Notes under the pieces: model-generated | The model's database searches: none | What the model saw: only the letters and a program-made list of their open reading frames with translations | Told to the model about the DNA's origin: nothing | Program-made: the position numbers and the translations under genes | In this document: positions 1-64,000 of the stretch, one piece after another | How positions within the stretch are numbered: position 1 is the first letter of the stretch | Layout: each line of letters begins with the position of its first letter | Source of the DNA: Acidimicrobiaceae bacterium | Lineage (GTDB): Bacteria; Actinomycetota; Acidimicrobiia; Acidimicrobiales; RAAP-2 | DNA: 64,000 bases | Assembly (NCBI GenBank): GCA_003153575.1 | Contig: PLZW01000035.1 | Coordinates: forward strand, 62,001-126,000 | Direction of reading: 5' to 3'

Positions 1-569
1 TGCGCTACAGCCAGGCCATCGTGAACGCCGGACGCGAGGCCGGCGCGTCGATCGAGCACCCGCACGGCCAGCTCCTCGGGATGTCGTTCGTCCCCCGCGA
101 GCTCGTCGAGGAGCAGGCCGGCTTCGCCCGGTTCGCCGGCCGGTGCCTGCTGTGCACCACCGTCGATGCCGAGGAGAACGTCGGGTACCGGGTCATCTAC
201 TCCGACGAGCAGGTCCTGGTGGTGTGCCCCTTCTGGAGCGGCTCCCCCTACGAGATGCTGGTGATCCCCCGGGCCCACGGCCCCCACCTGCACCACAGCC
301 CGACGACCGACCTGCTGGCCGTGGGCCGGGCACTCACGATCGCCCTCGGACGCCTGCGCAACGTGCTCGGCGACGTGGCCTACAACCTGGTCTTCCACTC
401 CGCCCCGTACCGGGCACCCGAGCCGTACCACTGGCACGTCCACGTGGTACCGAAACTGACCACCGTCGCCGGGTTCGAGCTCGGCACCGGGGTGCTGATC
501 AACATCGTCAATCCCGAGCAGGCGGCCGAAGAACTCGGCGCCCAGCAGCCCGTGGCCAACACCGGCTGA
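1..569 (+). CDS. galT: Galactose-1-phosphate uridylyltransferase, C-terminal part (5' end outside window)
   Basis: This HIT-superfamily enzyme of the Leloir pathway exchanges UMP between UDP-glucose and galactose-1-phosphate in the cytoplasm. The reading frame is already open at the window edge, so the N-terminal part is missing and the coordinate 1 is not a start. The sequence shows an HPHGQ motif near the beginning, a Cys pair (CLLC) about 30 residues later, a second half with SGSPYEMLVIPRAH, and a closing HWHVHVVPK segment. These match the C-terminal half of bacterial GalT. The gene converges on treS. The 55 bp between them hold a short GCTCAGATCT repeat but no clear U-tract terminator. 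Confidence 0.9.
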   Translation, partial: RYSQAIVNAGREAGASIEHPHGQLLGMSFVPRELVEEQAGFARFAGRCLLCTTVDAEENVGYRVIYSDEQVLVVCPFWSGSPYEMLVIPRAHGPHLHHSPTTDLLAVGRALTIALGRLRNVLGDVAYNLVFHSAPYRAPEPYHWHVHVVPKLTTVAGFELGTGVLINIVNPEQAAEELGAQQPVANTG

Positions 570-597
570 ATCGGCCCGACCCGGACCCGCCGGACCC

Positions 598-637
598 GCT
601 CAGATCTGCTCAGATCTGCTCAGCTCAGATCAGCTCG
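598..637. repeat. Short tandem repeat at the galT/treS convergent junction
   Basis: The 10-bp unit GCTCAGATCT occurs twice in direct order (598-607, 608-617), followed by degenerate CTCAG/GATCAGCTC pieces to about 637. The repeat runs into the last codons of treS. It may be slippage-derived sequence, or it may act as a weak bidirectional hairpin. Confidence 0.6.
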
Positions 638-2322
638 AAGGAGAGCGAACCGTAGGGCCCGAGGGTGACAGCGTAGGGCTCGGTGCCGATGAGAGGGAAC
701 GCCACCCTGCCGAGCAGCTCCACCGGCTGGCGCCCTGCCCACTCGGCCGCGTCGATGGTGGCCGGCTGGGCCGAACGGCTGAGGTTGTGCACGCACAGCA
801 CCGCGTTGTTCCGCTCCCGATCCGACTCGGGTGCCCGGCGGTCGGTGCGCACGAAGGCCAGCACCGAGGGGTTGGCCGAGGTCACCATCTGGACCGAGCC
901 GGTGCCGAACACCGGGAACTGCCGACGGACGGCCAGCATCCGGCGCATCCAGTGCAGGAACGAGCTCGGGTTCCGTTGTTGGGCCTCGACATTGACCCCG
1001 GCGTAGCCGTAGATGGGGTCCATCAGCGGTGGCAGATAGAGCTGGGCGAAGTCGGCGCGGCTGAACCCGCCGTTGCGGTCGGGCGACCACTGCATCGGGG
1101 TCCGCACCGAGTCGCGGTCGCCCAGGTAGAGGTTGTCTCCCATCTGGATCTCGTCGCCGTAGTAGAGGACGGGGCTGCCCCGGAGCGTGAAGAGTATGGA
1201 GAAGAGCAGCTCCGACAGCCGCCGGTCGCGGTCGAGCAGAGGGGCCAGGCGGCGGCCGATCCCCATGTGCCGCTTCATGCGCGGGTCCTTGGCGTACTCG
1301 GTGAACAAGAAGTCCCGTTCCTCCTCGGTCACCATCTCGAGGGTCAGCTCGTCGTGGTTACGCAGGAAGATGGCCCACTGCCCGCCCGACGGGGCATCGG
1401 GGGTCTGGGACAGGATCTCGGTGATCGGGTAGGCCTGCTCACGCCGCACGGCCAGGAACAACCGGGGCATCAGGGGGAAGTTGAAGCACAGGTGGCACTC
1501 GTCGTCGTCCCCGAAGTAGTCGGCCACGTCGGTCGGCCAGCCGTTGGCTTCGGCCAGCAGGATGCGGCCCGGGTAGCGGGTGTCGAGCTCGGCCCGGACC
1601 CGCCTGATGAAGGCGTGGGTTTCGGGCAGGTTCTCGCCCGCCGTGCCGTCACGCTGATACAGGTAGGGGACGGCGTCGAGGCGGAACCCGTCGAGGCCGA
1701 GGTCGAGCCAGAACCTGACCACCTCCAGCATGGCGTCGGCCACGTCGGGATTGTCGTAGTTGAGGTCGGGCTGATAGCCGTAGAAGCGGTGCCAGTAGTA
1801 CTGCTCCCGCACCACGTCGTAGGACCAGTTCGACCGTTCGACGTCGATGAACACCACCCGGGCCTCGGGCCACCGCAGGTCGTCGTCGTTCCACACGTAC
1901 CAGTCGGCCTTCGGGTTGTCCCGGCTCTGGCGGGACTCGACGAACCACGGGTGCTGGTCCGAGGTGTGGTTGATGACCAGATCGGCGATGACCCGGATGC
2001 CCCGGGCGTGGGCCTCGACCAGCAGGGCCTTGATGTCGTCGACCGAGCCCGACTCCGGGTGGACCGAGAAGTAGTCGCTGATGTCGTAGCCGCCGTCGCG
2101 CAGCGGCGATGGGTAGAAGGGCAGCAGCCAGATGCAGTCGACGCCCAGCCACTGCAGGTAGTCGAGCTTGGCGATGAGCCCCGGGATGTCGCCCACCCCG
2201 TCGTTGTTGCCGTCGAAGAAGCCCCTGATGAAGACCTCGTAGAAGACGGCGCGTTGGAACCAGAGCGGATCGTCCTCGGGCGACGGCAGCGGTCCATCCG
2301 GCAGTGTCGGCACGACGGTCAT
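625..2322 (-). CDS. treS: Trehalose synthase (maltose alpha-D-glucosyltransferase), GH13 family
   Basis: This cytoplasmic GH13 enzyme interconverts maltose and trehalose, linking trehalose to glycogen metabolism. The 565-residue length fits stand-alone TreS. Conserved GH13 regions are visible: DLVINHTS (about residues 114-121), GFRLDAVPYL with the nucleophile Asp216, LLAEANG with the acid/base Glu258, and FLRNHDEL with Asp324. The N-terminal WFQRAVFYEVFIRGFFDGN and the YWHRFYGYQPDLNYDNP segment are typical of TreS rather than of a general alpha-amylase. No maltokinase domain is fused, and no maltokinase or glgE gene is adjacent. The ATG at 2322 lies 6 nt after a TAGCGT -10-like box, which suggests a leaderless mRNA. 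Confidence 0.92.
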   Translation of the reverse strand: MTVVPTLPDGPLPSPEDDPLWFQRAVFYEVFIRGFFDGNNDGVGDIPGLIAKLDYLQWLGVDCIWLLPFYPSPLRDGGYDISDYFSVHPESGSVDDIKALLVEAHARGIRVIADLVINHTSDQHPWFVESRQSRDNPKADWYVWNDDDLRWPEARVVFIDVERSNWSYDVVREQYYWHRFYGYQPDLNYDNPDVADAMLEVVRFWLDLGLDGFRLDAVPYLYQRDGTAGENLPETHAFIRRVRAELDTRYPGRILLAEANGWPTDVADYFGDDDECHLCFNFPLMPRLFLAVRREQAYPITEILSQTPDAPSGGQWAIFLRNHDELTLEMVTEEERDFLFTEYAKDPRMKRHMGIGRRLAPLLDRDRRLSELLFSILFTLRGSPVLYYGDEIQMGDNLYLGDRDSVRTPMQWSPDRNGGFSRADFAQLYLPPLMDPIYGYAGVNVEAQQRNPSSFLHWMRRMLAVRRQFPVFGTGSVQMVTSANPSVLAFVRTDRRAPESDRERNNAVLCVHNLSRSAQPATIDAAEWAGRQPVELLGRVAFPLIGTEPYAVTLGPYGSLSFELI

Positions 2323-2328
2323 CAGCGC

Positions 2329-2334
2329 ACGCTA
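2329..2334 (-). promoter_or_regulatory. -10 box of treS (leaderless type)
   Basis: TAGCGT on the minus strand is followed by 6 nt and then the treS ATG. No Shine-Dalgarno sequence fits between them. Confidence 0.5.
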
Positions 2335-2400
2335 TCCGACGGCAAACAGGTGTCCGATGCTTCGCGGTGAGACTCGGTCGGCACGGACGGGACTCGTCAC

Positions 2401-3378
2401 TCAGGCGTCGGGCAACAAGCCGTCCAGCAGCCGGTCGGCCGCCTCGTAGGGGTCGAGGACACCCGACAACAGGTCGGCCACCACCCCGGCGAAGCGGTCC
2501 TCGGCCAGGAGGGCATCGAGCTGCTGGCCCACGCGGGTCAGCAGGATCTGGTGGAACTCGCGGGCCAGGCGCCGGCGGCGGGATTCATCGAGGTCGCCGC
2601 CCTCGATCAGGTGGGCCCGATGCTCCCCGATGATCGTCCACAGCGCGTCGACGCCGTTCCCGGCCGTGGCCACCGTCTCCACGATCGGCGGGCGCCAATC
2701 ACCCAGTTGGGTGAGCTCGAGCATGAGCTCGAGGTCGCGCCGCGTCTCGCGCGCGCCGGGGCGGTCGGCCTTGTTGATGACGAACAGGTCGGCGATCTCC
2801 AGCAGGCCGGCCTTGTTGGCCTGGATGGCATCGCCCCACCCCGGGTTGACCACCACGACCGTCGTGTCGGTGGCCGCCGCCACCGCCACCTCCTGTTGGC
2901 CCACCCCCACCGTCTCGAGCAGCACCACCGGCACGCCGACCGCCGAGAGGACCCGCACCGCGTCGGGCACGGCCACCGCCAGACCGCCCAGGTGGCCGCG
3001 GGTGGCCATGGAGCGGATGAAGACGTTGTCGTCGAGGGCGTGGTTCTGCATGCGCACCCGATCGCCCAGGATGGCCCCACCGGAAAACGGGGACGACGGG
3101 TCGATGGCCAGCACCGCCACCCGGTCGCTGCCGTCGAGCCCTCGCTCGCGGGCCTGGTTGATCAGCTGGTCGGTGAGCGTCGACTTGCCGGAACCGGGCG
3201 CCCCGGTGATGCCCACGGTGTACGCCTGGCCCGGCGATCGGTAGGCGATACCGGCCACCTCGCGGGCCCGGTCGCCCCCCCGCTCGACCAGCGACAACAG
3301 CCGGGGCAGGGCCACCCGGTCGCCGGCCCGGGCACGCGCGAACAGCGAGGCGGCGTCGACGTTGCGGTGGGCGGCCAT
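2401..3378 (-). CDS. meaB: Methylmalonyl-CoA mutase-associated GTPase MeaB (ArgK family)
   Basis: This G3E-family P-loop GTPase acts as a chaperone that loads and protects the adenosylcobalamin cofactor of methylmalonyl-CoA mutase, a step of propionyl-CoA metabolism. The P-loop GAPGSGKST is at residues 59-67, the [19 protein letters not shown] segment is typical of MeaB, the switch region reads ETVGVGQQE, and the guanine-specificity motif is NKAD. The 325-residue length is normal. No mutase (mutA/mutB) gene is present in this window, so its partner must be encoded elsewhere. The gene lies between treS and murA on the same strand, with 35 bp to the murA stop and 78 bp to treS. Confidence 0.93.
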
Positions 3379-3413
3379 GGAGGAAGGAGCGTATCCGGGG
3401 CGGGACGGAATCG

Positions 3414-4694
3414 TTAGGCCCGCACGACGTCGGCGCCAAGCGACACGAGCTTGCCGTCGAGGTCCTCGTAGCCGCGGTCGATGTGATGGGCGTCGCTGAT
3501 CACCGTCTCGCCGTCGGCCACCAGTCCGGCCAGGACGAGTGCGGCCCCGGCCCGGACGTCGAAGGCCCGCACCGGTGCCCCCGACAGTCGGCCCACCCCC
3601 CGGACCACCGCGTGGTGGCCCTCGGTCCGGATCTCGGCCCCCATGCGGCGCAGTTCCTCGACGTAGCGGAACCGGCCGAAGAAGAGGTTTTCGGTGACGA
3701 TGCCCACGCCCTCGGTGACGGTCAGGAGGGTGACGAACAGCGGCTTGTAGTCGGTGGCAAATCCTGGATAGGGCAGCGTGGCCACGTCGGTGCTGTGCAA
3801 TCGCCCCACCCCGGCGGCCGAGGCCCGCAATCCGTCGGGTTCAAAGGTGATCTCCATCCCGGTGGTCGTCAGCTTCCGCAGCATCATGTCCATGTGCTCG
3901 GGCCGCCCGTCCTCGACCGTCACGTCGCCGCCGGTCAGACCGGCTGCGACCAGGAACGTGGCCACCACCAGGCGGTCGGGGATGACAGCGTGGGGGGTGG
4001 GCTCGAGTCGGTCGACGCCCTCCACCTCGATGCGCGAGGTGCCCGCACCGATGATCTTCGCCCCCATGGCGTTGAGGAAGTCGGCGAGGTCCCGCACCTC
4101 GGGCTCGCGGGCGGCATTCTCGATGACGGTGGCGCCTTTGGCCAGGACGGCGGCCATCAGCACGTTGTCGGTCCCGGTGTGACTCGGGTACTCGAGCACC
4201 ACCCGGTTGCCCACCAGGCGGGGGGACCCGCCGACACTCGACTCCACCCGTCCCTCGACGTTGCCGTGCGACGAGGTGAACTCGGCGCCCATGGCCTCGA
4301 GGGCCCGCAGGTGCATGTCGATGGGCCGGGGACCGAAGTCGTCACCTCCCGGCATGGACACGCGGGCCCAGCCGCACCGCGTCAGCAACGGCCCCAGGAC
4401 CACCACCGAGGCGCGCATCTTCTCCACGAGCTCGTAGGGGGCCTCGGGGACGAGTTCGGCCGGCGTGATCACCACCAGCTCGTCGGGGCGCTCTCCACGG
4501 GTGACGGAGGCACCCATGGCCTCGAGCACCTCGGCCATGATGTCGACGTCACTGATACGGGGCACGTTGGTCAGGACATGGCGTCCTTCGGCCAGCAGGC
4601 AGGCGGCCATCAGCTTGAGGACCGAGTTCTTGGCGCCCCCGGCCCGCACGGTGCCCGACAGCGGACCGCTGGGGGTGACGATGATGCGATCCAC
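3414..4694 (-). CDS. murA: UDP-N-acetylglucosamine 1-carboxyvinyltransferase with Cys-to-Asp active site
   Basis: MurA transfers enolpyruvate from PEP to UDP-GlcNAc, the first committed step of peptidoglycan synthesis in the cytoplasm. The chosen GTG start at 4694 gives 426 residues beginning [14 protein letters not shown], the normal MurA N-terminus. The frame extends 28 codons further upstream, but that part has no family similarity. The substrate-binding KNS motif is at residues 22-24. The active-site loop reads [11 protein letters not shown], so the position of the fosfomycin-alkylated Cys is Asp118. This is the same natural substitution known from mycobacterial MurA, and such enzymes are intrinsically fosfomycin-insensitive. 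A CATACT box lies 7 nt before the GTG, so the transcript may be leaderless. It is divergent from glpX. Confidence 0.95.
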
Positions 4695-4701
4695 GGCCCC
4701 C

Positions 4702-4707
4702 AGTATG
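4702..4707 (-). promoter_or_regulatory. -10 box of murA (leaderless type)
   Basis: CATACT on the minus strand is followed by 7 nt and the GTG start of murA. It supports choosing the GTG over the longer upstream frame. Confidence 0.45.
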
Positions 4708-4791
4708 GCCGCTGCGCACCTACCGATCCGTCGATGCACGGTGCGACCGGGCGTTGCGCCGATGCCGGCGTCCAGCACCGGTGCCAGCCAC

Positions 4792-4797
4792 TATCGT
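4792..4797 (+). promoter_or_regulatory. -10 box of glpX (leaderless type)
   Basis: TATCGT is followed by 8 nt and the GTG start of glpX. It faces the murA -10 box across about 85 bp of divergent promoter region. Confidence 0.4.
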
Positions 4798-4805
4798 CGG
4801 GTCCC

Positions 4806-5801
4806 GTGAACGCCATCCCGCAGGCACCTGACCGTAACCTGGCCATGGAACTCGTCCGGGTCACCGAGGCCTCGGCGCTCGCCGCCTCCCGGTGGATGGG
4901 CCGGGGGGACAAGAACGGGGCCGACGGCGCCGCCGTCAATGCCATGCGCATCGTATTGTCCTCCATCGCCATGGACGGTGTGGTGGTGATCGGCGAAGGT
5001 GAGAAGGACAGCGCCCCGATGCTGTTCAACGGCGAGCGGATCGGCGATGGGACACCACCCAAGGCGGACATTGCCGTGGATCCGATCGACGGCACGACGT
5101 CGACGGCGCTCGGACGGGGCGGGGCACTGGCCGTCATCGCCGTGTCCGAAGAGGGCACCATGTTCGACCCGGGCCCCTGCGTCTACATGGAGAAGCTCGC
5201 CGTGGGACCCCGGGCGGTGGGCGCCATCGACATCACGCGGCCCGTCAAGGACAACCTCGACGCCGTGGCCAAGGCCAAAGGCACCTCGGTGCGGGATCTG
5301 ACCGTGGTGATCCTCGACCGACCCCGCCACGACGAAGTCATCGCCGAGGTGCGGAGCACCGGAGCCAGGATCCGGCTCATCACCGACGGCGACGTGGCCG
5401 GGGCCATCGCCACCTCCTGGCCCGACACCGGTGTCGACCTGCTGGTCGGGATCGGCGGGACACCGGAGGGCGTCATTGCCGCCGCCGCCCTCAAGTCGAT
5501 GGGTGGGGAGATCCAGGGCCGCCTCTTCCCCCGCGACGACGCCGAGCGCGGTACCGCCCTCGACCTCGGCTACGACCTCGACGCCGTCCTCACCACCGAC
5601 GATCTGGTGAAAGGGGACAACTGCTTCTTCGCAGCCACCGGGATCACCGACGGCGAGCTGCTCCAGGGCGTCCGCTACGACGAGTTCGGCGCCAACACAC
5701 AGTCGCTCGTCATGCGGTCGAAGTCGGGGACGGTGCGGCTCATCGACGCCCGCCACCCGCTCCACAAGCTGTCCGAGTACAGCGCCATCGAATTCGGCTG
5801 A
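4806..5801 (+). CDS. glpX: Class II fructose-1,6-bisphosphatase
   Basis: This metal-dependent phosphatase hydrolyses fructose-1,6-bisphosphate to fructose-6-phosphate in gluconeogenesis. The protein opens with [30 protein letters not shown], the conserved GlpX N-terminus. It then carries the phosphatase motif [15 protein letters not shown] with its metal-binding Asp residues and ends in [13 protein letters not shown]. The GTG at 4806 gives 331 residues, normal for actinobacterial GlpX. An ATG 13 codons downstream would remove part of the conserved N-terminus. A much longer open frame reaches far upstream but is only antisense shadow of murA. The gene is probably the only gluconeogenic FBPase in this neighbourhood. 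Confidence 0.93.
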
Positions 5802-5804
5802 GCC

Positions 5805-6293
5805 TTGGCTCTGCCGGATCCAGCGCTCCGCCGGCGGAGTTGTGCACCCTTCTGGACGTTGACAACTCGCAGTTGCTTGCCCTTCTGGTCTTGGCTAACG
5901 TGGCCGTCGGCGATCAAATCGACAACGACGATAGGGCTGATCCCAACGGCGAATCCCTCGGAGGACGGCAACGCTGTCACCATCACCGCTACCGTCAAAG
6001 GACAGGACGACAGTTCCTCGTCGAGCCTTGTCGGTCCGCCCCATGGCTTCGTGACATTCTCCATCACCGGTCCGAACGGCAGTCTGACGTGCGCCGGCGG
6101 CAACGTGGTCAAGCTCAAGAAGAACGTGGCGACGCAGGGAGCAGTGACCTGTTACCTTCCCGCGGGCAGCCTCACGGATCCGGCGGCGCCCGGAAGTACC
6201 GATTACTCGGTTACCGCCACTTACGACGGCGACAGCAACTATGACTCGAGCAGTTCCACCTACACCCAGACGGTGGTTCCGGCTGTTCCCTGA
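5805..6293 (+). pseudogene. Orphan bacterial Ig-like domain fragment, probably a gene remnant
   Basis: The frame encodes one bacterial Ig-like repeat of the kind found in large surface or adhesin proteins. It shows TTTIGLIPTANPSEDGNAVTITATV at its start, a central GFVTFSI strand, and SVTATYDGDSNYDSSSSTYTQTV at its end. There is no credible start: only TTG codons occur before the domain, the residues upstream (rich in W, C and R) do not look like a signal peptide, and the frame opens 4 nt after the glpX stop. A complete gene would be expected to carry a secretion signal and several repeats. I therefore read it as a truncated remnant of a larger exported protein, though a short real gene read from a TTG cannot be excluded. 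The base composition is somewhat less GC-biased than in its neighbours. Confidence 0.45.
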
Positions 6294-6301
6294 TGTCTCG
6301 G

Positions 6302-6332
6302 ACGGTGCACCGTGCTGGTCGCGGTGCACCGT
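6302..6332. terminator. GC-rich hairpin between the Ig-like fragment and atpC
   Basis: ACGGTGCACC (6302-6311) and GGTGCACCGT (6323-6332) form a perfect 10-bp stem with an 11-nt loop. There is no U-tract. The position between converging transcripts suggests a bidirectional terminator at the end of the ATP synthase operon. Confidence 0.5.
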
Positions 6333-6476
6333 TCCGGTTGCGTTCGACCTCGAGCACCGCGGGAAGGCGCAGGGTTGCGACGGCGGGGTCCGGTCCGGGA
6401 TCACTCCCCTGTGTCCCCCTCTGGCTCGGGCCCTACCCCACGAGGAACGTCCACCGCCCAGGCTCGGTAGCTGACC

Positions 6477-6986
6477 TCAGGCGGTAGCGGGAGCTGAGGC
6501 GTCGACCGCCTCGAGGCGCACCTGGGCCCGCCGCAACGCGGCCTCGGCGGCCACGAGCTGAGGGTCCGGCTCGTCGTCCTCGCCCGGCGTGCGATTGGTG
6601 GCACCGCCAAGTTCCGCGACCCGCGCCTCGGCGGCCTCCAGTGCCACCCGGGCGCGGTCGACGTCGATCTCCTCGGCCAGCTCAGCCACACCGATGAGCA
6701 GGGTGACCCGGGTGCCGTTGGCATCCGCCTCGGCGTCGGGCGCGTCGAGGTCCACGTGTTGCTCCACCTGGGTGAAGCCGCCGTGGACGGCGACCCGGGC
6801 GTCGTCGGTCTCGGGCCGGACCACCCGGACCACGCCGGGCTGGACCGTGCCCACCAGGGGCGTGTGGCCGGCCAGGAACGTGACGTCACCTTCGCCGGTG
6901 CGGAGGATCACCTCGGAGGCCATCCCGCTCAGCAGGATGCGCTCGGGGGTGACCAGGTTGATCTGGAAGAGCGAGTCGTCGGCCAT
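6477..6986 (-). CDS. atpC: F1Fo ATP synthase epsilon subunit
   Basis: Epsilon is part of the central stalk of the F1 sector and regulates ATP hydrolysis. The N-terminal beta-sandwich (about residues 6-90) is clear, with INLVTPERILLSGMASEVILRTGEGDVTFLAGHTPLV. A C-terminal helical part follows. At 169 residues it is longer than the usual 120-140. The surplus includes a charged loop around TPGEDDEPDP in the C-terminal helical hairpin and an acidic DLDAPDAEAD stretch. It is the last gene of the leftward atp operon, 15 bp after atpD. Changes in the C-terminal hairpin could affect inhibition of ATP hydrolysis, but this is inference. Confidence 0.93.
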   Translation of the reverse strand: MADDSLFQINLVTPERILLSGMASEVILRTGEGDVTFLAGHTPLVGTVQPGVVRVVRPETDDARVAVHGGFTQVEQHVDLDAPDAEADANGTRVTLLIGVAELAEEIDVDRARVALEAAEARVAELGGATNRTPGEDDEPDPQLVAAEAALRRAQVRLEAVDASAPATA

Positions 6987-7001
6987 GGAACTAGCTACCG
7001 A

Positions 7002-8471
<1,470 letters not shown>

Positions 8472-8524
8472 TCAGTTGCTGCTGGGGTGATGGGTTCGGA
8501 GTTCGGTGTGGTGGCGGGCACAGG

Positions 8525-9505
8525 TCAGACCCTCGTCTCGATGACGAGGCCACCCTCGTCACCCTCGGACCCGGCCCGCAACGCCTCGGCACCGCTGACG
8601 ATCTCCATGATCTCGGTGGTGATGCTGTCCTGGCGGGCCCGGTTCATGATCCGTGAGTACTTCTTGATGAGCTCGCCGGCGTTGTCCGTGGCGGCAGCCA
8701 TGGCCCGCTGGCGCGAGGTGAGCTCGGAGGCCGAGGCCTCGAGCAGGGCGGCGAAGATCTGGGTTTCTGCGGCCCGTGGGGCCAGGTCGACGAGCAGGAC
8801 GGCGGCGTCGGGCTCGAACTCGGTGTAGCCCAGTTTGGTGGCGTCCTCGTGGGCGGCGATGTTGCGGCTGACCCCGTTCTCGTGCTCGTGGTCAGCCTTC
8901 TGCTCGGCGTCGCGGGGGTCGACCAGCGGGAGGAGCTGGCGCACCTCCACCATCTGGGAGCCGGCGCTGAGGAACCGGGTGGACACGATGAGCACCTGGT
9001 CGACCTCGCCGCCCACGAACGGGGTGACGGCGGCCTCGGCCACCTCGCGGGCGTTGGCGAACGAGGGACGCTCGCTCATCCCGAGGAACGACTGCTCGAC
9101 CTCCTGGCCGCGGAAGCGGAAGTAGCCCTGGGCCTTCTTGCCCACGGTGACGAGTCGGGTCTCCACGTCGTCTGCGGCCAGGGCGGTGAGCAGGCGCTCC
9201 GTGGCCCGGAAGACGTTCGTGTTGTAGCCGCCGCAGAGGCCGCGGTCGGCCACCACGCTGAGCACCAGGACCTTGGCGACCTCCTCGGGGGTGCCGAGCA
9301 GACGGCCGGCGGCGGCGGGGTCGCCGAGGGCGGTCTCGAGGACGATGCGGGCCATGCCCTCCTGGTACGGCTTGGCGGCCGCGATCCTGCCCTGGGCGCG
9401 CGCTATCTGCGATGCCGCGATCAGCTCCATCGCCTTGGTGATCTTCTGCGTCGACTTGATGCTCTTGATCCGTCGACGGAGGATGCGCTCCTGGCCACCT
9501 GCCAT
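8525..9505 (-). CDS. atpG: F1Fo ATP synthase gamma subunit
   Basis: Gamma is the rotor shaft that couples the c-ring to the catalytic hexamer. The N-terminal helix RILRRRIKSIKSTQKITKAMELIA and the C-terminal helix with LTSRQRAMAAATDNAGELI are the conserved coiled-coil strands. At 326 residues it is longer than the E. coli protein (about 287). The extra length includes a charged segment DAEQKADHEHENGVSRNIA near the middle, consistent with the longer gamma loops known from actinobacteria. It starts 3 nt after the atpA stop, so translation is probably coupled. Confidence 0.95.
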   Translation of the reverse strand: MAGGQERILRRRIKSIKSTQKITKAMELIAASQIARAQGRIAAAKPYQEGMARIVLETALGDPAAAGRLLGTPEEVAKVLVLSVVADRGLCGGYNTNVFRATERLLTALAADDVETRLVTVGKKAQGYFRFRGQEVEQSFLGMSERPSFANAREVAEAAVTPFVGGEVDQVLIVSTRFLSAGSQMVEVRQLLPLVDPRDAEQKADHEHENGVSRNIAAHEDATKLGYTEFEPDAAVLLVDLAPRAAETQIFAALLEASASELTSRQRAMAAATDNAGELIKKYSRIMNRARQDSITTEIMEIVSGAEALRAGSEGDEGGLVIETRV

Positions 9506-9508
9506 CGG

Positions 9509-11032
9509 TCAGTCGACCTTCCCGGTATCGAACGCGTCGGTAAACTTCTGCAGCGCGTCGGCCAGCCCGTCGCCTTCGGGCAGCTTCCCCGTGCTCCGGA
9601 TGGTGTCGAGGATGTCGGCGTGGTTGGCCCGGAAGAAGGCGCGTACTTCTGACTCGTAGCGCTGCACCTCGGCCACCGGGATCCCGTCCACATAGCCCTC
9701 GGACCCGGCGAAGATCACCAGCACCTGCTCCTCGACCGGCACCGGCTGGTTGAGGCCCTGCTTCAGGAGCTCGGTGAGCCGGTAGCCGCGGTCGAGCTGG
9801 GCCTGGGAGACCTTGTCGAGCTCGGAGCCGAACGTGGCGAAGGCTTCGAGCTCGCGGAACTGGGCGAGGTCGATCTTCAACGTGCCGGACACGGACTTCA
9901 TGGCCTTGACCTGGGCCGCGGAACCGACCCGGCTGACCGAGATGCCGACGTTGATGGCCGGGCGCACACCGGCGTAGAAGAGCTCGGACTCGAGGAACAC
10001 CTGGCCGTCGGTGATCGAGATCACGTTGGTCGGGATGTAGGCCGACACGTCGCCGGCCTTGGTCTCGATGATCGGCAGGGCGGTCAGCGAGCCGCCGCCG
10101 GCTTCGTCGGACAGCTTGGCGGCCCGCTCGAGCAGCCGGCTGTGCAGGTAGAAGACGTCGCCCGGGTAGGCCTCCCGACCGGGCGGGCGGCGCAGGAGCA
10201 GGGACATCTGGCGGTAGGCCTCGGCCTGCTTGGACAGGTCGTCGTAGACGATGAGGGCGTGCTCGCCGTTGTCCATCCAGTGCTGGCCCATGGCGCAGCC
10301 GGCGTAGGGGGCCAGGTACTTGAACGGGGCAGGGTCGGCGGCGCCGGCCAGTACCACCACGGTGTACTCCAGGGCGCCGTAGCGCTCAAGGGTGGCGACG
10401 GTCTGGGCGACCGACGACTCCTTCTGCCCGATGGCCACGTAGATGCACTTCACCCCCAGACCCTTCTGATTGAGGATGGTGTCGATGGCCACCGTCGTCT
10501 TGCCGGTCTTGCGGTCCCCGATGATCAGCTCCCGCTGGCCCCGGCCGATGGGGGTCATGGCGTCGATGGCCTTGATGCCGGTCTGCAGCGGCTCACTGAC
10601 CGGCTGGCGGGACACGATGCCCGGGGCCTGCACCTCGAGGCGCCGGGTCTGCGTGGTGGCGATGGGGCCTTTGCCGTCGAGCGGCTCGCCCAGGGCGTTG
10701 ACCACGCGGCCGAGCAGGGCGTCGCCCACCCGGACCGAGAGGATGCGCCCGGTCGCCTTGACCAGCTGCTCCTCCTCGAGGCCGGTGTCCTCGCCCAGGA
10801 TGACGCACCCGATCGTCTCTTCGTCGAGGTTGAGGGCCAGTCCCTCAGTCCCGTCGGCGAACTCGAGGATCTCGTTGACCGCGCAGCCGGGCAGGCCGGT
10901 GATGCGGGCGATGCCGTCGCCCACCTCCACGATGCGGCCGACCTGCTCGGTCCCGACCTCGGGCGTGTAGTCGTCGACATACTGCTTGAGGGCAGCGGTG
11001 ATCTCGTCGGCGTTGATGGTCAACTCAGCCAT
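9509..11032 (-). CDS. atpA: F1Fo ATP synthase alpha subunit
   Basis: This non-catalytic nucleotide-binding subunit of the F1 hexamer carries the P-loop GDRKTGKT and the conserved [13 protein letters not shown] segment. The ATG at 11032 ([11 protein letters not shown]) was preferred to the ATG three codons upstream because GAAGGG sits about 9 nt before it and leaves no room for the upstream start. The resulting length is 507 residues. The start overlaps the atpH stop by 8 nt, so translation is coupled. atpG follows after 3 nt. Confidence 0.96.
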
Positions 11033-11978
11033 CGGTTGCATCCCTTCGTGTTGGCGTTCCTGGAATCCGGTAGGCCTCCTCGGAGGCGAGCACGTGCTCC
11101 TTCAGCTCGTCGAGCCGGTGGCGGGTGCTGGAGTCCACCAGCAGGTCGCCGACCTGGACGACCACACCGCCGAGCAGCAGCGGGTCCACGGTCACCTGCA
11201 GGTCGACCGGGTTGCCGGTCAGGTGGGCCAGCGCGTCGCTGAGGTCGCGCTGCTGGTCGTCGCCCACCGTGTCGGCGGCGGCCACCCGGGCCACCCGCCA
11301 GCCGCGGGCCTTGGCCGCGTCTTCGACCAGGGTGTCGAGCGTGGCCACGATGTCGCGGGCACGACCGCCCCGCGCCGCGTAGGAGGCGAGGCGCACGGTG
11401 GCGGCCAGGACCTTGCCGCCCAGGAGCTGGACGATGACATCCTGGCGGACGGCCACCGGCAGGTCGCGGTCGCCGAGAGCGTGGCGCAGTCGTCGGTTGG
11501 CCTCGACGGTGCGGGCGAAGCGGAACAGTTGGTCCTCGATCTCCTCGAGGTCGGCCACGGTGCACGACTCGAAGACGGCAGCGGCGTAGCCCGACACCCG
11601 GTTGCGCGAGCCCAGCCGGCCGAGGACGTCCTCGGCGAAGGGCTCGGCGGTGGTGGCGGCCGGACGGGCCGCGGCCTGGACGAGGCGGCTGCCCATCCAT
11701 CGGAACGACGTGACGACGTCGCCGGCCGGCACCACCCAGACGGCCTGGTGCACGAGCCGGCCGACCTCGGGCCGGACCTTGCCGGCAAGCAGCTCGTCGA
11801 GCACGGCCCGGCGCGCCGGCACGGGAACCGAGCCGTCGTTGACGGCCAGGAGGAGCGCGTTGTTGCCCTCGACCACGTCGGCGACGGCGTGCAGCTGCGC
11901 GCCGGCGTCGGCCAGGCCGCCGTCAGCGGCCAGCGACTCCTCCATGGCGGCCAGGTAGCCCTGGAGGGCAGGGTTCAC
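11025..11978 (-). CDS. atpH: F1Fo ATP synthase delta subunit with duplicated N-terminal domain
   Basis: Delta (OSCP) forms the top of the peripheral stalk. The C-terminal part with [28 protein letters not shown] is the conserved delta signature. The protein has 317 residues, against about 180 in E. coli. The extra length is an additional copy of the N-terminal helical domain. Residues from about 6-105 (GYLAAMEES...[34 protein letters not shown]) align with about 130-230 (GYAAAVFES...[34 protein letters not shown]). Mycobacteria are known, as I recall, to have a comparable insertion inside a b-delta fusion; here delta is separate from b. The start overlaps the atpF stop by 4 nt (ATGA). Confidence 0.92.
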
Positions 11979-12514
11979 CGGGCGCCCCCGGCACCGGCGG
12001 CGGCACCCGAGGTCTCGGCCCGGACGGCGGCGATGGCCTCGCTGATCAGGTCCTGGTGGTCGCTGGCCTGGATCTCGCGTCCGATGACCCGCTCGGCGGC
12101 GGCCAGGACGATCTCGCCCACCCGGGCGGTCACCTCTTCGACGGCGGCCTGCCGGGCCACGATGACCTCCGCTTCGGCCGAGGCCACGATCCGGTCGTGG
12201 ATGGCCTGGCCCTCGGCGGTGGCACCGGTGACGATCTGGTCGGCCGTCGTCTGGGCCTGGCTGACGATCTCACGGGCCTGGGTGCGGGCCTGCTCCAGGA
12301 CGGCCCGCCGCTCGACGTCGGCCTCCTCGGCGTCGGCCTTGGCCTTGTCGGCCGCCTCCAGCTCGCCGCGGATCTGCTCCTGGCGCTCGGTCAGCGCCGC
12401 ATTCAGGACCGGCAGCACGTACTTGGTGATCACGCCCAGCACGACGATGAAGGCGATCAGCACGACGATGAACGTCCCGTTCGGGACGAGGAAGTTGCTG
12501 GTGGCGATTGGCAT
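11975..12514 (-). CDS. atpF: F1Fo ATP synthase b subunit
   Basis: This is the peripheral-stalk subunit: an N-terminal membrane helix (FIVVLIAFIVVLGVITKYVLPVL, about residues 14-36) followed by a long amphipathic, Ala/Glu/Arg-rich coiled coil. The ATG at 12514 gives 179 residues. It was chosen over ATG 12523 and the 12565 frame start because AAGGA sits 8 nt upstream of it and directly abuts the earlier ATG. It overlaps atpH by 4 nt and lies 97 bp after atpE. The C-terminus is Ala/Gly-rich. Confidence 0.94.
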   Translation of the reverse strand: MPIATSNFLVPNGTFIVVLIAFIVVLGVITKYVLPVLNAALTERQEQIRGELEAADKAKADAEEADVERRAVLEQARTQAREIVSQAQTTADQIVTGATAEGQAIHDRIVASAEAEVIVARQAAVEEVTARVGEIVLAAAERVIGREIQASDHQDLISEAIAAVRAETSGAAAGAGGAR

Positions 12515-12611
12515 GGTCGTCATCCTTGGTCGGTCGGTCGGAGATGCCCCCGGACGGAGCCGCACGCTGCGGCCCTCTGGCCGTCGGCGCGGTCGCCCGG
12601 AAGAGCGGGGA

Positions 12612-12878
12612 CTACTTGCCCAGCGAGAAGACGAAGAGGGCGGCGAAGACCAGGTTGATGAAGTACGCCGCCTCGCACAGGCCGACCGTCAGGAACATGA
12701 TGGTCGTGAGGCGGCCCTGGGCCTCGGGCTGGCGGGCGACGCCGGCGATCGTCTGGCTACCGGCCAGGCCGTCACCGATGGAGGCACCGACGGCACCGCC
12801 GCCGAGCGCCAGACCGGCGCCGATGAGGCCACCGGCCGTCTTGATAGCGCTGGTGTAGTCGACGGGACTTGCTGCCAT
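12612..12878 (-). CDS. atpE: F1Fo ATP synthase c subunit (proteolipid)
   Basis: This is the c-ring monomer, a hairpin of two transmembrane helices. Helix 1 carries the [16 protein letters not shown] glycine motif that packs the ring. The polar loop has the conserved RQPE (residues 49-52). Helix 2 carries the ion-binding Glu69 in [20 protein letters not shown]. The absence of the extra Gln/Ser/Thr sodium ligands suggests proton coupling. At 88 residues it is slightly longer than the usual 70-80 because of an N-terminal [10 protein letters not shown] extension. GGAGCAG-type ribosome binding sequence precedes the start. Confidence 0.96.
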
Positions 12879-12942
12879 GGGAACTGCTCCTTTGTTGAGG
12901 TAGTGGGTGGGAACGTCGGGTGATGGGTGCCGGCGAACGGCG

Positions 12943-13725
12943 TCAGTGGGCCTCGTCCGGCGCCATGGCCGTGTCGAAGTAGAGGATGGTCAGGAGGGCG
13001 AAGATGAAGGCCTGGATGGCGCCGATGGCCATGTCGAAGAGCTTCCAGACCACGGTGAAGAGGGCGGACAGTACGCCGCCGATGACCCCGAACGACCCGA
13101 ACTTCCAGGCCACCAGGGCGGCCAGCAGTGACAGCATCAGGCCGCCGGCGAAGAGGTTGCCGAACAGACGCAAGGTCAGCGTGACCGGCTTGACCAGCTC
13201 CTCGATCCCGTTCATGAACAAGTTGACCGGAGCCAGTTTCACGGGGAACGGCTGGGAGAAGTAGTGCTTGAAGTACCCGCCTACGCCCCGGTTCCTGATG
13301 GCCGCCCGGTGGACCATGACGATCACATACAGGGCCATGGCCAGCGGCAGGTTGATGTCGCTGGTCGGGGCGGGCAGGACGTCCAGCTTGGATCCGATGC
13401 CCACCACCTCGAAGAGGTTGCAGGTGAAGATGAAGACGAAGAGCGTGATGGCCAGCGGGACGATCTTGGCGCCCCGGGGGCCGATCGAGTCGTCGACCTG
13501 GGTCTGCACGGCGCCGACCAGCAACTCCCAGGCCATCTGGAACTTGCCCGGCACCCCGCTGGTGGCTTTGGCCCGCAGGATCAGGCCCAGGGTCATGACG
13601 ATGGCCCCGGCGATGCACGTCGCCCACACGATGTCCATGTTGATCGTGAGCGGGCCGATCTTGCGCTGGACGTGGTCGCCCACCGAGATGTCGATGCCCA
13701 TCATCGGGGTCAGGAAGCTCGACAT
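12943..13725 (-). CDS. atpB: F1Fo ATP synthase a subunit
   Basis: This multi-helix Fo stator forms the two proton half-channels. The essential Arg is in the segment [19 protein letters not shown], and the last helix ([15 protein letters not shown]) is conserved. The ATG at 13725 gives 260 residues. It is preceded by GGAGGTG at 9 nt spacing, which decides against the GTG at 13743. The gene follows the atpI-like gene by only 4 nt. Confidence 0.96.
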
Positions 13726-13729
13726 GCGG

Positions 13730-14227
13730 TCAGGCACCTCCACGGGTGTCGTCGGCGGCCTCGATGGCGGTCGGCGACACGACGGGCTCGTTGTCGTCGA
13801 TCACGTTGGCGTGGATGACGTCGTCCACCGAGGTCATCGGGCCGGCCTTGGCCATCGAGCGGGCCACGTTGACGATCAGGATGATCTGGAAGGCGGCCAG
13901 TCCGCCCAGCACACCGAACCCGAGGGGCTTGGAAAGGAAGGTCAGGCCCAGGGCGATCACCGTGATCACGCCCATGCGCCCCAGCGTGTTGACGGCCAGC
14001 GGGCGCTTGGGGTTGTCGACGTCCATGGCCGCGACCTTGTCGACCGATACCCCGATGAGGCGGAAGTTGAGGGTGCCCATGCCGAGGCCGATGCAGGCCC
14101 CCACACCGACCAGCAGATGCCCGAAGGAGAAGGAGGCCACCAGGGCGGCCACGCCGATCACCAGCGCCGAGCCGATGGTGCGACGGGAGACCTCGGGGAG
14201 GTTGGGCAGCTCGAAGTGGGCGAACAC
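13730..14227 (-). CDS. AtpI-like membrane protein of the ATP synthase operon
   Basis: This 165-residue protein is predicted to span the membrane about four times (IGSALVIGVAALVASFSF, LLVGVGACIGLGMGTLNFRLI, GVITVIALGLTFLSK, GVLGGLAAFQIILIVNVA). It occupies the position of the atpI-type gene at the head of the operon, as Rv1303 does in mycobacteria. AtpI proteins are thought to help c-ring assembly or Mg2+ supply, but the role of this subgroup is uncertain. The GTG at 14227 was chosen because GGGGGAA lies about 7 nt before it, and because the frame further upstream overlaps the previous gene and is not membrane-like. The C-terminal tail is acidic and soluble. Confidence 0.7.
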   Translation of the reverse strand: MFAHFELPNLPEVSRRTIGSALVIGVAALVASFSFGHLLVGVGACIGLGMGTLNFRLIGVSVDKVAAMDVDNPKRPLAVNTLGRMGVITVIALGLTFLSKPLGFGVLGGLAAFQIILIVNVARSMAKAGPMTSVDDVIHANVIDDNEPVVSPTAIEAADDTRGGA

Positions 14228-14255
14228 GGCTAGTTCCCCCGTCCGGTGACCGGTG

Positions 14256-14528
14256 TCAGAGGTATTTGCGGATGGTGGAGACGGCCATGGCCACGGCCAC
14301 CACCAGTCCGATGGCCAGCCCGACCAGCAGGCAGACCGGCGAGGAGTGCAGTACCGCGTCCAGCGCCAGTCCGGCACCGACGGTCACGGCCAGGCACAGT
14401 CCGATGGCCAGTCCGAGCCCCAGGAAGGCCACGGCCCCCGGCGAGAGCCGACGGTCCTCCGGCCGCCACCGTGGCTCGGAATCCGGCTCCTCGTCGTCCG
14501 TGCCGGGTGCGGGGGTGGGTTCGTCCAT
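14256..14528 (-). CDS. AtpZ/AtpI-family two-helix membrane protein
   Basis: This 90-residue protein has a charged, Pro/Glu-rich N-terminus (about 30 residues) and two transmembrane helices (VAFLGLGLAIGLCLAVTVGAG and CLLVGLAIGLVVAVAMAVS). Size, topology and position directly upstream of the atp genes match the small ATP synthase gene 1 / AtpZ family, which partners AtpI in membrane Mg2+/Ca2+ handling in some bacteria. It is the first gene of the operon as drawn here. No strong ribosome binding site is seen before the ATG at 14528. Confidence 0.65.
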   Translation of the reverse strand: MDEPTPAPGTDDEEPDSEPRWRPEDRRLSPGAVAFLGLGLAIGLCLAVTVGAGLALDAVLHSSPVCLLVGLAIGLVVAVAMAVSTIRKYL

Positions 14529-14786
14529 GCCGGGGCCGGACCGCGTCAGTGGATGTGGAGGGGGGAGGCGTCACGAGTGGTTTCCGAGGTCACGCAGGGG
14601 ACGAGCTGGACGTCGTCCTGGCGTGGGTGGCGATCGAGCGCAGGCCTACGGTGTGGCCGGTCAGGGCGGACCCCTCCAGAGGGGTGGAAGGCCTGCAATT
14701 CACGTGGCGCATCATCGCACTTTTCCCCCGACCCCGGCAAAACGCCCGAAACCTGCTGTTCACGGCTTGGAAACTGTTTGGGGCAC
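14529..14786. other. Intergenic region between the wecA-like gene and the atp operon
   Basis: This 258-bp gap should hold the end of the wecA-like transcript and the promoter of the leftward atp operon. A short hairpin ACCCCT-CTGG-AGGGGT is visible near 14670-14690, and an AT-richer patch lies at 14725-14780. I cannot fix a -35/-10 pair with confidence. Confidence 0.4.
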
Positions 14787-16040
14787 CTAGGGGTGCCGCA
14801 GGGCGGTCCCCGGTCCGACTGGGGCCTCGACGGCACCGGCCGGGCGTTCGACCAGGGCGTCGGCCACCGCCGGGGCCGGGGCGTCGACCGGCGCCGACAC
14901 CTCCTCGGGCTCGCCCCCCCGTCGCAACGACGGGTGGAACAGGGTGTAGAGGATCACCCCGAGGGCCAGGGCCCCGAAGGGGATGAAGGCGTTCACGCTC
15001 GACACGTAGAGCGGGAACAGGACCAGTCCGGACAACAGCACCGTCCAGGCCCACAGGATCAGCACGCTGCGCCGGTGGCCGTGGCCGAGCCGCAGCAATC
15101 GGTGATGGAGGTGGTTCTTGTCGGGGGTCGAGAACCCGGTCCGGTTGGCCGTGCGGCGCACGAAGGCGAAGGCCATGTCGACGATGGGCACGCCGAGGAT
15201 GAAGAACGGGATGAACAGGGGGGCGAAGAAGAAGTACGTCTGGCCGCTGCGGGCGGCCACGCCGCCGACGGAGCCGGCCGACCGGCCGCCGATGAGCATG
15301 GTGGACGCGGCCATCAGCAGCCCCAGCAGCAGCGCTCCCCCGTCCCCCATGAAGATCTTGGCCGGGTGGAAGTTGTGGGGCAGGAAGCCGAGGCAGATGC
15401 CGCAGGTGACCACGGCGATCAGCGGCCCGATGTTGTCGGGCGGGAGGTTGCCCAGGTATTGGAGGTGGAGCCCGTAGACGGCCAGGGCGCCCGACGCGAT
15501 GGCCACCACCCCGGCCGCCAGCCCGTCGAGGCCGTCGATGAGGTTGACGGCGTTGGTGATGGCGATCACCCACAGGGCGGTGAGCAGCGGGGTCCACTCC
15601 GGCGACAGCTGCACCAGGCCGGCCAGCGGTACCTTGAACTGGAACCACGTGACGCCCATGAAGTACAAGATGGTGGCGGCCAGCACCTGTCCGGCCACCT
15701 TGGCCGGGGCGGACATGTCCCGGAAGTCGTCGATGAGTCCGACCACGAAGATGGCGGCGGCGGCGAGAATGAGGCCGAGCGCCTCCCGCGAAGGACCGCG
15801 GAACAGCTGGTCGAGGCCGGGGATGGAGGCAGCCACGGCCCAGGTGAGCAGCATGCCCAGGAACATGGCCACGCCTCCCGCCTGGGGGGTCACCCGCTGG
15901 TGGACCTTGCGGTCGTCGGGCTGGGCCACGTAGCCGATCTGCACGGCGATACGGCGGGCCGGGAAGGTCAGGATCCAGGTGGAGGCGGCCGCCACCACGA
16001 GGAGGACGACGTACCAGTTGAGCGGGACGCCCGCGCTCAC
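14787..16040 (-). CDS. Undecaprenyl-phosphate GlcNAc-1-phosphate transferase (MraY/WecA family)
   Basis: This polytopic enzyme transfers a sugar-1-phosphate from a UDP-sugar to the polyprenyl phosphate carrier, starting cell-wall polymer (in mycobacteria arabinogalactan linker) synthesis. Family motifs are visible: DDRKVHQRVTPQAGG, GLIDDFRD (catalytic Asp pair), NAVNLIDGLDGLAAG, FMGDGGALLLG and DKNHLHHRLL. About eleven hydrophobic segments are spread over 417 residues. The C-terminal 45 residues are a cytoplasmic Pro/Ala/Val tail. It uses a GTG start. The gene order glyA / wecA-like / atp matches many actinobacteria, where the homologue is called rfe or wecA. I leave the symbol empty because the lipid-linked product is unknown. 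Confidence 0.85.
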   Translation of the reverse strand: MSAGVPLNWYVVLLVVAAASTWILTFPARRIAVQIGYVAQPDDRKVHQRVTPQAGGVAMFLGMLLTWAVAASIPGLDQLFRGPSREALGLILAAAAIFVVGLIDDFRDMSAPAKVAGQVLAATILYFMGVTWFQFKVPLAGLVQLSPEWTPLLTALWVIAITNAVNLIDGLDGLAAGVVAIASGALAVYGLHLQYLGNLPPDNIGPLIAVVTCGICLGFLPHNFHPAKIFMGDGGALLLGLLMAASTMLIGGRSAGSVGGVAARSGQTYFFFAPLFIPFFILGVPIVDMAFAFVRRTANRTGFSTPDKNHLHHRLLRLGHGHRRSVLILWAWTVLLSGLVLFPLYVSSVNAFIPFGALALGVILYTLFHPSLRRGGEPEEVSAPVDAPAPAVADALVERPAGAVEAPVGPGTALRHP

Positions 16041-16076
16041 CAGGTCACCCTGGTCGCCCGCCCCAGCCCGGTACCG

Positions 16077-17381
16077 TCACGCCCCGGCCAGGTCCGGGTA
16101 CGGGGGGAAGCCGGCGCACAGTTCGCGGACCTCGGCCCGGATCGAGGCCACGGCTGCCTCGTCGGCCCGCTCCCGGAGGGTCCGGCCCAGCAGGGCGCCG
16201 ATGCGGGCCATCTCGGCCGGCCCCATCCCGGTGGTGGTGAGAGCCGCCGTGCCCAGGCGGAGGCCCGACGTGATGAAGGGCGACCGGGGGTCGTCGGGAA
16301 TGGTGTTGCGGTTGCAGGTGATGCCGGCCCGGTCGAGTACCTCCTGGGCCTCCTTGCCCGTCAGCTCGGCGTCGAAGGAGCGGAGGTCGCACAGGACCTG
16401 GTGATTCTCGGTGCCGCCGGAAACGAGGCGGACGCCCTCGGCCGCCACGGAAGCGGCCAGTGCCTTGGCGTTGGCCACCACCTGGGCCGAGTAGGCGGCG
16501 AACTCCGGCCGGGCGGCCTCGGCGAATGCGACCGCCTTGGCGGCGATCACGTTCTCGAGGGGACCACCCTGTAGTCCCGGGAAGATGGCGCCGTCGATGG
16601 CCTTGGCGTACTCGGACGCACACACGATGGCGCCGCCCCGGGGGCCGCGCAATGTCTTGTGGGTGGTGAAGGTGACCACGTCGGCCACCCCCACCGGCGA
16701 CGGGTGGACCCCGCCGGCAATGAGTCCGGCCGGGTGGGCCGCGTCGTACAGGAACTTGGCATCGACCGAGTCGGCGATCTCGCGGAACGGCAGCGGGTCG
16801 ATGATCCGGGAATAGGCGGTGGAGCCGGCCACGATGAGCTTGGGCCGGTGGGTGCGGGCCAGGTCGGCAACCTGGTCGAAATCGATGATCTCGCCCGGCT
16901 TGTCGGGGTCGTCCGTCGCTGCCGACACCCCGTAGGAGACGAAGTTCCACACCTTGGACGTGATCGAGGCCGGCGACCCGTGGGTCAGGTGGCCGCCGTG
17001 GTCGAGGCGCATGGCCAGCACCGTGTCACCGGGCTGGAGCAGCGCCTGGTAGGCGGCCAGATTGGCGTTCGAGCCGGCGTGGGGCTGCACGTTGGCGTGC
17101 TCGGCACCGAACAGCGCCTTCAAGCGGTCGCGGGCCAGGTCCTCGACCTCGTCGATGACCTGGTTGCCGCCGTAGTAGCGCCGGCCCGGGTAGCCCTCGG
17201 CGTACTTGTTGGTGAGCACGGAGCCGGTGGCGGCCAGCACGGCGGTCGACGTGAAGTTCTCCGAGGCGATCAGCTGGAGCGTGGTGGACTGGCGATCGAC
17301 CTCGGCGGCGAGGAGCGAGCGCACCTCGGGGTCGGCGGTCAGCCATGGGTCGAAGGGCGATCCGGACATCGGGCTGCTCAT
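16077..17381 (-). CDS. glyA: Serine hydroxymethyltransferase
   Basis: This PLP enzyme converts serine and tetrahydrofolate to glycine and 5,10-methylene-THF. It carries [11 protein letters not shown] near the N-terminus, [20 protein letters not shown], and the PLP-lysine motif [14 protein letters not shown] with Lys242. The ATG at 17381 gives 434 residues and overlaps the rpiB stop by 4 nt (ATGA). A much longer open frame upstream is only overlap with rpiB and was rejected. The neighbours rpiB and wecA are on the same strand and may be co-transcribed. Confidence 0.96.
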
Positions 17382-17830
17382 GGGGTCGGCTGCCTTTCCT
17401 GGTCGGTGATCTGCTCGATGCGCCGTTGGTGGCGCCCACCGGCGAACGCGGTGGTGAGGAAGGCGTCGACGGCGTCCATGGCCTCGGCCCGCCCCGTGGT
17501 CCGCTCCCCCAGGCACAGCACGTTGGCGTCGTTGTGGCTCCGGGCCAGGAGGGCGGTGGTCGAGTCGTGGACCACCGCAGCCCGGATGCCGCGCACCTTG
17601 TTGGCGGCCATGCCGATGCCGATGCCCGTGCCGCACACGCACACGCCCCGCTCGGCCCGCCCTTCGGCCACCGCCTCGCCCACGGCCCGGCCGAAGAGGG
17701 GGTAGTCGACCGAGACCTCGGCGGAATCGGTGCCCAGGTCGAGCACCTCGTGCCCCGCCCCCGTCAGGCGGGCGATGGTCTCCGTCTTCAGGGCGTAGCC
17801 CGCGTGGTCCGAGCCCACGGCGATGCGCAT
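17378..17830 (-). CDS. rpiB: Ribose-5-phosphate isomerase B
   Basis: This enzyme of the pentose phosphate pathway interconverts ribose-5-phosphate and ribulose-5-phosphate. It shows the [10 protein letters not shown]-terminus (Asp8, His9) and the anion-hole segment [20 protein letters not shown]. Cys66 in that motif is the catalytic base of the E. coli-type enzyme. Mycobacterial RpiB lacks this Cys and uses Glu instead, so this protein is of the Cys type. The 150-residue length is normal. A TACACT box lies 6 nt before the ATG, which suggests a leaderless transcript. Confidence 0.93.
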
Positions 17831-17836
17831 GGACCG

Positions 17837-17842
17837 AGTGTA
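17837..17842 (-). promoter_or_regulatory. -10 box of rpiB-glyA (leaderless type)
   Basis: TACACT on the minus strand is followed by 6 nt and the rpiB ATG. Confidence 0.5.
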
Positions 17843-17910
17843 CCGAGCGCGTGGGGGTCGGATCGGAGCGGAATCGACCCTTTCCGGGCCACCGGTAGGC
17901 TCGACGGACG

Positions 17911-19509
17911 ATGACGATCGACCCTGCCACCCCGGTGGTCGTGGGCGTCGGCCAGGTGACCAACCGACCCCATACCGAGGGGGAGGGCTCGCTGGCCGAC
18001 CGCCCCGAGCCTCTGGGCCTCATGTTGGACGCCGTCCACGCCGCGGTGGAGGACTGCGACGGTGCTTCTCCAGGCGGAAAGGCGCCGGCCGGACGGTCCC
18101 TCCTCGCCCGGGCCGGGTCGCTGCGGGTGGCCAACCCGTTGAGCTGGCACTACGTCGACCCGGGTGCCCTCCTGGCCGAGGAGCTGGGCATCGAGCCCAA
18201 GCAGACCCTGGTCACGACGACCGGTGGGAACAACCCGCAGTCGTTGGTCAACGCCACCGCCCTGGCCATCGGCCGGGGTGAGCTGGACGTGGCCGTGATC
18301 GCCGGGGCCGACTGCCACTACACCCAGGCGGCGGCCCGCCGGCACCCCGACCGGCCCCTGCTGCCGTGGACCGTCCAGCCGGGGGACACCGAGCCGCCCA
18401 CCCTGTTCGGGAGCGACCGGCGGGGGACGACCCGGTCCGAGGAGGAGCGCGGCCTCGACCTGCCCATCCACGTGTTCCCCCTGTTCGAGAACGCCCTGCG
18501 GGCCGAGTCGGGGCGCACCCTCGCCGAGCACCTGATCCACATCGGCGCCCTGTGGTCCCGGTTCTCCGAGGTGGCGGCGGACAACCCCCACGCCTGGATC
18601 CGGGAGTCGATGACGGCCGACGAGCTCATCACCGTCACCGAGGCCAACCGGATGATCGCCTATCCGTACACCAAGCTGATGACGGCCAACCTCCAGGTCG
18701 ACCAAGGGGCGGCAGCCATCCTGTGTACGGCCGCCGCCGCCGAAGCCGCTGGCATCCCCCGTGACCGGTGGGTCTTCCCGCTGACCGGTGCGGACGCCGA
18801 GGACCACTGGTTCCTCTCCCACCGTGCCGACTTCCACTCGTCTCCCGCCATCCGCCTGGCCGCTTCCTCTGCGCTCGCCCTGGCCGACACCTCGGTCGAC
18901 GAGGTCGCCCACCTCGACCTCTACTCCTGCTTCCCGTCGGCCGTCGAGATCGCGGCGACCGAACTCGGCGTGACCGACCACGACTCGAGGCGTCCGCTGA
19001 CGGTGACGGGCGGGCTCACCTTTGCCGGCGGTCCCGGCAACAACTACGGGACCCACGCGCTGGCCGCCATGGTCGGGACCCTGCGCGAGGCACCGGGGAC
19101 GCTGGGCCTCGCCACCGGGCTCGGCTGGTACGTGTCCAAGCACAGCATCGGGATCTACGGCACCGACCCGCCGGTCGCCCGGTCCCACGACGACGACGGA
19201 CTGCCCGACGGCACCGTCGTCGAGACGGCGGCGGGCTTCGCCTGGGCCGACCCCCAGGCGGCGGTGGGATCGCTCCCCCAGTGCTCCCCCGACGCCGATG
19301 CCAAGGGCGAGGTCACCGTCGAGACCTACTCGGTATCGTTCGGACGCGACGGTTCGCCCGAGCGGGCCGTGGTGGCCTGCCGCACCCCGGAGGGGCGTCG
19401 GGCCTGGGCCAAGGTGACCGAGCCGGACCACCTGGCGGTCCTGGTGACCGAGGAGGGTTGCGGCCGGCTCGCCACCCTGCGCCCCGACGGCCGGGTCGAT
19501 CTGCGCTGA
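17911..19509 (+). CDS. Thiolase-like protein type 1 (thiolase fold plus extra C-terminal domain)
   Basis: The 532 residues begin with a thiolase fold ([63 protein letters not shown]) and end in an extra domain of about 100 residues that fits the additional C-terminal domain of thiolase-like type 1 proteins from mycobacteria. The usual nucleophilic Cys motif of thiolases is replaced: [13 protein letters not shown] stands where CxG is expected. The final GHPxGxSG motif reads [10 protein letters not shown]. It therefore may bind acyl-CoA without classical thiolase chemistry. It is divergent from rpiB. A TAGGCT box lies 9 nt before the ATG. Confidence 0.75.
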
Positions 19510-19516
19510 GCCGACC

Positions 19517-20623
19517 CTAGGTGCTCGTCGCCTCGAGCTCGGGGGCCGACCCCCCGTGGTCGCGGTACCGGTGGCGGAACACGGCGTAGGCGACCGGTCC
19601 GGCCAGCATGGGCAGCCAGTAGGAGGCCAGCCGGTAGGCCAGAGTGGCCAGCACCGCCTCCGCCCCGGTGAGGCCGGCCAGGGCCAGGAATCCGGCCAGG
19701 CTCGCCTCCACCACCCCGATGCCGCCCGGGGTGATGGGGAGGAGGCCGATGACGCCGGCCACCGCGTACGCCAGAAGGATCAGCGACGGGCGCGGGCCGG
19801 CGCCCACGGCTCGCACGCAGAACAGCAGGCACAGGTAGTCGAACACCAGCCGGCCCACCGACAGCAGGGCCGCCTGCCACCACTGCTCACCGAGCACGGT
19901 GCGGATGACGTTGCGCTGGTCGAGGAGGCGCTCGGGCAGGCCCTCTATGGGCGCCCGCTTCTTCCACACCCGGTTGCGCACGGCCTGGGCCGCTTTGCCG
20001 GCCCACAGCAGTGGCCCATCGGTGGCCATCACCACCGCGCCGAAGGCGGTGAACAGCACGAAGCCGATGGCCCCGACCCACGCCGCATGGGACAGGTCCG
20101 AGGCCACCGGGGCCCCGAAGATGACCACCGGCAGCACGAACACCGGCAGGGCCAGCAGACCGCCGATGCCCAGGAACGAAAAGGCGGTCAGGCCGCTGAC
20201 CGACTCGGTGGCGTCCATGCCGGCCGTGCCCAGCATCCGGAACTGGACGGCCGCCCCGGCCGCCGCGCCGCCCGGCACGATGAGCGAGATGGCGTTGCCG
20301 GCCAGCTGGGCGGTGATCACCGCGAACCAGGCCTTGGTCCGCAGGGCGATCCGCTGGAGGGCGAACGTGCAGGCGAAGTGGGCGCCCTCGGCCACCACCG
20401 CCGGGATGAACCACAGGAAGTTCAGCTCGACCAGGCGGGGCCAGGAGTGGAGCACCGAGAGGACGCTGGGGGCCACCAGGTAGAGGACCACACCGGTCAG
20501 GGTGATCCCGATCGACCGCCAGATCAGTGCCTTCCACCGGATCGGCCGGTGCTGCTGCTCTTCGAACTGGGCCTCGAACGACCGGGGGTTGGCGTCGTCG
20601 GGGGGACGCGCGGTGGCCGTCAT
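19517..20623 (-). CDS. Flippase-like integral membrane protein (YbhN/UPF0104, MprF-type membrane domain)
   Basis: This 368-residue polytopic protein has about eight hydrophobic helices. The segment YAVAGVIGLLPITPGGIGVVEASLAGFLALAG, with its PGGIGVVE motif, is the hallmark of the lysylphosphatidylglycerol synthetase/flippase-like membrane domain family. No aminoacyl-transferase domain is attached. Members are thought to flip or handle lipids, and the substrate here is unknown. The N-terminal 40 residues and a middle loop (RVWKKRAPIEGLPERLLDQR) are cytosolic and basic. The stop lies 7 bp from the convergent thiolase-like gene. Confidence 0.75.
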   Translation of the reverse strand: MTATARPPDDANPRSFEAQFEEQQHRPIRWKALIWRSIGITLTGVVLYLVAPSVLSVLHSWPRLVELNFLWFIPAVVAEGAHFACTFALQRIALRTKAWFAVITAQLAGNAISLIVPGGAAAGAAVQFRMLGTAGMDATESVSGLTAFSFLGIGGLLALPVFVLPVVIFGAPVASDLSHAAWVGAIGFVLFTAFGAVVMATDGPLLWAGKAAQAVRNRVWKKRAPIEGLPERLLDQRNVIRTVLGEQWWQAALLSVGRLVFDYLCLLFCVRAVGAGPRPSLILLAYAVAGVIGLLPITPGGIGVVEASLAGFLALAGLTGAEAVLATLAYRLASYWLPMLAGPVAYAVFRHRYRDHGGSAPELEATST

Positions 20624-20669
20624 GTCCTCACCGTTCCCTCCGACCGTCGGTCACCTTCGGCCCGTACCC

Positions 20670-21800
20670 TCAGCCTCCGGCCAGGCCCATGACCGCCGCC
20701 AGGCCGATGTTGGCGCCGCGCAGGTCGCCCTGGAGGCCGGCCTCCATGCGGTTCATGGCGTAACAGACGGTCAGGTCGGCGTCCTGGTCCATCACGATGA
20801 GCGAACCGCCGTAGCCGCCCCAGAAGCAGGCTCGGGGCCCGATGGGCATCATGCCCGAGCTCAGTCCGTAGCCCATGCCGAAGCGGTACTCGGCCCCGAG
20901 GATCAGGTCGGTGCCGTGGATCTGCTCGTCGAAGATCCGCTCGCACCCGGCCTCCGACAGGAGCCGGACGCCCCGGGCCTGTCCCTTCCCCGCTACGACC
21001 GACTGCACCAGCGCCACCGACAGGGCGTTGCCGTGCCCGTTGGCCGCCGGGATCTCGGCCCTGCGCCACCAGGTCTCCCTCGGGTAGGTGGCGTCCAGCT
21101 TCGGGTTGGTCATGGTCCGGATGACGAGCTCCGACGGCTTGAAGGCCTCCAGGTCGATCGGGGGCGGGGGGATCACCATCGACACCCGGTGGTCCTCCGA
21201 TTCGGGCAGGCCGATGGAGAAGTCGGCACCGAGCGGCTTGGCCACCTCGGAGGCGAACCAGGCACCGATGGTCGTGCCGGTGATGCGCCGGACCACCTCG
21301 CCGATGAGGTAGCCCTGGGTGACGGCGTGGTACCCGGAGGCGGTGCCCGGCTCCCACCACGGCTCCTGGGCGGCCAGGACCGACGTGCACTTGTCCCAGT
21401 CGGCCAGGTCCTCGGGGGCCATCGGCTCGGCCCACCCGGACAGGCCGGCGGTGTGGGACATCAGGTGACGGACCTCGATGGCCTCTTTCCCTTGGGACGC
21501 GAACTCGGGCCAGTAGCGGGCGACCGGCGCATAGAAGTCGAGCTCGCCCCGGTCGGCCAGCATCAGGGCGCACAGGAACGTCATGGTCTTGGTGGTCGAC
21601 CAGACATTGGTGATGGTGTCCTTCTGCCACGGCGCGGTGCCGGCCTCGTCGACCGCGCCGCCCCAGATGTCCACCACCGGTTCGCCGCCGAGCAGGACGG
21701 CGACCGAGGCCCCGACGTCGGTGCCGGCGTCGAGGCTGGCCGACAACGTGGTGGCCACCCCCTCGAACCTCGGTTCCCAGGTCCCCTGGATGTCGGCCAT
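20670..21800 (-). CDS. Serine hydrolase of the class C beta-lactamase / esterase EstB family
   Basis: This 376-residue protein has the SxxK nucleophile motif STTK, the Tyr motif in SGYHAV (YxN position) and a C-terminal GGYGGS in place of KTG. This is the usual pattern of EstB-type esterases and amide hydrolases. There is no signal peptide, so it is probably cytoplasmic. The ATG at 21800 was selected because GGAGGAA lies 8 nt before it; the frame start 15 codons upstream has no such site. Substrate unknown; true beta-lactamase activity is unlikely for a cytoplasmic member. Confidence 0.8.
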   Translation of the reverse strand: MADIQGTWEPRFEGVATTLSASLDAGTDVGASVAVLLGGEPVVDIWGGAVDEAGTAPWQKDTITNVWSTTKTMTFLCALMLADRGELDFYAPVARYWPEFASQGKEAIEVRHLMSHTAGLSGWAEPMAPEDLADWDKCTSVLAAQEPWWEPGTASGYHAVTQGYLIGEVVRRITGTTIGAWFASEVAKPLGADFSIGLPESEDHRVSMVIPPPPIDLEAFKPSELVIRTMTNPKLDATYPRETWWRRAEIPAANGHGNALSVALVQSVVAGKGQARGVRLLSEAGCERIFDEQIHGTDLILGAEYRFGMGYGLSSGMMPIGPRACFWGGYGGSLIVMDQDADLTVCYAMNRMEAGLQGDLRGANIGLAAVMGLAGG

Positions 21801-22001
21801 GGTGGTATTCCTCCCTCGTGCGGCGTTGCCGCCCGATTGTTCCACGGGCGGTGCGCCCGGGACCGGATCGGCGGTTCCGGTGGCCCGGCCGATACCGGAG
21901 CGCCGGGTCCGGTCTACCCCGGCGGCGCCCGGATCCGTGCGCCGGTCCCCGGACCCGACAGCCCGCCTCTGGCGACGTGCCGACGGGTGCCTGGGAACCG
22001 T

Positions 22002-22007
22002 TACCCT
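22002..22007 (+). promoter_or_regulatory. -10 box of greA (leaderless type)
   Basis: TACCCT is followed by 8 nt and the GTG start of greA. The 215-bp gap between the divergent hydrolase and greA otherwise shows no recognised site. Confidence 0.4.
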
Positions 22008-22015
22008 GGTACCTC

Positions 22016-22501
22016 GTGAGTGACACGCCCGACACCCAGCTGACCCGTGACACCTACGAGCGCCTCCGGGCCGAACTCGAGGACCTGACGACGCGCGGCC
22101 GGGTGGAGATCGCCGCCCTCATCGAGACGGCCCGTGCCCTCGGCGACCTGAAGGAGAACGGCGACTACCACGCGGCCAAGGACAGCCAGGGGAAGATGGA
22201 GTCGCGGATCCGCCAGCTCGAGCGCATGCTGAAGACCGCCACCGTGGTCGACGCCGCCGCCACGTCGGACGGCACGGTCGCCCACGGATCCGTCGTCACC
22301 CTCCGCTACGAGGGCGACGACGAGGACGACACCACCGACTACTTCGTCGGCTCCATCGAGGAACGCCAGGGCGACCTGACCGTGGTGTCGCCCGGCTCGC
22401 CGCTCGGCCAGGCCCTGATCGGGCACGCGCCGGGCGAGTCCGTCGAGTACGCCGCCCCCGGCGGCAACCTCCGGGTCGCAATCGTCCGGATCGGAGCCTG
22501 A
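22016..22501 (+). CDS. greA: Transcription elongation factor GreA
   Basis: GreA binds the secondary channel of RNA polymerase and stimulates cleavage of backtracked transcripts. The N-terminal coiled coil carries the acidic tip [39 protein letters not shown], with the conserved ARxxGDLxENxDY. The C-terminal FKBP-like domain ends [18 protein letters not shown]. The GTG at 22016 gives 161 residues. The frame stays open 66 codons further upstream, but that part is Arg/Pro-rich and unrelated. leuC follows after 4 nt. Confidence 0.94.
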
Positions 22502-22505
22502 GCAC

Positions 22506-23915
22506 GTGACCGAGCCGCGCACCCTGTCCGAGAAGGTCTGGGACAGCCACGTCGTCCACGCCGGGGGGACCGAGGAGCCCGACCTCCTCTTCATCGACCT
22601 CCACCTAGTCCACGAGGTCACGTCGCCCCAGGCCTTCGACGGCCTGCGGCTGGCCGGCCGCACCGTCCACCGCCCGGACCTCACCATCGCCACCGCCGAT
22701 CACAACGTGCCGACCACCGACATCGACAAGCCCGTGGCCGACCCGGTGTCGGCCAAGCAGCTGTCGGTGCTGAACGCCAACTGCGCCGAGTTCGGGATCA
22801 CCTGCTATCCGATGGGCGACGCCAACCAGGGCATCGTCCACATCATCGGGCCCGAGCAGGGCCTCACCCAACCGGGCATGACCATCGTGTGCGGTGACAG
22901 CCACACCTCGACCCACGGGGCCTTCGGGGCCCTGGCCTTCGGGATCGGGACGAGCGAAGTCGAGCACGTGCTGGCCACCCAGACCCTTCCCCAGCGACGC
23001 CCGGCCACCATGGCCGTCACCATCGACGGCGACCTGCCCGCCGGCGTCACCGCCAAGGACCTCGTGCTGGCCGTCATCGGCCGGATCGGGACGGGTGGTG
23101 GCAGCGGCCACGTCATCGAGTACCGCGGCTCGGCCGTCGAAGGGCTCTCCATGGAGGGCCGCATGACGGTCTGCAACATGTCGATCGAGGGCGGGGCCCG
23201 GGCCGGCATGATCGCCCCCGACGACACCACGTTCGCCTACCTCGAGCACCGGGACCACGCCTCGAAGGGTGTGGCGTGGGAGCAGGCGCTCGACTACTGG
23301 CGGTCGCTGCCGACCGACCCGGCGGCCACCTTCGCCAAAGAGGTCGTGCTGGACGCGACCGGGCTCGCCCCGTACGTCACCTGGGGGACCAACCCGGCCC
23401 AGGTCACCCGCATCGACGGCACGGTGCCCGAACCGGACTCGTTCGACACGCCGGCCGAGCAGGAGGCCGCAGCCCGGGCGCTCGACTACATGGGCCTGGT
23501 GGGAGGCACGCCCCTCGCCGAGGTGGCGGTCGACACCGTCTTCATCGGCTCGTGCACCAACGGGCGGATCGAGGATCTGCGGGCCGCGGCCGACGTGCTG
23601 CGGGGGCGGAAGGTGAAGTCCGGCATGCGGGCCCTCGTCGTTCCCGGCTCGCACCGCGTCAAGGCCCAGGCCGAGACCGAGGGCCTCGACCGGGTCTTCA
23701 CCGACTCGGGCTTCGACTGGCGGGAGCCGGGGTGTTCGATGTGCCTCGCCATGAACCCCGACAAGCTGGCGCCCGGCGAGCGGGCCGCCTCCACCTCCAA
23801 CCGGAACTTCGAGGGTCGCCAGGGCCGCGGTGGGCGCACCCACCTGGTGTCGCCGGCGGTGGCCGCGGCCACCGCCGTGGCCGGCCGGTTCGCCACACCG
23901 GAAGAGCTCAGCTGA
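22506..23915 (+). CDS. leuC: 3-isopropylmalate dehydratase large subunit
   Basis: LeuC carries the [4Fe-4S] cluster of isopropylmalate isomerase in leucine synthesis and pairs with LeuD. Cluster ligands are visible in [13 protein letters not shown] and in the [11 protein letters not shown] segment. The N-terminus [12 protein letters not shown] and [31 protein letters not shown] are characteristic. The length is 469 residues. The gene starts with GTG 4 nt after greA and shares one base with leuD (TGATG), so greA, leuC and leuD probably form one transcript. Confidence 0.96.
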
Positions 23916-24508
23916 TGGACGCCGTGCAGATGGTGACCGGTCGCGGCGTGCCACTCGACCGTTCGGACGTGGACACCGACCAGATCATCCCGTCGGACTG
24001 GCTGAAGCGGGTCGAACGCACCGGGTTCGGCGCCGGACTGTTCAGCGAGTGGCGCGACGACCGCGACTTCGTGCTCAATCACGAGGAGTACGCCGGAGCC
24101 ACCATCCTGGTGGCCGGGCCCAACTTCGGCACCGGATCGTCACGGGAGCACGCCGTGTGGGCGCTGCAGGACTACGGCTTCGCCGCCGTCGTCTCCCCGG
24201 GGTTCGCCGACATCTTCCGCAACAACTGCACGAAGTCGGGACTGGTACCGGTGCAGGTTGACCCGGCCGTCGGGCGGGCCCTCCTCGACGCCCTCATCGC
24301 GGACCCGGGTCTCGAGATCACCATCGACGTCGAACGGGGGACCCTCGACGCGCCGGCCGCCGGCATCGAGACGACGTTCCCGATGGACGAATTCACCCGG
24401 GCCCGCCTCCTCAACGGTTGGGACGACATCGGGCTGTCCCTGCGGCACGAGGACGAGATCGTGGCCTACGAGGCGGGCCGGCAGACCTGGCTGCCCACCA
24501 CCGTCTAA
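23915..24508 (+). CDS. leuD: 3-isopropylmalate dehydratase small subunit
   Basis: This is the swivel-domain partner of LeuC. Motifs include DVDTDQIIPSDWLKR, GPNFGTGSSREHAVWAL and FRNNCTKSGL. The length is 197 residues. Its ATG overlaps the leuC stop by one base. Confidence 0.96.
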   Translation: MDAVQMVTGRGVPLDRSDVDTDQIIPSDWLKRVERTGFGAGLFSEWRDDRDFVLNHEEYAGATILVAGPNFGTGSSREHAVWALQDYGFAAVVSPGFADIFRNNCTKSGLVPVQVDPAVGRALLDALIADPGLEITIDVERGTLDAPAAGIETTFPMDEFTRARLLNGWDDIGLSLRHEDEIVAYEAGRQTWLPTTV

Positions 24509-24585
24509 CTGGCGCGTCCGCCGTCCGGCATCTGCCCGCGGCGCGGGCGCGGGACGCTGAGGTCCCGGTGCTGGGGGTTCGCCCT

Positions 24586-24621
24586 ACGGGGGCGCAACCG
24601 ACTAGTCGGTGCGACCTCCCC
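24586..24621 (+). terminator. GC-rich hairpin after leuCD
   Basis: A stem of GGGGGCGCaACCG against CGGTGCGaCCTCCCC encloses an ACTAGT loop. Its core is the perfect palindrome ACCGACTAGTCGGT (24597-24610). There is no U-tract. It may terminate the greA-leuCD transcript or be a protein-binding site. Confidence 0.4.
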
Positions 24622-24886
24622 GGAGGACGGAGAGCCCGCCGGGTCCCCGGCGCCGACCACCACGAGGGGCAGGGGGGCAGCCAACGTCGGGGAACCCGGA
24701 GGATTGGGAGATGCGGGTCACTCCCCTGCGCCCGCACCCTCGAACTGTTGCCGCCCGCTGGGCGACCGATGTGTCACGCGGAGTGTTATTCCGCCTTGGA
24801 GAATGACCATACACGAATGGGAATCCCGGCACAGGGACGCTTGCCCAGGAACGGGCCGCCGTCATGACCACGTCAGGTTTGCCCTG

Positions 24887-24892
24887 CATACT
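24887..24892 (+). promoter_or_regulatory. -10 box of the cytochrome-like gene (leaderless type)
   Basis: CATACT is followed by GGAAGG and then directly by the ATG at 24899. The GGAAGG is too close to act as a Shine-Dalgarno sequence, so a leaderless start is the better reading. Confidence 0.45.
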
Positions 24893-24898
24893 GGAAGG

Positions 24899-25567
24899 AT
24901 GCCGCCCCGGACGCCGACCGCCCGTCGACGCCGCCCCTCCGGGGGTACTGACCGGTCCGAGCGTGGGATCGACGACAATTCGCTGGGCGGGCCGGAGGGC
25001 AATGCCCGGCTGACGGGCATGACCGCCGCTGTGCTCCTCGTGCTCCTGGCGGCCGAGGGCCTGACCCTCCTGCAGGTGCACTCCCTCATCACCCCGCACG
25101 TGGTGATCGGCATGGTGCTGGTGCCGTTCGTGGCCGTCAAGATGGCCTCGACCTCTTGGCGCATGGCCAAGTACTACCTGGGCTCGCCCCCCTACCTCGC
25201 CCGCGGGGCACCGCCGCTGCTCCTCCGCCTCCTCGGCCCGGTCGTGGTGCTCGCGACGGTGGCCGTCTTCGCGTCGGGGATCGCCCTGCTGCTGGTGCCC
25301 CATTCGTGGCGCTCGTCGATGTTCTTCCTGCACAAGGTCACGTTCGTCCTATGGTTCGGGGCCATGGCCGTCCACGTGCTCGGTCACGTGCTCGACACCA
25401 GCAAGCTGGCGCCGGCCGACTTCGTCGCCCGGACACGGTCCCAGGTGCGCGGCGCCGGGGCCCGCCTGTGGGCGCTGGCCGCCTCCCTCGTCGTCGGCAT
25501 CCTGCTCGCCGTGGCCATGGCCCCGACGATCGGGCCGTGGGTGGCCACCGGCGGCAGGGGCGGCTGA
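24899..25567 (+). CDS. Putative b-type cytochrome-like membrane protein (four to five helices)
   Basis: This 222-residue protein has hydrophobic helices at about residues 41-60, 66-84, 110-134, 144-164 and 188-207, after a basic 35-residue N-terminus. Histidines sit at helix ends in pairs (His61/His67, and His145 with His159/His163), a layout typical of small membrane cytochromes b such as the DUF4405 or cytochrome b561-like families. This makes heme binding plausible but not shown. It stops 28 bp before the response regulator and points the same way as the electron-transfer operon at 27.6-31.6 kb, so it may belong to the same system. A pure membrane-protein annotation without heme is the alternative. 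Confidence 0.6.
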   Translation: MPPRTPTARRRRPSGGTDRSERGIDDNSLGGPEGNARLTGMTAAVLLVLLAAEGLTLLQVHSLITPHVVIGMVLVPFVAVKMASTSWRMAKYYLGSPPYLARGAPPLLLRLLGPVVVLATVAVFASGIALLLVPHSWRSSMFFLHKVTFVLWFGAMAVHVLGHVLDTSKLAPADFVARTRSQVRGAGARLWALAASLVVGILLAVAMAPTIGPWVATGGRGG

Positions 25568-25595
25568 TCCATTCCGTGGGTCACAATGACCACCG

Positions 25596-26264
25596 ATGAG
25601 AGTGCTGGTTGCCGAAGACGACGCCGGCCTGCGCTCGGTCCTCGAGCGGGGCCTGCGTGAGCACGGCTACGCCGTCGACGGCGTCGTCGACGGCGACGCC
25701 GCCCTCTCCTACCTGCGCTCCTACACCTACGAGGTGGTCGTACTCGACTGGCGGATGCCCTCCACTACCGGGATCGAGGTGCTCCGATCCATGCGGGCCC
25801 GTGGCGACCGGACCCCGGTGCTGATGCTGACGGCCCGGGACACCACCGGGGACCGGGTGGAGGGCCTCAACGAGGGCGCCGACGACTACCTGGTGAAGCC
25901 CTTCTCCTTCGCCGAACTGCTGGCCCGCCTGTCGGCGCTTCAGCGACGGCCCCCGCTGACCCTGGCCCCCGTGCTGGCCTGCGGCGACCTGACCTTCGAC
26001 CCGGCCACGCGTCTGGCCTCCCGCGGCGACGAGCCGCTGAACTTGACGGCCATCGAGTCCGGCCTCCTCGAGCTGTTGCTGCGCCGGTCGCCCGCCCCGG
26101 TCAACCGCCAGACCATCGCCCTCCAGGTATGGCCCGATGAGGCCGACGCGGTCGGCTCCAACACCATCGACGTCCACATGGGACGGCTCCGGGCCAAGCT
26201 GGCCGGCAGCACGGCCGCCATCGAGACTGTCCGCGGCTTCGGCTACCGGATCGTGCCCGGATGA
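25596..26264 (+). CDS. OmpR/PhoB-family response regulator
   Basis: This transcription factor is controlled by phosphorylation. The receiver domain (residues 1-115) carries the acidic pair Asp8/Asp9, the phospho-acceptor Asp51 in VVVLDWRMPS, a Thr in MLTARD and the Lys in VKPF. The C-terminal winged helix (about 128-220) includes EVWP-like LQVWPDEADAVGSNTIDVHMGRLRAKL and ends TVRGFGYRI. The 222-residue length is normal. The stop overlaps the kinase start by 4 nt. The likely targets are the 11-nt direct repeats at 27555-27587 in front of the adjacent redox operon (inference). Confidence 0.92.
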   Translation: MRVLVAEDDAGLRSVLERGLREHGYAVDGVVDGDAALSYLRSYTYEVVVLDWRMPSTTGIEVLRSMRARGDRTPVLMLTARDTTGDRVEGLNEGADDYLVKPFSFAELLARLSALQRRPPLTLAPVLACGDLTFDPATRLASRGDEPLNLTAIESGLLELLLRRSPAPVNRQTIALQVWPDEADAVGSNTIDVHMGRLRAKLAGSTAAIETVRGFGYRIVPG

Positions 26265-27511
26265 GGCGTCCCGACGACCGCTGGGTGCACGCCGCCAAAG
26301 TGGCCCTGGCCGCCACCGCCGTCGTGGGTGCCGTCGCCCTGCTGCTGGTGCTCGCCGTCAACACCCTGATCGAGCGCAACCTCGCCCGCGACATCGACAA
26401 TCGGCTGGCCACAGTGTTGTCGGCCGACGCCGCGGCACCGCCCGGGTCGATCGTGCCCTCATCGGGGCGGCACGGCGGCGACGTCGACGACGTCCCCGCC
26501 TTCGTGTGGCGGGTCGGGCCCACCGGGCAGGTCACCGCATTGAGCGTGGGGGCACCCGAACTCCCCGCCCACGAATGGCAGGCCGGAACCGTCTCCATGC
26601 CCACCGGTGGTGGCACCTTCCGCTATGCGGCGGTGCCGTCGCAGGGCGGATGGCTGGTGGCCGGCGAGAGCGTGGCCCGCGCCCACGACGCGCGGGGCGA
26701 CCTGTGGGCCGTCGAGCTGGCACTGGGCGCGCTGCTCCTGGTCGTGACCTTCGTCGGGTCCTTCATCGTCGGCCTGCGGGCGTCGGCCCCGATCGAGCAG
26801 ATCCGACGTCGCCAGGCCGAGTTCACTGCGGACGCCAGCCACGAGCTCCGCACCCCGCTGAGCGTGATCGAGGCCGAGGTCGAACTGGCGCTGGGCCGGC
26901 GACGCGATTCGGCCGAGTACCGCTCCACCCTCGAGCGGATCGGCTCCGAGAGCCACCGCCTGCACGCCATCGTCGACGACCTCCTCTGGTTGGCCCGGTC
27001 CGACGGCCGCAGCCCAGACTCGGACCAGGCGGGCATCTTCGACGTGTCCGAGGCGGTGGCCACCGCGGCGATCCGGTTCCGGGCGGTCGCCGAGGCCGGG
27101 TCGTTCTCCCTCACGACCCACACGTGCACCCCGGGCGCGGCGCGAGTCAGAGGGGACCAGGAAGGGATCGACCGCCTGGTCACTGTCCTGGTGGACAACG
27201 CCTGCAAGTACGCCGGAGCCGGTGGGGCCGTCGAGGTGCGGGTCACCGCCTCCGGTGGCCGGGTGCTCCTGTCCGTCGACGATTCCGGGCCCGGGATTCC
27301 CGAAGCCGACCGCGCCCGGGTGTTCGACCGCTTCCACCGGTCCGACCAGGGACCGGACGGGACGGGGCTGGGGCTGGCCATCGCCGATGCCGTTGTGCGC
27401 TCGACATCGGGGACGTGGTCGGTGACCGACTCGCCACTCGGCGGCGCCCACTTCGGGGTCACCTGGCGACAGGATGCCCGGGTGGCGATGGTGCAGCCTG
27501 TGCCCGCCTGA
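26261..27511 (+). CDS. Sensor histidine kinase
   Basis: This is the membrane partner of the preceding regulator. A first helix at about residues 12-34, an extracytoplasmic sensor loop of about 110 residues and a second helix at about 149-172 lead to a HisKA domain with the phospho-acceptor His194 in DASHELRTPLS. The HATPase domain then shows VDNACKY (N box), DSGPGIP (G1) and GTGLGLAI (G2). There is no clear HAMP domain. The sensor loop is short and matches no ligand domain that I recognise. It is translationally coupled to the regulator. The signal is unknown, and the context suggests a redox or metal cue. Confidence 0.9.
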   Translation: MRRPDDRWVHAAKVALAATAVVGAVALLLVLAVNTLIERNLARDIDNRLATVLSADAAAPPGSIVPSSGRHGGDVDDVPAFVWRVGPTGQVTALSVGAPELPAHEWQAGTVSMPTGGGTFRYAAVPSQGGWLVAGESVARAHDARGDLWAVELALGALLLVVTFVGSFIVGLRASAPIEQIRRRQAEFTADASHELRTPLSVIEAEVELALGRRRDSAEYRSTLERIGSESHRLHAIVDDLLWLARSDGRSPDSDQAGIFDVSEAVATAAIRFRAVAEAGSFSLTTHTCTPGAARVRGDQEGIDRLVTVLVDNACKYAGAGGAVEVRVTASGGRVLLSVDDSGPGIPEADRARVFDRFHRSDQGPDGTGLGLAIADAVVRSTSGTWSVTDSPLGGAHFGVTWRQDARVAMVQPVPA

Positions 27512-27547
27512 AGGACCGGGAGCCGGCCGGGGGATCTGCCATCCCGC

Positions 27548-27587
27548 AACCAGATTCTCATCTGGTTCTTATCTTCCGTTCATATGG
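27548..27587 (+). promoter_or_regulatory. Operator region: three 11-nt direct repeats and an overlapping inverted repeat
   Basis: Three consecutive 11-nt units, TTCTCATCTGG (27555-27565), TTCTTATCTTC (27566-27576) and CGTTCATATGG (27577-27587), lie on one face of the helix as OmpR/PhoB-type sites do. They end 17 bp before the TAGCCT -10 box, so they overlap the -35 position, as class II activator sites do. The first unit also takes part in a perfect inverted repeat, AACCAGAT-tctc-ATCTGGTT (27548-27567). The natural ligand would be the response regulator encoded 1.3 kb upstream (inference). Confidence 0.6.
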
Positions 27588-27604
27588 CTGTCAGGTTCGC
27601 TCCG

Positions 27605-27610
27605 TAGCCT
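27605..27610 (+). promoter_or_regulatory. -10 box of the electron-transfer operon (leaderless type)
   Basis: TAGCCT is followed by 7 nt and the ATG at 27618. No Shine-Dalgarno sequence is visible. Confidence 0.5.
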
Positions 27611-27617
27611 GGGGTGC

Positions 27618-27971
27618 ATGAGCACGCCTCGACGCGCCACCCCAGCGAGACGCCCCGACCCGACCCGTGCCGCGCGCCTCCAGCGCGATGCCAGCCTCGA
27701 GCGCGCCCGGTCGGTGACCAAGGGCATCGCCTTGGGCTCGGTGGCCGCAGTGGCCGTGACCGGCGTCTACCTCAGTCAGGCGCTCCCGGGCCACGCCGCC
27801 ACGAGCGTCAGCTCCACGAGCGGGGCGGCCACGCCCGCCAGCTCCCCGGCCGCCGCCTCGTCGGGCGGCGGCGGCACCGTCCAGACCCCGTCGAACGCCG
27901 CACCGTCGGCACCCGCGTACACGCCGGCTCCTGCCTACCAGGCGCCGGTCGTGAGCAGCGGATCGAGTTGA
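27618..27971 (+). CDS. Small membrane-anchored Ala/Pro/Ser-rich protein, first gene of the redox operon
   Basis: This 117-residue protein has a basic N-terminus (about 35 residues rich in Arg), one hydrophobic segment at about 38-58 (VTKGIALGSVAAVAVTGVYLSQALPG) and then a low-complexity extracytoplasmic tail of Ser, Gly, Ala, Pro and Tyr. It has no Cys, no His cluster and no FMN-binding motif. No function is recognised; an anchor or spacer for an extracytoplasmic partner is a guess. The ATG at 27618 follows the -10 box by 7 nt. The stop overlaps the TTG start of apbE by 4 nt (TTGA), so the two are translationally coupled. Confidence 0.75.
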   Translation: MSTPRRATPARRPDPTRAARLQRDASLERARSVTKGIALGSVAAVAVTGVYLSQALPGHAATSVSSTSGAATPASSPAAASSGGGGTVQTPSNAAPSAPAYTPAPAYQAPVVSSGSS

Positions 27972-28933
27972 GCCGGACCGTACCGGTCACCGACCGGGCG
28001 GCCCGTCTCGGCGCCCACCGCACGTTCCGCTGGTCCACCCGGATCGAGGTGGTGGTGACCGACCCCTCCGTCGTCGTGGCCGCGGCGCGCCTCCTCGACG
28101 GCGTGCTGGACCGGGTCGAGGCCGCGGCCAGCCGCTTCCGCGACGACTCCGAGGTCGGCCGCCTGAGCCGCGCCGGAGGGAGAACCACCCCGGTCTCCCC
28201 CGACCTGGTCGACCTGCTCGAGGTGGCCCTGCGGGCCGCTGCGCAGACCGACGGCGCCGTCGACCCGACCGTCGGGTCCGCCCTGTGCCGCCTCGGTTAC
28301 GACCGCGACTTCGACGCACTGGGCCCCGACGTGGACGGGCAGCTGCCTACGGCCGCCCCGGTGCCGGGATGGCGATCGGTCGGGCTCGACGCCGGGGCCG
28401 GCACCGTCACCGTCCCGGCCGGCACGGTGCTCGACCTCGGCGCCACGGCCAAGGCCTGGGCCGCGGACCGGGCCGCCGACGTGATCGCCACCCGCCTGCG
28501 CTGCGGCGTCCTGGTGTCCCTGGGCGGCGACCTCGCCGTCCGTTCGGCACCGGCCGGCGGGTTCACCGTGGGCGTTGCGGACATCTGCGGTGACCCGGAC
28601 GCCCCGACCGCGGTCTCGATCGTGTCGGGGGGGCTGGCCACCTCGGGCATCGGCAACCGGCACTGGCTGCTGGGCGGCACCCCGGTGCACCACATCGTCG
28701 ACCCGATGACCGGGCTGCCCGTGGAGACGCCGTGGCGCACCGTGACGGTCGCCGCCGCCTCGGCGGTCGACGCCAACACGGCCTCCACCGCCTCCCTGGT
28801 GCTGGGCGGGGCCGCTCCGGCATGGCTGGGCGACCGGGCCCTGCCCGCCCGCCTTGTGGCCCACGACGGGACGGTCACGACCGTCGCCGGTTGGCCCGAC
28901 GACCCGGCGGCCACTGGAAGCGGCGGAGGATGA
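27968..28933 (+). CDS. apbE: FAD:protein FMN transferase (ApbE family)
   Basis: ApbE enzymes attach FMN covalently to Thr/Ser of extracytoplasmic flavoproteins, using FAD and Mg2+. The 321-residue frame shows GAVDPTVG, LDLGATAKAWAADRAAD (the KG/KAWAAD motif), VSLGGDLAV, ATSGIGNRHW and HHIVDPMTGLPV with the metal-binding Asp, followed by DANTASTASLVLG. All these are ApbE hallmarks. No signal peptide or lipobox is seen, which is unusual and suggests a cytoplasmic form. The TTG at 27968 is the only start that keeps the conserved N-terminal region, and it overlaps the previous stop. No FMN-binding-domain target is encoded in this operon, so its substrate is unclear. Confidence 0.85.
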   Translation: MSRTVPVTDRAARLGAHRTFRWSTRIEVVVTDPSVVVAAARLLDGVLDRVEAAASRFRDDSEVGRLSRAGGRTTPVSPDLVDLLEVALRAAAQTDGAVDPTVGSALCRLGYDRDFDALGPDVDGQLPTAAPVPGWRSVGLDAGAGTVTVPAGTVLDLGATAKAWAADRAADVIATRLRCGVLVSLGGDLAVRSAPAGGFTVGVADICGDPDAPTAVSIVSGGLATSGIGNRHWLLGGTPVHHIVDPMTGLPVETPWRTVTVAAASAVDANTASTASLVLGGAAPAWLGDRALPARLVAHDGTVTTVAGWPDDPAATGSGGG

Positions 28934-30096
28934 CCACGGCCCTCGTGACTAACCCGGCCTCCGCGCACCTGCTCGGTGCCGTCGGGGGTACGGCGCTCTG
29001 GTACCTGACCCGGGCCAGTGGTGTCGTCGCAATCGTCCTGCTCAGCGCCACCCTGATCCTCGGCGTGGTCGCCTCGGTCGGCTGGACCACCGAGCGCTGG
29101 CCCCGGTTCGTCTCCCAGGACGTGCACCGCAACCTGTCGCTGCTGTGCATCGTCTTCGTCGGCGTCCACGTGGTCACCACCGTGCTCGACGGCTTCGTGC
29201 CCATCGGGTTCGTCGACGCCGTGCTGCCGTTCCGGTCGTCGTACCGGCCCATCTACCTGGGGCTCGGCGCCCTGGGCTTCGACCTGTTGCTGGCCGTACT
29301 GGTCACCAGCGCCCTCCGCCACCGTATCGGCTACGGGTCGTGGCGATTCGTCCACTGGCTCGCTTACCTGAGCTGGCCCATCGCCCTGATCCACGGGCTC
29401 GGCTCCGGGACCGACACTCCCCTGCCCGTGGTGCTGTTCGTGGAGGCGGCCTGCACCGCAGCGGTGCTGGCGGCCTTCGCTTGGCGGCTCACCACCGGTC
29501 GGTCGCTGCCGATCGCCCGGCGCGCCGCCGCCGGGATCGCCGCCGTGGTGGTGACCCTCGCCATCGCCGGGTTCGCCGCCGTGGGACCCCTGCGACCGAG
29601 ATGGTCGCACCGCTCCGGCACCTCGGCGGCGGTGCTCGCCCAGATCGCCGCCCACTTCGCCGGGACGACCGCCGCGCCGGCGGCCACCACGCCGGCCACC
29701 GCGCCGGCGGCCACCACGCCGTCCGGATCGGGCACGTCGTCCGGCCAGTTGCCAGCGGTGCCCTTCACCACCCAGCTCACCGGCCGCCAGACCCAGACTT
29801 CACCGGACGCGCAGGGCAACATCCAGATCACCCTGGGCATGCACCTCCAGGATGCCTCGACCACACCGCTGACCATCGTGCTCACCGGCCAGGAGTCGGG
29901 CGGCGGGGTCTCCCTGTCGTCGGGCACGGTCACCTACGGTACCTACAGCGGCTCCGTCATCGGGCTGAATGGCGGGACGGTAACTTGCAGCGTGCAAGCC
30001 CCCGGTCCCGTCAACCTCGTCGTCCAGCTCCAGATCAACCAGCAGTCCGGCGCGCTCTCGGGCACGGTGACCGGGTCGTCCGGCGGCGACCGGTGA
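28930..30096 (+). CDS. Ferric-reductase-like transmembrane cytochrome with extracytoplasmic C-terminal domain
   Basis: The N-terminal 215 residues form a six-helix ferric reductase-like membrane domain. Two His pairs fit two stacked b hemes: His66 and His80 (14 apart, in DVHRNLS and VGVHVV) and His142 and His155 (13 apart, in FVHWLAY and ALIHGLG). There is no cytoplasmic FAD/NAD domain, so electrons must come from another protein. After the last helix (about 200-218), an Ala/Thr/Pro linker with a 27-nt-period DNA repeat (from about 29674) leads to an extracytoplasmic beta-rich domain of about 140 residues with one Cys (TVTCSVQ), not matched to any family I know. Both gene junctions are 4-nt overlaps (ATGA, GTGA). 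Confidence 0.8.
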   Translation: MTTALVTNPASAHLLGAVGGTALWYLTRASGVVAIVLLSATLILGVVASVGWTTERWPRFVSQDVHRNLSLLCIVFVGVHVVTTVLDGFVPIGFVDAVLPFRSSYRPIYLGLGALGFDLLLAVLVTSALRHRIGYGSWRFVHWLAYLSWPIALIHGLGSGTDTPLPVVLFVEAACTAAVLAAFAWRLTTGRSLPIARRAAAGIAAVVVTLAIAGFAAVGPLRPRWSHRSGTSAAVLAQIAAHFAGTTAAPAATTPATAPAATTPSGSGTSSGQLPAVPFTTQLTGRQTQTSPDAQGNIQITLGMHLQDASTTPLTIVLTGQESGGGVSLSSGTVTYGTYSGSVIGLNGGTVTCSVQAPGPVNLVVQLQINQQSGALSGTVTGSSGGDR

Positions 30097-31364
30097 GCGC
30101 GCCCGTCGGTCCGACCCGACTGCTCGACACCACCGGGGGCCCCGACGTGGTCGGGCTCGACGCCCACCTGCAGCGGTGGGGGCCCCTGCCCAGCGCCGGC
30201 TCCAAGGCGCTCCTCGACGCCGTCGGGCGCAGCGGCCTGCGGGGCCACGGCGGCGCATGGTTCCCGGTCGGCACCAAGTGGCGGGCAGTGGCCGGGTCGG
30301 GCCGGTCGAGGCCGGTCGTAGTGGCCAACGGTGCCGAGGGCGAGCCGGCCAGCGGCAAGGATCGCTACTTGCTCCACCACTCCCCCCACCTGGTCCTCGA
30401 CGGCGCCACCACCGCGGCCCGCGCCGTCGGGGCCGACCACGTGGTGGTCCACCTGACTGCCGAGGCGGCGGCCGGGGTGCGGGCGGCCCTGGACGAGCGC
30501 GCCCGTCGGGGCATCGACGGGTGCTCGTTCGAGATCGTGGTCGCACCGGACCGCTTCCTGGCCGGCCAGGAGTCCGCCGCCGTGGCCACCGTCAACGGCA
30601 AGAGCCCCGGAATCCCCACCTTCGTGGGCATCCGGACCGTCCGGGAGCACGGTGTCGCCGGCCGTCCCACACTCGTCCAGAACGTGGAGACGCTGGCCCA
30701 CGCCGCGCTGATCGCCCGGTTCGGCCCCGACTGGTTCCGCAGCGTCGGCACGGCGGAGTCGCCGGGGACCGCGCTGCTCACCGTCACCGGGCGCTGGGAC
30801 GCGCCCCGCATCGTCGAGGTCCCGCTCGGGACCACGCTCGGCCAGGCCCTGGGGATCGACGCCGGGACGGCCCGCGGGATTCAGGGCGTGCTGCTCGGCG
30901 GCTACGGCGGGGGCTGGCTCCCGACGGCCACCGCGCTGGCCATGCCTTTCGCCGAGGAGACCGCCCGAGCCCACGGCACGTCGGTCGGCGCCGGCGTGGT
31001 GGTGCTCCTGCCCACCGGCGTGTGCCCGCTGGCCGAGGTGGCCCGGGTCGTGCGGTACATGGAGGGCGAAGGGGCCGGGCAGTGCGGTCCCTGTGTCAAC
31101 GGGCTGGACGTGCTGGCCACGTCGCTCGAGCACCTGGCCTACCGCCCCCGTTCGCTGCGGGGAGGCGTGGCGGCACTGCCGACCCTGTGCGGCCTGGTCG
31201 AGGGCCGGGGGGCGTGCCACCACCCGGACGGGGTGGCCCGGTTCGTACGCACCGCCGTGGACGTCTTCGCCGACCATGCCGGGCTGCACCTGAGCCGTGG
31301 CCCCTGCCAGACGACCCGGCCGTTCCTGGCCGTGCCGACGACACCGGTGGCCCGGGCCCGATGA
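30093..31364 (+). CDS. NuoF-like flavoprotein (NADH:ubiquinone oxidoreductase 51-kDa-type subunit)
   Basis: This 423-residue protein resembles the NADH-dehydrogenase module of complex I. The FMN/NADH fold motifs are GHGGAWFPVGTKW and NGAEGEPASGKDR, followed by an SLBB-like region and the iron-sulfur region GQCGPCVNGLDVL (Cys331, Cys334), with further Cys366 and Cys375. The usual first Cys of the NuoF cluster (SCGxCxxC) is absent, giving a divergent ligand set. No other nuo genes are nearby, so it is not part of a complex I operon. The likely role is to take electrons from NAD(P)H and pass them to the ferredoxin encoded next. It uses a GTG start in a GTGA overlap. Confidence 0.8.
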   Translation: MSAPVGPTRLLDTTGGPDVVGLDAHLQRWGPLPSAGSKALLDAVGRSGLRGHGGAWFPVGTKWRAVAGSGRSRPVVVANGAEGEPASGKDRYLLHHSPHLVLDGATTAARAVGADHVVVHLTAEAAAGVRAALDERARRGIDGCSFEIVVAPDRFLAGQESAAVATVNGKSPGIPTFVGIRTVREHGVAGRPTLVQNVETLAHAALIARFGPDWFRSVGTAESPGTALLTVTGRWDAPRIVEVPLGTTLGQALGIDAGTARGIQGVLLGGYGGGWLPTATALAMPFAEETARAHGTSVGAGVVVLLPTGVCPLAEVARVVRYMEGEGAGQCGPCVNGLDVLATSLEHLAYRPRSLRGGVAALPTLCGLVEGRGACHHPDGVARFVRTAVDVFADHAGLHLSRGPCQTTRPFLAVPTTPVARAR

Positions 31365-31576
31365 GCAGGCCCCGCTACAAGCTGGTGGTCGACCCGATCG
31401 CGTGCGACGGGGCAGGCGTGTGCGCCGAGCTGCTCCCCGAAATGATCTCGCTGGACCCGTGGGGCTTCCCCATCATCCACGGGGCCGAAGTTCCCCCCGG
31501 CCTGGTGGACCTTGCCCGCCGGGCCACGGTCAGCTGTCCCCGACTCGCCCTCACCCTCGTCCGCATCGAGAGCTGA
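31361..31576 (+). CDS. Ferredoxin, single cluster ([3Fe-4S]-type ligand set)
   Basis: This 71-residue protein has Cys15-x5-Cys21 in ACDGAGVC and Cys59-Pro in VSCPRLAL. Three cysteines, with Ala18 at the position of the fourth, fit a [3Fe-4S] ferredoxin of the kind that serves actinobacterial oxidoreductases. It overlaps the NuoF-like gene by 4 nt and ends the operon. It plausibly carries electrons from the NuoF-like protein to the membrane cytochrome. A bidirectional terminator follows 32 bp downstream. Confidence 0.85.
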   Translation: MSRPRYKLVVDPIACDGAGVCAELLPEMISLDPWGFPIIHGAEVPPGLVDLARRATVSCPRLALTLVRIES

Positions 31577-31608
31577 GGCACGGGGCCACAACCCCCCGCT
31601 GCAGGCGC

Positions 31609-31643
31609 GGAAAGGGGGCCCGGCTGGACCGGACCCCCTTTCC
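31609..31643. terminator. Bidirectional intrinsic terminator
   Basis: GGAAAGGGGG (31609-31618) and CCCCCTTTCC (31634-31643) form a perfect 10-bp stem with an inner CCGG pairing. It lies between the convergent ferredoxin and binding-protein genes and can serve both. Confidence 0.7.
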
Positions 31644-31693
31644 ACTGACACCCCGAAGGGCGTCGCCTACTGGTACCGCTGTGTTGCTGCTGC

Positions 31694-33040
31694 TCAGCCG
31701 TGGCTGAGGAGGCAGTACCCGTTGGTCGGAACCGTCGGGTCGATAGCCGTGTAGCCGGCGTCCGTGAGGACGGCCGGATTGGCGACCGTGCCCTCGGGGA
31801 ACGTGTGTCCGATGGTCACATCGAGCGGGAAGAAGCCCTGCGCCTTGATGGCGTTTTCGATGTCGGTGCGGAAGCTCACGCCCGTGGAGGGATCGATATC
31901 CGTGGCGCTGGCCTTGCACAGGAAGCCGTACTCAGACGTGAAGTTGAGGGTGGCCTGGCTCGAAGGAACGATGGCCGTCGAGTTGTTGTACACGTTGTAG
32001 AGGCCACGGGTGACCGGGAAGGTCACACCGGCCCCGCCACCGGTGCCCTGCACCGTTGACTGCTTGGCCACGATCCCGTCGATCTTGCCCAAGGTGGTGT
32101 AGGTGGTGGTCGAGGTACCGGCGCAGACGCCTTTGGAACTCGTTCCGGAGACCCCACCGGGGCAGGTCGTCGTGTACTTACCCAGCGACATGAAGTAGAT
32201 GGCGTACTTGGCGTCGCTCTGCCCGTAGATGGTGGCCATCTCGTTCTCGGAGAGGGCGCTGTGCTTGGCACCTGTCGTGTCACCGTTGGTGTTGTCCTTC
32301 ACACACGCCGGGTTGCCACTGAACCCGAGGTAACCCGACCACGTGTTGTAGGTACCCGAGCCGGTCTGGGCCATGTAGCAGTCGATGTGCGCCGACTTGG
32401 TGGCGCCGAGGCACTCCCAGTTCATTTTTACGGTCACGCCGGCTTTGACGCAGCTCAGGGTGTCGTTCATGATGAGCTTCAGGTCAGTGGTGCTGATGTT
32501 GGAGATGGCCGACTGTGCGGTGGCCACTCCCTTGTAATGGTTGAAGGTGGTCCACGAGACGCCGTCCGTGGCGTACTTGACGAAGTTCACCGTGGAACCG
32601 ACGGCGCTGTAGCTGGAGGACCGGGCGTAGTCGATCTGCTGGGTGGGCGAGCCCGAGCCGGAAGCCAACAGGGCGGTGCGGCCGTTGCCCGAGCCGATGG
32701 CCGGAGCCTGAACCGTGAAGTCGTTGTACGGGTTCTCGGATGAGACATTGAAGCCCTGCTCGCCACCGACGGCGCCGGGAGCGAAGGTCGACGTGCCGCA
32801 GTTCAGTGTGGCAGGAATCGATCCAGTGGTGCCGTCTAGGTTGCAGCCGGCAGCGTTGTCGAACACGTTGCTGAGAGCGGTCATCACGGCGTACGAAGTC
32901 TGCGAGCCGCTTCCGACAATGAGGGAAGCACTCGGAGCCGCGCCAGCGGCGCCGGCAAAGGCCAGCGACATCCCCGTGAGGCCGATGGATGCCGCGGCAA
33001 CGGCCGCAGCACCTCGGCGGGTGAACAGTGAACGGATCAT
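31694..33040 (-). CDS. Secreted periplasmic-binding-like protein (phosphate PstS-like)
   Basis: This 448-residue protein has a signal peptide (RSLFTRRGAAAVAAASIGLTGMSLAFAGAAGAA) and then a type 2 binding-protein fold with a GSGSQTSYAVMTALSNVF start that resembles the phosphate-binding loop of PstS (GSGT/S). Cysteines occur in several likely disulfide positions. It has neither a lipobox nor a C-terminal membrane helix, so it may be released. It follows the Pst operon after 247 bp but has its own leader with a TACAGT -10 box (33117-33122), a 5'-UTR hairpin and a good GAGGAGA ribosome site. The ligand is not proven. Confidence 0.65.
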   Translation of the reverse strand: MIRSLFTRRGAAAVAAASIGLTGMSLAFAGAAGAAPSASLIVGSGSQTSYAVMTALSNVFDNAAGCNLDGTTGSIPATLNCGTSTFAPGAVGGEQGFNVSSENPYNDFTVQAPAIGSGNGRTALLASGSGSPTQQIDYARSSSYSAVGSTVNFVKYATDGVSWTTFNHYKGVATAQSAISNISTTDLKLIMNDTLSCVKAGVTVKMNWECLGATKSAHIDCYMAQTGSGTYNTWSGYLGFSGNPACVKDNTNGDTTGAKHSALSENEMATIYGQSDAKYAIYFMSLGKYTTTCPGGVSGTSSKGVCAGTSTTTYTTLGKIDGIVAKQSTVQGTGGGAGVTFPVTRGLYNVYNNSTAIVPSSQATLNFTSEYGFLCKASATDIDPSTGVSFRTDIENAIKAQGFFPLDVTIGHTFPEGTVANPAVLTDAGYTAIDPTVPTNGYCLLSHG

Positions 33041-33116
33041 GGACTATCTCCTCAGTTGGGTGGTTAGGTGCGAGGACACGGGAAGATACGCCCCCGTGTG
33101 TGCCCCTCGTGAGCGC

Positions 33117-33182
33117 ACTGTAAGGAACCCAGGTAATCCCAACGTCACAGATGGATGGGGTGACGATGAACTCTTCGTGACA
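33117..33182 (-). promoter_or_regulatory. Promoter of the binding-protein gene with PHO-box-like repeats
   Basis: On the minus strand two 11-nt units, TGTCACGAAGA and GTTCATCGTCA (33182-33161), resemble actinobacterial PHO-box units (GTTCACC type), with a better match in the second. A TACAGT -10 box is at 33122-33117. The distance between them is longer than usual, so this site is weaker than the one in front of pstC. Confidence 0.35.
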
Positions 33183-33287
33183 TGATGTTCACCCCTCGGG
33201 CTCTACGAGGTGCCGCGACCACTCAGCGTGGCGAAATCGGACCGGGAGACGTGCCCGCGGGGCTCGCCGGATCAGTCGGGGGCCAGC

Positions 33288-34286
33288 TCAGAAGGTTGCA
33301 GGGAGGGCCCGGGCCACGCTCTCGCAGGCGAACAACCCGCACATCAGCAGCACGGGGGCGGCGAAGAGGTAGACCAGCCACGGCCGGCGCCACCGCCAGG
33401 CCGCGTACGCCGCGACGAGGAGCACGAGCAGAGTGATGATCGACCAGAAGGCGGCGAGGCCGCCGGCCACCGGATCGCCGTCCAACCCGAGTTCGTAGCT
33501 CGGTACCGCCACCGTGTGGTTGGGGACGGCCACCGCGGGGCCGACCAGCTTCCCCTGGACGACCAGGCGCCCGTTCGGCACGGTCGTGGAGTTCGCCGTC
33601 ACCAACGTGATGCGGTTGTCCGTGGTGGGGAGCACCACGTCGCGCTGACCCGCCACCACCGTGTGCACACGGGTCACCTTGTAGGTGAAGGTCCCGGCTC
33701 CGTCCACCACCCGGATCACGGCACCCTTCTTCAGGGTGTTGACAGCGCCGAAGGGCGCGCCGAACGCGACGCGTCGCGCCGCGATGACCGAGTTACCGAG
33801 GGAACCCGGGAGTGCGGAACCCGGCATGAGGCCCGGTCCGTTCATCAGGTCGGCGGCGCTCGTCCCCTGGACGATGACCTGGTCGAGATGGAGCGCAGGA
33901 ATGGTGAGCACACCGATGGCGCTCCCCTCGGGCGGCGACACACCGTCGACCAGCTTGTACAGGGTGAGGGGATGGCCCACCAACGTCTGGGTCAGGCGCT
34001 GTTGATTGCGTGCGGCCGTGAGGGGCGTGAACGCGAACAGGTAGACGATGAAGAGCACGATGAGCGCACCGATGCCGACAAGGGACATGCCGACGAGCCT
34101 CCGGACGGGGAGGTCCGGCAGGTGAATGGTGCGTCCGCCGGCAACGGGGTCATTCGGATCCGACTGGATGCCCCGGTCCTGGTCGGCGTCTCGATCTACG
34201 GACACGGGGTCACCCGGAATCCTGGGCGGGCCGATGGTAGGGACGGCGGCGGACGGCAGGTCGATGGTGGACGGGGTACCGGTCAT
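33288..34286 (-). CDS. Sortase-fold membrane protein lacking catalytic His and Cys (pseudo-sortase)
   Basis: This 332-residue protein has a proline-rich cytosolic N-terminus, a membrane helix (about 63-86), a sortase beta-barrel (about 120-250) and two C-terminal helices (about 276-296 and 302-322). The barrel aligns with class E-type sortases: LGNSVIAARRVAFGAPFGAVNTLKKG and TLVTANSTT then NGRLVVQGKL. The catalytic His of IAGHR is Arg171 (IAARR), and the catalytic Cys of TLTTCNP is Ala231 (TLVTANS). The third residue, Arg240, is kept. Transpeptidase activity is therefore not expected. It overlaps the large binding-protein gene by 4 nt and is the last gene of the Pst transcript. Confidence 0.85.
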   Translation of the reverse strand: MTGTPSTIDLPSAAVPTIGPPRIPGDPVSVDRDADQDRGIQSDPNDPVAGGRTIHLPDLPVRRLVGMSLVGIGALIVLFIVYLFAFTPLTAARNQQRLTQTLVGHPLTLYKLVDGVSPPEGSAIGVLTIPALHLDQVIVQGTSAADLMNGPGLMPGSALPGSLGNSVIAARRVAFGAPFGAVNTLKKGAVIRVVDGAGTFTYKVTRVHTVVAGQRDVVLPTTDNRITLVTANSTTVPNGRLVVQGKLVGPAVAVPNHTVAVPSYELGLDGDPVAGGLAAFWSIITLLVLLVAAYAAWRWRRPWLVYLFAAPVLLMCGLFACESVARALPATF

Positions 34287-36712
34287 TCGGGTACCTCGGA
34301 CTCGCGTCGTCGCCGAGCACCTGGGCCGAACAACAGCAGGGACCCGCCGATCAGGCTGGCCAGTGCCAGAAGGACAATTGCCGGGAGCAGGAACCGGGTG
34401 GCTTCTGCCAGGCTGACCAGCAACAGGCCAGTGGGCAGCGACCTCCCGTTACTCGCGGTGCTGGTGCCACTACCACCCTTTCCACCGCCATTGGCGCCGC
34501 CGCTACCAGCGGTGTCCGCTGATCCAGAGAGCGGCAAGGTGCTCGAAAAGTCGGTTGAACTCGCACCGGAGAAACCGTCGGACCCGGTCGTCGACGATCC
34601 TCCGGTGGGCGAGCCGGCGGGCGAGCCGCTGGTCGCGGATCTGGTGGTTGACTTCTTGCTGGCGGTCGGCTGGGCAACCACTCCGGCGTTGATCTCCGAG
34701 ATCGCCGCCTGATACATCGCCGTCGGCAGCGGCGCGTAGCCGAACGGCAACGAACCCGTATGGGAGAAGCTCACCAGATTGGTCAGGAGGTTCTTGAGTG
34801 TCGTGGCCGCCGCCGCCGGTTGGGGGGTCTTGTCCACCACGGCATAGGTCACCACCGGCATCGGGTAGGCGGCAGGATCGGTATTGCCGTAGTCGACAGC
34901 GTACGTGTTGGGCGGGCAGGTCAGGTCGTCGGCCCCACACGGTTTCAGGTCATTGGCGGCCGCTTCGAGGCTGGCTGCGGTCGGAGCTACGAACGCCCCT
35001 GACGCATTTTGCAGGCTCGCGTCATTGAGTCCGTAGTACGAGGTCTCCGACGTGTCCATGACGCCGAAGGCCACGCGGGGCAACGCACCGGGGCCGGGAA
35101 CGAACGCCGCCGGGTCGCTGTAGGCCCACGTACGGATGTCTCTGGCCTGTCCACTGGGCTGCTGCGCGAGCCCGAAGCTGATGTCCGAACTCGTCAACGC
35201 ACCGATCCCGGGAATCGTGGAGATGCCCTTGCAGGTAGACGGAAAGGGCCAGACGGCGGTCGGATTGTCCACCGGAGGCCAGATCGTCGATCCCACCGGA
35301 GGCGTGATGAGGGTGGTCGAGGCGAGGTGCTGGTCGGTGACGGGCACGGAGACCGGGTTGGCCTTGCCCACCTCGTTGACGGTCGCGTTGAACGCGACGT
35401 TGGGCTGGTTGCAGATCCAACTGGTCGCCTGCAGGCTCGCACCAGTGGCGACGTTGGACATGTACGACCCGAACTGGTTGGGACCACCGACGCCAGGAGC
35501 CGACGGGTTCAGCAGATCGAACGCATCGAACGGAAGCTGCGACGTGAGCGCGTTCACGCTCCCACCCGGCTTGCAGTGGATCAGCGTCGCGCAGTTCAAC
35601 GGCGGGATCAGGAGGTCGTTGGCCACCACGATCGGAGGTGTGTTGAACTGGATATTCCCCTGAGGCGACTGGTACTGACCGGCGATGATGCCGGCCAGCA
35701 TGTTGGGGGTGAGGTTGTATGAGGCGATCGGGAAGTCCACCGGTCCGCCGTTTGCGGAGGCCAGGAATCCGACGGCAGCGCCAGACACGGCTACCGGGAT
35801 CAGGGTGTATTTGGCCGCCAACGCGGGAGTGCCCTCGTAAGCGTTCATCTGCACCGGGTCTGACGCGTTGTCGATGAAGCCGAGGGGCACACCACCGGAC
35901 ACTTCGTCGGAGATCACGCGGTTGCTGTCGGCCGCCGTGTTGGTCGCGGTGACACCGTTGGCACCGTTGCAGCTGGCCGCGACGGCGGCGGTCATGAAGT
36001 GCTCCAGACTGAACGAGCTGTCGGTCTGGATCTGGGGAGCCGAGGGCGGACAACCTTTGGAGGCTGCTGCGAAGCTGATCGGCACCACTGCACTGTTGGC
36101 CGCAGTGACCTGGGGACCATTGCCCACGAAGTTCCCCTGGCCGGGCTCCTCGGTCACCACCACGGCACAGGGGTTGGCGCTGTTGTCACAGTGGAAGCCG
36201 GGGACGGAGCCCGTGGTGTTGGTGATGTCGTGCGCCGGAAATGTCGCATTCCCGTCGGTCGCTGGATTGTAGAAGACCGGGTACGAGACTGTGGAGAGAT
36301 TGCCCGTCGACGCGGAGGTGGTGATCGGGACATGGATCGGCCCGAGCGAGAGTTGCTCCCACTGTCCGGTGAGGCAGGACGGGTCGGACGGATCGGAGGT
36401 GAGCGAGCAGATGGCAATCCGCATGCTTCCGGTCGGGTCGAAGTTGCGGGTCGTCACGAACACGTACTGACCGTCGACCAGGTTGGACACCGGACTGACG
36501 TCCACCGACGGACAACTCTGGACGGAACACGGCAGAGTCACCAGACACCCGGACTGTCCATCGGCGGCGCAGGTGGACGCGGCACCGGCGGTCGTCGCCT
36601 TGGACGTCGTCGGCACAATGGCAGCAACCATGGACACGGTACCGATCGCGAGCGCCAGCGCCAGCGCCATGCTCAGCGACCGACGTCGAATCGGGGAGCG
36701 GACACTGGTCAT
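34283..36712 (-). CDS. Large membrane-anchored PstS-like binding protein (809 residues)
   Basis: The protein has a signal peptide (SMALALALAIGTVSMVAAIVP), a long extracytoplasmic region with binding-protein character (DEVSGGVPLGFIDN, VDFPIASYNLTPNMLAGIIAGQY, GALTSSDISFGLAQQ, PMPVVTYAVVDK) and several Cys, a Ser/Gly/Thr-rich linker of about 70 residues, and a C-terminal tail of LPTG, one or two hydrophobic helices and RRRRESE. The tail resembles a degenerate sorting signal. The ATG at 36712 overlaps the pstS stop by 4 nt; the frame 32 codons further upstream has no signal peptide. At about twice the normal PstS size it may contain more than a ligand-binding domain. Ligand unknown. Confidence 0.7.
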   Translation of the reverse strand: MTSVRSPIRRRSLSMALALALAIGTVSMVAAIVPTTSKATTAGAASTCAADGQSGCLVTLPCSVQSCPSVDVSPVSNLVDGQYVFVTTRNFDPTGSMRIAICSLTSDPSDPSCLTGQWEQLSLGPIHVPITTSASTGNLSTVSYPVFYNPATDGNATFPAHDITNTTGSVPGFHCDNSANPCAVVVTEEPGQGNFVGNGPQVTAANSAVVPISFAAASKGCPPSAPQIQTDSSFSLEHFMTAAVAASCNGANGVTATNTAADSNRVISDEVSGGVPLGFIDNASDPVQMNAYEGTPALAAKYTLIPVAVSGAAVGFLASANGGPVDFPIASYNLTPNMLAGIIAGQYQSPQGNIQFNTPPIVVANDLLIPPLNCATLIHCKPGGSVNALTSQLPFDAFDLLNPSAPGVGGPNQFGSYMSNVATGASLQATSWICNQPNVAFNATVNEVGKANPVSVPVTDQHLASTTLITPPVGSTIWPPVDNPTAVWPFPSTCKGISTIPGIGALTSSDISFGLAQQPSGQARDIRTWAYSDPAAFVPGPGALPRVAFGVMDTSETSYYGLNDASLQNASGAFVAPTAASLEAAANDLKPCGADDLTCPPNTYAVDYGNTDPAAYPMPVVTYAVVDKTPQPAAAATTLKNLLTNLVSFSHTGSLPFGYAPLPTAMYQAAISEINAGVVAQPTASKKSTTRSATSGSPAGSPTGGSSTTGSDGFSGASSTDFSSTLPLSGSADTAGSGGANGGGKGGSGTSTASNGRSLPTGLLLVSLAEATRFLLPAIVLLALASLIGGSLLLFGPGARRRRESEVPE

Positions 36713-38457
36713 GCCGGCCCCTCCCCTACGATTCCTGCACGGCGGCGCTTGATGCGCGTAGCGATGAGCGGTGGGCCGAGCACGAGCGCCAGAAAGAGGA
36801 GCGCCCACCCGATGTAGAGCAGTCCCGACGGTCCGATCACGCTTTTGGTGGCGGCGGCGAGGTCGGACCCACAGATGAACCGACCATCGGGGCAGGCCTT
36901 ACGGACGACCTGGCCATTGACGATCGTATATCCCTCGGCGATCTGGTCGGCGGCCAGTCCTGCGGTAGCGGAATCGGAACCCGTGTTCGACCCGGAGGAG
37001 CCAGAGCCACCGTTCGAGGTCGACGTCCCGCCCGCGCCACCGCCCGCGCCACCGCCCGCGCCACCGCCACCGACGTTCGCAACCGCCGTGGTGGCGGTCA
37101 CGCCACCGCCCGCTACCCCGGCGACGACGGGCGCGCCGGGCAGGACGGTCGTGCCATCGACATAGGGATTCTTACAGTTGGCCGCAGTGGGCGGGGGCGG
37201 TTGGACGCCGCCGTTCATCCGGCCGACCGCCAGGAAGTCCTCCTGCACGAGCACCGGCGGCAGGGGCGAATACCCGAGGAAGGACATCCGTGCCTGCCCG
37301 GCACAGGCTAGGTACGCGACGAACTGGCCGAGGGCCTGGCCCTTGGACGTCGGAAACGGCGATGCGATGTTCGGGCCACCGGCACACGCGGTGTGCTGGC
37401 CGGCGGCAAGAGTCGGGGAGCAGGCGGCGACCAGGTAGCTGTACGCCGACAGCGGATAGGCGTTGGCCAACGGGTTGGTGTAGACGCCGGTCAGGTCCTG
37501 GGTGAGGTCGGCGTGGAGGACGGCGGCCTCGAGGGCGGTGGCGACGTTCACCGACGACGGTTGCACGGCACTGCCGTGGGCGTTCACCAACGAAGCCACC
37601 GGGAAGTGGTGGTTGATGGCATAGGCGGTCTCCACGTAGGTGATCGAGCCGACGCTGGCGGCCGAGGCGACGTAGTTGGCGGCGTTGTCGGAACCCACCT
37701 GCGGCACGAACTTCCCGAGGTTCGGGTAGTTGTTCGGATTGTTGACTTGGCCGAGGTCGGACGGGTAGAGCCAGGTGGCACTGGGCAACGCCAGCGGCGA
37801 ACGGGAGAAGTCCGTATTGGCCGTATTGATGTCCGCAGGGTCCTGGTGCAGGAGGTAGTCCGACAGCAGGTAGTTCTCACCGGATGGCTCGCTCCGATAC
37901 ACCGGGATGATCGGCTGGTTGGGCAGGTCGCACTGGTTGGCCGACGGGCAGAGCGCAGGGTTGAGGGCCCGGATGGCCGGGTCGTTCCACGTGGTGATCT
38001 TCCCGAGGAAGATCTTCGATATCACTGTTGCGTCGAGGTTGAGGTTGGTGATCTGACTGCCGTCCTGCCCGTTCAGGTTGAACATGAAGGCCAGACCGCC
38101 GGCCACATCAGGAAAGTACTGGTAGGGCTGGTTCGGCGAACTCTGGGCCTGTCCGGAGCTGTACGGAATGTCCGAGGCTCCGAAGTCGACCTGGTTGGTG
38201 GCGAACTGGTTGAGGCCGATGATCGAGCTCTGCACCTGCCAGTTGATATTCAGGCCGAAGAGCGTGTTGGACGTACCCACCCATTCCTGGATGGCCGCGC
38301 CGGCGAAACTCGAGCCGGTCGATTGCATGTTCGGACTCGCCCCCGCTGGCAGGGCCCCCCAGAGCTGCGAAGCGCCGAGCACGACGAGAAGCACCGCCGT
38401 CACAGCAGCGGCGCGCACCCACCGGGCCGGCCGGTCAGCCGAATTGACCGTTGACAT
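36709..38457 (-). CDS. pstS: Phosphate-binding protein PstS with C-terminal membrane anchor
   Basis: The protein has a signal peptide (VRAAAVTAVLLVVLGASQLWGALPAGAS) and then a PstS fold with the phosphate loop TGSSFAGAAIQEW, FGASDIPYSSG, the IFLGKITTWNDPAI segment and YRSEPSGENYLLSDYL. At 582 residues it is longer than the usual 350-400 because of a Gly/Ser-rich linker and a C-terminal helix (LLYIGWALLFLALVLGPPLIATRIKRRR) that should anchor it. The linker contains three perfect copies of a 12-bp unit (37031-37066, coding Gly-Gly-Ala-Gly) that could vary in number. There is no lipobox. The start overlaps the pstB 3' end by 23 nt. Confidence 0.88.
   Translation of the reverse strand: MSTVNSADRPARWVRAAAVTAVLLVVLGASQLWGALPAGASPNMQSTGSSFAGAAIQEWVGTSNTLFGLNINWQVQSSIIGLNQFATNQVDFGASDIPYSSGQAQSSPNQPYQYFPDVAGGLAFMFNLNGQDGSQITNLNLDATVISKIFLGKITTWNDPAIRALNPALCPSANQCDLPNQPIIPVYRSEPSGENYLLSDYLLHQDPADINTANTDFSRSPLALPSATWLYPSDLGQVNNPNNYPNLGKFVPQVGSDNAANYVASAASVGSITYVETAYAINHHFPVASLVNAHGSAVQPSSVNVATALEAAVLHADLTQDLTGVYTNPLANAYPLSAYSYLVAACSPTLAAGQHTACAGGPNIASPFPTSKGQALGQFVAYLACAGQARMSFLGYSPLPPVLVQEDFLAVGRMNGGVQPPPPTAANCKNPYVDGTTVLPGAPVVAGVAGGGVTATTAVANVGGGGAGGGAGGGAGGTSTSNGGSGSSGSNTGSDSATAGLAADQIAEGYTIVNGQVVRKACPDGRFICGSDLAAATKSVIGPSGLLYIGWALLFLALVLGPPLIATRIKRRRAGIVGEGPA
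37031..37066. repeat. Three copies of a 12-bp tandem repeat inside pstS
   Basis: CCCGCGCCACCG is repeated three times without change (37031-37042, 37043-37054, 37055-37066). On the coding strand it gives a Gly/Ala linker. Copy-number change would keep the frame and change linker length. Confidence 0.85.
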
Positions 38458-39292
38458 AGTCGAACGTCCTTTGGTCGGTGGGATTTCCGAAGATGGTCTC
38501 GGTGCGTCCCGCCTCGATCACCCGTCCGGGTAGATTCTCCTCGGCCAGGAAGAAGGCGCAGTAGTCCGAGACGCGCTGAGCCTGCTGCATGTTGTGGGTC
38601 ACGATCACGACCGTGACCTCGTCGGCGATGTCCTTGATCGTCTCCTCGATCCGCAGTGTGGACGTCGGGTCCAACGCCGAGCACGGTTCGTCCATCAGCA
38701 GTACCCGTGGCTTCACTGCGAGCGCGCGCGCGATGCACAACCGCTGCTGCTGGCCGCCGGACAGGGCACCGCCCAGTTCGCCCAGGCGGTCCTTCACTTC
38801 TTTCCACAGACCGGCCTTGGTCAGCGACGCTTCCACCAGGTCGCCTTTGTCGCCGGCGGAGACCCGCGAGAACCGGAGACCCGCGAGCACGTTCTCGGCG
38901 ATGGTCATGGCAGGAAAGGGATTGGGCTTCTGGAAGACCATGCCGATGTGGCGCCGGGTCTCCATGGCCCGCTGTCCCGGGCCGTAGATATCGAGGCCAT
39001 CGAGTCGCACCGAACCTGCCAATTGCGCGCCCGGCACAACCTCGTGCATCCGATTGAGGATGCGCAGGAACGTGGACTTGCCGCAGCCTGACGGTCCGAT
39101 CAATGCCGTCACCTTGGACTTCTCCATGGTCAACGTCACCCCGGCGAGCACCAGCCGTCCGCTGAACCAGGCGTGCACTCCGTCGGCGTCGATCTGACCG
39201 GCCTCGCCGGAAAAGTCGGTGCCGCGATTGTGCCCGAGGCCACTGACGTCCTCGGGGACCGGAGGTGGCGGCGTGGTGGCGTAGGTGGTCAT
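38435..39292 (-). CDS. pstB: Phosphate ABC transporter ATP-binding protein PstB
   Basis: This is the ATPase of the high-affinity phosphate importer. The Walker A motif GPSGCGKST, the Q-loop FQKPNPFP, the signature LSGGQQQRLCIARAL, the Walker B LLMDEPCSALDP and the H-loop VTHN are all present. The ATG at 39292 gives 285 residues with a 38-residue non-conserved N-terminal extension. It overlaps pstA by 4 nt and pstS by 23 nt, so translation is coupled. Confidence 0.95.
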   Translation of the reverse strand: MTTYATTPPPPVPEDVSGLGHNRGTDFSGEAGQIDADGVHAWFSGRLVLAGVTLTMEKSKVTALIGPSGCGKSTFLRILNRMHEVVPGAQLAGSVRLDGLDIYGPGQRAMETRRHIGMVFQKPNPFPAMTIAENVLAGLRFSRVSAGDKGDLVEASLTKAGLWKEVKDRLGELGGALSGGQQQRLCIARALAVKPRVLLMDEPCSALDPTSTLRIEETIKDIADEVTVVIVTHNMQQAQRVSDYCAFFLAEENLPGRVIEAGRTETIFGNPTDQRTFDYVNGQFG

Positions 39293-40584
39293 TCGGGGCT
39301 CCTCTCGATCGGGATCGGCAGGAAGTAACGGGCCATCATGTCGTCCTCTGTCGGCTGTGCCCGGCCTGACTTCTTGGACTTCGTGCGGGAGAAGTACCGG
39401 GCCAGCACGAAGAGGATGAGCACGATCGACATGAGCACGAAGGCGGCCTGGAATGCGATGTCGATCAGGACCTGCTGGGCGGCATGGGTGTTGGAGAGGA
39501 TGACCAACGGGAGGGCACCCTGATCGTGGACCAAGGGGTTGGCGTTCAGCACCTGGGATCCGAAGGCGGTGAAGATGAGAGGTGCTGTCTCGCCGACGAT
39601 GCGGGCGACGCCGAGGAGTACCGCTGTCACCACACCGGACCGGGCCGTCGGAATGACGACGGACCACACCGTGCGCCACTCGGGGGCGCCGAGGGAGAGG
39701 GATGCCTCGCGCAGGCCGCTCGGCACGACGCGGAGCACCTCTTCCACCACGCGGGTGACCGACGGGAGGAGGATCACCACGAGGGCCAAGGAGGCGGCGA
39801 AGCCCGAATAGTGGAGCACGCCGGTGAAGATGAAGATCGAATAGATGAAGACGCCTGCCACGATCGAGGGCGTCCCGCTCATGGCCGTCACCACCGTACG
39901 GACGAGGCGGGCCGTCCGGCCGGTGCCGACTTCGTTGAGGTAGACGGCGGTAGCGATGGCAAATGGCACTCCCATGAGGGTGGCCATCAACACCTGCTCC
40001 AACGTACCCACGATGGCCTGGAGTACACCTACGTGATTGAGGAGGTTGGGGTCGGAGGCGGCAAGGGTCCTCTGGTCCTTGGTGAAGAGCGCGCTCCAGT
40101 GGATGGACGGGACGGCCTTGTAGGTCACCCAGGCCACGATGAAGATGACGATCCCGATAATGAGTAGGCCGGCGGTCCACACGAGGATGCCCGCGACCCG
40201 GTCGGTCGCCACCTGGCGCTCGATCACCTGGGACGTCCCGAACCACGTGAGCGCCAGGAAACCCGCATACCAGCACACGAGGAAGCCCAAGCCACCGGTG
40301 AGAGAGGTCAGTTGGTAGAAGACGACCCACACCAGGCAGAACGATGAGAGTGCGGAGACCACGATCAGCGCCACGTCCTGCGGGCCCACGGCACCGGGTC
40401 GGATGGGCGTGGGCAGGCGCCTCGGCGCCGGTGGGTCAGGAGTTCCACCGGAAGGATCGCCGGGGCCGCGTGTCGGAGGCACCGGGCGGGAGGGCTGCCG
40501 GGTCGGCAGCGATCCCGTCGACACCGAGGAATTGGCGATCAGGACTCCCGGAGGGGCGGCCTGCATGTCGGCCTCGGAACTCAC
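39289..40584 (-). CDS. pstA: Phosphate ABC transporter permease PstA
   Basis: PstA is the second membrane subunit of the Pst importer. It shows the permease EAA-type loop GLREASLSLGAPEWRTVWSVVIPTARSG and six or more helices. A Pro/Arg-rich cytosolic extension of about 70 residues precedes the first helix, which explains the 431-residue length against the usual 280-300. Two further helices are present before the conserved permease core. The GTG at 40584 overlaps the pstC stop by 4 nt (GTGA). Confidence 0.92.
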   Translation of the reverse strand: MSSEADMQAAPPGVLIANSSVSTGSLPTRQPSRPVPPTRGPGDPSGGTPDPPAPRRLPTPIRPGAVGPQDVALIVVSALSSFCLVWVVFYQLTSLTGGLGFLVCWYAGFLALTWFGTSQVIERQVATDRVAGILVWTAGLLIIGIVIFIVAWVTYKAVPSIHWSALFTKDQRTLAASDPNLLNHVGVLQAIVGTLEQVLMATLMGVPFAIATAVYLNEVGTGRTARLVRTVVTAMSGTPSIVAGVFIYSIFIFTGVLHYSGFAASLALVVILLPSVTRVVEEVLRVVPSGLREASLSLGAPEWRTVWSVVIPTARSGVVTAVLLGVARIVGETAPLIFTAFGSQVLNANPLVHDQGALPLVILSNTHAAQQVLIDIAFQAAFVLMSIVLILFVLARYFSRTKSKKSGRAQPTEDDMMARYFLPIPIERSPE

Positions 40585-41579
40585 AGGTCCACCCCGGCTC
40601 CGCTTCGTGAGCGGTTGACGATCGACGAGGCAGCCAGGTTGATGACCAAGGTGATCACGAAGAGGGTGAAGCCAGCGAGCAGGAGCGCCTGCGTGCCGAG
40701 CTTGCCTCCGGCACCGAAGTTGACCACGATGAACTGGGAGACCGTCGTACCGCCGTGCTGGAGGATGTGAGGGCCGTAGAGGAAGCCTCCGCCCAGGATG
40801 ATGGTGACGGCGATGGTCTCCTCGAGGGCGCGCCCGAGCCCGAGCATGACGGCGCCGATCATGCCACCCCGGCCGAAGGGGATGACCACCGTCCGGATCA
40901 TCTGCCACCGGCTGGCGCCAAGGGCGAGGGCGGCCTCGCGCTCGCCCGGCGGGGCCAGGGAGAAGACCTCCCTGCAGATGGAAGCGACGATGGGCACGAT
41001 CATGATCCCGACTACGAGTCCGGCGATGAAGATCGAAGCATTGAGGGGTGGGCTCGTCACCTTGAAGAACGGGACGAATGCCAGGTGCCGGGAGAGCCAC
41101 GTGCTGAGGCCGACGACATTCGGCTGCAGCTCGAAGATCGCCCACAGACCGAAGATGATGCTGGGGATGGCGGCGGCCAGGTCGACGAGGGCGATGAGCG
41201 AGCGCCGGCTCCTTCGGGGAACGTACTCACTGAGGAAGATGGCGGTGGCGATGGCAACCGGCGTACCGACGATCATGGCCACCATGGCCACTTCGACCGT
41301 GCCGACCAGGGATGCGAACACACCGAATGTCGGATTGTGGCCGAGCGTGTTGAACCCCGAATGGGTGAAGAAGCTGAGTCCCGCCACCCGGAACGCAGGG
41401 AAGCCCTTGTTGATCAGGAAGAAGCCGATGGCGGCCAACAGCACCAGTACACCGAGGCCGGCGATCTGCACCCCCCGCCGGTAGATGCGGTCCGGCATCG
41501 AGTAGTCCCGATTGGGCGTGATGGGCGATGGGGTGACGCCGACCGATCCACCGGGACGCATGTCGAATTCGATGGTCAT
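40581..41579 (-). CDS. pstC: Phosphate ABC transporter permease PstC
   Basis: PstC is the first membrane subunit of the Pst importer. It has six helices, with the loop PPGEREAALALGASRWQMIRTVVIPFGRGGMIGA and ALEETIAVTIILGG. The ATG at 41579 gives 332 residues; the frame start nine codons upstream is a TTG without support. It is the first gene of the Pst operon and is preceded by a PHO box and a TACGAT -10 box, leaving a leader of about 100 nt. No phoU or phoP/phoR gene is in this window. Confidence 0.94.
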   Translation of the reverse strand: MTIEFDMRPGGSVGVTPSPITPNRDYSMPDRIYRRGVQIAGLGVLVLLAAIGFFLINKGFPAFRVAGLSFFTHSGFNTLGHNPTFGVFASLVGTVEVAMVAMIVGTPVAIATAIFLSEYVPRRSRRSLIALVDLAAAIPSIIFGLWAIFELQPNVVGLSTWLSRHLAFVPFFKVTSPPLNASIFIAGLVVGIMIVPIVASICREVFSLAPPGEREAALALGASRWQMIRTVVIPFGRGGMIGAVMLGLGRALEETIAVTIILGGGFLYGPHILQHGGTTVSQFIVVNFGAGGKLGTQALLLAGFTLFVITLVINLAASSIVNRSRSGAGVDL

Positions 41580-41683
41580 CTTGGGGGGGCCTTTCTGGCC
41601 GCTCAACAGCTGCGGTGGTCGCTGTCAGGCTGTGGCTGACGCGGGAGCCGGGCCGTCATCGTGGTCGCTCCGAGCCCACACGC

Positions 41684-41716
41684 ATCGTACGATTCGAAGG
41701 TGAACGTTGGGCAAAC
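41684..41716 (-). promoter_or_regulatory. PHO box and -10 element of the pst operon
   Basis: On the minus strand two consecutive 11-nt units, GTTTGCCCAAC and GTTCACCTTCG (41716-41695), match the direct-repeat units of the actinobacterial PHO box; the second has the perfect GTTCACC core. They are followed after 5 nt by the -10 box TACGAT (41689-41684), so the repeats cover the -35 position. This is the expected layout for PhoP-type activation under phosphate limitation. Confidence 0.7.
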
Positions 41717-41841
41717 GTTTCCCGATGGGTGGGTAATCGTTGTGTGATCAACGCCGCGTCCAGCCTGTTTGTGGCCGCCGGAAGACCGCGTTCCACCCGA
41801 CCCCGACAACTCAGAGGGGCCGGGATCAGATCGGGGAACAG

Positions 41842-42603
41842 TCAGAATCCGAGCAGCTGGCCGCGGGCGGGCGGGACGAGCGCGTGAGGTCCGGCCGGAG
41901 CGTTCCAGACGATTTGGCCGTCCACGATCTTCACCGGGAGGGCCGATGCCTGACCGGTCTGGGTGTAGGGCGCCGCCGCTTCGAGCATGGTGATGGTGCT
42001 GGCGGCTGCGGCGCCCGTCGCCGGATCCGCCTTGCCGATCTGGTCGACGCTGACCCAGTAGAGGTGCTCCCCGCCGCAGGCCACGAAGGTGGCGATCCAG
42101 TGCGCACCTGATCCGGTGGTCCAGAGGACCGGATCGGCAGCCAGCATCGACCGGTCGACCGGGATGGTCGCCACGGGTTCAGATCCCGAGTCCGGCCCCG
42201 CATAGAGCTTGACGCCACTGGGCAGGGTGAAGCCGTCGACGAGGCCGATTCCTCCGTGGGCGGTGATGTGGGCGATGGCCGATTGCGCAGCCTGGTCAGG
42301 AGTAAAGGGCCGGAAGCCGGGCTGGATCCCCGCTGGCTCACCGGCCGGCACGGCGCCGTTGAGGACGTAGTTGCAGCCCTGAAGCGGTATCGCCGGGGGC
42401 CGGACCACCGCGCCGGCGGCGACGGTCGACGTGGTGGTTGCAGAGGATGTGCCTCCGCACGCCGTGGCCACGAACATCAATCCACCGGCCGCAACGCCGG
42501 CCAGTGCCCGCAGAGCCCACTGTCGTGGCCGGTCGGCCGGGCGGGGTTGCACGGACCGACTGAAGCGCCCGTCGGCAATTGCGCTGGGGAGTAGCGGGTT
42601 CAT
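41842..42603 (-). CDS. Putative lipoprotein of unknown function
   Basis: This 253-residue protein has a basic N-terminus and a hydrophobic stretch ending in the lipobox VATAC with Cys49, then a Ser/Thr-rich spacer and a soluble extracytoplasmic domain (about residues 70-250). The mature part contains two further Cys (GCNYVLN and ACGGEHLYWVS) that could form a disulfide. I do not recognise a family. It lies just upstream of the pst promoter on the same strand but is separated from pstC by 262 bp, so it is probably a separate unit. Confidence 0.7.
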   Translation of the reverse strand: MNPLLPSAIADGRFSRSVQPRPADRPRQWALRALAGVAAGGLMFVATACGGTSSATTTSTVAAGAVVRPPAIPLQGCNYVLNGAVPAGEPAGIQPGFRPFTPDQAAQSAIAHITAHGGIGLVDGFTLPSGVKLYAGPDSGSEPVATIPVDRSMLAADPVLWTTGSGAHWIATFVACGGEHLYWVSVDQIGKADPATGAAAASTITMLEAAAPYTQTGQASALPVKIVDGQIVWNAPAGPHALVPPARGQLLGF

Positions 42604-42827
42604 GTTCGTGGGACTCCGTGACCTGTCGGATGGAACGGGATGTGGCCGCCCCAGCTGGTGGACCCTCGGATGAGGAAGCGGGGTCGGACGGCCGCCGGCT
42701 TCGAGCCCCTAAGTTGTGGCACACACGAACCTTGCTGTCAACGCTGCAGGTCGCAGCATTGGCGCCCCGGGCACCTGCCGATCCGGACCCGCGACCGGCG
42801 GCGCGCACACGTCGGACGGGCGGATCG

Positions 42828-42833
42828 TAGAGT
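42828..42833 (+). promoter_or_regulatory. -10 box of the 55-residue gene (leaderless type)
   Basis: TAGAGT is followed by exactly 6 nt and the ATG at 42840. Confidence 0.45.
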
Positions 42834-42839
42834 GCAGGA

Positions 42840-43007
42840 ATGCGCACGGTTGCCGGTCATCTCTGTCGGGCCGTCGTCGTGATGGTGGCGATGGTGGCCG
42901 TCGGTCGGATCCTCAAAGATCTGAGGACTCCCTCCCGCGGCCGCGCCGGCCTGCCCGCCGTGATCGGCGACACCTGGCCACCGGTACCTGTCAAGTCCCC
43001 CCGGTAG
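42840..43007 (+). CDS. Possible small protein of 55 residues
   Basis: The frame MRTVAGHLCRAVVVMVAMVA... has one short hydrophobic segment (about residues 8-22) and a basic, Pro-rich C-terminus ending DTWPPVPVKSPR. It starts with ATG exactly 6 nt after a TAGAGT -10 box and ends in TAG, and no longer gene overlaps it on the plus strand. The leaderless geometry is the main support. It could be a small membrane peptide. No homologue is recognised. Confidence 0.4.
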   Translation: MRTVAGHLCRAVVVMVAMVAVGRILKDLRTPSRGRAGLPAVIGDTWPPVPVKSPR

Positions 43008-43040
43008 GACGACCCCAAAGGGTCCGGCGATCCGGACCGA

Positions 43041-43385
43041 TCACCCGGGCGGGCGCTCCCAGTACGTGGCACCGGTGCACGTACTCACCTGCACCGAATA
43101 CCACTCGTAGAGTTCGTCACGGCCTTGTTGTTGGGCGGCGCGATGCGCGGCGTCGTCTCGCCACGCCGCATGGGCCTCTGGGGTGGCGAACGTGACCAAC
43201 GACACATGGGCACCGTCATCTCCGATGAAGGTGGCGAAGTCGACGAACCCCGGTACCGCCCGTGCCGCAGCGAGCATCGAATCGGCCAGCCGGGCGTAGA
43301 CCTCGTCGGACCCGGCCCTGCGGTTCGACCTGAACACGGTGACCACTTGGCCCTCGGCGAATTCGGGCACAGGTCCGTCGGACAC
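43041..43385 (-). CDS. Antibiotic biosynthesis monooxygenase (ABM)-type small protein
   Basis: This 114-residue protein shows the ABM/dimeric alpha-beta barrel pattern: VVTVFRSNRR, then ADSMLAAARAVPGFVDFATFIGDDGAHVSLVTFATPEAHAAWRDDAAHRAAQQQGRDELYEWYSVQV. Such proteins act as small oxygenases, heme-degrading enzymes or simple stress proteins; no Trp/Asn heme-degradation signature can be assigned here. It uses a GTG start. It is 21 bp downstream of serA on the same strand and may be co-transcribed with it. Confidence 0.75.
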   Translation of the reverse strand: MSDGPVPEFAEGQVVTVFRSNRRAGSDEVYARLADSMLAAARAVPGFVDFATFIGDDGAHVSLVTFATPEAHAAWRDDAAHRAAQQQGRDELYEWYSVQVSTCTGATYWERPPG

Positions 43386-43406
43386 AGCGTGGTCGTCGCT
43401 TCCCGA

Positions 43407-44972
43407 TCAGGTCCGGACCGTGTGGACGTCGCTGATGCCCGGCGCCTCGCGCAGGCTGGCGAGCGCACCGTCCGGAATCTGCCCGTCGGTGGTCAGGACC
43501 ATCAGTGCGGTGTTTCCATTGGCCGAAGGGCCGACGGCCATCGAGGAGATCGACACTCCGGCGTCGCCCAGGATCGTCCCGACCACACCGATCATCCCAG
43601 GACTGTCGTCGTTGCGGACGACGACCATGTCCGGGGCGGGTGGGACCTCGACGGTGTGGTCGTCCAACATCACCAGCCGGGGCTCCGCCCGAGGCCCGGC
43701 CAGCGTTCCGGCCACCGAGTGTCCACCACCCCGCAAGGTGATCAGATTGACGAAATCGTGCGCCGTGACCGTCGACGTCTCCCGGACCTCGAGACCCCGC
43801 TCGGCGGCCAACTGCGGTGCGTTGACATAGGACACCGGCTCAGCGGTGCCCTCGGCGAAGAGCCCCTTCAGGATCGACAGTGTCAGGATCCCGGTACCCG
43901 ATCCGGCCAGTCCCCCCTGGTATTCGATCTCGAGCCCCTCGGGCAGGCCGTCCTCGAGGCAGGCCAGGATGCGTCCGAGCTGTTCGGCCAGACCCATGAA
44001 GGGTCGGACCGTCTCGGACACATCGGTCGCATCGACGTTGACGGCGAACGGCACGAAATCTCCGTCGAGGGCCAGGATGACCTGTTCTGCGATGGTGATG
44101 CCCGCCTTGTCCTGCGCTTCCGCGGTGGAGGCCCCGAGGTGCGGAGCGACGATCACGGACGGTAGATCGAAGAGCGGCGACTCGGTCGTCGGCTCCTTGG
44201 CGAACACATCGAGGCCCGCTCCCTGGACGTTGCCGTTGCGAATGGCGTCAGCCAGCGCATCCTCGTCGACGATGCCACCCCGGGCGGTGTTGATGATGCG
44301 CAGGCCGGGCTTGGCCTTGGCCAGCATGTCCGCGCCCAGCAGGCCGAGGGTCTCCTTGTTCTTCGGGAGATGGACGGTCACGAAGTCCGACTCGCCCATC
44401 AGCTGCTCCAGGCTCATCAGCTCGACACCCATGTGCTTCGCCCGGTCGACCGATACGAAGGGGTCGTAGGCAACGAGACGCATGCCGAACGCCAGCGCTC
44501 TCTGGGCGACGAGCGCCCCGACACGACCGAGTCCGACGACACCGAGTGTCTTGCCGTGGAGTTCCACGCCTTCCCACTTCGACCGCTCCCACTTCCCGGC
44601 CACCAACGCGGCGTGGGCCTGGGGAATGTTCCGGGCCTGGGCCAGCAGGAGCGCCATCGCCTGCTCGGCCGCTGACAGGATGTTGGACTGTGGGGCGTTG
44701 ACGACCATCACGCCGCGTTCGGTCGCCGCGGCGACGTCCACGTTGTCGAGGCCGATCCCGGCCCGACCGACGACGATCAGATCCGTTCCGGCGGCCAGGA
44801 CCTCTGCGGTGACAGTGGTAGCCGAGCGGATCACCAGCGCGTGGGCTCCGGCGATCGTCCCGACCAGCTCCTCAGGGGAGAGCCCCAGCTGGACGTCCAC
44901 TTCGTGGCCGGCCGCGGCCATGAGATCCAGACCCGGCTGGGCCAGCTTTTCGGAGACGAGGACCCTGGCCAT
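43407..44972 (-). CDS. serA: D-3-phosphoglycerate dehydrogenase
   Basis: This enzyme performs the first step of serine biosynthesis, 3-phosphoglycerate to 3-phosphohydroxypyruvate with NAD+. The 521-residue form has the nucleotide-binding motif GVVGLGRVG, catalytic Arg in INTARGG, Glu in FAKEP and His in APHLGAST. An intervening ASB domain (about 310-445) and a C-terminal ACT domain (about 450-520, VVVRNDDSPGMIGVVGTILGDAGVSISSM) follow, as in the mycobacterial enzyme that is inhibited by serine. GAAGGAAA precedes the ATG by about 6 nt, and CATATT at 45035-45030 may be its -10 box. Confidence 0.96.
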   Translation of the reverse strand: MARVLVSEKLAQPGLDLMAAAGHEVDVQLGLSPEELVGTIAGAHALVIRSATTVTAEVLAAGTDLIVVGRAGIGLDNVDVAAATERGVMVVNAPQSNILSAAEQAMALLLAQARNIPQAHAALVAGKWERSKWEGVELHGKTLGVVGLGRVGALVAQRALAFGMRLVAYDPFVSVDRAKHMGVELMSLEQLMGESDFVTVHLPKNKETLGLLGADMLAKAKPGLRIINTARGGIVDEDALADAIRNGNVQGAGLDVFAKEPTTESPLFDLPSVIVAPHLGASTAEAQDKAGITIAEQVILALDGDFVPFAVNVDATDVSETVRPFMGLAEQLGRILACLEDGLPEGLEIEYQGGLAGSGTGILTLSILKGLFAEGTAEPVSYVNAPQLAAERGLEVRETSTVTAHDFVNLITLRGGGHSVAGTLAGPRAEPRLVMLDDHTVEVPPAPDMVVVRNDDSPGMIGVVGTILGDAGVSISSMAVGPSANGNTALMVLTTDGQIPDGALASLREAPGISDVHTVRT

Positions 44973-45155
44973 GGTGTTTCCTTCCGGTTGGAGATCGGCG
45001 GTCGTCGGGCGACCACGGTTCGTGGAGCGAATATGTGGCTTGCCGCGAGCGCCGGGGCACGCGGTTCGCCTTGGTACCGCCAGCAGTCCCTACAGCATGA
45101 CCGTCCGGACACCCTGTGGGCCAACCGGCTGGTCGCTGACCTTCCGACAGTTGGC

Positions 45156-46406
45156 TCAGGTCCCGGCGAAGAGACGACCCAGGCGGGTGACGCCTTCGAC
45201 GATGTCGTCGTCGCCCAATGCGTAGGACATGCGGAAGTAGCCCGGAGATCCGAACGCCTCACCGGGTACCACGGCCACCTTCGCCTCCTCGATGGCCAAC
45301 TCGGCCAGCTCGGCACTCGAGGTGCAGGTGCGGCCGGACAGGTCCCGACCCAAGAGACCGGAGACGGAGGGGAAGGCGTAGAACGCCCCCTCCGGCAACA
45401 GGCACTCGATCCCGTCGATCTCGTTGAGCATCCGGTGGATGATCTGGCGTCGGCGGTCGAAGGCCTCACGCATCATCGACACCGCCGAGAGGTCACCCGC
45501 TACCGCAGCCAGGGCGGCGCGTTGGGACACGTTGGCGACGTTGGACGTCTCGTGGGACTGGAGGTTGGTGGCCGCTGCGATCACGTCGGCCGGGCCGAGC
45601 ATCCATCCCACGCGCCAGCCGGTCATGGCGTAGGTCTTGGCCACGCCGTTGATCACCACGCAGCGATCGGCGAGCTCGGGTACGACCACCGGCATGGAGT
45701 GGTGTTCGGCACCCCCGTAGACCAGGTGCTCGTAGATCTCGTCGGTGACCACCCAGATCCCGTGTTCGACGGCCCACCGTCCGATGGCCTCGATCTCCGC
45801 CTTCGGATACACCGCACCGGTCGGGTTCGAGGGGGACACGAAGAGGAGCACCTTGGTGGCCGGCGTGCGGGCGGCCTCGAGCTGGTCGACGGTCACCCGG
45901 AACCCACTGGCGACGCCGGTGGACACGACCACCGGGACGCCGCCGGCCAGGGTGATGACCTCGGGGTAGGTGGTCCAGTACGGAGCCGGTACCAACACCT
46001 CGTCACCCGGGTCGCACAGTGCGGCGAAGGAGTTGGCGACGGCCTGCTTGCCACCGTTGGTGATCAGGACCTGGGAGGCCGTCACCAGATAACCGGAATC
46101 CCGTCGGGTCTTGGCGGCCACGGCCTCACGCAACGCGGGGAGTCCCGCGGTGGGCGTGTAGTGGTGGTTCTTCGGGTCGCGGCAAGCCACCTCGGCGGCC
46201 TCCACGATGGCGTCGGGTGTCGGGAAGTCGGGTTCTCCGGCTCCGAAGCCGATCACGTTCTCACCCTGGGCCTGGAGGGCCTTGGCCTTGGCGTCCACCG
46301 CCAGGGTGGCTGACGGCGAGACCGCGGCGATCCTTGCCGAGATGCGGTTGCCCGTCACCCCCGCACCTGCCTCCGCCCCGGGGCGGGTTTCTGTCTGCTG
46401 GGCCAT
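45156..46406 (-). CDS. Aspartate-type aminotransferase, class I PLP-dependent
   Basis: The enzyme interconverts aspartate/2-oxoglutarate or a related amino/keto pair. Fold-type I motifs are [36 protein letters not shown], the PLP-lysine segment [18 protein letters not shown] and the substrate Arg in YFRMSYAL. This is the bacterial Ig aspartate aminotransferase pattern. The ATG at 46406 gives 416 residues; an ATG at 46415 is also possible. Its 5' end faces that of serC with at most 20 bp between starts. Possible role: supplying aspartate or glutamate for the neighbouring biosynthetic genes. Prephenate or other specificity cannot be excluded. Confidence 0.88.
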
Positions 46407-46425
46407 GGGTGCCATGATTCCATAC
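46407..46425. promoter_or_regulatory. Overlapping divergent start region of the aminotransferase and serC
   Basis: Only 19 bp separate the chosen starts. The 7-bp sequence CATGATT (46413-46419) gives CATGAT on the plus strand, 7 nt before the serC GTG, and AATCAT on the minus strand, 7 nt before the aminotransferase ATG. Each is a possible -10 box. Confidence 0.35.
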
Positions 46426-47571
46426 GTGACCGAGACCCCTGACATCCGCATCCCGCCCAACCTCCTGCCCGCCGACGGGCGGTTCGGCGCCGGCCCCTCC
46501 AAGGTCCGCCCGGAGGCCGTGGCCGCCCTGTCGGCCGCCTCGGGCAGCTTTCTCGGTACGAGCCACCGGCAGAAGACGGTCAAGTCCGTGGTAGGCAGCC
46601 TACGGGCCGGACTGACGTCGCTCTTCTCCCTTCCCGACGGCTACGAGGTGGTGCTCGGCAACGGGGGCACCACATGCTTCTGGGACGCAGCCACCTTCGG
46701 TCTCATCGAGCACAAGAGCCAGCACCTCAGCTTCGGTGAGTTCTCTTCCAAGTTCGCCACCGCAGCGGCCACCGCGCCCCATCTGGGCGACCCCGAGGTC
46801 ATCTCCTCGGAGGTCGGCACCCACCCGCTGCCGGTGGCACGCGAGGACGTCGACCTCTACGCCCTCACCCACAACGAGACCTCGACCGGCGTGATGATGC
46901 CCATCCTGCGGCCCGGGGGCGCGCCCCTACCGGCCGACGGCGGGGGGCTGGTGGCCGTGGACGCCACCTCGGGGGCCGGTGGCCTGCAGGTCGACCCCGC
47001 CGAGTTCGACGCCTACTACTTCGCCCCGCAGAAGTGCTTCGGCTCCGACGGTGGGCTGTGGGTGGCCCTGCTCTCCCCCGCGGCCGTCGACCGCATCGGC
47101 TCCATCGCCGCCACCGGACGCTGGGTGCCGGCCTCGATGGACCTGACCATCGCCCTCGACAATGCGCGGCTCGAGCAGACCTACAACACCCCGGCACTCG
47201 CCACCATCTTCCTCTTCGACAACCAGGTGCAGTGGTTCAACGACAACGGCGGTCTCGGATTCTCGACGGGCCGCAGCGACCGGTCGGCCGAGATCCTCTA
47301 CTCATGGGCCGACAACTCGGACTTCGCGACGCCGTTCGTGCACCGTGAGCAGGACCGGAGCCACGTCATCGGGACCATCGACTTCGACGATTCGATCGAC
47401 GCCGCCGTGGTGGCGAAGGTGCTTAGGGCCAACGGGGTCGTCGACACGGAGCCCTACCGCAAGCTCGGTCGCAACCAGCTCCGCATCGCCATGTTTCCCG
47501 GCATCGACCCCGAGGACATCGCCTCCCTGTGCGCCTGCATCACCCACGTGGTCGGGGCACTCGCCCAGTAG
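46426..47571 (+). CDS. serC: Phosphoserine aminotransferase, mycobacterial type
   Basis: This PLP enzyme performs the second step of serine synthesis. The N-terminus [24 protein letters not shown], the [13 protein letters not shown] segment, DATSGAGG and the PLP lysine in [12 protein letters not shown] identify the mycobacterial SerC subgroup. The GTG at 46426 gives 381 residues; an in-frame ATG at 46414 would add four. It works with the SerA encoded about 1.5 kb away on the opposite strand. No serB is seen here. Confidence 0.93.
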
Positions 47572-47647
47572 GGCTCGGCGCATGCGGTGTGACCGGGACG
47601 TCACCGGGACGTCACCGGCCGTTCGCCGGGCCGTCATTTGGCCCGTG

Positions 47648-47653
47648 TAGCGT
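47648..47653 (+). promoter_or_regulatory. -10 box of the small lipoprotein gene (leaderless type)
   Basis: TAGCGT is followed by 6 nt and the GTG at 47660. Confidence 0.45.
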
Positions 47654-47659
47654 GCCCAC

Positions 47660-48235
47660 GTGCCGATCCGGACCTCACACCCGCGCCTGACTGCCCTCCT
47701 CCTGGCGACGGTGGCCCTGCCCCTGATCCTGGCCGCCTGCTCGAGTTCCACGACGTCCGCCGCCTCGACCACGACGACGCGGGCCGCCGGCAGCAGCGGG
47801 ACCAACCCGGCCTGCGCCCTCGTCACACCGACCCAGATCCAGTCCGCCCTCGACAAGACCGTCGGTTCGCCGTCCGCCTCGAACTCGACCGGGAGCACCG
47901 CCTGCACGTATCCGGCTACCAACGGGCGGAAGTCCGACTCGGTCATCATCACGTTCCGCAGCAACGTGACGCCCGCCCAGGCCGCCGCCGAAGAGGCGGC
48001 CCTCGAGAAGTCCCACGCGACGGTCACGCCGATCAGCGTGACCGGCGGCCAGGCCTTCTCGTTCACCACGACCTCAGGCACCGAGACGGTCACCGGCCTG
48101 GTGACCGTCGTCGGCGAGAGCCAGCTCTCCATCGCCTCGACGGCCACCCTGGGCCAGACCGAGAGCCTGGCCCAGGAGATCTTCTCGTCGCTCTCCAGCA
48201 AGGCGGCCTCGTCGACGACCGGCCCAGCGGCCTGA
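47660..48235 (+). CDS. Putative lipoprotein (DUF3558-like)
   Basis: This 191-residue protein has a signal sequence ending in the lipobox LAAC with Cys27, a Ser/Thr/Ala spacer and an exported domain of about 140 residues. CALVTPTQIQSALDKTVG near its start and a second Cys (ACTYPA) suggest the small disulfide-bonded DUF3558-type fold of actinobacterial lipoproteins. The function is unknown. It stands alone between serC and the convergent ilvC. Confidence 0.7.
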   Translation: MPIRTSHPRLTALLLATVALPLILAACSSSTTSAASTTTTRAAGSSGTNPACALVTPTQIQSALDKTVGSPSASNSTGSTACTYPATNGRKSDSVIITFRSNVTPAQAAAEEAALEKSHATVTPISVTGGQAFSFTTTSGTETVTGLVTVVGESQLSIASTATLGQTESLAQEIFSSLSSKAASSTTGPAA

Positions 48236-48295
48236 CCGGCACCATCCCTGCCTGCCCGCGCAACGGCCCACCGAGCGGCGATGGGCCGGGACGGG

Positions 48296-49327
<1,032 letters not shown>

Positions 49328-49888
49328 TCAACCTGCCTTTTCTGTGGTGTCTGCCGTTCCGGTGGCCGGCTGGCCCCGGTGATCGGCACGGTCAAGCATA
49401 GGCAACGCCACCCGACCGGTCCGCTGCATCTCGACGATCCCGTATCCCCGGATGAGGTCCTCGAAGTCGTCGAGCTTGGTGGGGGCGCCGGCCAGCATCA
49501 CCGTGAGGTGGGCCGGGCCGACGTCGACGATCTTGCCCTCGAACACCCCGACCAGCTGGATGACCTGGCCCCGCGACTCGGGGCCGGCCTCCACCGTGGC
49601 CAGCAGGAGCTCACGCTCGCGGGAGTGCGCCGGGTCGAGCTCGGTGATCGAGACGACCGGGATGAGCTTGTCGAGCTGCTTCACGATCTGGTCGAGCGGG
49701 GCGGACTCGACATCGACCACGATGGTGATGCGGCTGAACCTCGGGTTGTCCGACGGGGCCACGGCCAGGCTGAATATGTTGTAGCCGCGTCGGGAGAACA
49801 GGCTCGCCACCCGGGCCAGCACCCCGGACTTGTTCTCCACCAGCACGGTCAGGATGTGGTGGCGCTGGTCAGTGCCGTACATGTTCAT
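49328..49888 (-). CDS. ilvN: Acetolactate synthase small (regulatory) subunit
   Basis: The N-terminal ACT domain is clear, [31 protein letters not shown] (about residues 10-40), followed by the ALS small-subunit C-terminal domain (about 85-165). It confers valine feedback inhibition on IlvB. The ATG at 49888 gives 186 residues and overlaps the ilvB stop by 4 nt. Confidence 0.95.
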
Positions 49889-51708
49889 GGGCGGCTGCCT
49901 CCGATCAGCGAAGGGTCGACGATGATGTCGTCGTTCGACGATCCCGCCGCCACCATCGGGAAGACCTTCTCGAAGGCGTCCGTACGGAAGTCGACGACGA
50001 CCGGGCGGTCGTCCACCGAATTGGCCTTGTCGATCGCCGTGGCCACGTCGTCCGGCGACTCGACCCTGATGCCGACACAGCCCATGGACTCGGCCCAGCC
50101 GACGTAGTCGGGAAGGTCGGGTGACAGGTAGACCTCGGAGTAGCGCTCCTCGTAGAACATCTCCTGCCACTGGCGGACCATGCCCAGGTAGGCGTTGTTA
50201 AGGATGGCGATCTTCACCGGTATCCGCTCGGAACTGGCCGTGACCAGCTCCTGGGCGGTCATCTGGAAGCAGCCGTCGCCGTCGACGGCCCACACCATCT
50301 TGTCCGGGCGGCCCACCTTGGCGCCGATGGCCGAGGGGACGGCGAAGCCCATGGTGCCGAGCCCACCCGAGTTGACCCAGGTGTAGGGATGGTCGAACTG
50401 CCACCACTGCGAGGCGAACATCTGGTGCTGACCGACGCCCGAGGCGACGATGGTGTCCTCCGGGGTCTGGTCGCGCAGGCACTCGATGACGAACTGCGGC
50501 TTGAGCGGGCCGGGCCCGGGCTGCTGGTCGTAGACCAGGGGGTACCGCTCCTGCCAGGCCCCGAGCTGCGCCCGCCACGGGGCCAGACGCTCCCGCGGGT
50601 ACCGCTCGGCCATCGTCCCGGGTGCGGCCGGGGCGCCCGCCACGGCGTCGGACGGCGAGCCCCCCCGCCCGCCGCGGGTCGCCTCGGAGTGGCTGAGGCC
50701 GCGGGCCTCGAGGGCCAGCAGCAGCTCTTCGACCACCAGTCGGCAGTCGCCGGCGATGGCCACGTCAGCGGCCCGGACCTTGTTGTGCTCGGCCGGGTCG
50801 ATGTCCACGTGGATGACCTTGGCCCCGGGGGCGAAGGCGCTCACCTTGCCAGTGACCCGGTCGTCGAAGCGGCTGCCGAGGGCGATCAGGAGGTCAGATT
50901 TCTGCATGGCCGTGACCGCCGTGTAGTTGCCGTGCATGCCGGGCATGCCCAGGCACAGCGGGTGTGAGTCGGGGAAGCAGCCGCGGGCCATGAGGGTGGT
51001 GACCACCGGGATCCCGGTCCGCTCGGCCAGCTCCCGCAACGCGTCGGCGGCCCGGGCCTTCAAGATGCCCCCGCCGGCGTAGATAACGGGCCGTTCAGCG
51101 GCCAACAGCAGCTCGGCCGCCTCCATCACGAGTGCCGGGTCTCCCTCGGTCACCGGACGGTAGCCCGGCAGGTCGAGGTCGGCCGGTGCCGGCCAGTACC
51201 ACGTCATGGTCGACTGGGCGATGTCCTTCGGGATGTCGATCAGGACCGGGCCGGGCCGGCCGGTCGTGGCCACATGGAAGGCCTCGGCGACGACCCGGGG
51301 GATGTCGTCGACGTCGGTGATCAGCCAATTGTGCTTGGTGATCCCCATGGTGATCCCCGTGATATCGCTCTCCTGGAAGGCGTCGGTCCCGATCGCCGCC
51401 GTGGCCACCTGGCCGGTGATGGCGACCAGGGGCGTCGAGTCCATGTAGGCGTCGGCCAGAGGCGTGACCACGTTGGTGGCACCGGGGCCCGAGGTCGCCA
51501 TGGCCACGCCGGGGCGGCCGGTGACCTGGGCGTAGCCCTGGGCCATGTGACCGGCACCCTGTTCGTGGCGGACCAGGATGTGGCGGATCGACGAGTCGAG
51601 GATCGGATCGTAGACCGGCAGGATGGCGCCTCCGGGCAGGCCGAACATGACCTCCACGTGCTGCATCTCGAGGCTCTTGATCAGTGCCTGTGCTCCGGTG
51701 AGTTCCAT
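49885..51708 (-). CDS. ilvB: Acetolactate synthase large (catalytic) subunit
   Basis: This ThDP- and FAD-dependent enzyme condenses pyruvate with pyruvate or 2-oxobutyrate. The catalytic Glu is in [15 protein letters not shown], the FAD region contains [12 protein letters not shown], and the ThDP motif is [12 protein letters not shown]...[13 protein letters not shown] Pro/Gly-rich insertion (about residues 345-385) precedes the last domain. The ATG at 51708 gives 607 residues and has AAGGGAG 6 nt upstream. The frame runs 75 codons further upstream through the attenuator and was rejected there. Expression is probably controlled by the leader at 51788-51933. Confidence 0.96.
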
Positions 51709-51787
51709 CGGGTGCTCCCTTTTCGACGATGGTCGGTGGTGACGATTCGGTGGTGGACGGCACTGCGTGCGATCCGAGGGCGGACAT

Positions 51788-51813
51788 GAAAACGACCTCC
51801 CATCTGGGAGGTC
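51788..51813 (-). terminator. Attenuator terminator of the ilvBNC leader
   Basis: On the minus strand GACCTCCC (51813-51806), loop AGAT, GGGAGGTC (51801-51794) and then GTTTTC (51793-51788) form an intrinsic terminator about 80 nt upstream of ilvB. An upstream copy GACCTCC (51878-51872), inside the leader peptide gene, could compete for the same 3' arm. Confidence 0.75.
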
Positions 51814-51817
51814 GGAA

Positions 51818-51849
51818 AGCGCACACGGCGAAGAGACGTCGCGTGCGCT
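51818..51849 (-). promoter_or_regulatory. Second leader hairpin overlapping the control-peptide stop codon
   Basis: AGCGCAC (51849-51843) pairs perfectly with GTGCGCT (51824-51818). The 5' arm includes the last two bases of the leader-peptide TAG, so a ribosome stopped there would block it. It ends 4 nt before the terminator stem. Confidence 0.6.
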
Positions 51850-51895
51850 ACGAAACGAGTACCAGGGTGCTGGAGGTCGGGAAGGCGGTACGCAT
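51848..51895 (-). CDS. ilvBNC leader (control) peptide, 15 residues
   Basis: The frame [15 protein letters not shown] ends with four consecutive branched-chain codons, CTG GTA CTC GTT (Leu-Val-Leu-Val), then Ser and TAG. This is the classic composition of an ilv attenuation leader peptide: ribosomes starved for charged tRNA-Leu or tRNA-Val would pause on these codons and shift the RNA folding downstream. It starts about 10 nt after the -10 box, so it is translated at the very 5' end of the transcript. Too short for normal gene finding. Confidence 0.75.
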
Positions 51896-51904
51896 GGTGC
51901 GAAC

Positions 51905-51933
51905 ATTGTTGCACGCCCCGGGCGCTTCGACAA
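51905..51933 (-). promoter_or_regulatory. Promoter of the ilvBNC operon
   Basis: On the minus strand the -35 box TTGTCG (51933-51928) and the -10 box AACAAT (51910-51905) are separated by 17 bp. Transcription should begin near the leader-peptide ATG, giving a leader of about 190 nt before ilvB. The promoter begins 18 bp after the stop of the upstream gene. Confidence 0.6.
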
Positions 51934-51951
51934 GTAGCGGTGGGCGGACCT

Positions 51952-52404
51952 TCATGGTCGCCAGGTCCGCACGTCGTGGCCCCCGTCGACCACCGCGAAG
52001 TAACCGACCTCGGTGATGTCCACCGTGAAGAGGTGGAATTCGGCCTCGGGGCGCCACCCGACCGCCTGCTCGAGGGCCGTCCCGTACCGTTCGCGCGCAT
52101 CGGGGTCGGTCACGTCGAAGGCCCGACCGTAGATCTTCACGTCCCCCTGGGTGCCGGCCTTGTCGTGCACCGTGGTGTGGACGACGCAACGGGGGTCGGC
52201 CAGCAGGTCGAGCGCCTTGCGCGACTGCCACATCATGCCGAGGAAGAGATCGTCCCCCACCACCAGCGGCTCGACCGGGCTGATCCTCGGCCACCCATTG
52301 GCTCGCAGGGTGCCCACCAGGACCAGTCCGTCCTCGGCCATCCGGGCCTGGGCCGTTGCTGCCAGCCCGGGGTCGCCCCGGCGGAACCCCTCCCAGGAGG
52401 CCAC
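51952..52404 (-). CDS. Pyridoxamine 5'-phosphate oxidase-family flavin-binding protein
   Basis: This 150-residue split-barrel protein has ARMAEDGLVLVGTLRANGWPRISPVEPLVVGDDLFLGMMWQSRKALDLLADPRCVVHTTV, the typical strand order of PPOX-like FMN- or F420-binding proteins. The C-terminal EAEFHLFTVDITEVGYFAVVDGG is also characteristic. True PdxH activity is unlikely because the family is broad; F420-dependent reductase is an alternative. It is 16 bp downstream of ilvD on the same strand and may be read through from it. Confidence 0.75.
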   Translation of the reverse strand: MASWEGFRRGDPGLAATAQARMAEDGLVLVGTLRANGWPRISPVEPLVVGDDLFLGMMWQSRKALDLLADPRCVVHTTVHDKAGTQGDVKIYGRAFDVTDPDARERYGTALEQAVGWRPEAEFHLFTVDITEVGYFAVVDGGHDVRTWRP

Positions 52405-52420
52405 GGTCTCGCGGCCGCCC

Positions 52421-54139
52421 CTAGGCCTCGGTGACGGCGCCGCGCTCGGCGCCGGTCACCAGCCGGGCGAACTTGGCCAGGACCCCCGAGGTGTACCGGG
52501 GCGCCGGGTGCTTGAGGTCCGCTCGCCGTCGGGCCAACTCGTCGTCGCCCACCAGCAGGTCGATGGTGTGCTTCTTCACGTCCACCACGATGCGGTCCCC
52601 GTCGGCCACCAGGGCGATCGGTCCACCGTCGACCGCCTCCGGGGCGACGTGCCCGATGCAGAAGCCGTGCGTCCCGCCCGAGAATCGACCGTCGGTCACC
52701 AGGGCGCAGTCGCTTCCGCGGCCGACCCCCTTCATGGCACCGGTGATGGCCAGCATCTCACGCATGCCGGGACCGCCCTTCGGGCCCTCGTAGCGGATCA
52801 CCACCACGGTCTCGGGTTGGATGGAGCCGGCCAGGATCGCCTCCATGGCCTTGTCCTCGCCGTCGAAGACCCGGGCCTTCCCGTCGAACGTCAGGCTGTC
52901 GATGCCGGCCACTTTGACCACCGCACCCCTGGGGGCGAGCGAGCCGGTGAGGACGGCGATGCCGCCCTGGGCGTGGATGGGGTCGGACAGGACGTGGACC
53001 ACGTCGCCGTCCGGCGCCGGGGGGTCCAGCGCGGCCAGGTTGTCGGCCATCGTCCGGCCGGTCACCGTCATGCAGTCTCCGTGCAGAAGACCGGCTTCCA
53101 GGAGCTGGGCGAGCACCACGGGGACGCCGCCGATCCGATCCAGGTCCGACATGTGGTATTTGCCGTGGGGCTTGGTGTCGGCCAGGTGCGGGACCCGGGC
53201 GGCCACCAGGTTGAAATCGTCGAGGGTGAGGTCGACCCGGGCCTCGTTGGCGATGGCCAGGAGGTGGAGCACCGCATTCGTGGAGCCGCCCAGGGCCATG
53301 ACCACACTGATGGCGTTCTCGAACGCCTCCTTGGTCAGGATCTGTCGGGGGCGGATCCCGGCCCGCAGCATCTCGACCACGGCATACCCAGAGGCGATGG
53401 CCAGGTCGTCCCGGCGGCGATCCACCGCCGGCGCCGACGAACTGCCGGGTAGGGACATGCCCAGCGCTTCGGCCACCGAGGCCATGGTGTTGGCCGTGAA
53501 CATCCCGGCGCACGAACCCTCGGTCGGGCAGGCATTGTGCTCGATCAGCGAGAGCTCCTCGTCGGTGAGGGCGTCGACCGCATGAGCACCGACCGCCTCG
53601 AACACCGAGGTGATGTCGATGGCCCTGTCGCGGACCCGCCCGGGCAGGATCGACCCGCCGTACAGGAACACGCTGGGCAGGTTGAGCCGGGCGGCCGCCA
53701 TCAGCATGCCGGGCAACGACTTGTCGCAGCCGGCCAGGGTCACCATGCCGTCGAAGCGCTCGGCGTGCATGACCGTCTCCACCGAGTCGGCGATCACCTC
53801 GCGGCTGACCAGCGACGCCCGCATGCCCTCGTGGCCCATCGAGATCCCGTCGGAGACGGCGATGGTCACGAACTCGAAGGGGTAGCCACCCGCCTGGCGC
53901 ACACCGTGCTTGGCTTGCTTGGCCAGCCTGGCGAGGGGGAGATTGCACGGTGTGACCTCGTTCCAGGACGAGGCGACGCCGATCTGGGGCTTGTCCCAAT
54001 CGTCGTCACCCATCCCGACGGCCCGCAGCATGGCCCGGGCCGGCGCCCGGGTCGGACCGTCGGTCACTTCGTGGCTACGCGGCTTGATGCCCACCAGGGG
54101 CAGCTCGGAGGGGTCGCCTGCGGACGTCGTGTCGCTCAT
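52421..54139 (-). CDS. ilvD: Dihydroxy-acid dehydratase
   Basis: This Fe-S enzyme performs the third step of valine/isoleucine synthesis, dihydroxy acid to 2-oxo acid. Motifs include [45 protein letters not shown] and the C-terminal [21 protein letters not shown]. The 572-residue length is normal. A TACCAT box sits 6 nt before the ATG, so the mRNA may be leaderless. It lies upstream of ilvBNC but has its own promoter. Confidence 0.96.
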
Positions 54140-54145
54140 CCGACC

Positions 54146-54151
54146 ATGGTA
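54146..54151 (-). promoter_or_regulatory. -10 box of ilvD (leaderless type)
   Basis: TACCAT on the minus strand is followed by 6 nt and the ilvD ATG. Confidence 0.45.
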
Positions 54152-54194
54152 TGGCGCGCGTGCCGAGGTGCGGGACGCCGCCAGAAAGAGCCCC

Positions 54195-54200
54195 TACAGT
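54195..54200 (+). promoter_or_regulatory. -10 box of the PhyH-family gene (leaderless type)
   Basis: TACAGT is followed by 6 nt and the ATG at 54207. Confidence 0.5.
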
Positions 54201-54206
54201 CGGACC

Positions 54207-55010
54207 ATGCAGCCCCGGCCCGCTCCCGGACCGGAGACGTCGGCCGATCCCGGCGCCTTCGGAGCCGACGAACTGGACGCGCTCTGCGCGTACTTCGACT
54301 CCCACGGCTACGCCACATTGCGTGGTGCCGTGGACGAGGACGACCTGGCCGCGGCCGAGTCGGAGCTGGTCAGGGCCCAGGACGACCTGGTCGGAGGCGG
54401 TCTCGACACCCGGCACGCCACCACCATCCTCGACGACCCGGACGCCACCGTCGAGGGCCGGCGCTTCGCCCACTACGTGTGCTTCGCCACCCAGGTGTCG
54501 CCCCTCGCCGACCGCCTGGTCCACCTGCCGGCCTTCGTCGAGGTGAGCCGTCGTCTGCTCGGACCCGACGCGTGGCTGCTCGACTACGAACAGTTCGGCA
54601 TCGTCTACCAGGACGCCCGGCCCGGACCGGGATCGGGCTACACCCGGATCGGCTGGCACACCGACCACCAGTCCGGTCCCCACCTCGATGTCTGGCCGGG
54701 CGTCGCCTTCACCATCCATTTCGACCCGACCTCCCCCGCCAACGGCTTTCTCCGGGTGCTTCCCGGCAGCCATCTGGTCGGCACCGAGGGGATGCCCGAG
54801 GGCTTCGAACGGGTACCCGGTGAGATCGCCGTCTACCAGGAACGGGGCGACGTCCTGTTCCACCATGCCGACCTGTGGCACAGTGCCGCCCGTGCCACCG
54901 CGGACGGGGACGCGGCCGTGCGACGTCACTTGCGGGGAAGCTGGCACGGCGGCACACGCCTCCCGGTCGGCCATGGCACCGGAGATTTCGTGAAGAACGC
55001 CCGGCGCTGA
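54207..55010 (+). CDS. Phytanoyl-CoA dioxygenase (PhyH)-family Fe(II)/2-oxoglutarate oxygenase
   Basis: This 267-residue protein has a PhyH fold. The iron-binding HxD is in RIGWHTDHQSGPHLD and the distal His in LFHHADLWHSAA, with the 2-oxoglutarate Arg probably in VRRHLRGSWH. GFLRVLPGSHLVG is typical of the family. The substrate is unknown: members hydroxylate acyl-CoAs, ectoine, amino acids or secondary metabolites. The ATG at 54207 lies 6 nt after a TACAGT -10 box, and the longer frame upstream is antisense to ilvD. It is divergent from ilvD with 67 bp between them. Confidence 0.8.
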   Translation: MQPRPAPGPETSADPGAFGADELDALCAYFDSHGYATLRGAVDEDDLAAAESELVRAQDDLVGGGLDTRHATTILDDPDATVEGRRFAHYVCFATQVSPLADRLVHLPAFVEVSRRLLGPDAWLLDYEQFGIVYQDARPGPGSGYTRIGWHTDHQSGPHLDVWPGVAFTIHFDPTSPANGFLRVLPGSHLVGTEGMPEGFERVPGEIAVYQERGDVLFHHADLWHSAARATADGDAAVRRHLRGSWHGGTRLPVGHGTGDFVKNARR

Positions 55011-55036
55011 CCGTCCCCGGACCCGGGGGCCGGCGG

Positions 55037-55042
55037 TACAGT
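55037..55042 (+). promoter_or_regulatory. -10 box of the DUF1543-like gene (leaderless type)
   Basis: TACAGT is followed by 8 nt and the ATG at 55051. Confidence 0.4.
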
Positions 55043-55050
55043 CGCATCCG

Positions 55051-55296
55051 ATGGATCTGTACGCCGCATACCTGGGTGGGCCCCTGGACGATGGACGCAT
55101 GGGCGAGGGGCACGAGGTCGTCCTCGTGGTGGCCGCCGACCGGGCCGAGGCGAAGGCGAGGGCCACCGCCAAATGGCGGGGGGCGCCGCCCGGGCACCTC
55201 GACGCGCTCGAGCGCATCGTGCAGGTCGACGGGTACTCGGTGACCCTGACCGAGTCCGCCGGCGGCGACGATCTCGAGATGGAGACGTTCAACTGA
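55051..55296 (+). CDS. DUF1543-like small protein
   Basis: This 81-residue protein reads MDLYAAYLGGPLDDGRMGEGHEVVLVVAADRAEAKARATAKW..., matching the pattern of the small DUF1543 family (LGG start, HE-hydrophobic strand, AKARAKxKW helix). The function is unknown. It is followed after 7 nt by the DUF2237 gene, and the pair is probably one transcript. Confidence 0.7.
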   Translation: MDLYAAYLGGPLDDGRMGEGHEVVLVVAADRAEAKARATAKWRGAPPGHLDALERIVQVDGYSVTLTESAGGDDLEMETFN

Positions 55297-55303
55297 GGCC
55301 CCG

Positions 55304-55690
55304 ATGACCGAACGCAACGTCCTGGGCGGAACCCTCGAACCCTGCGGGACCGACCCGATGACCGGCTTCTACCGCGACGGCTGTTGCTCGACCGGACCCG
55401 AGGACCTCGGGAGCCACACCATCTGCGCGGTGGTGACGGCGGAGTTCCTCGAGCACCAGCGGTCGATCGGCAACGACCTGTCGACGCCGATGCCGGCCCA
55501 CCGGTTCCCCGGGCTCGTGCCCGGCGACCGTTGGTGCGTGACGGCGGCCAACTGGCTGCGGGCCCACCATGACGGCGCGGCCGCCTTCGTCGTGCTCGCC
55601 TCCACCCACGAGCGGGCCCTCGCCGTGGTTCCCCTCGAGGCCATGCGCGCCCACGCCGTCGATGTCCCGACCGGTCCCGGCGACTTCTAG
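55304..55690 (+). CDS. DUF2237 family protein
   Basis: This 128-residue protein carries the family block NVLGGTLEPCGTDPMTGFYRDGCCSTGPEDLGSHTICAVVTAEFLEHQRSIGNDLSTPMP, then GLVPGDRWCVTAANWLRAH. DUF2237 proteins are small, conserved and rich in Cys/His near the N-terminus, and their activity is unknown. The conserved Cys residues (CG, CC, ICAV, WC) are all present. The start is ATG 7 nt after the DUF1543-like gene. Confidence 0.88.
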   Translation: MTERNVLGGTLEPCGTDPMTGFYRDGCCSTGPEDLGSHTICAVVTAEFLEHQRSIGNDLSTPMPAHRFPGLVPGDRWCVTAANWLRAHHDGAAAFVVLASTHERALAVVPLEAMRAHAVDVPTGPGDF

Positions 55691-55807
55691 CGCGACGCGA
55701 GCTACCGCTCCGGCCTGACGGGGCGCCCGTGCTTAGGATGGGGCCCGGAGCGGAGGGGATCGGATGCACCGGGGCCCACCGCACGCGACCGGAAGGGCAC
55801 ACCGACC

Positions 55808-56773
55808 ATGCAGACGCGGCTGACCGAACTCCTGGGGATCGAGCACCCCGTCATGTTGGCCGGCATGGGCGGGGTGAGCTACCACCGGTTGGCGGCCGCG
55901 GTGTCCGAGGCCGGGGGGATCGGCACCCTCGGTGCCGCCACCATGGATCCGGTCGCCATGGACGCCGAGATGGCGGCCATGAATGCCGCCACCGACAAGC
56001 CCTGGGGTGTCGACCTGCTCACCGCCATGCCCGGGGACATGGCCGCGCAGGTCCAGCGGATCATCGACGCCGGTGCCCGCATCTTCGTCGGCGCCCTCGG
56101 CGTCCCGCGCGAGGTGATCGCCATGTGCCACGACGCCGATGTGCTCGTCGTCAACATGTGCGGGAGGGTCCACCACGCAGTCCTGGCCGTCGAGGCGGGT
56201 TGCGACCTGGTGGTGGCCCAGGGCACCGAGGCCGGGGGTCACACCGGACGGGTGGCCACGCTCCCGCTCGTGCCCCAGATCGTCGACGCCGTGGGCGACC
56301 AGGTGCCCGTCGTGGCGGCCGGGGGCATCGTTGACGGTCGGGGGATCGCCGCCGCTCTGGCCCTCGGTGCCGACGGCGTGTGGCTGGGCACCCGCTTCAT
56401 CGCCACCCCGGAGGCCCGGGTCTCACTCGGCTACCACGACGCACTGCTGGCCGCCGACGAGAGCCAGACCACGGTCAGCCGCTCCTATAGCGGCAAGCCG
56501 ATGCGGGTCATCGCCAACGAGCGCACCGAGTACTTCGACCGCCACCCAGACGAGCTCGCGCCGTTCCCCCAGCAGATGCTCGCCTCGATCAACGACGGGG
56601 TCCTCCACCTCCCGACCGGACCGGACGATCCCGACGTCGACCCGTCACGGGAGTGCTATCCGAGTGGGCAGGGCGTCGGGGCCATCGACGCCCTGATTCC
56701 GGCCGGTGAGCTGGTCGGTCGGCTCATGGCCGAGACCGAGGCCGCCCTCGCCCGCATCGCCGCCCTCCGGTAG
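55808..56773 (+). CDS. Nitronate monooxygenase-family FMN oxidoreductase
   Basis: This TIM-barrel FMN protein has 321 residues. Motifs are the N-terminal HPVMLAGMGGVS, VVAQGTEAGGHTGR (FMN phosphate site with the catalytic His), VPVVAAGGIVDGRGIAAALALGADGVWLGTRFIAT and a C-terminal helix. Members oxidise propionate 3-nitronate or act as enoyl/quinone reductases. Substrate cannot be told from sequence. AAGGG lies about 9 nt before the ATG. It converges on the CocE-type gene with 1 bp between stops. Confidence 0.85.
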   Translation: MQTRLTELLGIEHPVMLAGMGGVSYHRLAAAVSEAGGIGTLGAATMDPVAMDAEMAAMNAATDKPWGVDLLTAMPGDMAAQVQRIIDAGARIFVGALGVPREVIAMCHDADVLVVNMCGRVHHAVLAVEAGCDLVVAQGTEAGGHTGRVATLPLVPQIVDAVGDQVPVVAAGGIVDGRGIAAALALGADGVWLGTRFIATPEARVSLGYHDALLAADESQTTVSRSYSGKPMRVIANERTEYFDRHPDELAPFPQQMLASINDGVLHLPTGPDDPDVDPSRECYPSGQGVGAIDALIPAGELVGRLMAETEAALARIAALR

Positions 56774-56774
56774 G

Positions 56775-59210
56775 TCAGGCCTGGTTGCCCTCGCCCTGGT
56801 AGGCACGGCAGGGCTCGCCCCGCAGCGTGCCGCAGGTCGGCAACGTCGGTGTGGCGACCACGTTCGGGACCACGTCGACCTCCAGAGACGAGGCCGCCGG
56901 CTTCCCGAACTTGACCGACGCAGACTGGCTCCCATTGTCCACGGTGTCGAACGCCCACGAGGGACGGTCGCCGCCGGGCGCCGAAATCACCACGCGCAGC
57001 TCGGTGCCCGCCCGGAAGGTATGGGCGATCGGGTCGATCGGGATCTTGACCAGGGTGTACCGCGAAGGTGACAGCGTGCGGGCGTCGGAGCCCAGATACG
57101 TGGGTGCGGTGAACAACTTGGACGACAGCGGCAGGTCCACCTGGTTGGAGGAGCGCAGGAACCCCGACGTGACGTACTCCTCCTGGGCCGCACCCGGCCG
57201 CACCTCGGTGATGGTGGCCTGGAGGTCCACCACGGGGGACGCCGACGCCACCCAGAGGTTCAGCGTGGCAGGTCCGACGATGGTCGTGTCGGTGGCGAGC
57301 GGCGCAGTCTGGAAGCCGAGGCCGTCCGCTGCCGGTACCGGCGTCCAGTCCCAAGCGGGTGCGGCGGCCCACGCGTTGTCGCCCGGCGGCAGGCTGGTGG
57401 CCGGGCGGACACCCGGGTCGAGCGTCAGCGACGCGCTACCGGTCGCCACGGGGGCCGGGCCGCCGGCGGTCAGTGACCCACCAGACCCGAACCAGAAGGT
57501 GGTGGTCTGCCCCCATGCCGGCCACTGGCGGAATCCGGCCGAGTAGGTCGACTGCGGATCGCCCGCCCCGACGGGACCGGCGCCGTTGTCGAAGAGTACC
57601 TGGACCCGAGGCGTCTGGCTGGCGAAGTGGAGACGGGCCTTGGCCGGCTTCCCGGCCGCGGTGAAGCGGATGGCGGGCAGCGGGGCCTGGGCCGACGTGC
57701 CCGCCGCGAAGCTCGTGAACTCGTCCAGGATCAAGCCGTCGATGAAACCGGGCGCTTTCGGCACCGCATCGGCCACGTAGATGTCCAGGAACTCCAGCCA
57801 GCGGCTGATGATCTGGGGACCGGTCGAGTCGATGTGCCCGCCGTTGATCAGGTTGGCGAAGACCGGCGTCGTCAGGGGCAGCGCCGTGAGCAGCGCCGTC
57901 CACTGGGGTCCGGTCTGCTCGTCCTGCATGGCGCCGGAGATGAATACCGGCACGGTGATCCGGCCGGCCCAGGTGGTCATCGAGCGCCGGTCGAACAGCG
58001 AGGGGTCCCGGCCCGGGCCGGTACCGGGCGCCACCAACTGCGGGCCGACGAGCGATGCCAGACTTTCGGACTGATTGTGCAGGGCCTGGTTGGCGAGGCA
58101 CGACGACGACGCTCCGCCGCTGGCGGCCAGCTCGGCGTCGATCTCGTAGTAGACCCAACTCTGGCCGACGCCGGCCACCGGCGTGGTGGCCAGCGGGACC
58201 AACGCGCCACCGCTGAGGACGGCCGCAGCCTTGGCGTCACTGATCCGGCTCCCGATCCAGCTGGCAGCGAACCCGTCGTTGTAGATCCCGCCGGGGTAGC
58301 CGGTGGAGAACAGGTCGTCGGTCGGGCTCATGGGGGCGATGGCGGCCAGGTCGGGGGGATTGGTCCCGGCCGAGGGCAGCTGCGACAGGCCGGAGTAGCT
58401 GATGCCGACCATCCCGACTTTGTGGTTGGCCACCCAGTTCTGGTGGGCCACGATCTCCACCGCGTCATAGGCGTCGTAGTCGGACGGGTAGCCGAACAGG
58501 TCGTAGGCGCCGCCCGAGCAGCCGGTGCCGCGCATCTGCAGGCTGACAGTGGCGAATCCGGACACCCGGGCCACCACGGCGCCGACATCGGTCGCCCCGT
58601 CCGGAAGGAGGTTCGGATTGCCACACCCCGTGCACGGGTGGTGTTCGGCCGCAGCGAGGAGGTACGGGATCGGGTCGGTCGGAGCGGCCGTGGCATATCC
58701 CGAGTACTCGATGACCGTCGGGCACGGCGCAGTGGTGCTGCATGTGACCCCGAAGGGGAAGCGGACCGTGGCGGCCAGTTGCACGCCGTCGCGCATGGTG
58801 ATGTAGTTGAGGCCGGACTTGAGCGGCTGGCCGGTGTACAGGGTCGACTTCGTCGCCGGGTCGGCGTCCGGCGCCAGCACCGAAAAGCGAGCGGTTCTCT
58901 GGCCGGTAGTGGTGTCGTCCCACGCGTAGCCCGACGCCGGGGTCAGATTCCGGATGATCAACGAGCCGAGCGAGTCGGCGGTGCCCGGATTGCCCGGGAC
59001 GGCCACTGGGACGCCCTGCTCCAGGAGGGTGACCGAGTCGCCGGCGCCGGCGCCGGTCAGCCACGCCTCGTCGACCGAGCCGCCGGCCCGCAGCGTGTGG
59101 ACGACAGTCGCGCCGGCCGGGGGGGCGGTGGCCACCAGCACCGGAGTGAGGCCGAGGCCGATGGCGGCGAGCCCGACGACGGCCAGGCTCCTGAACGGAC
59201 GACGATGCAT
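56775..59210 (-). CDS. Secreted CocE/NonD-family hydrolase (X-Pro dipeptidyl-peptidase-like)
   Basis: This is a large alpha/beta hydrolase. A signal peptide (RRPFRSLAVVGLAAIGLGLTPVLVATAPPAGA) leads to a short N-terminal region and the hydrolase domain with MRDGVQLAATVRFPFG, the nucleophile motif GISYSGLSQ, the acid region SPTDDLF and the His in NGGHIDS. A C-terminal jelly-roll of the CocE/PepX type (from about 560) ends the protein. Typical activities are ester, amide or X-Pro peptide hydrolysis outside the cell. The ATG at 59210 gives the cleaner signal peptide; an ATG at 59243 would add 11 basic residues. The last residues contain a Cys pair (CGTLRGEPC). Confidence 0.82.
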   Translation of the reverse strand: MHRRPFRSLAVVGLAAIGLGLTPVLVATAPPAGATVVHTLRAGGSVDEAWLTGAGAGDSVTLLEQGVPVAVPGNPGTADSLGSLIIRNLTPASGYAWDDTTTGQRTARFSVLAPDADPATKSTLYTGQPLKSGLNYITMRDGVQLAATVRFPFGVTCSTTAPCPTVIEYSGYATAAPTDPIPYLLAAAEHHPCTGCGNPNLLPDGATDVGAVVARVSGFATVSLQMRGTGCSGGAYDLFGYPSDYDAYDAVEIVAHQNWVANHKVGMVGISYSGLSQLPSAGTNPPDLAAIAPMSPTDDLFSTGYPGGIYNDGFAASWIGSRISDAKAAAVLSGGALVPLATTPVAGVGQSWVYYEIDAELAASGGASSSCLANQALHNQSESLASLVGPQLVAPGTGPGRDPSLFDRRSMTTWAGRITVPVFISGAMQDEQTGPQWTALLTALPLTTPVFANLINGGHIDSTGPQIISRWLEFLDIYVADAVPKAPGFIDGLILDEFTSFAAGTSAQAPLPAIRFTAAGKPAKARLHFASQTPRVQVLFDNGAGPVGAGDPQSTYSAGFRQWPAWGQTTTFWFGSGGSLTAGGPAPVATGSASLTLDPGVRPATSLPPGDNAWAAAPAWDWTPVPAADGLGFQTAPLATDTTIVGPATLNLWVASASPVVDLQATITEVRPGAAQEEYVTSGFLRSSNQVDLPLSSKLFTAPTYLGSDARTLSPSRYTLVKIPIDPIAHTFRAGTELRVVISAPGGDRPSWAFDTVDNGSQSASVKFGKPAASSLEVDVVPNVVATPTLPTCGTLRGEPCRAYQGEGNQA

Positions 59211-59349
59211 GGTACGCACGCGCTTCCCCCTGGAACTCCCCATAGTGGACGGAAACGACTCCCCGCCCGTACCCCGATCATTCCACTTCGCCGTGGACGA
59301 TGACGAGTGCCGGGCCCGCGTTGTGGAACCCGACCTCCCGCTACTTCAG

Positions 59350-59379
59350 TTGACGCTTACGCAAGCAGTGGCTTACATT
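59350..59379 (+). promoter_or_regulatory. Promoter and possible operator of the arsR-type operon
   Basis: The -35 box TTGACG (59350-59355) and the -10 box TACATT (59374-59379) are 18 bp apart, and the GTG start follows the -10 after 6 nt. GCTTAC occurs twice in direct order (59355-59360, 59371-59376) and GCTTACGCAAGC is an imperfect palindrome between the boxes, a good place for autorepressor binding. Confidence 0.65.
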
Positions 59380-59385
59380 CAGCCC

Positions 59386-59730
59386 GTGGACGCAGCCCTG
59401 AGAGCAGTGGCCGAGCCCCGACGGCGCGAGATCCTGCGGCTGGTGTGGTCCGAGGAGCTGCCCGCCACCGAGATCGCCGCACGGGTGGGACAGATCTCGA
59501 GGTCGGCGGTCTCCCAGCACCTCACCGTTCTGAAACGGGCGAGCCTGGTCGTCGAGCGACGGGAAGGTACCCGCCGTCTCTACCGGTCGAACCACGAGGA
59601 GATGGCCCGTCTGCGCACGTTCCTCGACGACTACTGGACGAGCGGCCTCGACCAACTCCGCCGGGTGGCCGAGGCCGAACAACGGAGCAGGAGCGGACAC
59701 ACCACCCTCGAAGGAGAGACCCATGGCTGA
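59386..59730 (+). CDS. ArsR-family winged-helix transcriptional regulator
   Basis: This 114-residue protein has AVAEPRRREILRLVWSEELPATEIAARVGQISRSAVSQHLTVLKRASLVVERREGTRRLYR, the ArsR helix-turn-helix and wing. There are no Cys metal-binding pairs, so it is not a classical metal sensor. It belongs to the group paired with SRPBCC/AHSA1 proteins, which start within its last codons (8-nt overlap). The GTG at 59386 is supported by the strong promoter 6 nt upstream; the longer frame upstream is antisense to the CocE-type gene. Autoregulation is likely. Confidence 0.85.
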   Translation: MDAALRAVAEPRRREILRLVWSEELPATEIAARVGQISRSAVSQHLTVLKRASLVVERREGTRRLYRSNHEEMARLRTFLDDYWTSGLDQLRRVAEAEQRSRSGHTTLEGETHG

Positions 59731-60169
59731 TCTCGTGCGGGAGGTCCACATCAAGGCCAGTCCCGAGGTGATCTTCGAGTACCTGACCGATCCTGCCAAG
59801 TACGCCGAATGGGGCGGGACCGATGCGGTACTCGAGCCGCGGCCAGGGGGCACGTTCCGGGTCCTGATGGGCGGCACCCACCAGTCGGCGGGCGAGTACC
59901 TCGAAGTCGAGCCGGACCGCCGCGTCCTGTTCTCGTTCGGGTGGGACGAGCCGGGCCACCCGATCCCGTCCGGGTCGACCCAGGTCGAGATCCGCCTCCT
60001 CCCCGACGAGGACGGCACCACCGTCCGCCTGACCCACAGCGGCCTACCGGCGGACGCGGTCGACGACCACACCGGTGGTTGGGACCACTACCTCGACCGG
60101 CTGTCGATCGTCGCCACCGGCGGCGACGCGGGGCCCGACGGACTGCCCGGATCCGCCCCCGACGTTTGA
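59723..60169 (+). CDS. SRPBCC / AHSA1-type domain protein
   Basis: This 148-residue START-like barrel protein begins REVHIKASPEVIFEYLTDPAKYAEWGG and contains GGTFRVLMGGTHQSAGEYLEVEPDRRVLFSFGW, the AHSA1/CalC pattern. It probably binds a small hydrophobic ligand. Fusion or pairing with an ArsR regulator is common and suggests a ligand-sensing or detoxification unit. GAAGGAGA precedes the ATG at good spacing, inside the end of the regulator gene. Confidence 0.82.
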   Translation: MADLVREVHIKASPEVIFEYLTDPAKYAEWGGTDAVLEPRPGGTFRVLMGGTHQSAGEYLEVEPDRRVLFSFGWDEPGHPIPSGSTQVEIRLLPDEDGTTVRLTHSGLPADAVDDHTGGWDHYLDRLSIVATGGDAGPDGLPGSAPDV

Positions 60170-60224
60170 ACCCCGGCGGGCCGCCGGCCCGTCGGGACCG
60201 CCACCGACAAGGAGCTGACCGACC

Positions 60225-60851
60225 GTGAAGACCGACGAGATCTGGTCCCATATCCACGCCGAACGCGCCGGCATGGCCGCTACGTGGGAGGGCCTCGCGT
60301 CCGACCAGTGGTCAGAGGGGTCGTGGTGCGACGGCTGGACCGTCCGTGTCACCGCCGGCCACATCCTGGCGGCCGCCGAGCAGACGATCCCCAACTTCTA
60401 CAAGGAGTTCGTGCAGGCCGGCTTCCGGTTCAACGTGTTCACCGGCCGGGCCGCTCGGCGACTGTCCGAAGTGCCGCCCGAGGAGATGATCCGACGGCTC
60501 CGCCTGCGGACCACCACCACCAACCATCCGCCTGCACCGGTCGTCGCCATGCTGGGCGAGATCGTGGTGCACGGCGAAGACATCAGGCGACCCCTCGGCA
60601 TCCACCACGACATCCCCGAGGCCGCCCTTGGAGCGGTGGCCGACAACTTCACCCGCACAAATCTCCTCATCGGGTCCAAGCGCCGGATCGCCGGATTGCG
60701 GCTCAAGGCGACCGACGCCGATTGGTCGAGCGGAGACGGACCCGAGGTCACCGGTCCGCTGGCCTCCCTCGTGCTGGCCATGTCGGGTCGGAAAGGCGCG
60801 GTGGGTGACCTCGCAGGCGAAGGATCGGCCACCCTGGCCGGCCGCATCTGA
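60225..60851 (+). CDS. Mycothiol-dependent maleylpyruvate isomerase-like DinB protein
   Basis: This 208-residue protein has the four-helix DinB fold typical of actinobacterial mycothiol-dependent enzymes. Metal-binding residues are suggested by VTAGHILAAAEQ (His) and GEIVVHGEDIRRPLG (Glu/His), a hallmark of the TIGR03083-type family. The N-terminal EIWSHIHAERAGMAATWEGLASDQWSEGSWCDGWTVRVTAGH fits as well. The actual substrate is unknown. GTG start with AAGGAG upstream. It follows the SRPBCC gene after 55 bp on the same strand. Confidence 0.82.
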   Translation: MKTDEIWSHIHAERAGMAATWEGLASDQWSEGSWCDGWTVRVTAGHILAAAEQTIPNFYKEFVQAGFRFNVFTGRAARRLSEVPPEEMIRRLRLRTTTTNHPPAPVVAMLGEIVVHGEDIRRPLGIHHDIPEAALGAVADNFTRTNLLIGSKRRIAGLRLKATDADWSSGDGPEVTGPLASLVLAMSGRKGAVGDLAGEGSATLAGRI

Positions 60852-60931
60852 ATCCGGCAGCGGTCGGCCGTCCCGCACGCTAGACCTGAGCCACAGGATC
60901 GGATCGTACGGGCAGCGGAGGTGGGTCAGGC

Positions 60932-61495
60932 GTGGTGACGAGGTGCAGCTGGGCCGAGCACGACGAGCTGCGTGCGTACCACGACGAGGAGTGGGGCGTC
61001 CCCGTCCATGACGACGTCGCGCTCTTCGAACTACTGACGCTCGAGGGCGCGCAGGCCGGCCTCAGCTGGCTCATCGTGCTGCGACGTCGGGCCGGCTACC
61101 GCGCCGCCTTTGCCGGATTCGACCCGGCCGCGGTGGCCCGCTTCGGACCCGGAGATGTCGACCGCCTGGTCGACGACGAAGGCATCATCCGCCACCGGGG
61201 GAAGATCGAGTCGGTCGTATCGAACGCCGAGGTGATCCTCGGACTCCAACGCCAAGGTGGCAGCCTCGACGAACTCCTGTGGTCGTTCGTGGGCGGGCGC
61301 CCTCAGATGCGCGCATGGTCGTCAGACTCCACCCTGCCTTCATCGACCCCCGAGGCGGCGGCGATGAGCAAGGAGCTGAAGAGGCAAGGGTTCCGCTTCG
61401 TGGGACCGACCACCTGTTACGCCCTGATGCAGGCGGCCGGGCTCGTCAACGACCACCACCCGACGTGCTTCCGGCGGGACGAGGTGGACCGCTAA
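60932..61495 (+). CDS. tag: DNA-3-methyladenine glycosylase I
   Basis: This base-excision repair enzyme removes 3-methyladenine. The N-terminus RCSWAEHDELRAYHDEEWGVP contains Cys5 and His17 and the C-terminus NDHHPTCF a His and Cys, the four zinc ligands of Tag. Glu/Trp residues of the base pocket (YHDEEWG, LTLEGAQAGLSW) are present. The 187-residue length is normal. The first of two tandem GTG codons was chosen because GGAGGT lies about 9 nt before it. Its stop overlaps the convergent ABC permease stop by 3 nt. Confidence 0.93.
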   Translation: MVTRCSWAEHDELRAYHDEEWGVPVHDDVALFELLTLEGAQAGLSWLIVLRRRAGYRAAFAGFDPAAVARFGPGDVDRLVDDEGIIRHRGKIESVVSNAEVILGLQRQGGSLDELLWSFVGGRPQMRAWSSDSTLPSSTPEAAAMSKELKRQGFRFVGPTTCYALMQAAGLVNDHHPTCFRRDEVDR

Positions 61496-62880
61496 TGGGA
61501 CGTACGTGCGAGGACGTCACGCACGCGCACCCGACCCCCGGTGCGAAGCACGGCCCGACGATAGATCCGAGCGGCGAAGGTGGCCATGCCCACCGTCCCG
61601 ATGATGGTGATCAGCACTGAGATGACAAATCCCCACCACGCGACCTGGTCCAAGGCCACCAGCACGGGCATGCAGAACGGGGCCGTAGGGGGAAGATAGG
61701 CGAGGATGACGAAGAGGGAATCGGCGTGGCCGGTGCTCGCCACTGTGATCGAGAAGATGTAGCCCAGGAGGATGGGAAGGCTGAGCGGCAGGGCGAGGGT
61801 CTGTACCTGATCCTGCCGCTCGGCCATCGAGCCGGCCGCCGCGTACATCCACGAGTAGAAGGCGTACCCCAGGACCAGCCACAGCAGCTCGCAAACGAGC
61901 ACCAGCGGCGCCGTGCCGTGCAACAGGTCGGAGCCGACCACTTGGCCGACCACAAGCGCGAACCCCACGATGAGGGTGGCCTGGCCCATTGCCACCAGGC
62001 CGATGCCGAGGACCTTGCCGCCCAGGAGCTGGATCGGGCGCACCATGGCCAGCAGCACCTCGACCACCCGGCTCGATTTCTCCTGCATGACGCCGATGAG
62101 GATCCAGGTGCAGTACTGCGTGAGCATGAAGAACAGGAGCACCAGCCCGATCACCGACGTCGTCTTGGTGGCGCCTTTCGGGCGCGGCTGGAGCGTCTGT
62201 ACCGGGACCGGCTTGGATCCGGTCACCTGTGCCGCCTGGCCGGGCGTGAGCCCGGCGGACTGATAGGCCTTCAACACGCCCAGGTAGTCGGCCACGCTCT
62301 GCACGAAGCCGGGGTCGGCCGGGGAACTGCCCGAACTCGCGGGTTGGTCGAGCAGGATCTGCCCACCGTCCACCACGGCAAGGTCGATCCTCCCCGAGCG
62401 CAGGCCGGCTTTGGCCGCGGCAAGGGAGCGCTCCGGCACCAGCGTGACCAGGTCCTGATTCGTCGACCCCGCCGCACTCACCAACTGCTCCGCCTCGTGG
62501 GAGAGGCCACCCACGACGCCCACCCTCTGGGTGGTGAGTCCTCCTCCGTTCCTATGAAAGGTCGGGATGACGATCGCCGCGCCCACGGCAACGAGCATGA
62601 CGAGGGTGCCGACCCGGAAGATGCGGCCCCGGACGCGCTCTCTGATCTCGCGCCCGGCAACCATCCCGACGTCACCCAGTGCGTCCTCCAGCGCATGCCA
62701 GGTCCGGGCCCGGGTCCCCTTTGGGGTGGGGTCGGTGCCCGTCTCGCCGGCCGCCGGAGCTCCGTCGACTTCGGGGCACGGCCGGTCATCGGCGGCCCGG
62801 CGACGGCGCCGGCTCCGGAAGATCCCCACCCGCAAGGCGATGACCGCGCACGCCACGAGAATGACGACGACGTACTTCAC
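61492..62880 (-). CDS. ABC-2 type transporter permease (NatB-like)
   Basis: This 462-residue permease has an N-terminal helix, an Arg-rich cytosolic stretch, a helix at about 95-112, a large extracytoplasmic loop (about 115-240) and five C-terminal helices starting with SVIGLVLLFFMLTQYCTWILIGVMQEKSSRVVEVLLAMVRP, typical of ABC-2/NatB sodium or drug exporters. The partner ATPase starts directly upstream with a 4-nt overlap. The substrate is unknown; NatAB-type Na+ efflux is one option. Confidence 0.85.
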   Translation of the reverse strand: MKYVVVILVACAVIALRVGIFRSRRRRRAADDRPCPEVDGAPAAGETGTDPTPKGTRARTWHALEDALGDVGMVAGREIRERVRGRIFRVGTLVMLVAVGAAIVIPTFHRNGGGLTTQRVGVVGGLSHEAEQLVSAAGSTNQDLVTLVPERSLAAAKAGLRSGRIDLAVVDGGQILLDQPASSGSSPADPGFVQSVADYLGVLKAYQSAGLTPGQAAQVTGSKPVPVQTLQPRPKGATKTTSVIGLVLLFFMLTQYCTWILIGVMQEKSSRVVEVLLAMVRPIQLLGGKVLGIGLVAMGQATLIVGFALVVGQVVGSDLLHGTAPLVLVCELLWLVLGYAFYSWMYAAAGSMAERQDQVQTLALPLSLPILLGYIFSITVASTGHADSLFVILAYLPPTAPFCMPVLVALDQVAWWGFVISVLITIIGTVGMATFAARIYRRAVLRTGGRVRVRDVLARTSH

Positions 62881-63773
62881 GCCAGCGCCTCCCGGAACAC
62901 CTCGGAGAGTCGGCGGCGTTCGAACGAGAACTGGATGACGCGACCCGCCCGCATGGCGGCACGGAGGACATCGTCGCTGTCAACACCGTCATCCAGGATC
63001 AGGCGGACGGCACCCCCGCTCACCTCGGACACCGTGACTCCGGGAAGGTGTCGGCCCCATGTGGCGCTGCGGTCGCCTTCGATGCGGACCAGCAGGCGGC
63101 GGGCCCCGCTCGTCGCCAACTCGTCCACCGTCCCCGACACGACCAGGCGACCGTGGTCGATGATCGTCACCTGCTCGCACAACTCCTCCACCTGGTCGAG
63201 CTGGTGGCTGCTGAAGAGCACGCAGCATCCCGCCCGGGCCCGATCGACCAGCACCTGGCCGATGGCGTCGATACCGGTGGGGTCGAGTCCCGACAGCGGT
63301 TCGTCCAGCACGAGCAGCTCGGGATCGTGCACGAGCGCCGCCGCGAGCTGCACCCGTTGCTGGTTCCCATGGGACAGCGTCTCCACCTTGGAGTTGCGCC
63401 GGTCGGCGATGCCGAGACGCTCGAGCCAGTTGTCGGTGGCGCTAGCGGCGCGGGTGGCACTGAGCCCGTGGAGCCGGCCCAGATACTCGAGCTGCTCACC
63501 CACGAGCATGCCCGGGTAGAGGCCGCGCTCCTCGGGCATGTAGCCGAAGTGCCGCCGGTCGGCCTGGACCACGGCTGCACCGTTCCACCGGACCGACCCC
63601 GCATCGAGATCAGTCAGGCCGAAGATGGCCCGCATCGTCGTCGTCTTGCCTGCTCCGTTGGGCCCGAGGAAGCCGATGACCTGTCCGGCGGGTACGTCGA
63701 AGGAGAGATCGTCGAGCGCGGTCACAGCGCCGTATGCCCGGCGGAGCCCCTCCAGCTCGAGCAAAGTACTCAC
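62877..63773 (-). CDS. ABC transporter ATP-binding protein (NatA-like)
   Basis: This is the ATPase of the exporter. Walker A is GPNGAGKTTTMR, the Q-loop lies in FGYMPEERGLYP, the signature reads LSHGNQQRVQLAAALVHDPELLVLDEPLSGLDP (with HGN in place of the usual GGQ) and the switch is SSHQ. The C-terminal 80 residues form the extra domain found in NatA-type ATPases. Of two tandem GTG codons the one at 63773 was chosen, since TAACCT lies 6 nt before it (leaderless type); the other at 63776 would add a single residue. Confidence 0.92.
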   Translation of the reverse strand: MSTLLELEGLRRAYGAVTALDDLSFDVPAGQVIGFLGPNGAGKTTTMRAIFGLTDLDAGSVRWNGAAVVQADRRHFGYMPEERGLYPGMLVGEQLEYLGRLHGLSATRAASATDNWLERLGIADRRNSKVETLSHGNQQRVQLAAALVHDPELLVLDEPLSGLDPTGIDAIGQVLVDRARAGCCVLFSSHQLDQVEELCEQVTIIDHGRLVVSGTVDELATSGARRLLVRIEGDRSATWGRHLPGVTVSEVSGGAVRLILDDGVDSDDVLRAAMRAGRVIQFSFERRRLSEVFREALA

Positions 63774-63779
63774 CACGGC

Positions 63780-63785
63780 AGGTTA
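63780..63785 (-). promoter_or_regulatory. -10 box of the ABC exporter operon (leaderless type)
   Basis: TAACCT on the minus strand is followed by 6 nt and the second GTG (63773) of the ATPase gene. Confidence 0.4.
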
Positions 63786-63917
63786 TTGCCCCTAGACCTG
63801 CACGTTGGGGACGAGCAGGCCGGGCCGGGCGAGATGTCCGTTTGCCACCAGTGGCCGGACGCACCTCGAACAGCCGAGACTCGTCCACCCCGCCCGCCAC
63901 GGCCTGGGTCGACGGTG

Positions 63918-64000
63918 CTACCCCATCGTCTTGGAGCCGTCCAAGGTCTCACGGATGATGTCGGCGTGTCCGGCATGTTGAGCCGTCTCGGCGATGATGT
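63918..64000 (-). CDS. DinB / DUF664-family protein, C-terminal end only
   Basis: The last 26 codons of a leftward gene enter from the right edge. The sequence ends ...IAETAQHAGHADIIRETLDGSKTMG and stop. The ETAxHxGHADIIRE block is the C-terminal signature of the DinB/DUF664 mycothiol-transferase-like family, with metal-binding His. The 5' part lies outside the window. Its stop is 133 bp from the ABC -10 box. Confidence 0.7.
   Translation of the reverse strand, partial: IIAETAQHAGHADIIRETLDGSKTMG

Follow-up and report, generated by a model that had tools for sequence, protein, structure and literature searches.

The gene at positions 33288 to 34286 on the reverse strand of the 64,000-nucleotide stretch of Acidimicrobiaceae DNA analysed here (the window) encodes a sortase barrel in which the catalytic His and the catalytic Cys have both been replaced. 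It belongs to a conserved family of such proteins, here called pseudosortases, whose genes lie next to those of the Pst transporter. We propose, with a probability of about one half, that the conserved pseudosortase serves a distinct type of Pst as an accessory subunit, a scaffold that would hold the PstS-like protein PstS2 at the transporter without cutting it. The proposal builds on the fold, the loss of catalytic residues, the linkage to pst genes, purifying selection and the co-occurrence with PstS2, each documented below from sequences or models; from these we infer the formation of a complex, a binding surface and an effect on phosphate uptake. The features of the region are as follows, with gene starts called by a codon-usage script.

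31694..33040, reverse strand: S3, secreted protein without a C-terminal transmembrane (TM) segment, also downstream of the pseudosortase in close relatives
33288..34286, reverse strand: pseudosortase gene, 332 residues, three predicted TM helices, sortase barrel without catalytic His and Cys
33306..33473, reverse strand: two C-terminal helices, residues 272-299 and 302-327, then the LPATF C-terminus (AlphaFold2 model)
33543..33920, reverse strand: sortase beta barrel, residues 123-248 (Pfam, AlphaFold2, Foldseek)
33567..33569, reverse strand: Arg240 codon, catalytic Arg position, kept here (Arg in 24 of 121 Cys-less rows)
33594..33596, reverse strand: Ala231 codon, place of the catalytic Cys (alignment with intact homologues)
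33774..33776, reverse strand: Arg171 codon, place of the catalytic His (alignment; Arg in 113 of 121 Cys-less rows)
33975..34106, reverse strand: N-terminal helix including the first TM segment, residues 61-104 (AlphaFold2 model)
34283..36670, reverse strand: PstS2, N-terminal domain seemingly neocarzinostatin-like, PstS fold, C-terminal TM segment (start chosen by script; longest reading frame from 36808)
36709..38457, reverse strand: PstS1, TM-anchored phosphate-binding protein (PBP_like_2, 1.6e-23; TIGR00975, 9.2e-48, below cut-off; C-terminal TM segment)
38435..39292, reverse strand: pstB, conserved among loci, named from sequence and place, not by family search
39289..40389, reverse strand: pstA, conserved among loci, named in the same way
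40581..41579, reverse strand: pstC, conserved among loci, named in the same way

The pseudosortase reading frame is intact, from an ATG at 34286 to its final base at 33288 (332 residues). Its start shares four bases (ATGA) with the stop of PstS2, in line with the translational coupling to a PstS-like gene read from the bare sequence in a first-pass annotation. The same annotation had described a membrane-anchored barrel related to class E sortases, and this was borne out. The Pfam Sortase family (PF04203) matched the protein at 3e-21, above its cut-off, and the best NCBIfam match by E-value was class_E_sortase (NF033747; 8.8e-25), although its 87.8 bits fall under the curated cut-off of 160. 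The generic sortase model TIGR01076 is passed with 52 bits against a cut-off of 39.35, hence genes of this kind will probably carry a sortase annotation, and surface-proteome predictions would then go astray. A phmmer search against the sequences of solved structures returned 56 entries, named either as sortases or generically (Cysteine protease, LPXTG-site transpeptidase, Putative secreted protein). An AlphaFold2 model based on 34 sequences (mean pLDDT 84.2) contains a helix at residues 61-104, strands between 123 and 248 and helices at 272-299 and 302-327; it thus shows three membrane helices, where anchoring alone had been suggested. In a Foldseek search of the PDB, sortases made up all of the best 50 of 345 matches, and superposition on SrtE of S. 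avermitilis (5go6) gave a TMt of 0.79 (target length) and an rmsd of 1.7. Prediction of the barrel structure, a check named beforehand, therefore returned a sortase fold. When the protein was aligned with catalytically intact homologues, Arg171 stood in the His column, Ala231 in the Cys column and Arg240 in the Arg column, confirming the two replacements that had been read from the window alone.

The loss of the catalytic residues extends far beyond this protein. In a first search of 100 relatives some sortase match was found in 84, and together with the search of the window's own genome this yielded 32 loci, 13 without both His and Cys, two with His kept and Cys lost, and 17 intact. Larger regions were retrieved around 18, 20 and 20 hits of the searches among relatives and in the class, with six more after a search of the phylum; most pseudosortase loci were sampled because of their sortase. 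The resulting 144 sortase-family rows with genomic context comprised 23 with His and Cys and 121 without Cys, a row being counted as Cys-less unless both residues were present (none had Cys without His). Among the 121, the His column held Arg in 113, Lys in 3 and His in 5, and the Cys column Ala in 82, Ser in 22, Thr in 8, Gly in 7, Val in 1 and Met in 1. As these rows include near-copies, a set of 108 was also used, which excludes 12 rows at 95% identity or more as well as the partial L037; it gave the same residue picture (Arg for His in 100/108). The replacement of His (mostly by Arg) and of Cys (most often by Ala), whose conservation was to be checked among homologues, is thus not a local loss. 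The remaining catalytic residue behaves differently: retention of Arg240 had been noted correctly for the window protein, but it is not a feature of the family, as Arg occupies this column in 24 of the 121 Cys-less rows and 23 of the 108. In the comparison set of 37 intact class E-like sortases, every row carried the three catalytic residues His, Cys and Arg.

A scan of named genomes (alignment A4) was seeded with Cys-less proteins, using two peptide patterns that do not span the catalytic positions. Of the 80 loci listed out of 81, 79 had readable catalytic columns, and none of these had Cys; by hand count of the matches listed, 74 of the 79 had Arg in the His column, two had Lys and three had His. 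The titles of the listed records include Streptomyces, Kitasatospora, Agromyces and Nocardioides, so that cultured hosts of the module exist. Some record names are possibly the product of mislabelling or contamination. The pseudosortase on a contig titled Rhodococcus rhodnii is 97.5% identical to that of Kibdelosporangium aridum (L263, L264), and MAGs titled Bifidobacterium breve and Ferrithrix thermotolerans (L253, L197) also carry one.

Other positions set the two groups apart as well. SrtE1 of Streptomyces coelicolor has His251, Cys320, Arg329 and a signal-reading Tyr229 in the beta3/beta4 loop (PMC5148588); the window protein has Arg, Ala, Arg and Met in these places. The Tyr column of intact rows, which aligns with GHY of 5go5 and presumably corresponds to Tyr229, held Tyr in 34/37 and Phe in 3/37 intact proteins versus Tyr in 3/108 Cys-less ones, the window having Met154. 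With the signal-reading Tyr of class E lost, ordinary recognition of LAxTG is disfavoured. Conversely, R171, the linker between barrel and second TM helix (E265, D271) and the third TM helix (P311, 98% versus 34%) are more fixed in pseudosortases than in intact relatives, and V167 of pseudosortases is Ala in most intact relatives.

The window's gene order, pstC-pstA-pstB-PstS1-PstS2-pseudosortase, is as first described, and the tie to pst reaches far beyond this one operon. With a pst neighbour defined as PstA, PstB or PstC within 10 kb (thresholds 100, 240 and 130 bits), 109 of the 144 sortase-family rows had one, and in all 109 the Cys was absent. Pst neighbours were missing from 35 rows. 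Of these, 23 were the intact sortases, 13 of which had flanks longer than 7 kb in both directions; the remaining 12 were Cys-less, and each lay less than 7 kb from the end of a contig or fetched stretch. Every Cys-less row whose flanks both exceed 7 kb (66/66) had pst neighbours, compared with 0/23 intact sortases. Homologues with intact His and Cys in the same context, set beforehand as the observation that would point to a local loss, occurred in none of the 109 pst-neighboured rows.

Three operon plans were seen. The first is that of the window; in the second, PstS2-pseudosortase is divergent from pstCAB-S1; the third reads pstC-A-S1-S2, zero to four small anchored proteins, pseudosortase and pstB. 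The small anchored proteins between PstS2 and the pseudosortase in the third plan carry LPxTG- or LAxTG-like tails (L048, L082, L084, L088, L207 and others). PstB of this plan (L048, L082, L084) was predicted at 424-498 residues from script-called starts, versus 285 in the window, and may have an N-terminal extension. Within the window's own genome, which is 76% complete, pseudosortase operons lie on two contigs (C27 and C31), a pst locus without one on a third (C17) and an intact class E-like sortase on a fourth (C9).

The linkage was also approached from the transporter. A PstC search of 198 genomes of the class gave matches at E 1e-40 or better in 58, with 78 listed places, which were divided at 226 bits, a post hoc line between PstC types. 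The 31 places at or above it included 22 with a pseudosortase, six that lacked one near contig ends and three that lacked one even though 5 kb was available on either side (L122, L125, L129); one of the 22, L131, encodes a protein with His kept and Ser for Cys. The 47 places below the line comprised 15 outside the sample, 30 without a pseudosortase and two that share their locus with a neighbouring pseudosortase operon (G197:C14:20255 and G244:C24:91058). In L125 a TM-anchored PstS1 occurs without PstS2 or pseudosortase, and the module is therefore not required for a Pst with TM-anchored PstS1. Separately, a 6.2-kb contig (L269) carries an intact sortase beside a pst-type Cys-less sortase that keeps His.

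Phylogenetic trees separated the two groups cleanly. In a tree of 71 rows, 37 Cys-less and 34 intact proteins were split by one branch (SH-aLRT 96; 0/500 shuffles as low), and in a tree of 145 rows from which the catalytic columns had been removed, 108 Cys-less and 37 intact proteins again fell on two sides (SH-aLRT 95). Both trees are quick and their root was not inferred, hence a single catalytic loss, in a lineage that today extends across Actinomycetota, would be the simplest reading and not a proof. L046 forms a long branch of unsure placement; its Cys-less sortase (L046:5073-7871, G080), in which His is kept and Cys replaced by Ser, lies on an 11.6-kb contig where no pst gene was seen, and is possibly a second kind of pseudosortase. 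Seventeen pairs of pseudosortases of 79-99.7% identity gave dN/dS values of 0.03-0.28, some with very small dS, so that the coding sequences of close pairs are under purifying selection; for the window gene against L034 and L035 the values were 0.20 and 0.33, at a dS of about 1.

The gene adjoining the pseudosortase provides the candidate partner. A PstS2 profile was built from 20 examples; clear PstS2 proteins scored between about 134 and 830 bits, PstS1 did not exceed about 119, and three likely PstS2 fall under 130 bits (L097, L268 with 119, and a fragment in L095). Scores above 130 bits were found in 64 of 66 pseudosortase loci with full flanks, the exceptions being L215 (no match) and L268, whereas the 23 intact-sortase rows and 28 pst loci lacking a sortase (5 kb available on either side) had no such score. 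The profile was seeded with 20 pseudosortase loci, thus finding PstS2 in such loci is circular to a degree, a reservation that does not extend to its absence elsewhere. Among the 40 loci retrieved around PstC places such scores were confined to L123, L127 and L128, at or near a contig end, and the PstS2 candidate of L131 reached 43.5 bits only.

The window PstS2 was modelled with moderate confidence (pLDDT 65): a beta region at the N-terminus is followed by a PstS-like part, and a single helix lies at the C-terminus. Foldseek placed PstS structures first, with a TMt of 0.71-0.77 for the first eight. Neocarzinostatin and macromomycin (2mcm, 2cbo) were among the weaker matches, NCBIfam chromo_anti matched at 3.4e-4, below cut-off, and the N-terminal domain seems to be of this type. 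Six cysteines are invariant in a 30-row PstS2 alignment. The Pfam PBP domain matched 8 of 30 PstS2 proteins, the window PstS2 not among them. The string R-x-[DE]-x-SG, which we take to be the phosphate site of PstS, was present in 7/85 PstS2 versus 57/62 PstS1-like proteins (all profile hits at or under 130 bits and of at least 340 residues), and is absent from the window PstS2. Since PstS2 mostly lacks the string, it is probably not an ordinary phosphate binder, and going by sequence only PstS1 looks like one. Of the two anchored phosphate-binding proteins originally assigned to the operon, PstS1 thus stands, whereas PstS2 keeps the fold and anchor but is probably not such a binder.

For 97 of the 121 Cys-less rows, gene calling gave an upstream gene on the same strand, and its product had a C-terminal TM segment in 82. 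An overlap like that of the window gene was counted by hand in 40 of the 97. An LxxTG-like motif before the C-terminal TM segment occurred in 26/97, a count that includes weak matches such as IADTG, versus 46 among all 1500 called genes, a number that includes the 26. A fusion of PstS2 and pseudosortase, which would have testified to contact between them, was found in none of the three sets of reading frames searched.

Taken as a mechanism, a class E-like sortase would have lost its transpeptidase residues, most simply once, and the catalytically empty protein would have been retained as an auxiliary part of a separate kind of Pst transporter. This type would consist of a TM-anchored PstS1, a TM-anchored degenerate PstS2, the pseudosortase and PstCAB. 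The membrane-bound barrel and the C-terminal helix pair may grip the juxtamembrane or TM segment of PstS2 without cutting, and in certain lineages an additional operon protein might also be held by its LxxTG-type tail. The extracytoplasmic parts held in this way would stay beside the permease. With nucleophile and His lost, catalysis by the known sortase route is unlikely. We consider a scaffold the likeliest role because the conserved extras lie partly in the linker and third TM helix, and because the adjoining gene product so often has a C-terminal TM segment; the conservation of E265, D271 and P311 fits contacts at the membrane. The LxxTG-like motifs of adjacent genes suggest a retained taste for sorting-signal tails in the lineages that have them. 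As a universal ligand the LxxTG tail was rejected, being limited to 26 of 97 upstream genes. More tentatively, and less likely than not, the module could be viewed as a second actinobacterial Pst architecture, in which a signature-less PstS and a non-cutting sortase form a permanent membrane-anchored unit and the pseudosortase, as receptor for sorting-signal-like tails, controls which surface proteins stay at the transporter.

Several other roles were weighed against a scaffold. The pseudosortase might compete with the housekeeping class E sortase, shielding LxxTG or LxxTG-like tails of operon proteins and so keeping these membrane-bound. Intact class E-like sortases do occur in the class, one of them in the window's own genome, and the adjacent genes with LxxTG-like motifs could supply the tails; however, 71 of 97 upstream genes, including the window PstS2, have no such motif, and the Tyr that reads the signal is gone, which makes this role unlikely. 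Slightly harder to credit is an anion pocket, in which the emptied active site with its new arginines would bind phosphate, polyphosphate or teichoic-acid phosphodiesters and concentrate or sense them for PstS. The near-uniform Arg in place of His speaks for it, as do the arginines of the groove loop (Arg154 in 65/108, Arg155 in 89/108, where intact proteins mostly have Tyr, 34/37, and Pro, 29/37). Yet the window protein has Met154 and Pro155, the catalytic Arg is mostly lost, and positions specific to pseudosortases lie also in the third TM helix and the linker. An adaptor that senses the state of the transporter in the membrane and relays it to PhoR-PhoP appears improbable. Pst signals phosphate status in other bacteria, and a protein with three predicted membrane helices and, by its inferred orientation, an extracytoplasmic domain is encoded in the operon; against this, the model has no cytoplasmic domain. 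A scan with one PHO-box pattern, which we take to be Streptomyces-like, gave 2 matches versus 0.85 expected, and hence no evidence of regulation.

Retained enzymatic activity and simple decay can be given very little weight. Ser (22/121) or Thr (8/121) could in principle replace the nucleophile, but the position holds Ala, Gly, Val or Met in 91/121, His is lost in 116/121, and the Ser and Thr forms share with the others one side of the branch that separates intact sortases. An alternative nucleophile was consequently rejected, most relatives having Ala. That a sortase gene is merely dying in one lineage would account for the lost residues and nothing more; similar replacements throughout the family and the dN/dS of the 17 pairs rule out a local pseudogene for practical purposes, and pst-type hits of the first relatives search had no internal stops. 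The original view that the gene is not decaying was therefore sound.

The non-cutting scaffold that we favor combines known parts. The barrel fold is common to the class E sortases SrtE1 of S. coelicolor, SrtE of S. avermitilis (5go5, 5go6) and SrtE of Thermobifida fusca, and all 34 members of alignment A2 match NF033747 at E 0.01 or better; unlike these enzymes, the window gene lies within a pst operon and scores well under the family cut-off. With intact class E-like sortases of the same class (e.g. L050, window's genome) the pseudosortases share the layout with C-terminal helices, an LLPxx-like end and a sortase tree; the intact proteins differ in their complete catalytic residues, a Tyr or Phe that reads the signal, and the lack of pstA, pstB or pstC within 10 kb (0/23). 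The operon resembles PstSCAB in having pstC, pstA, pstB and a PstS1 that matches PstS models, and departs from it in the TM anchor of PstS1 and the addition of a degenerate PstS2 and a pseudosortase. Ordinary, weaker-scoring pst loci encode a PstS without a C-terminal TM segment, where seen, and lack both PstS2 and pseudosortase. The iRhoms are pseudoenzymes that bind substrates of their relatives. By analogy only, as the folds are unrelated, the pseudosortase would likewise be an inactive membrane relative of a processing enzyme, binding tails without cutting.

In the open full-text literature, judged by titles and the beginnings of abstracts, we did not find a natural catalytically dead or pst-linked sortase described, nor the combination of this known fold with this known transporter; two wording matches there concern an engineered mutant (PMC3516528) and a cleavage motif (PMC8615915). 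Sortases have been described as enzymes, and a branch of them without catalytic residues that is widespread, under selection and linked to a nutrient transporter would put the fold to a new use. The data suggest that an enzyme fold has been reused as a non-catalytic part of such a transporter.

Two minor observations concern the downstream gene and the sortase C-terminus. S3 (window 31694-33040; also L035, L036, L037 and L051) had no Pfam or NCBIfam match over cut-off. Most class E-like sortases, intact and dead (window 33291-33305, L050, L117), end in LLPxx or similar (LPATF, LPANY); among rows with a residue at position 329, all Cys-less ones (100%) and 97% of the intact ones have Pro. Such a C-terminus resembles a cleaved sorting motif and is possibly a self-binding tail.
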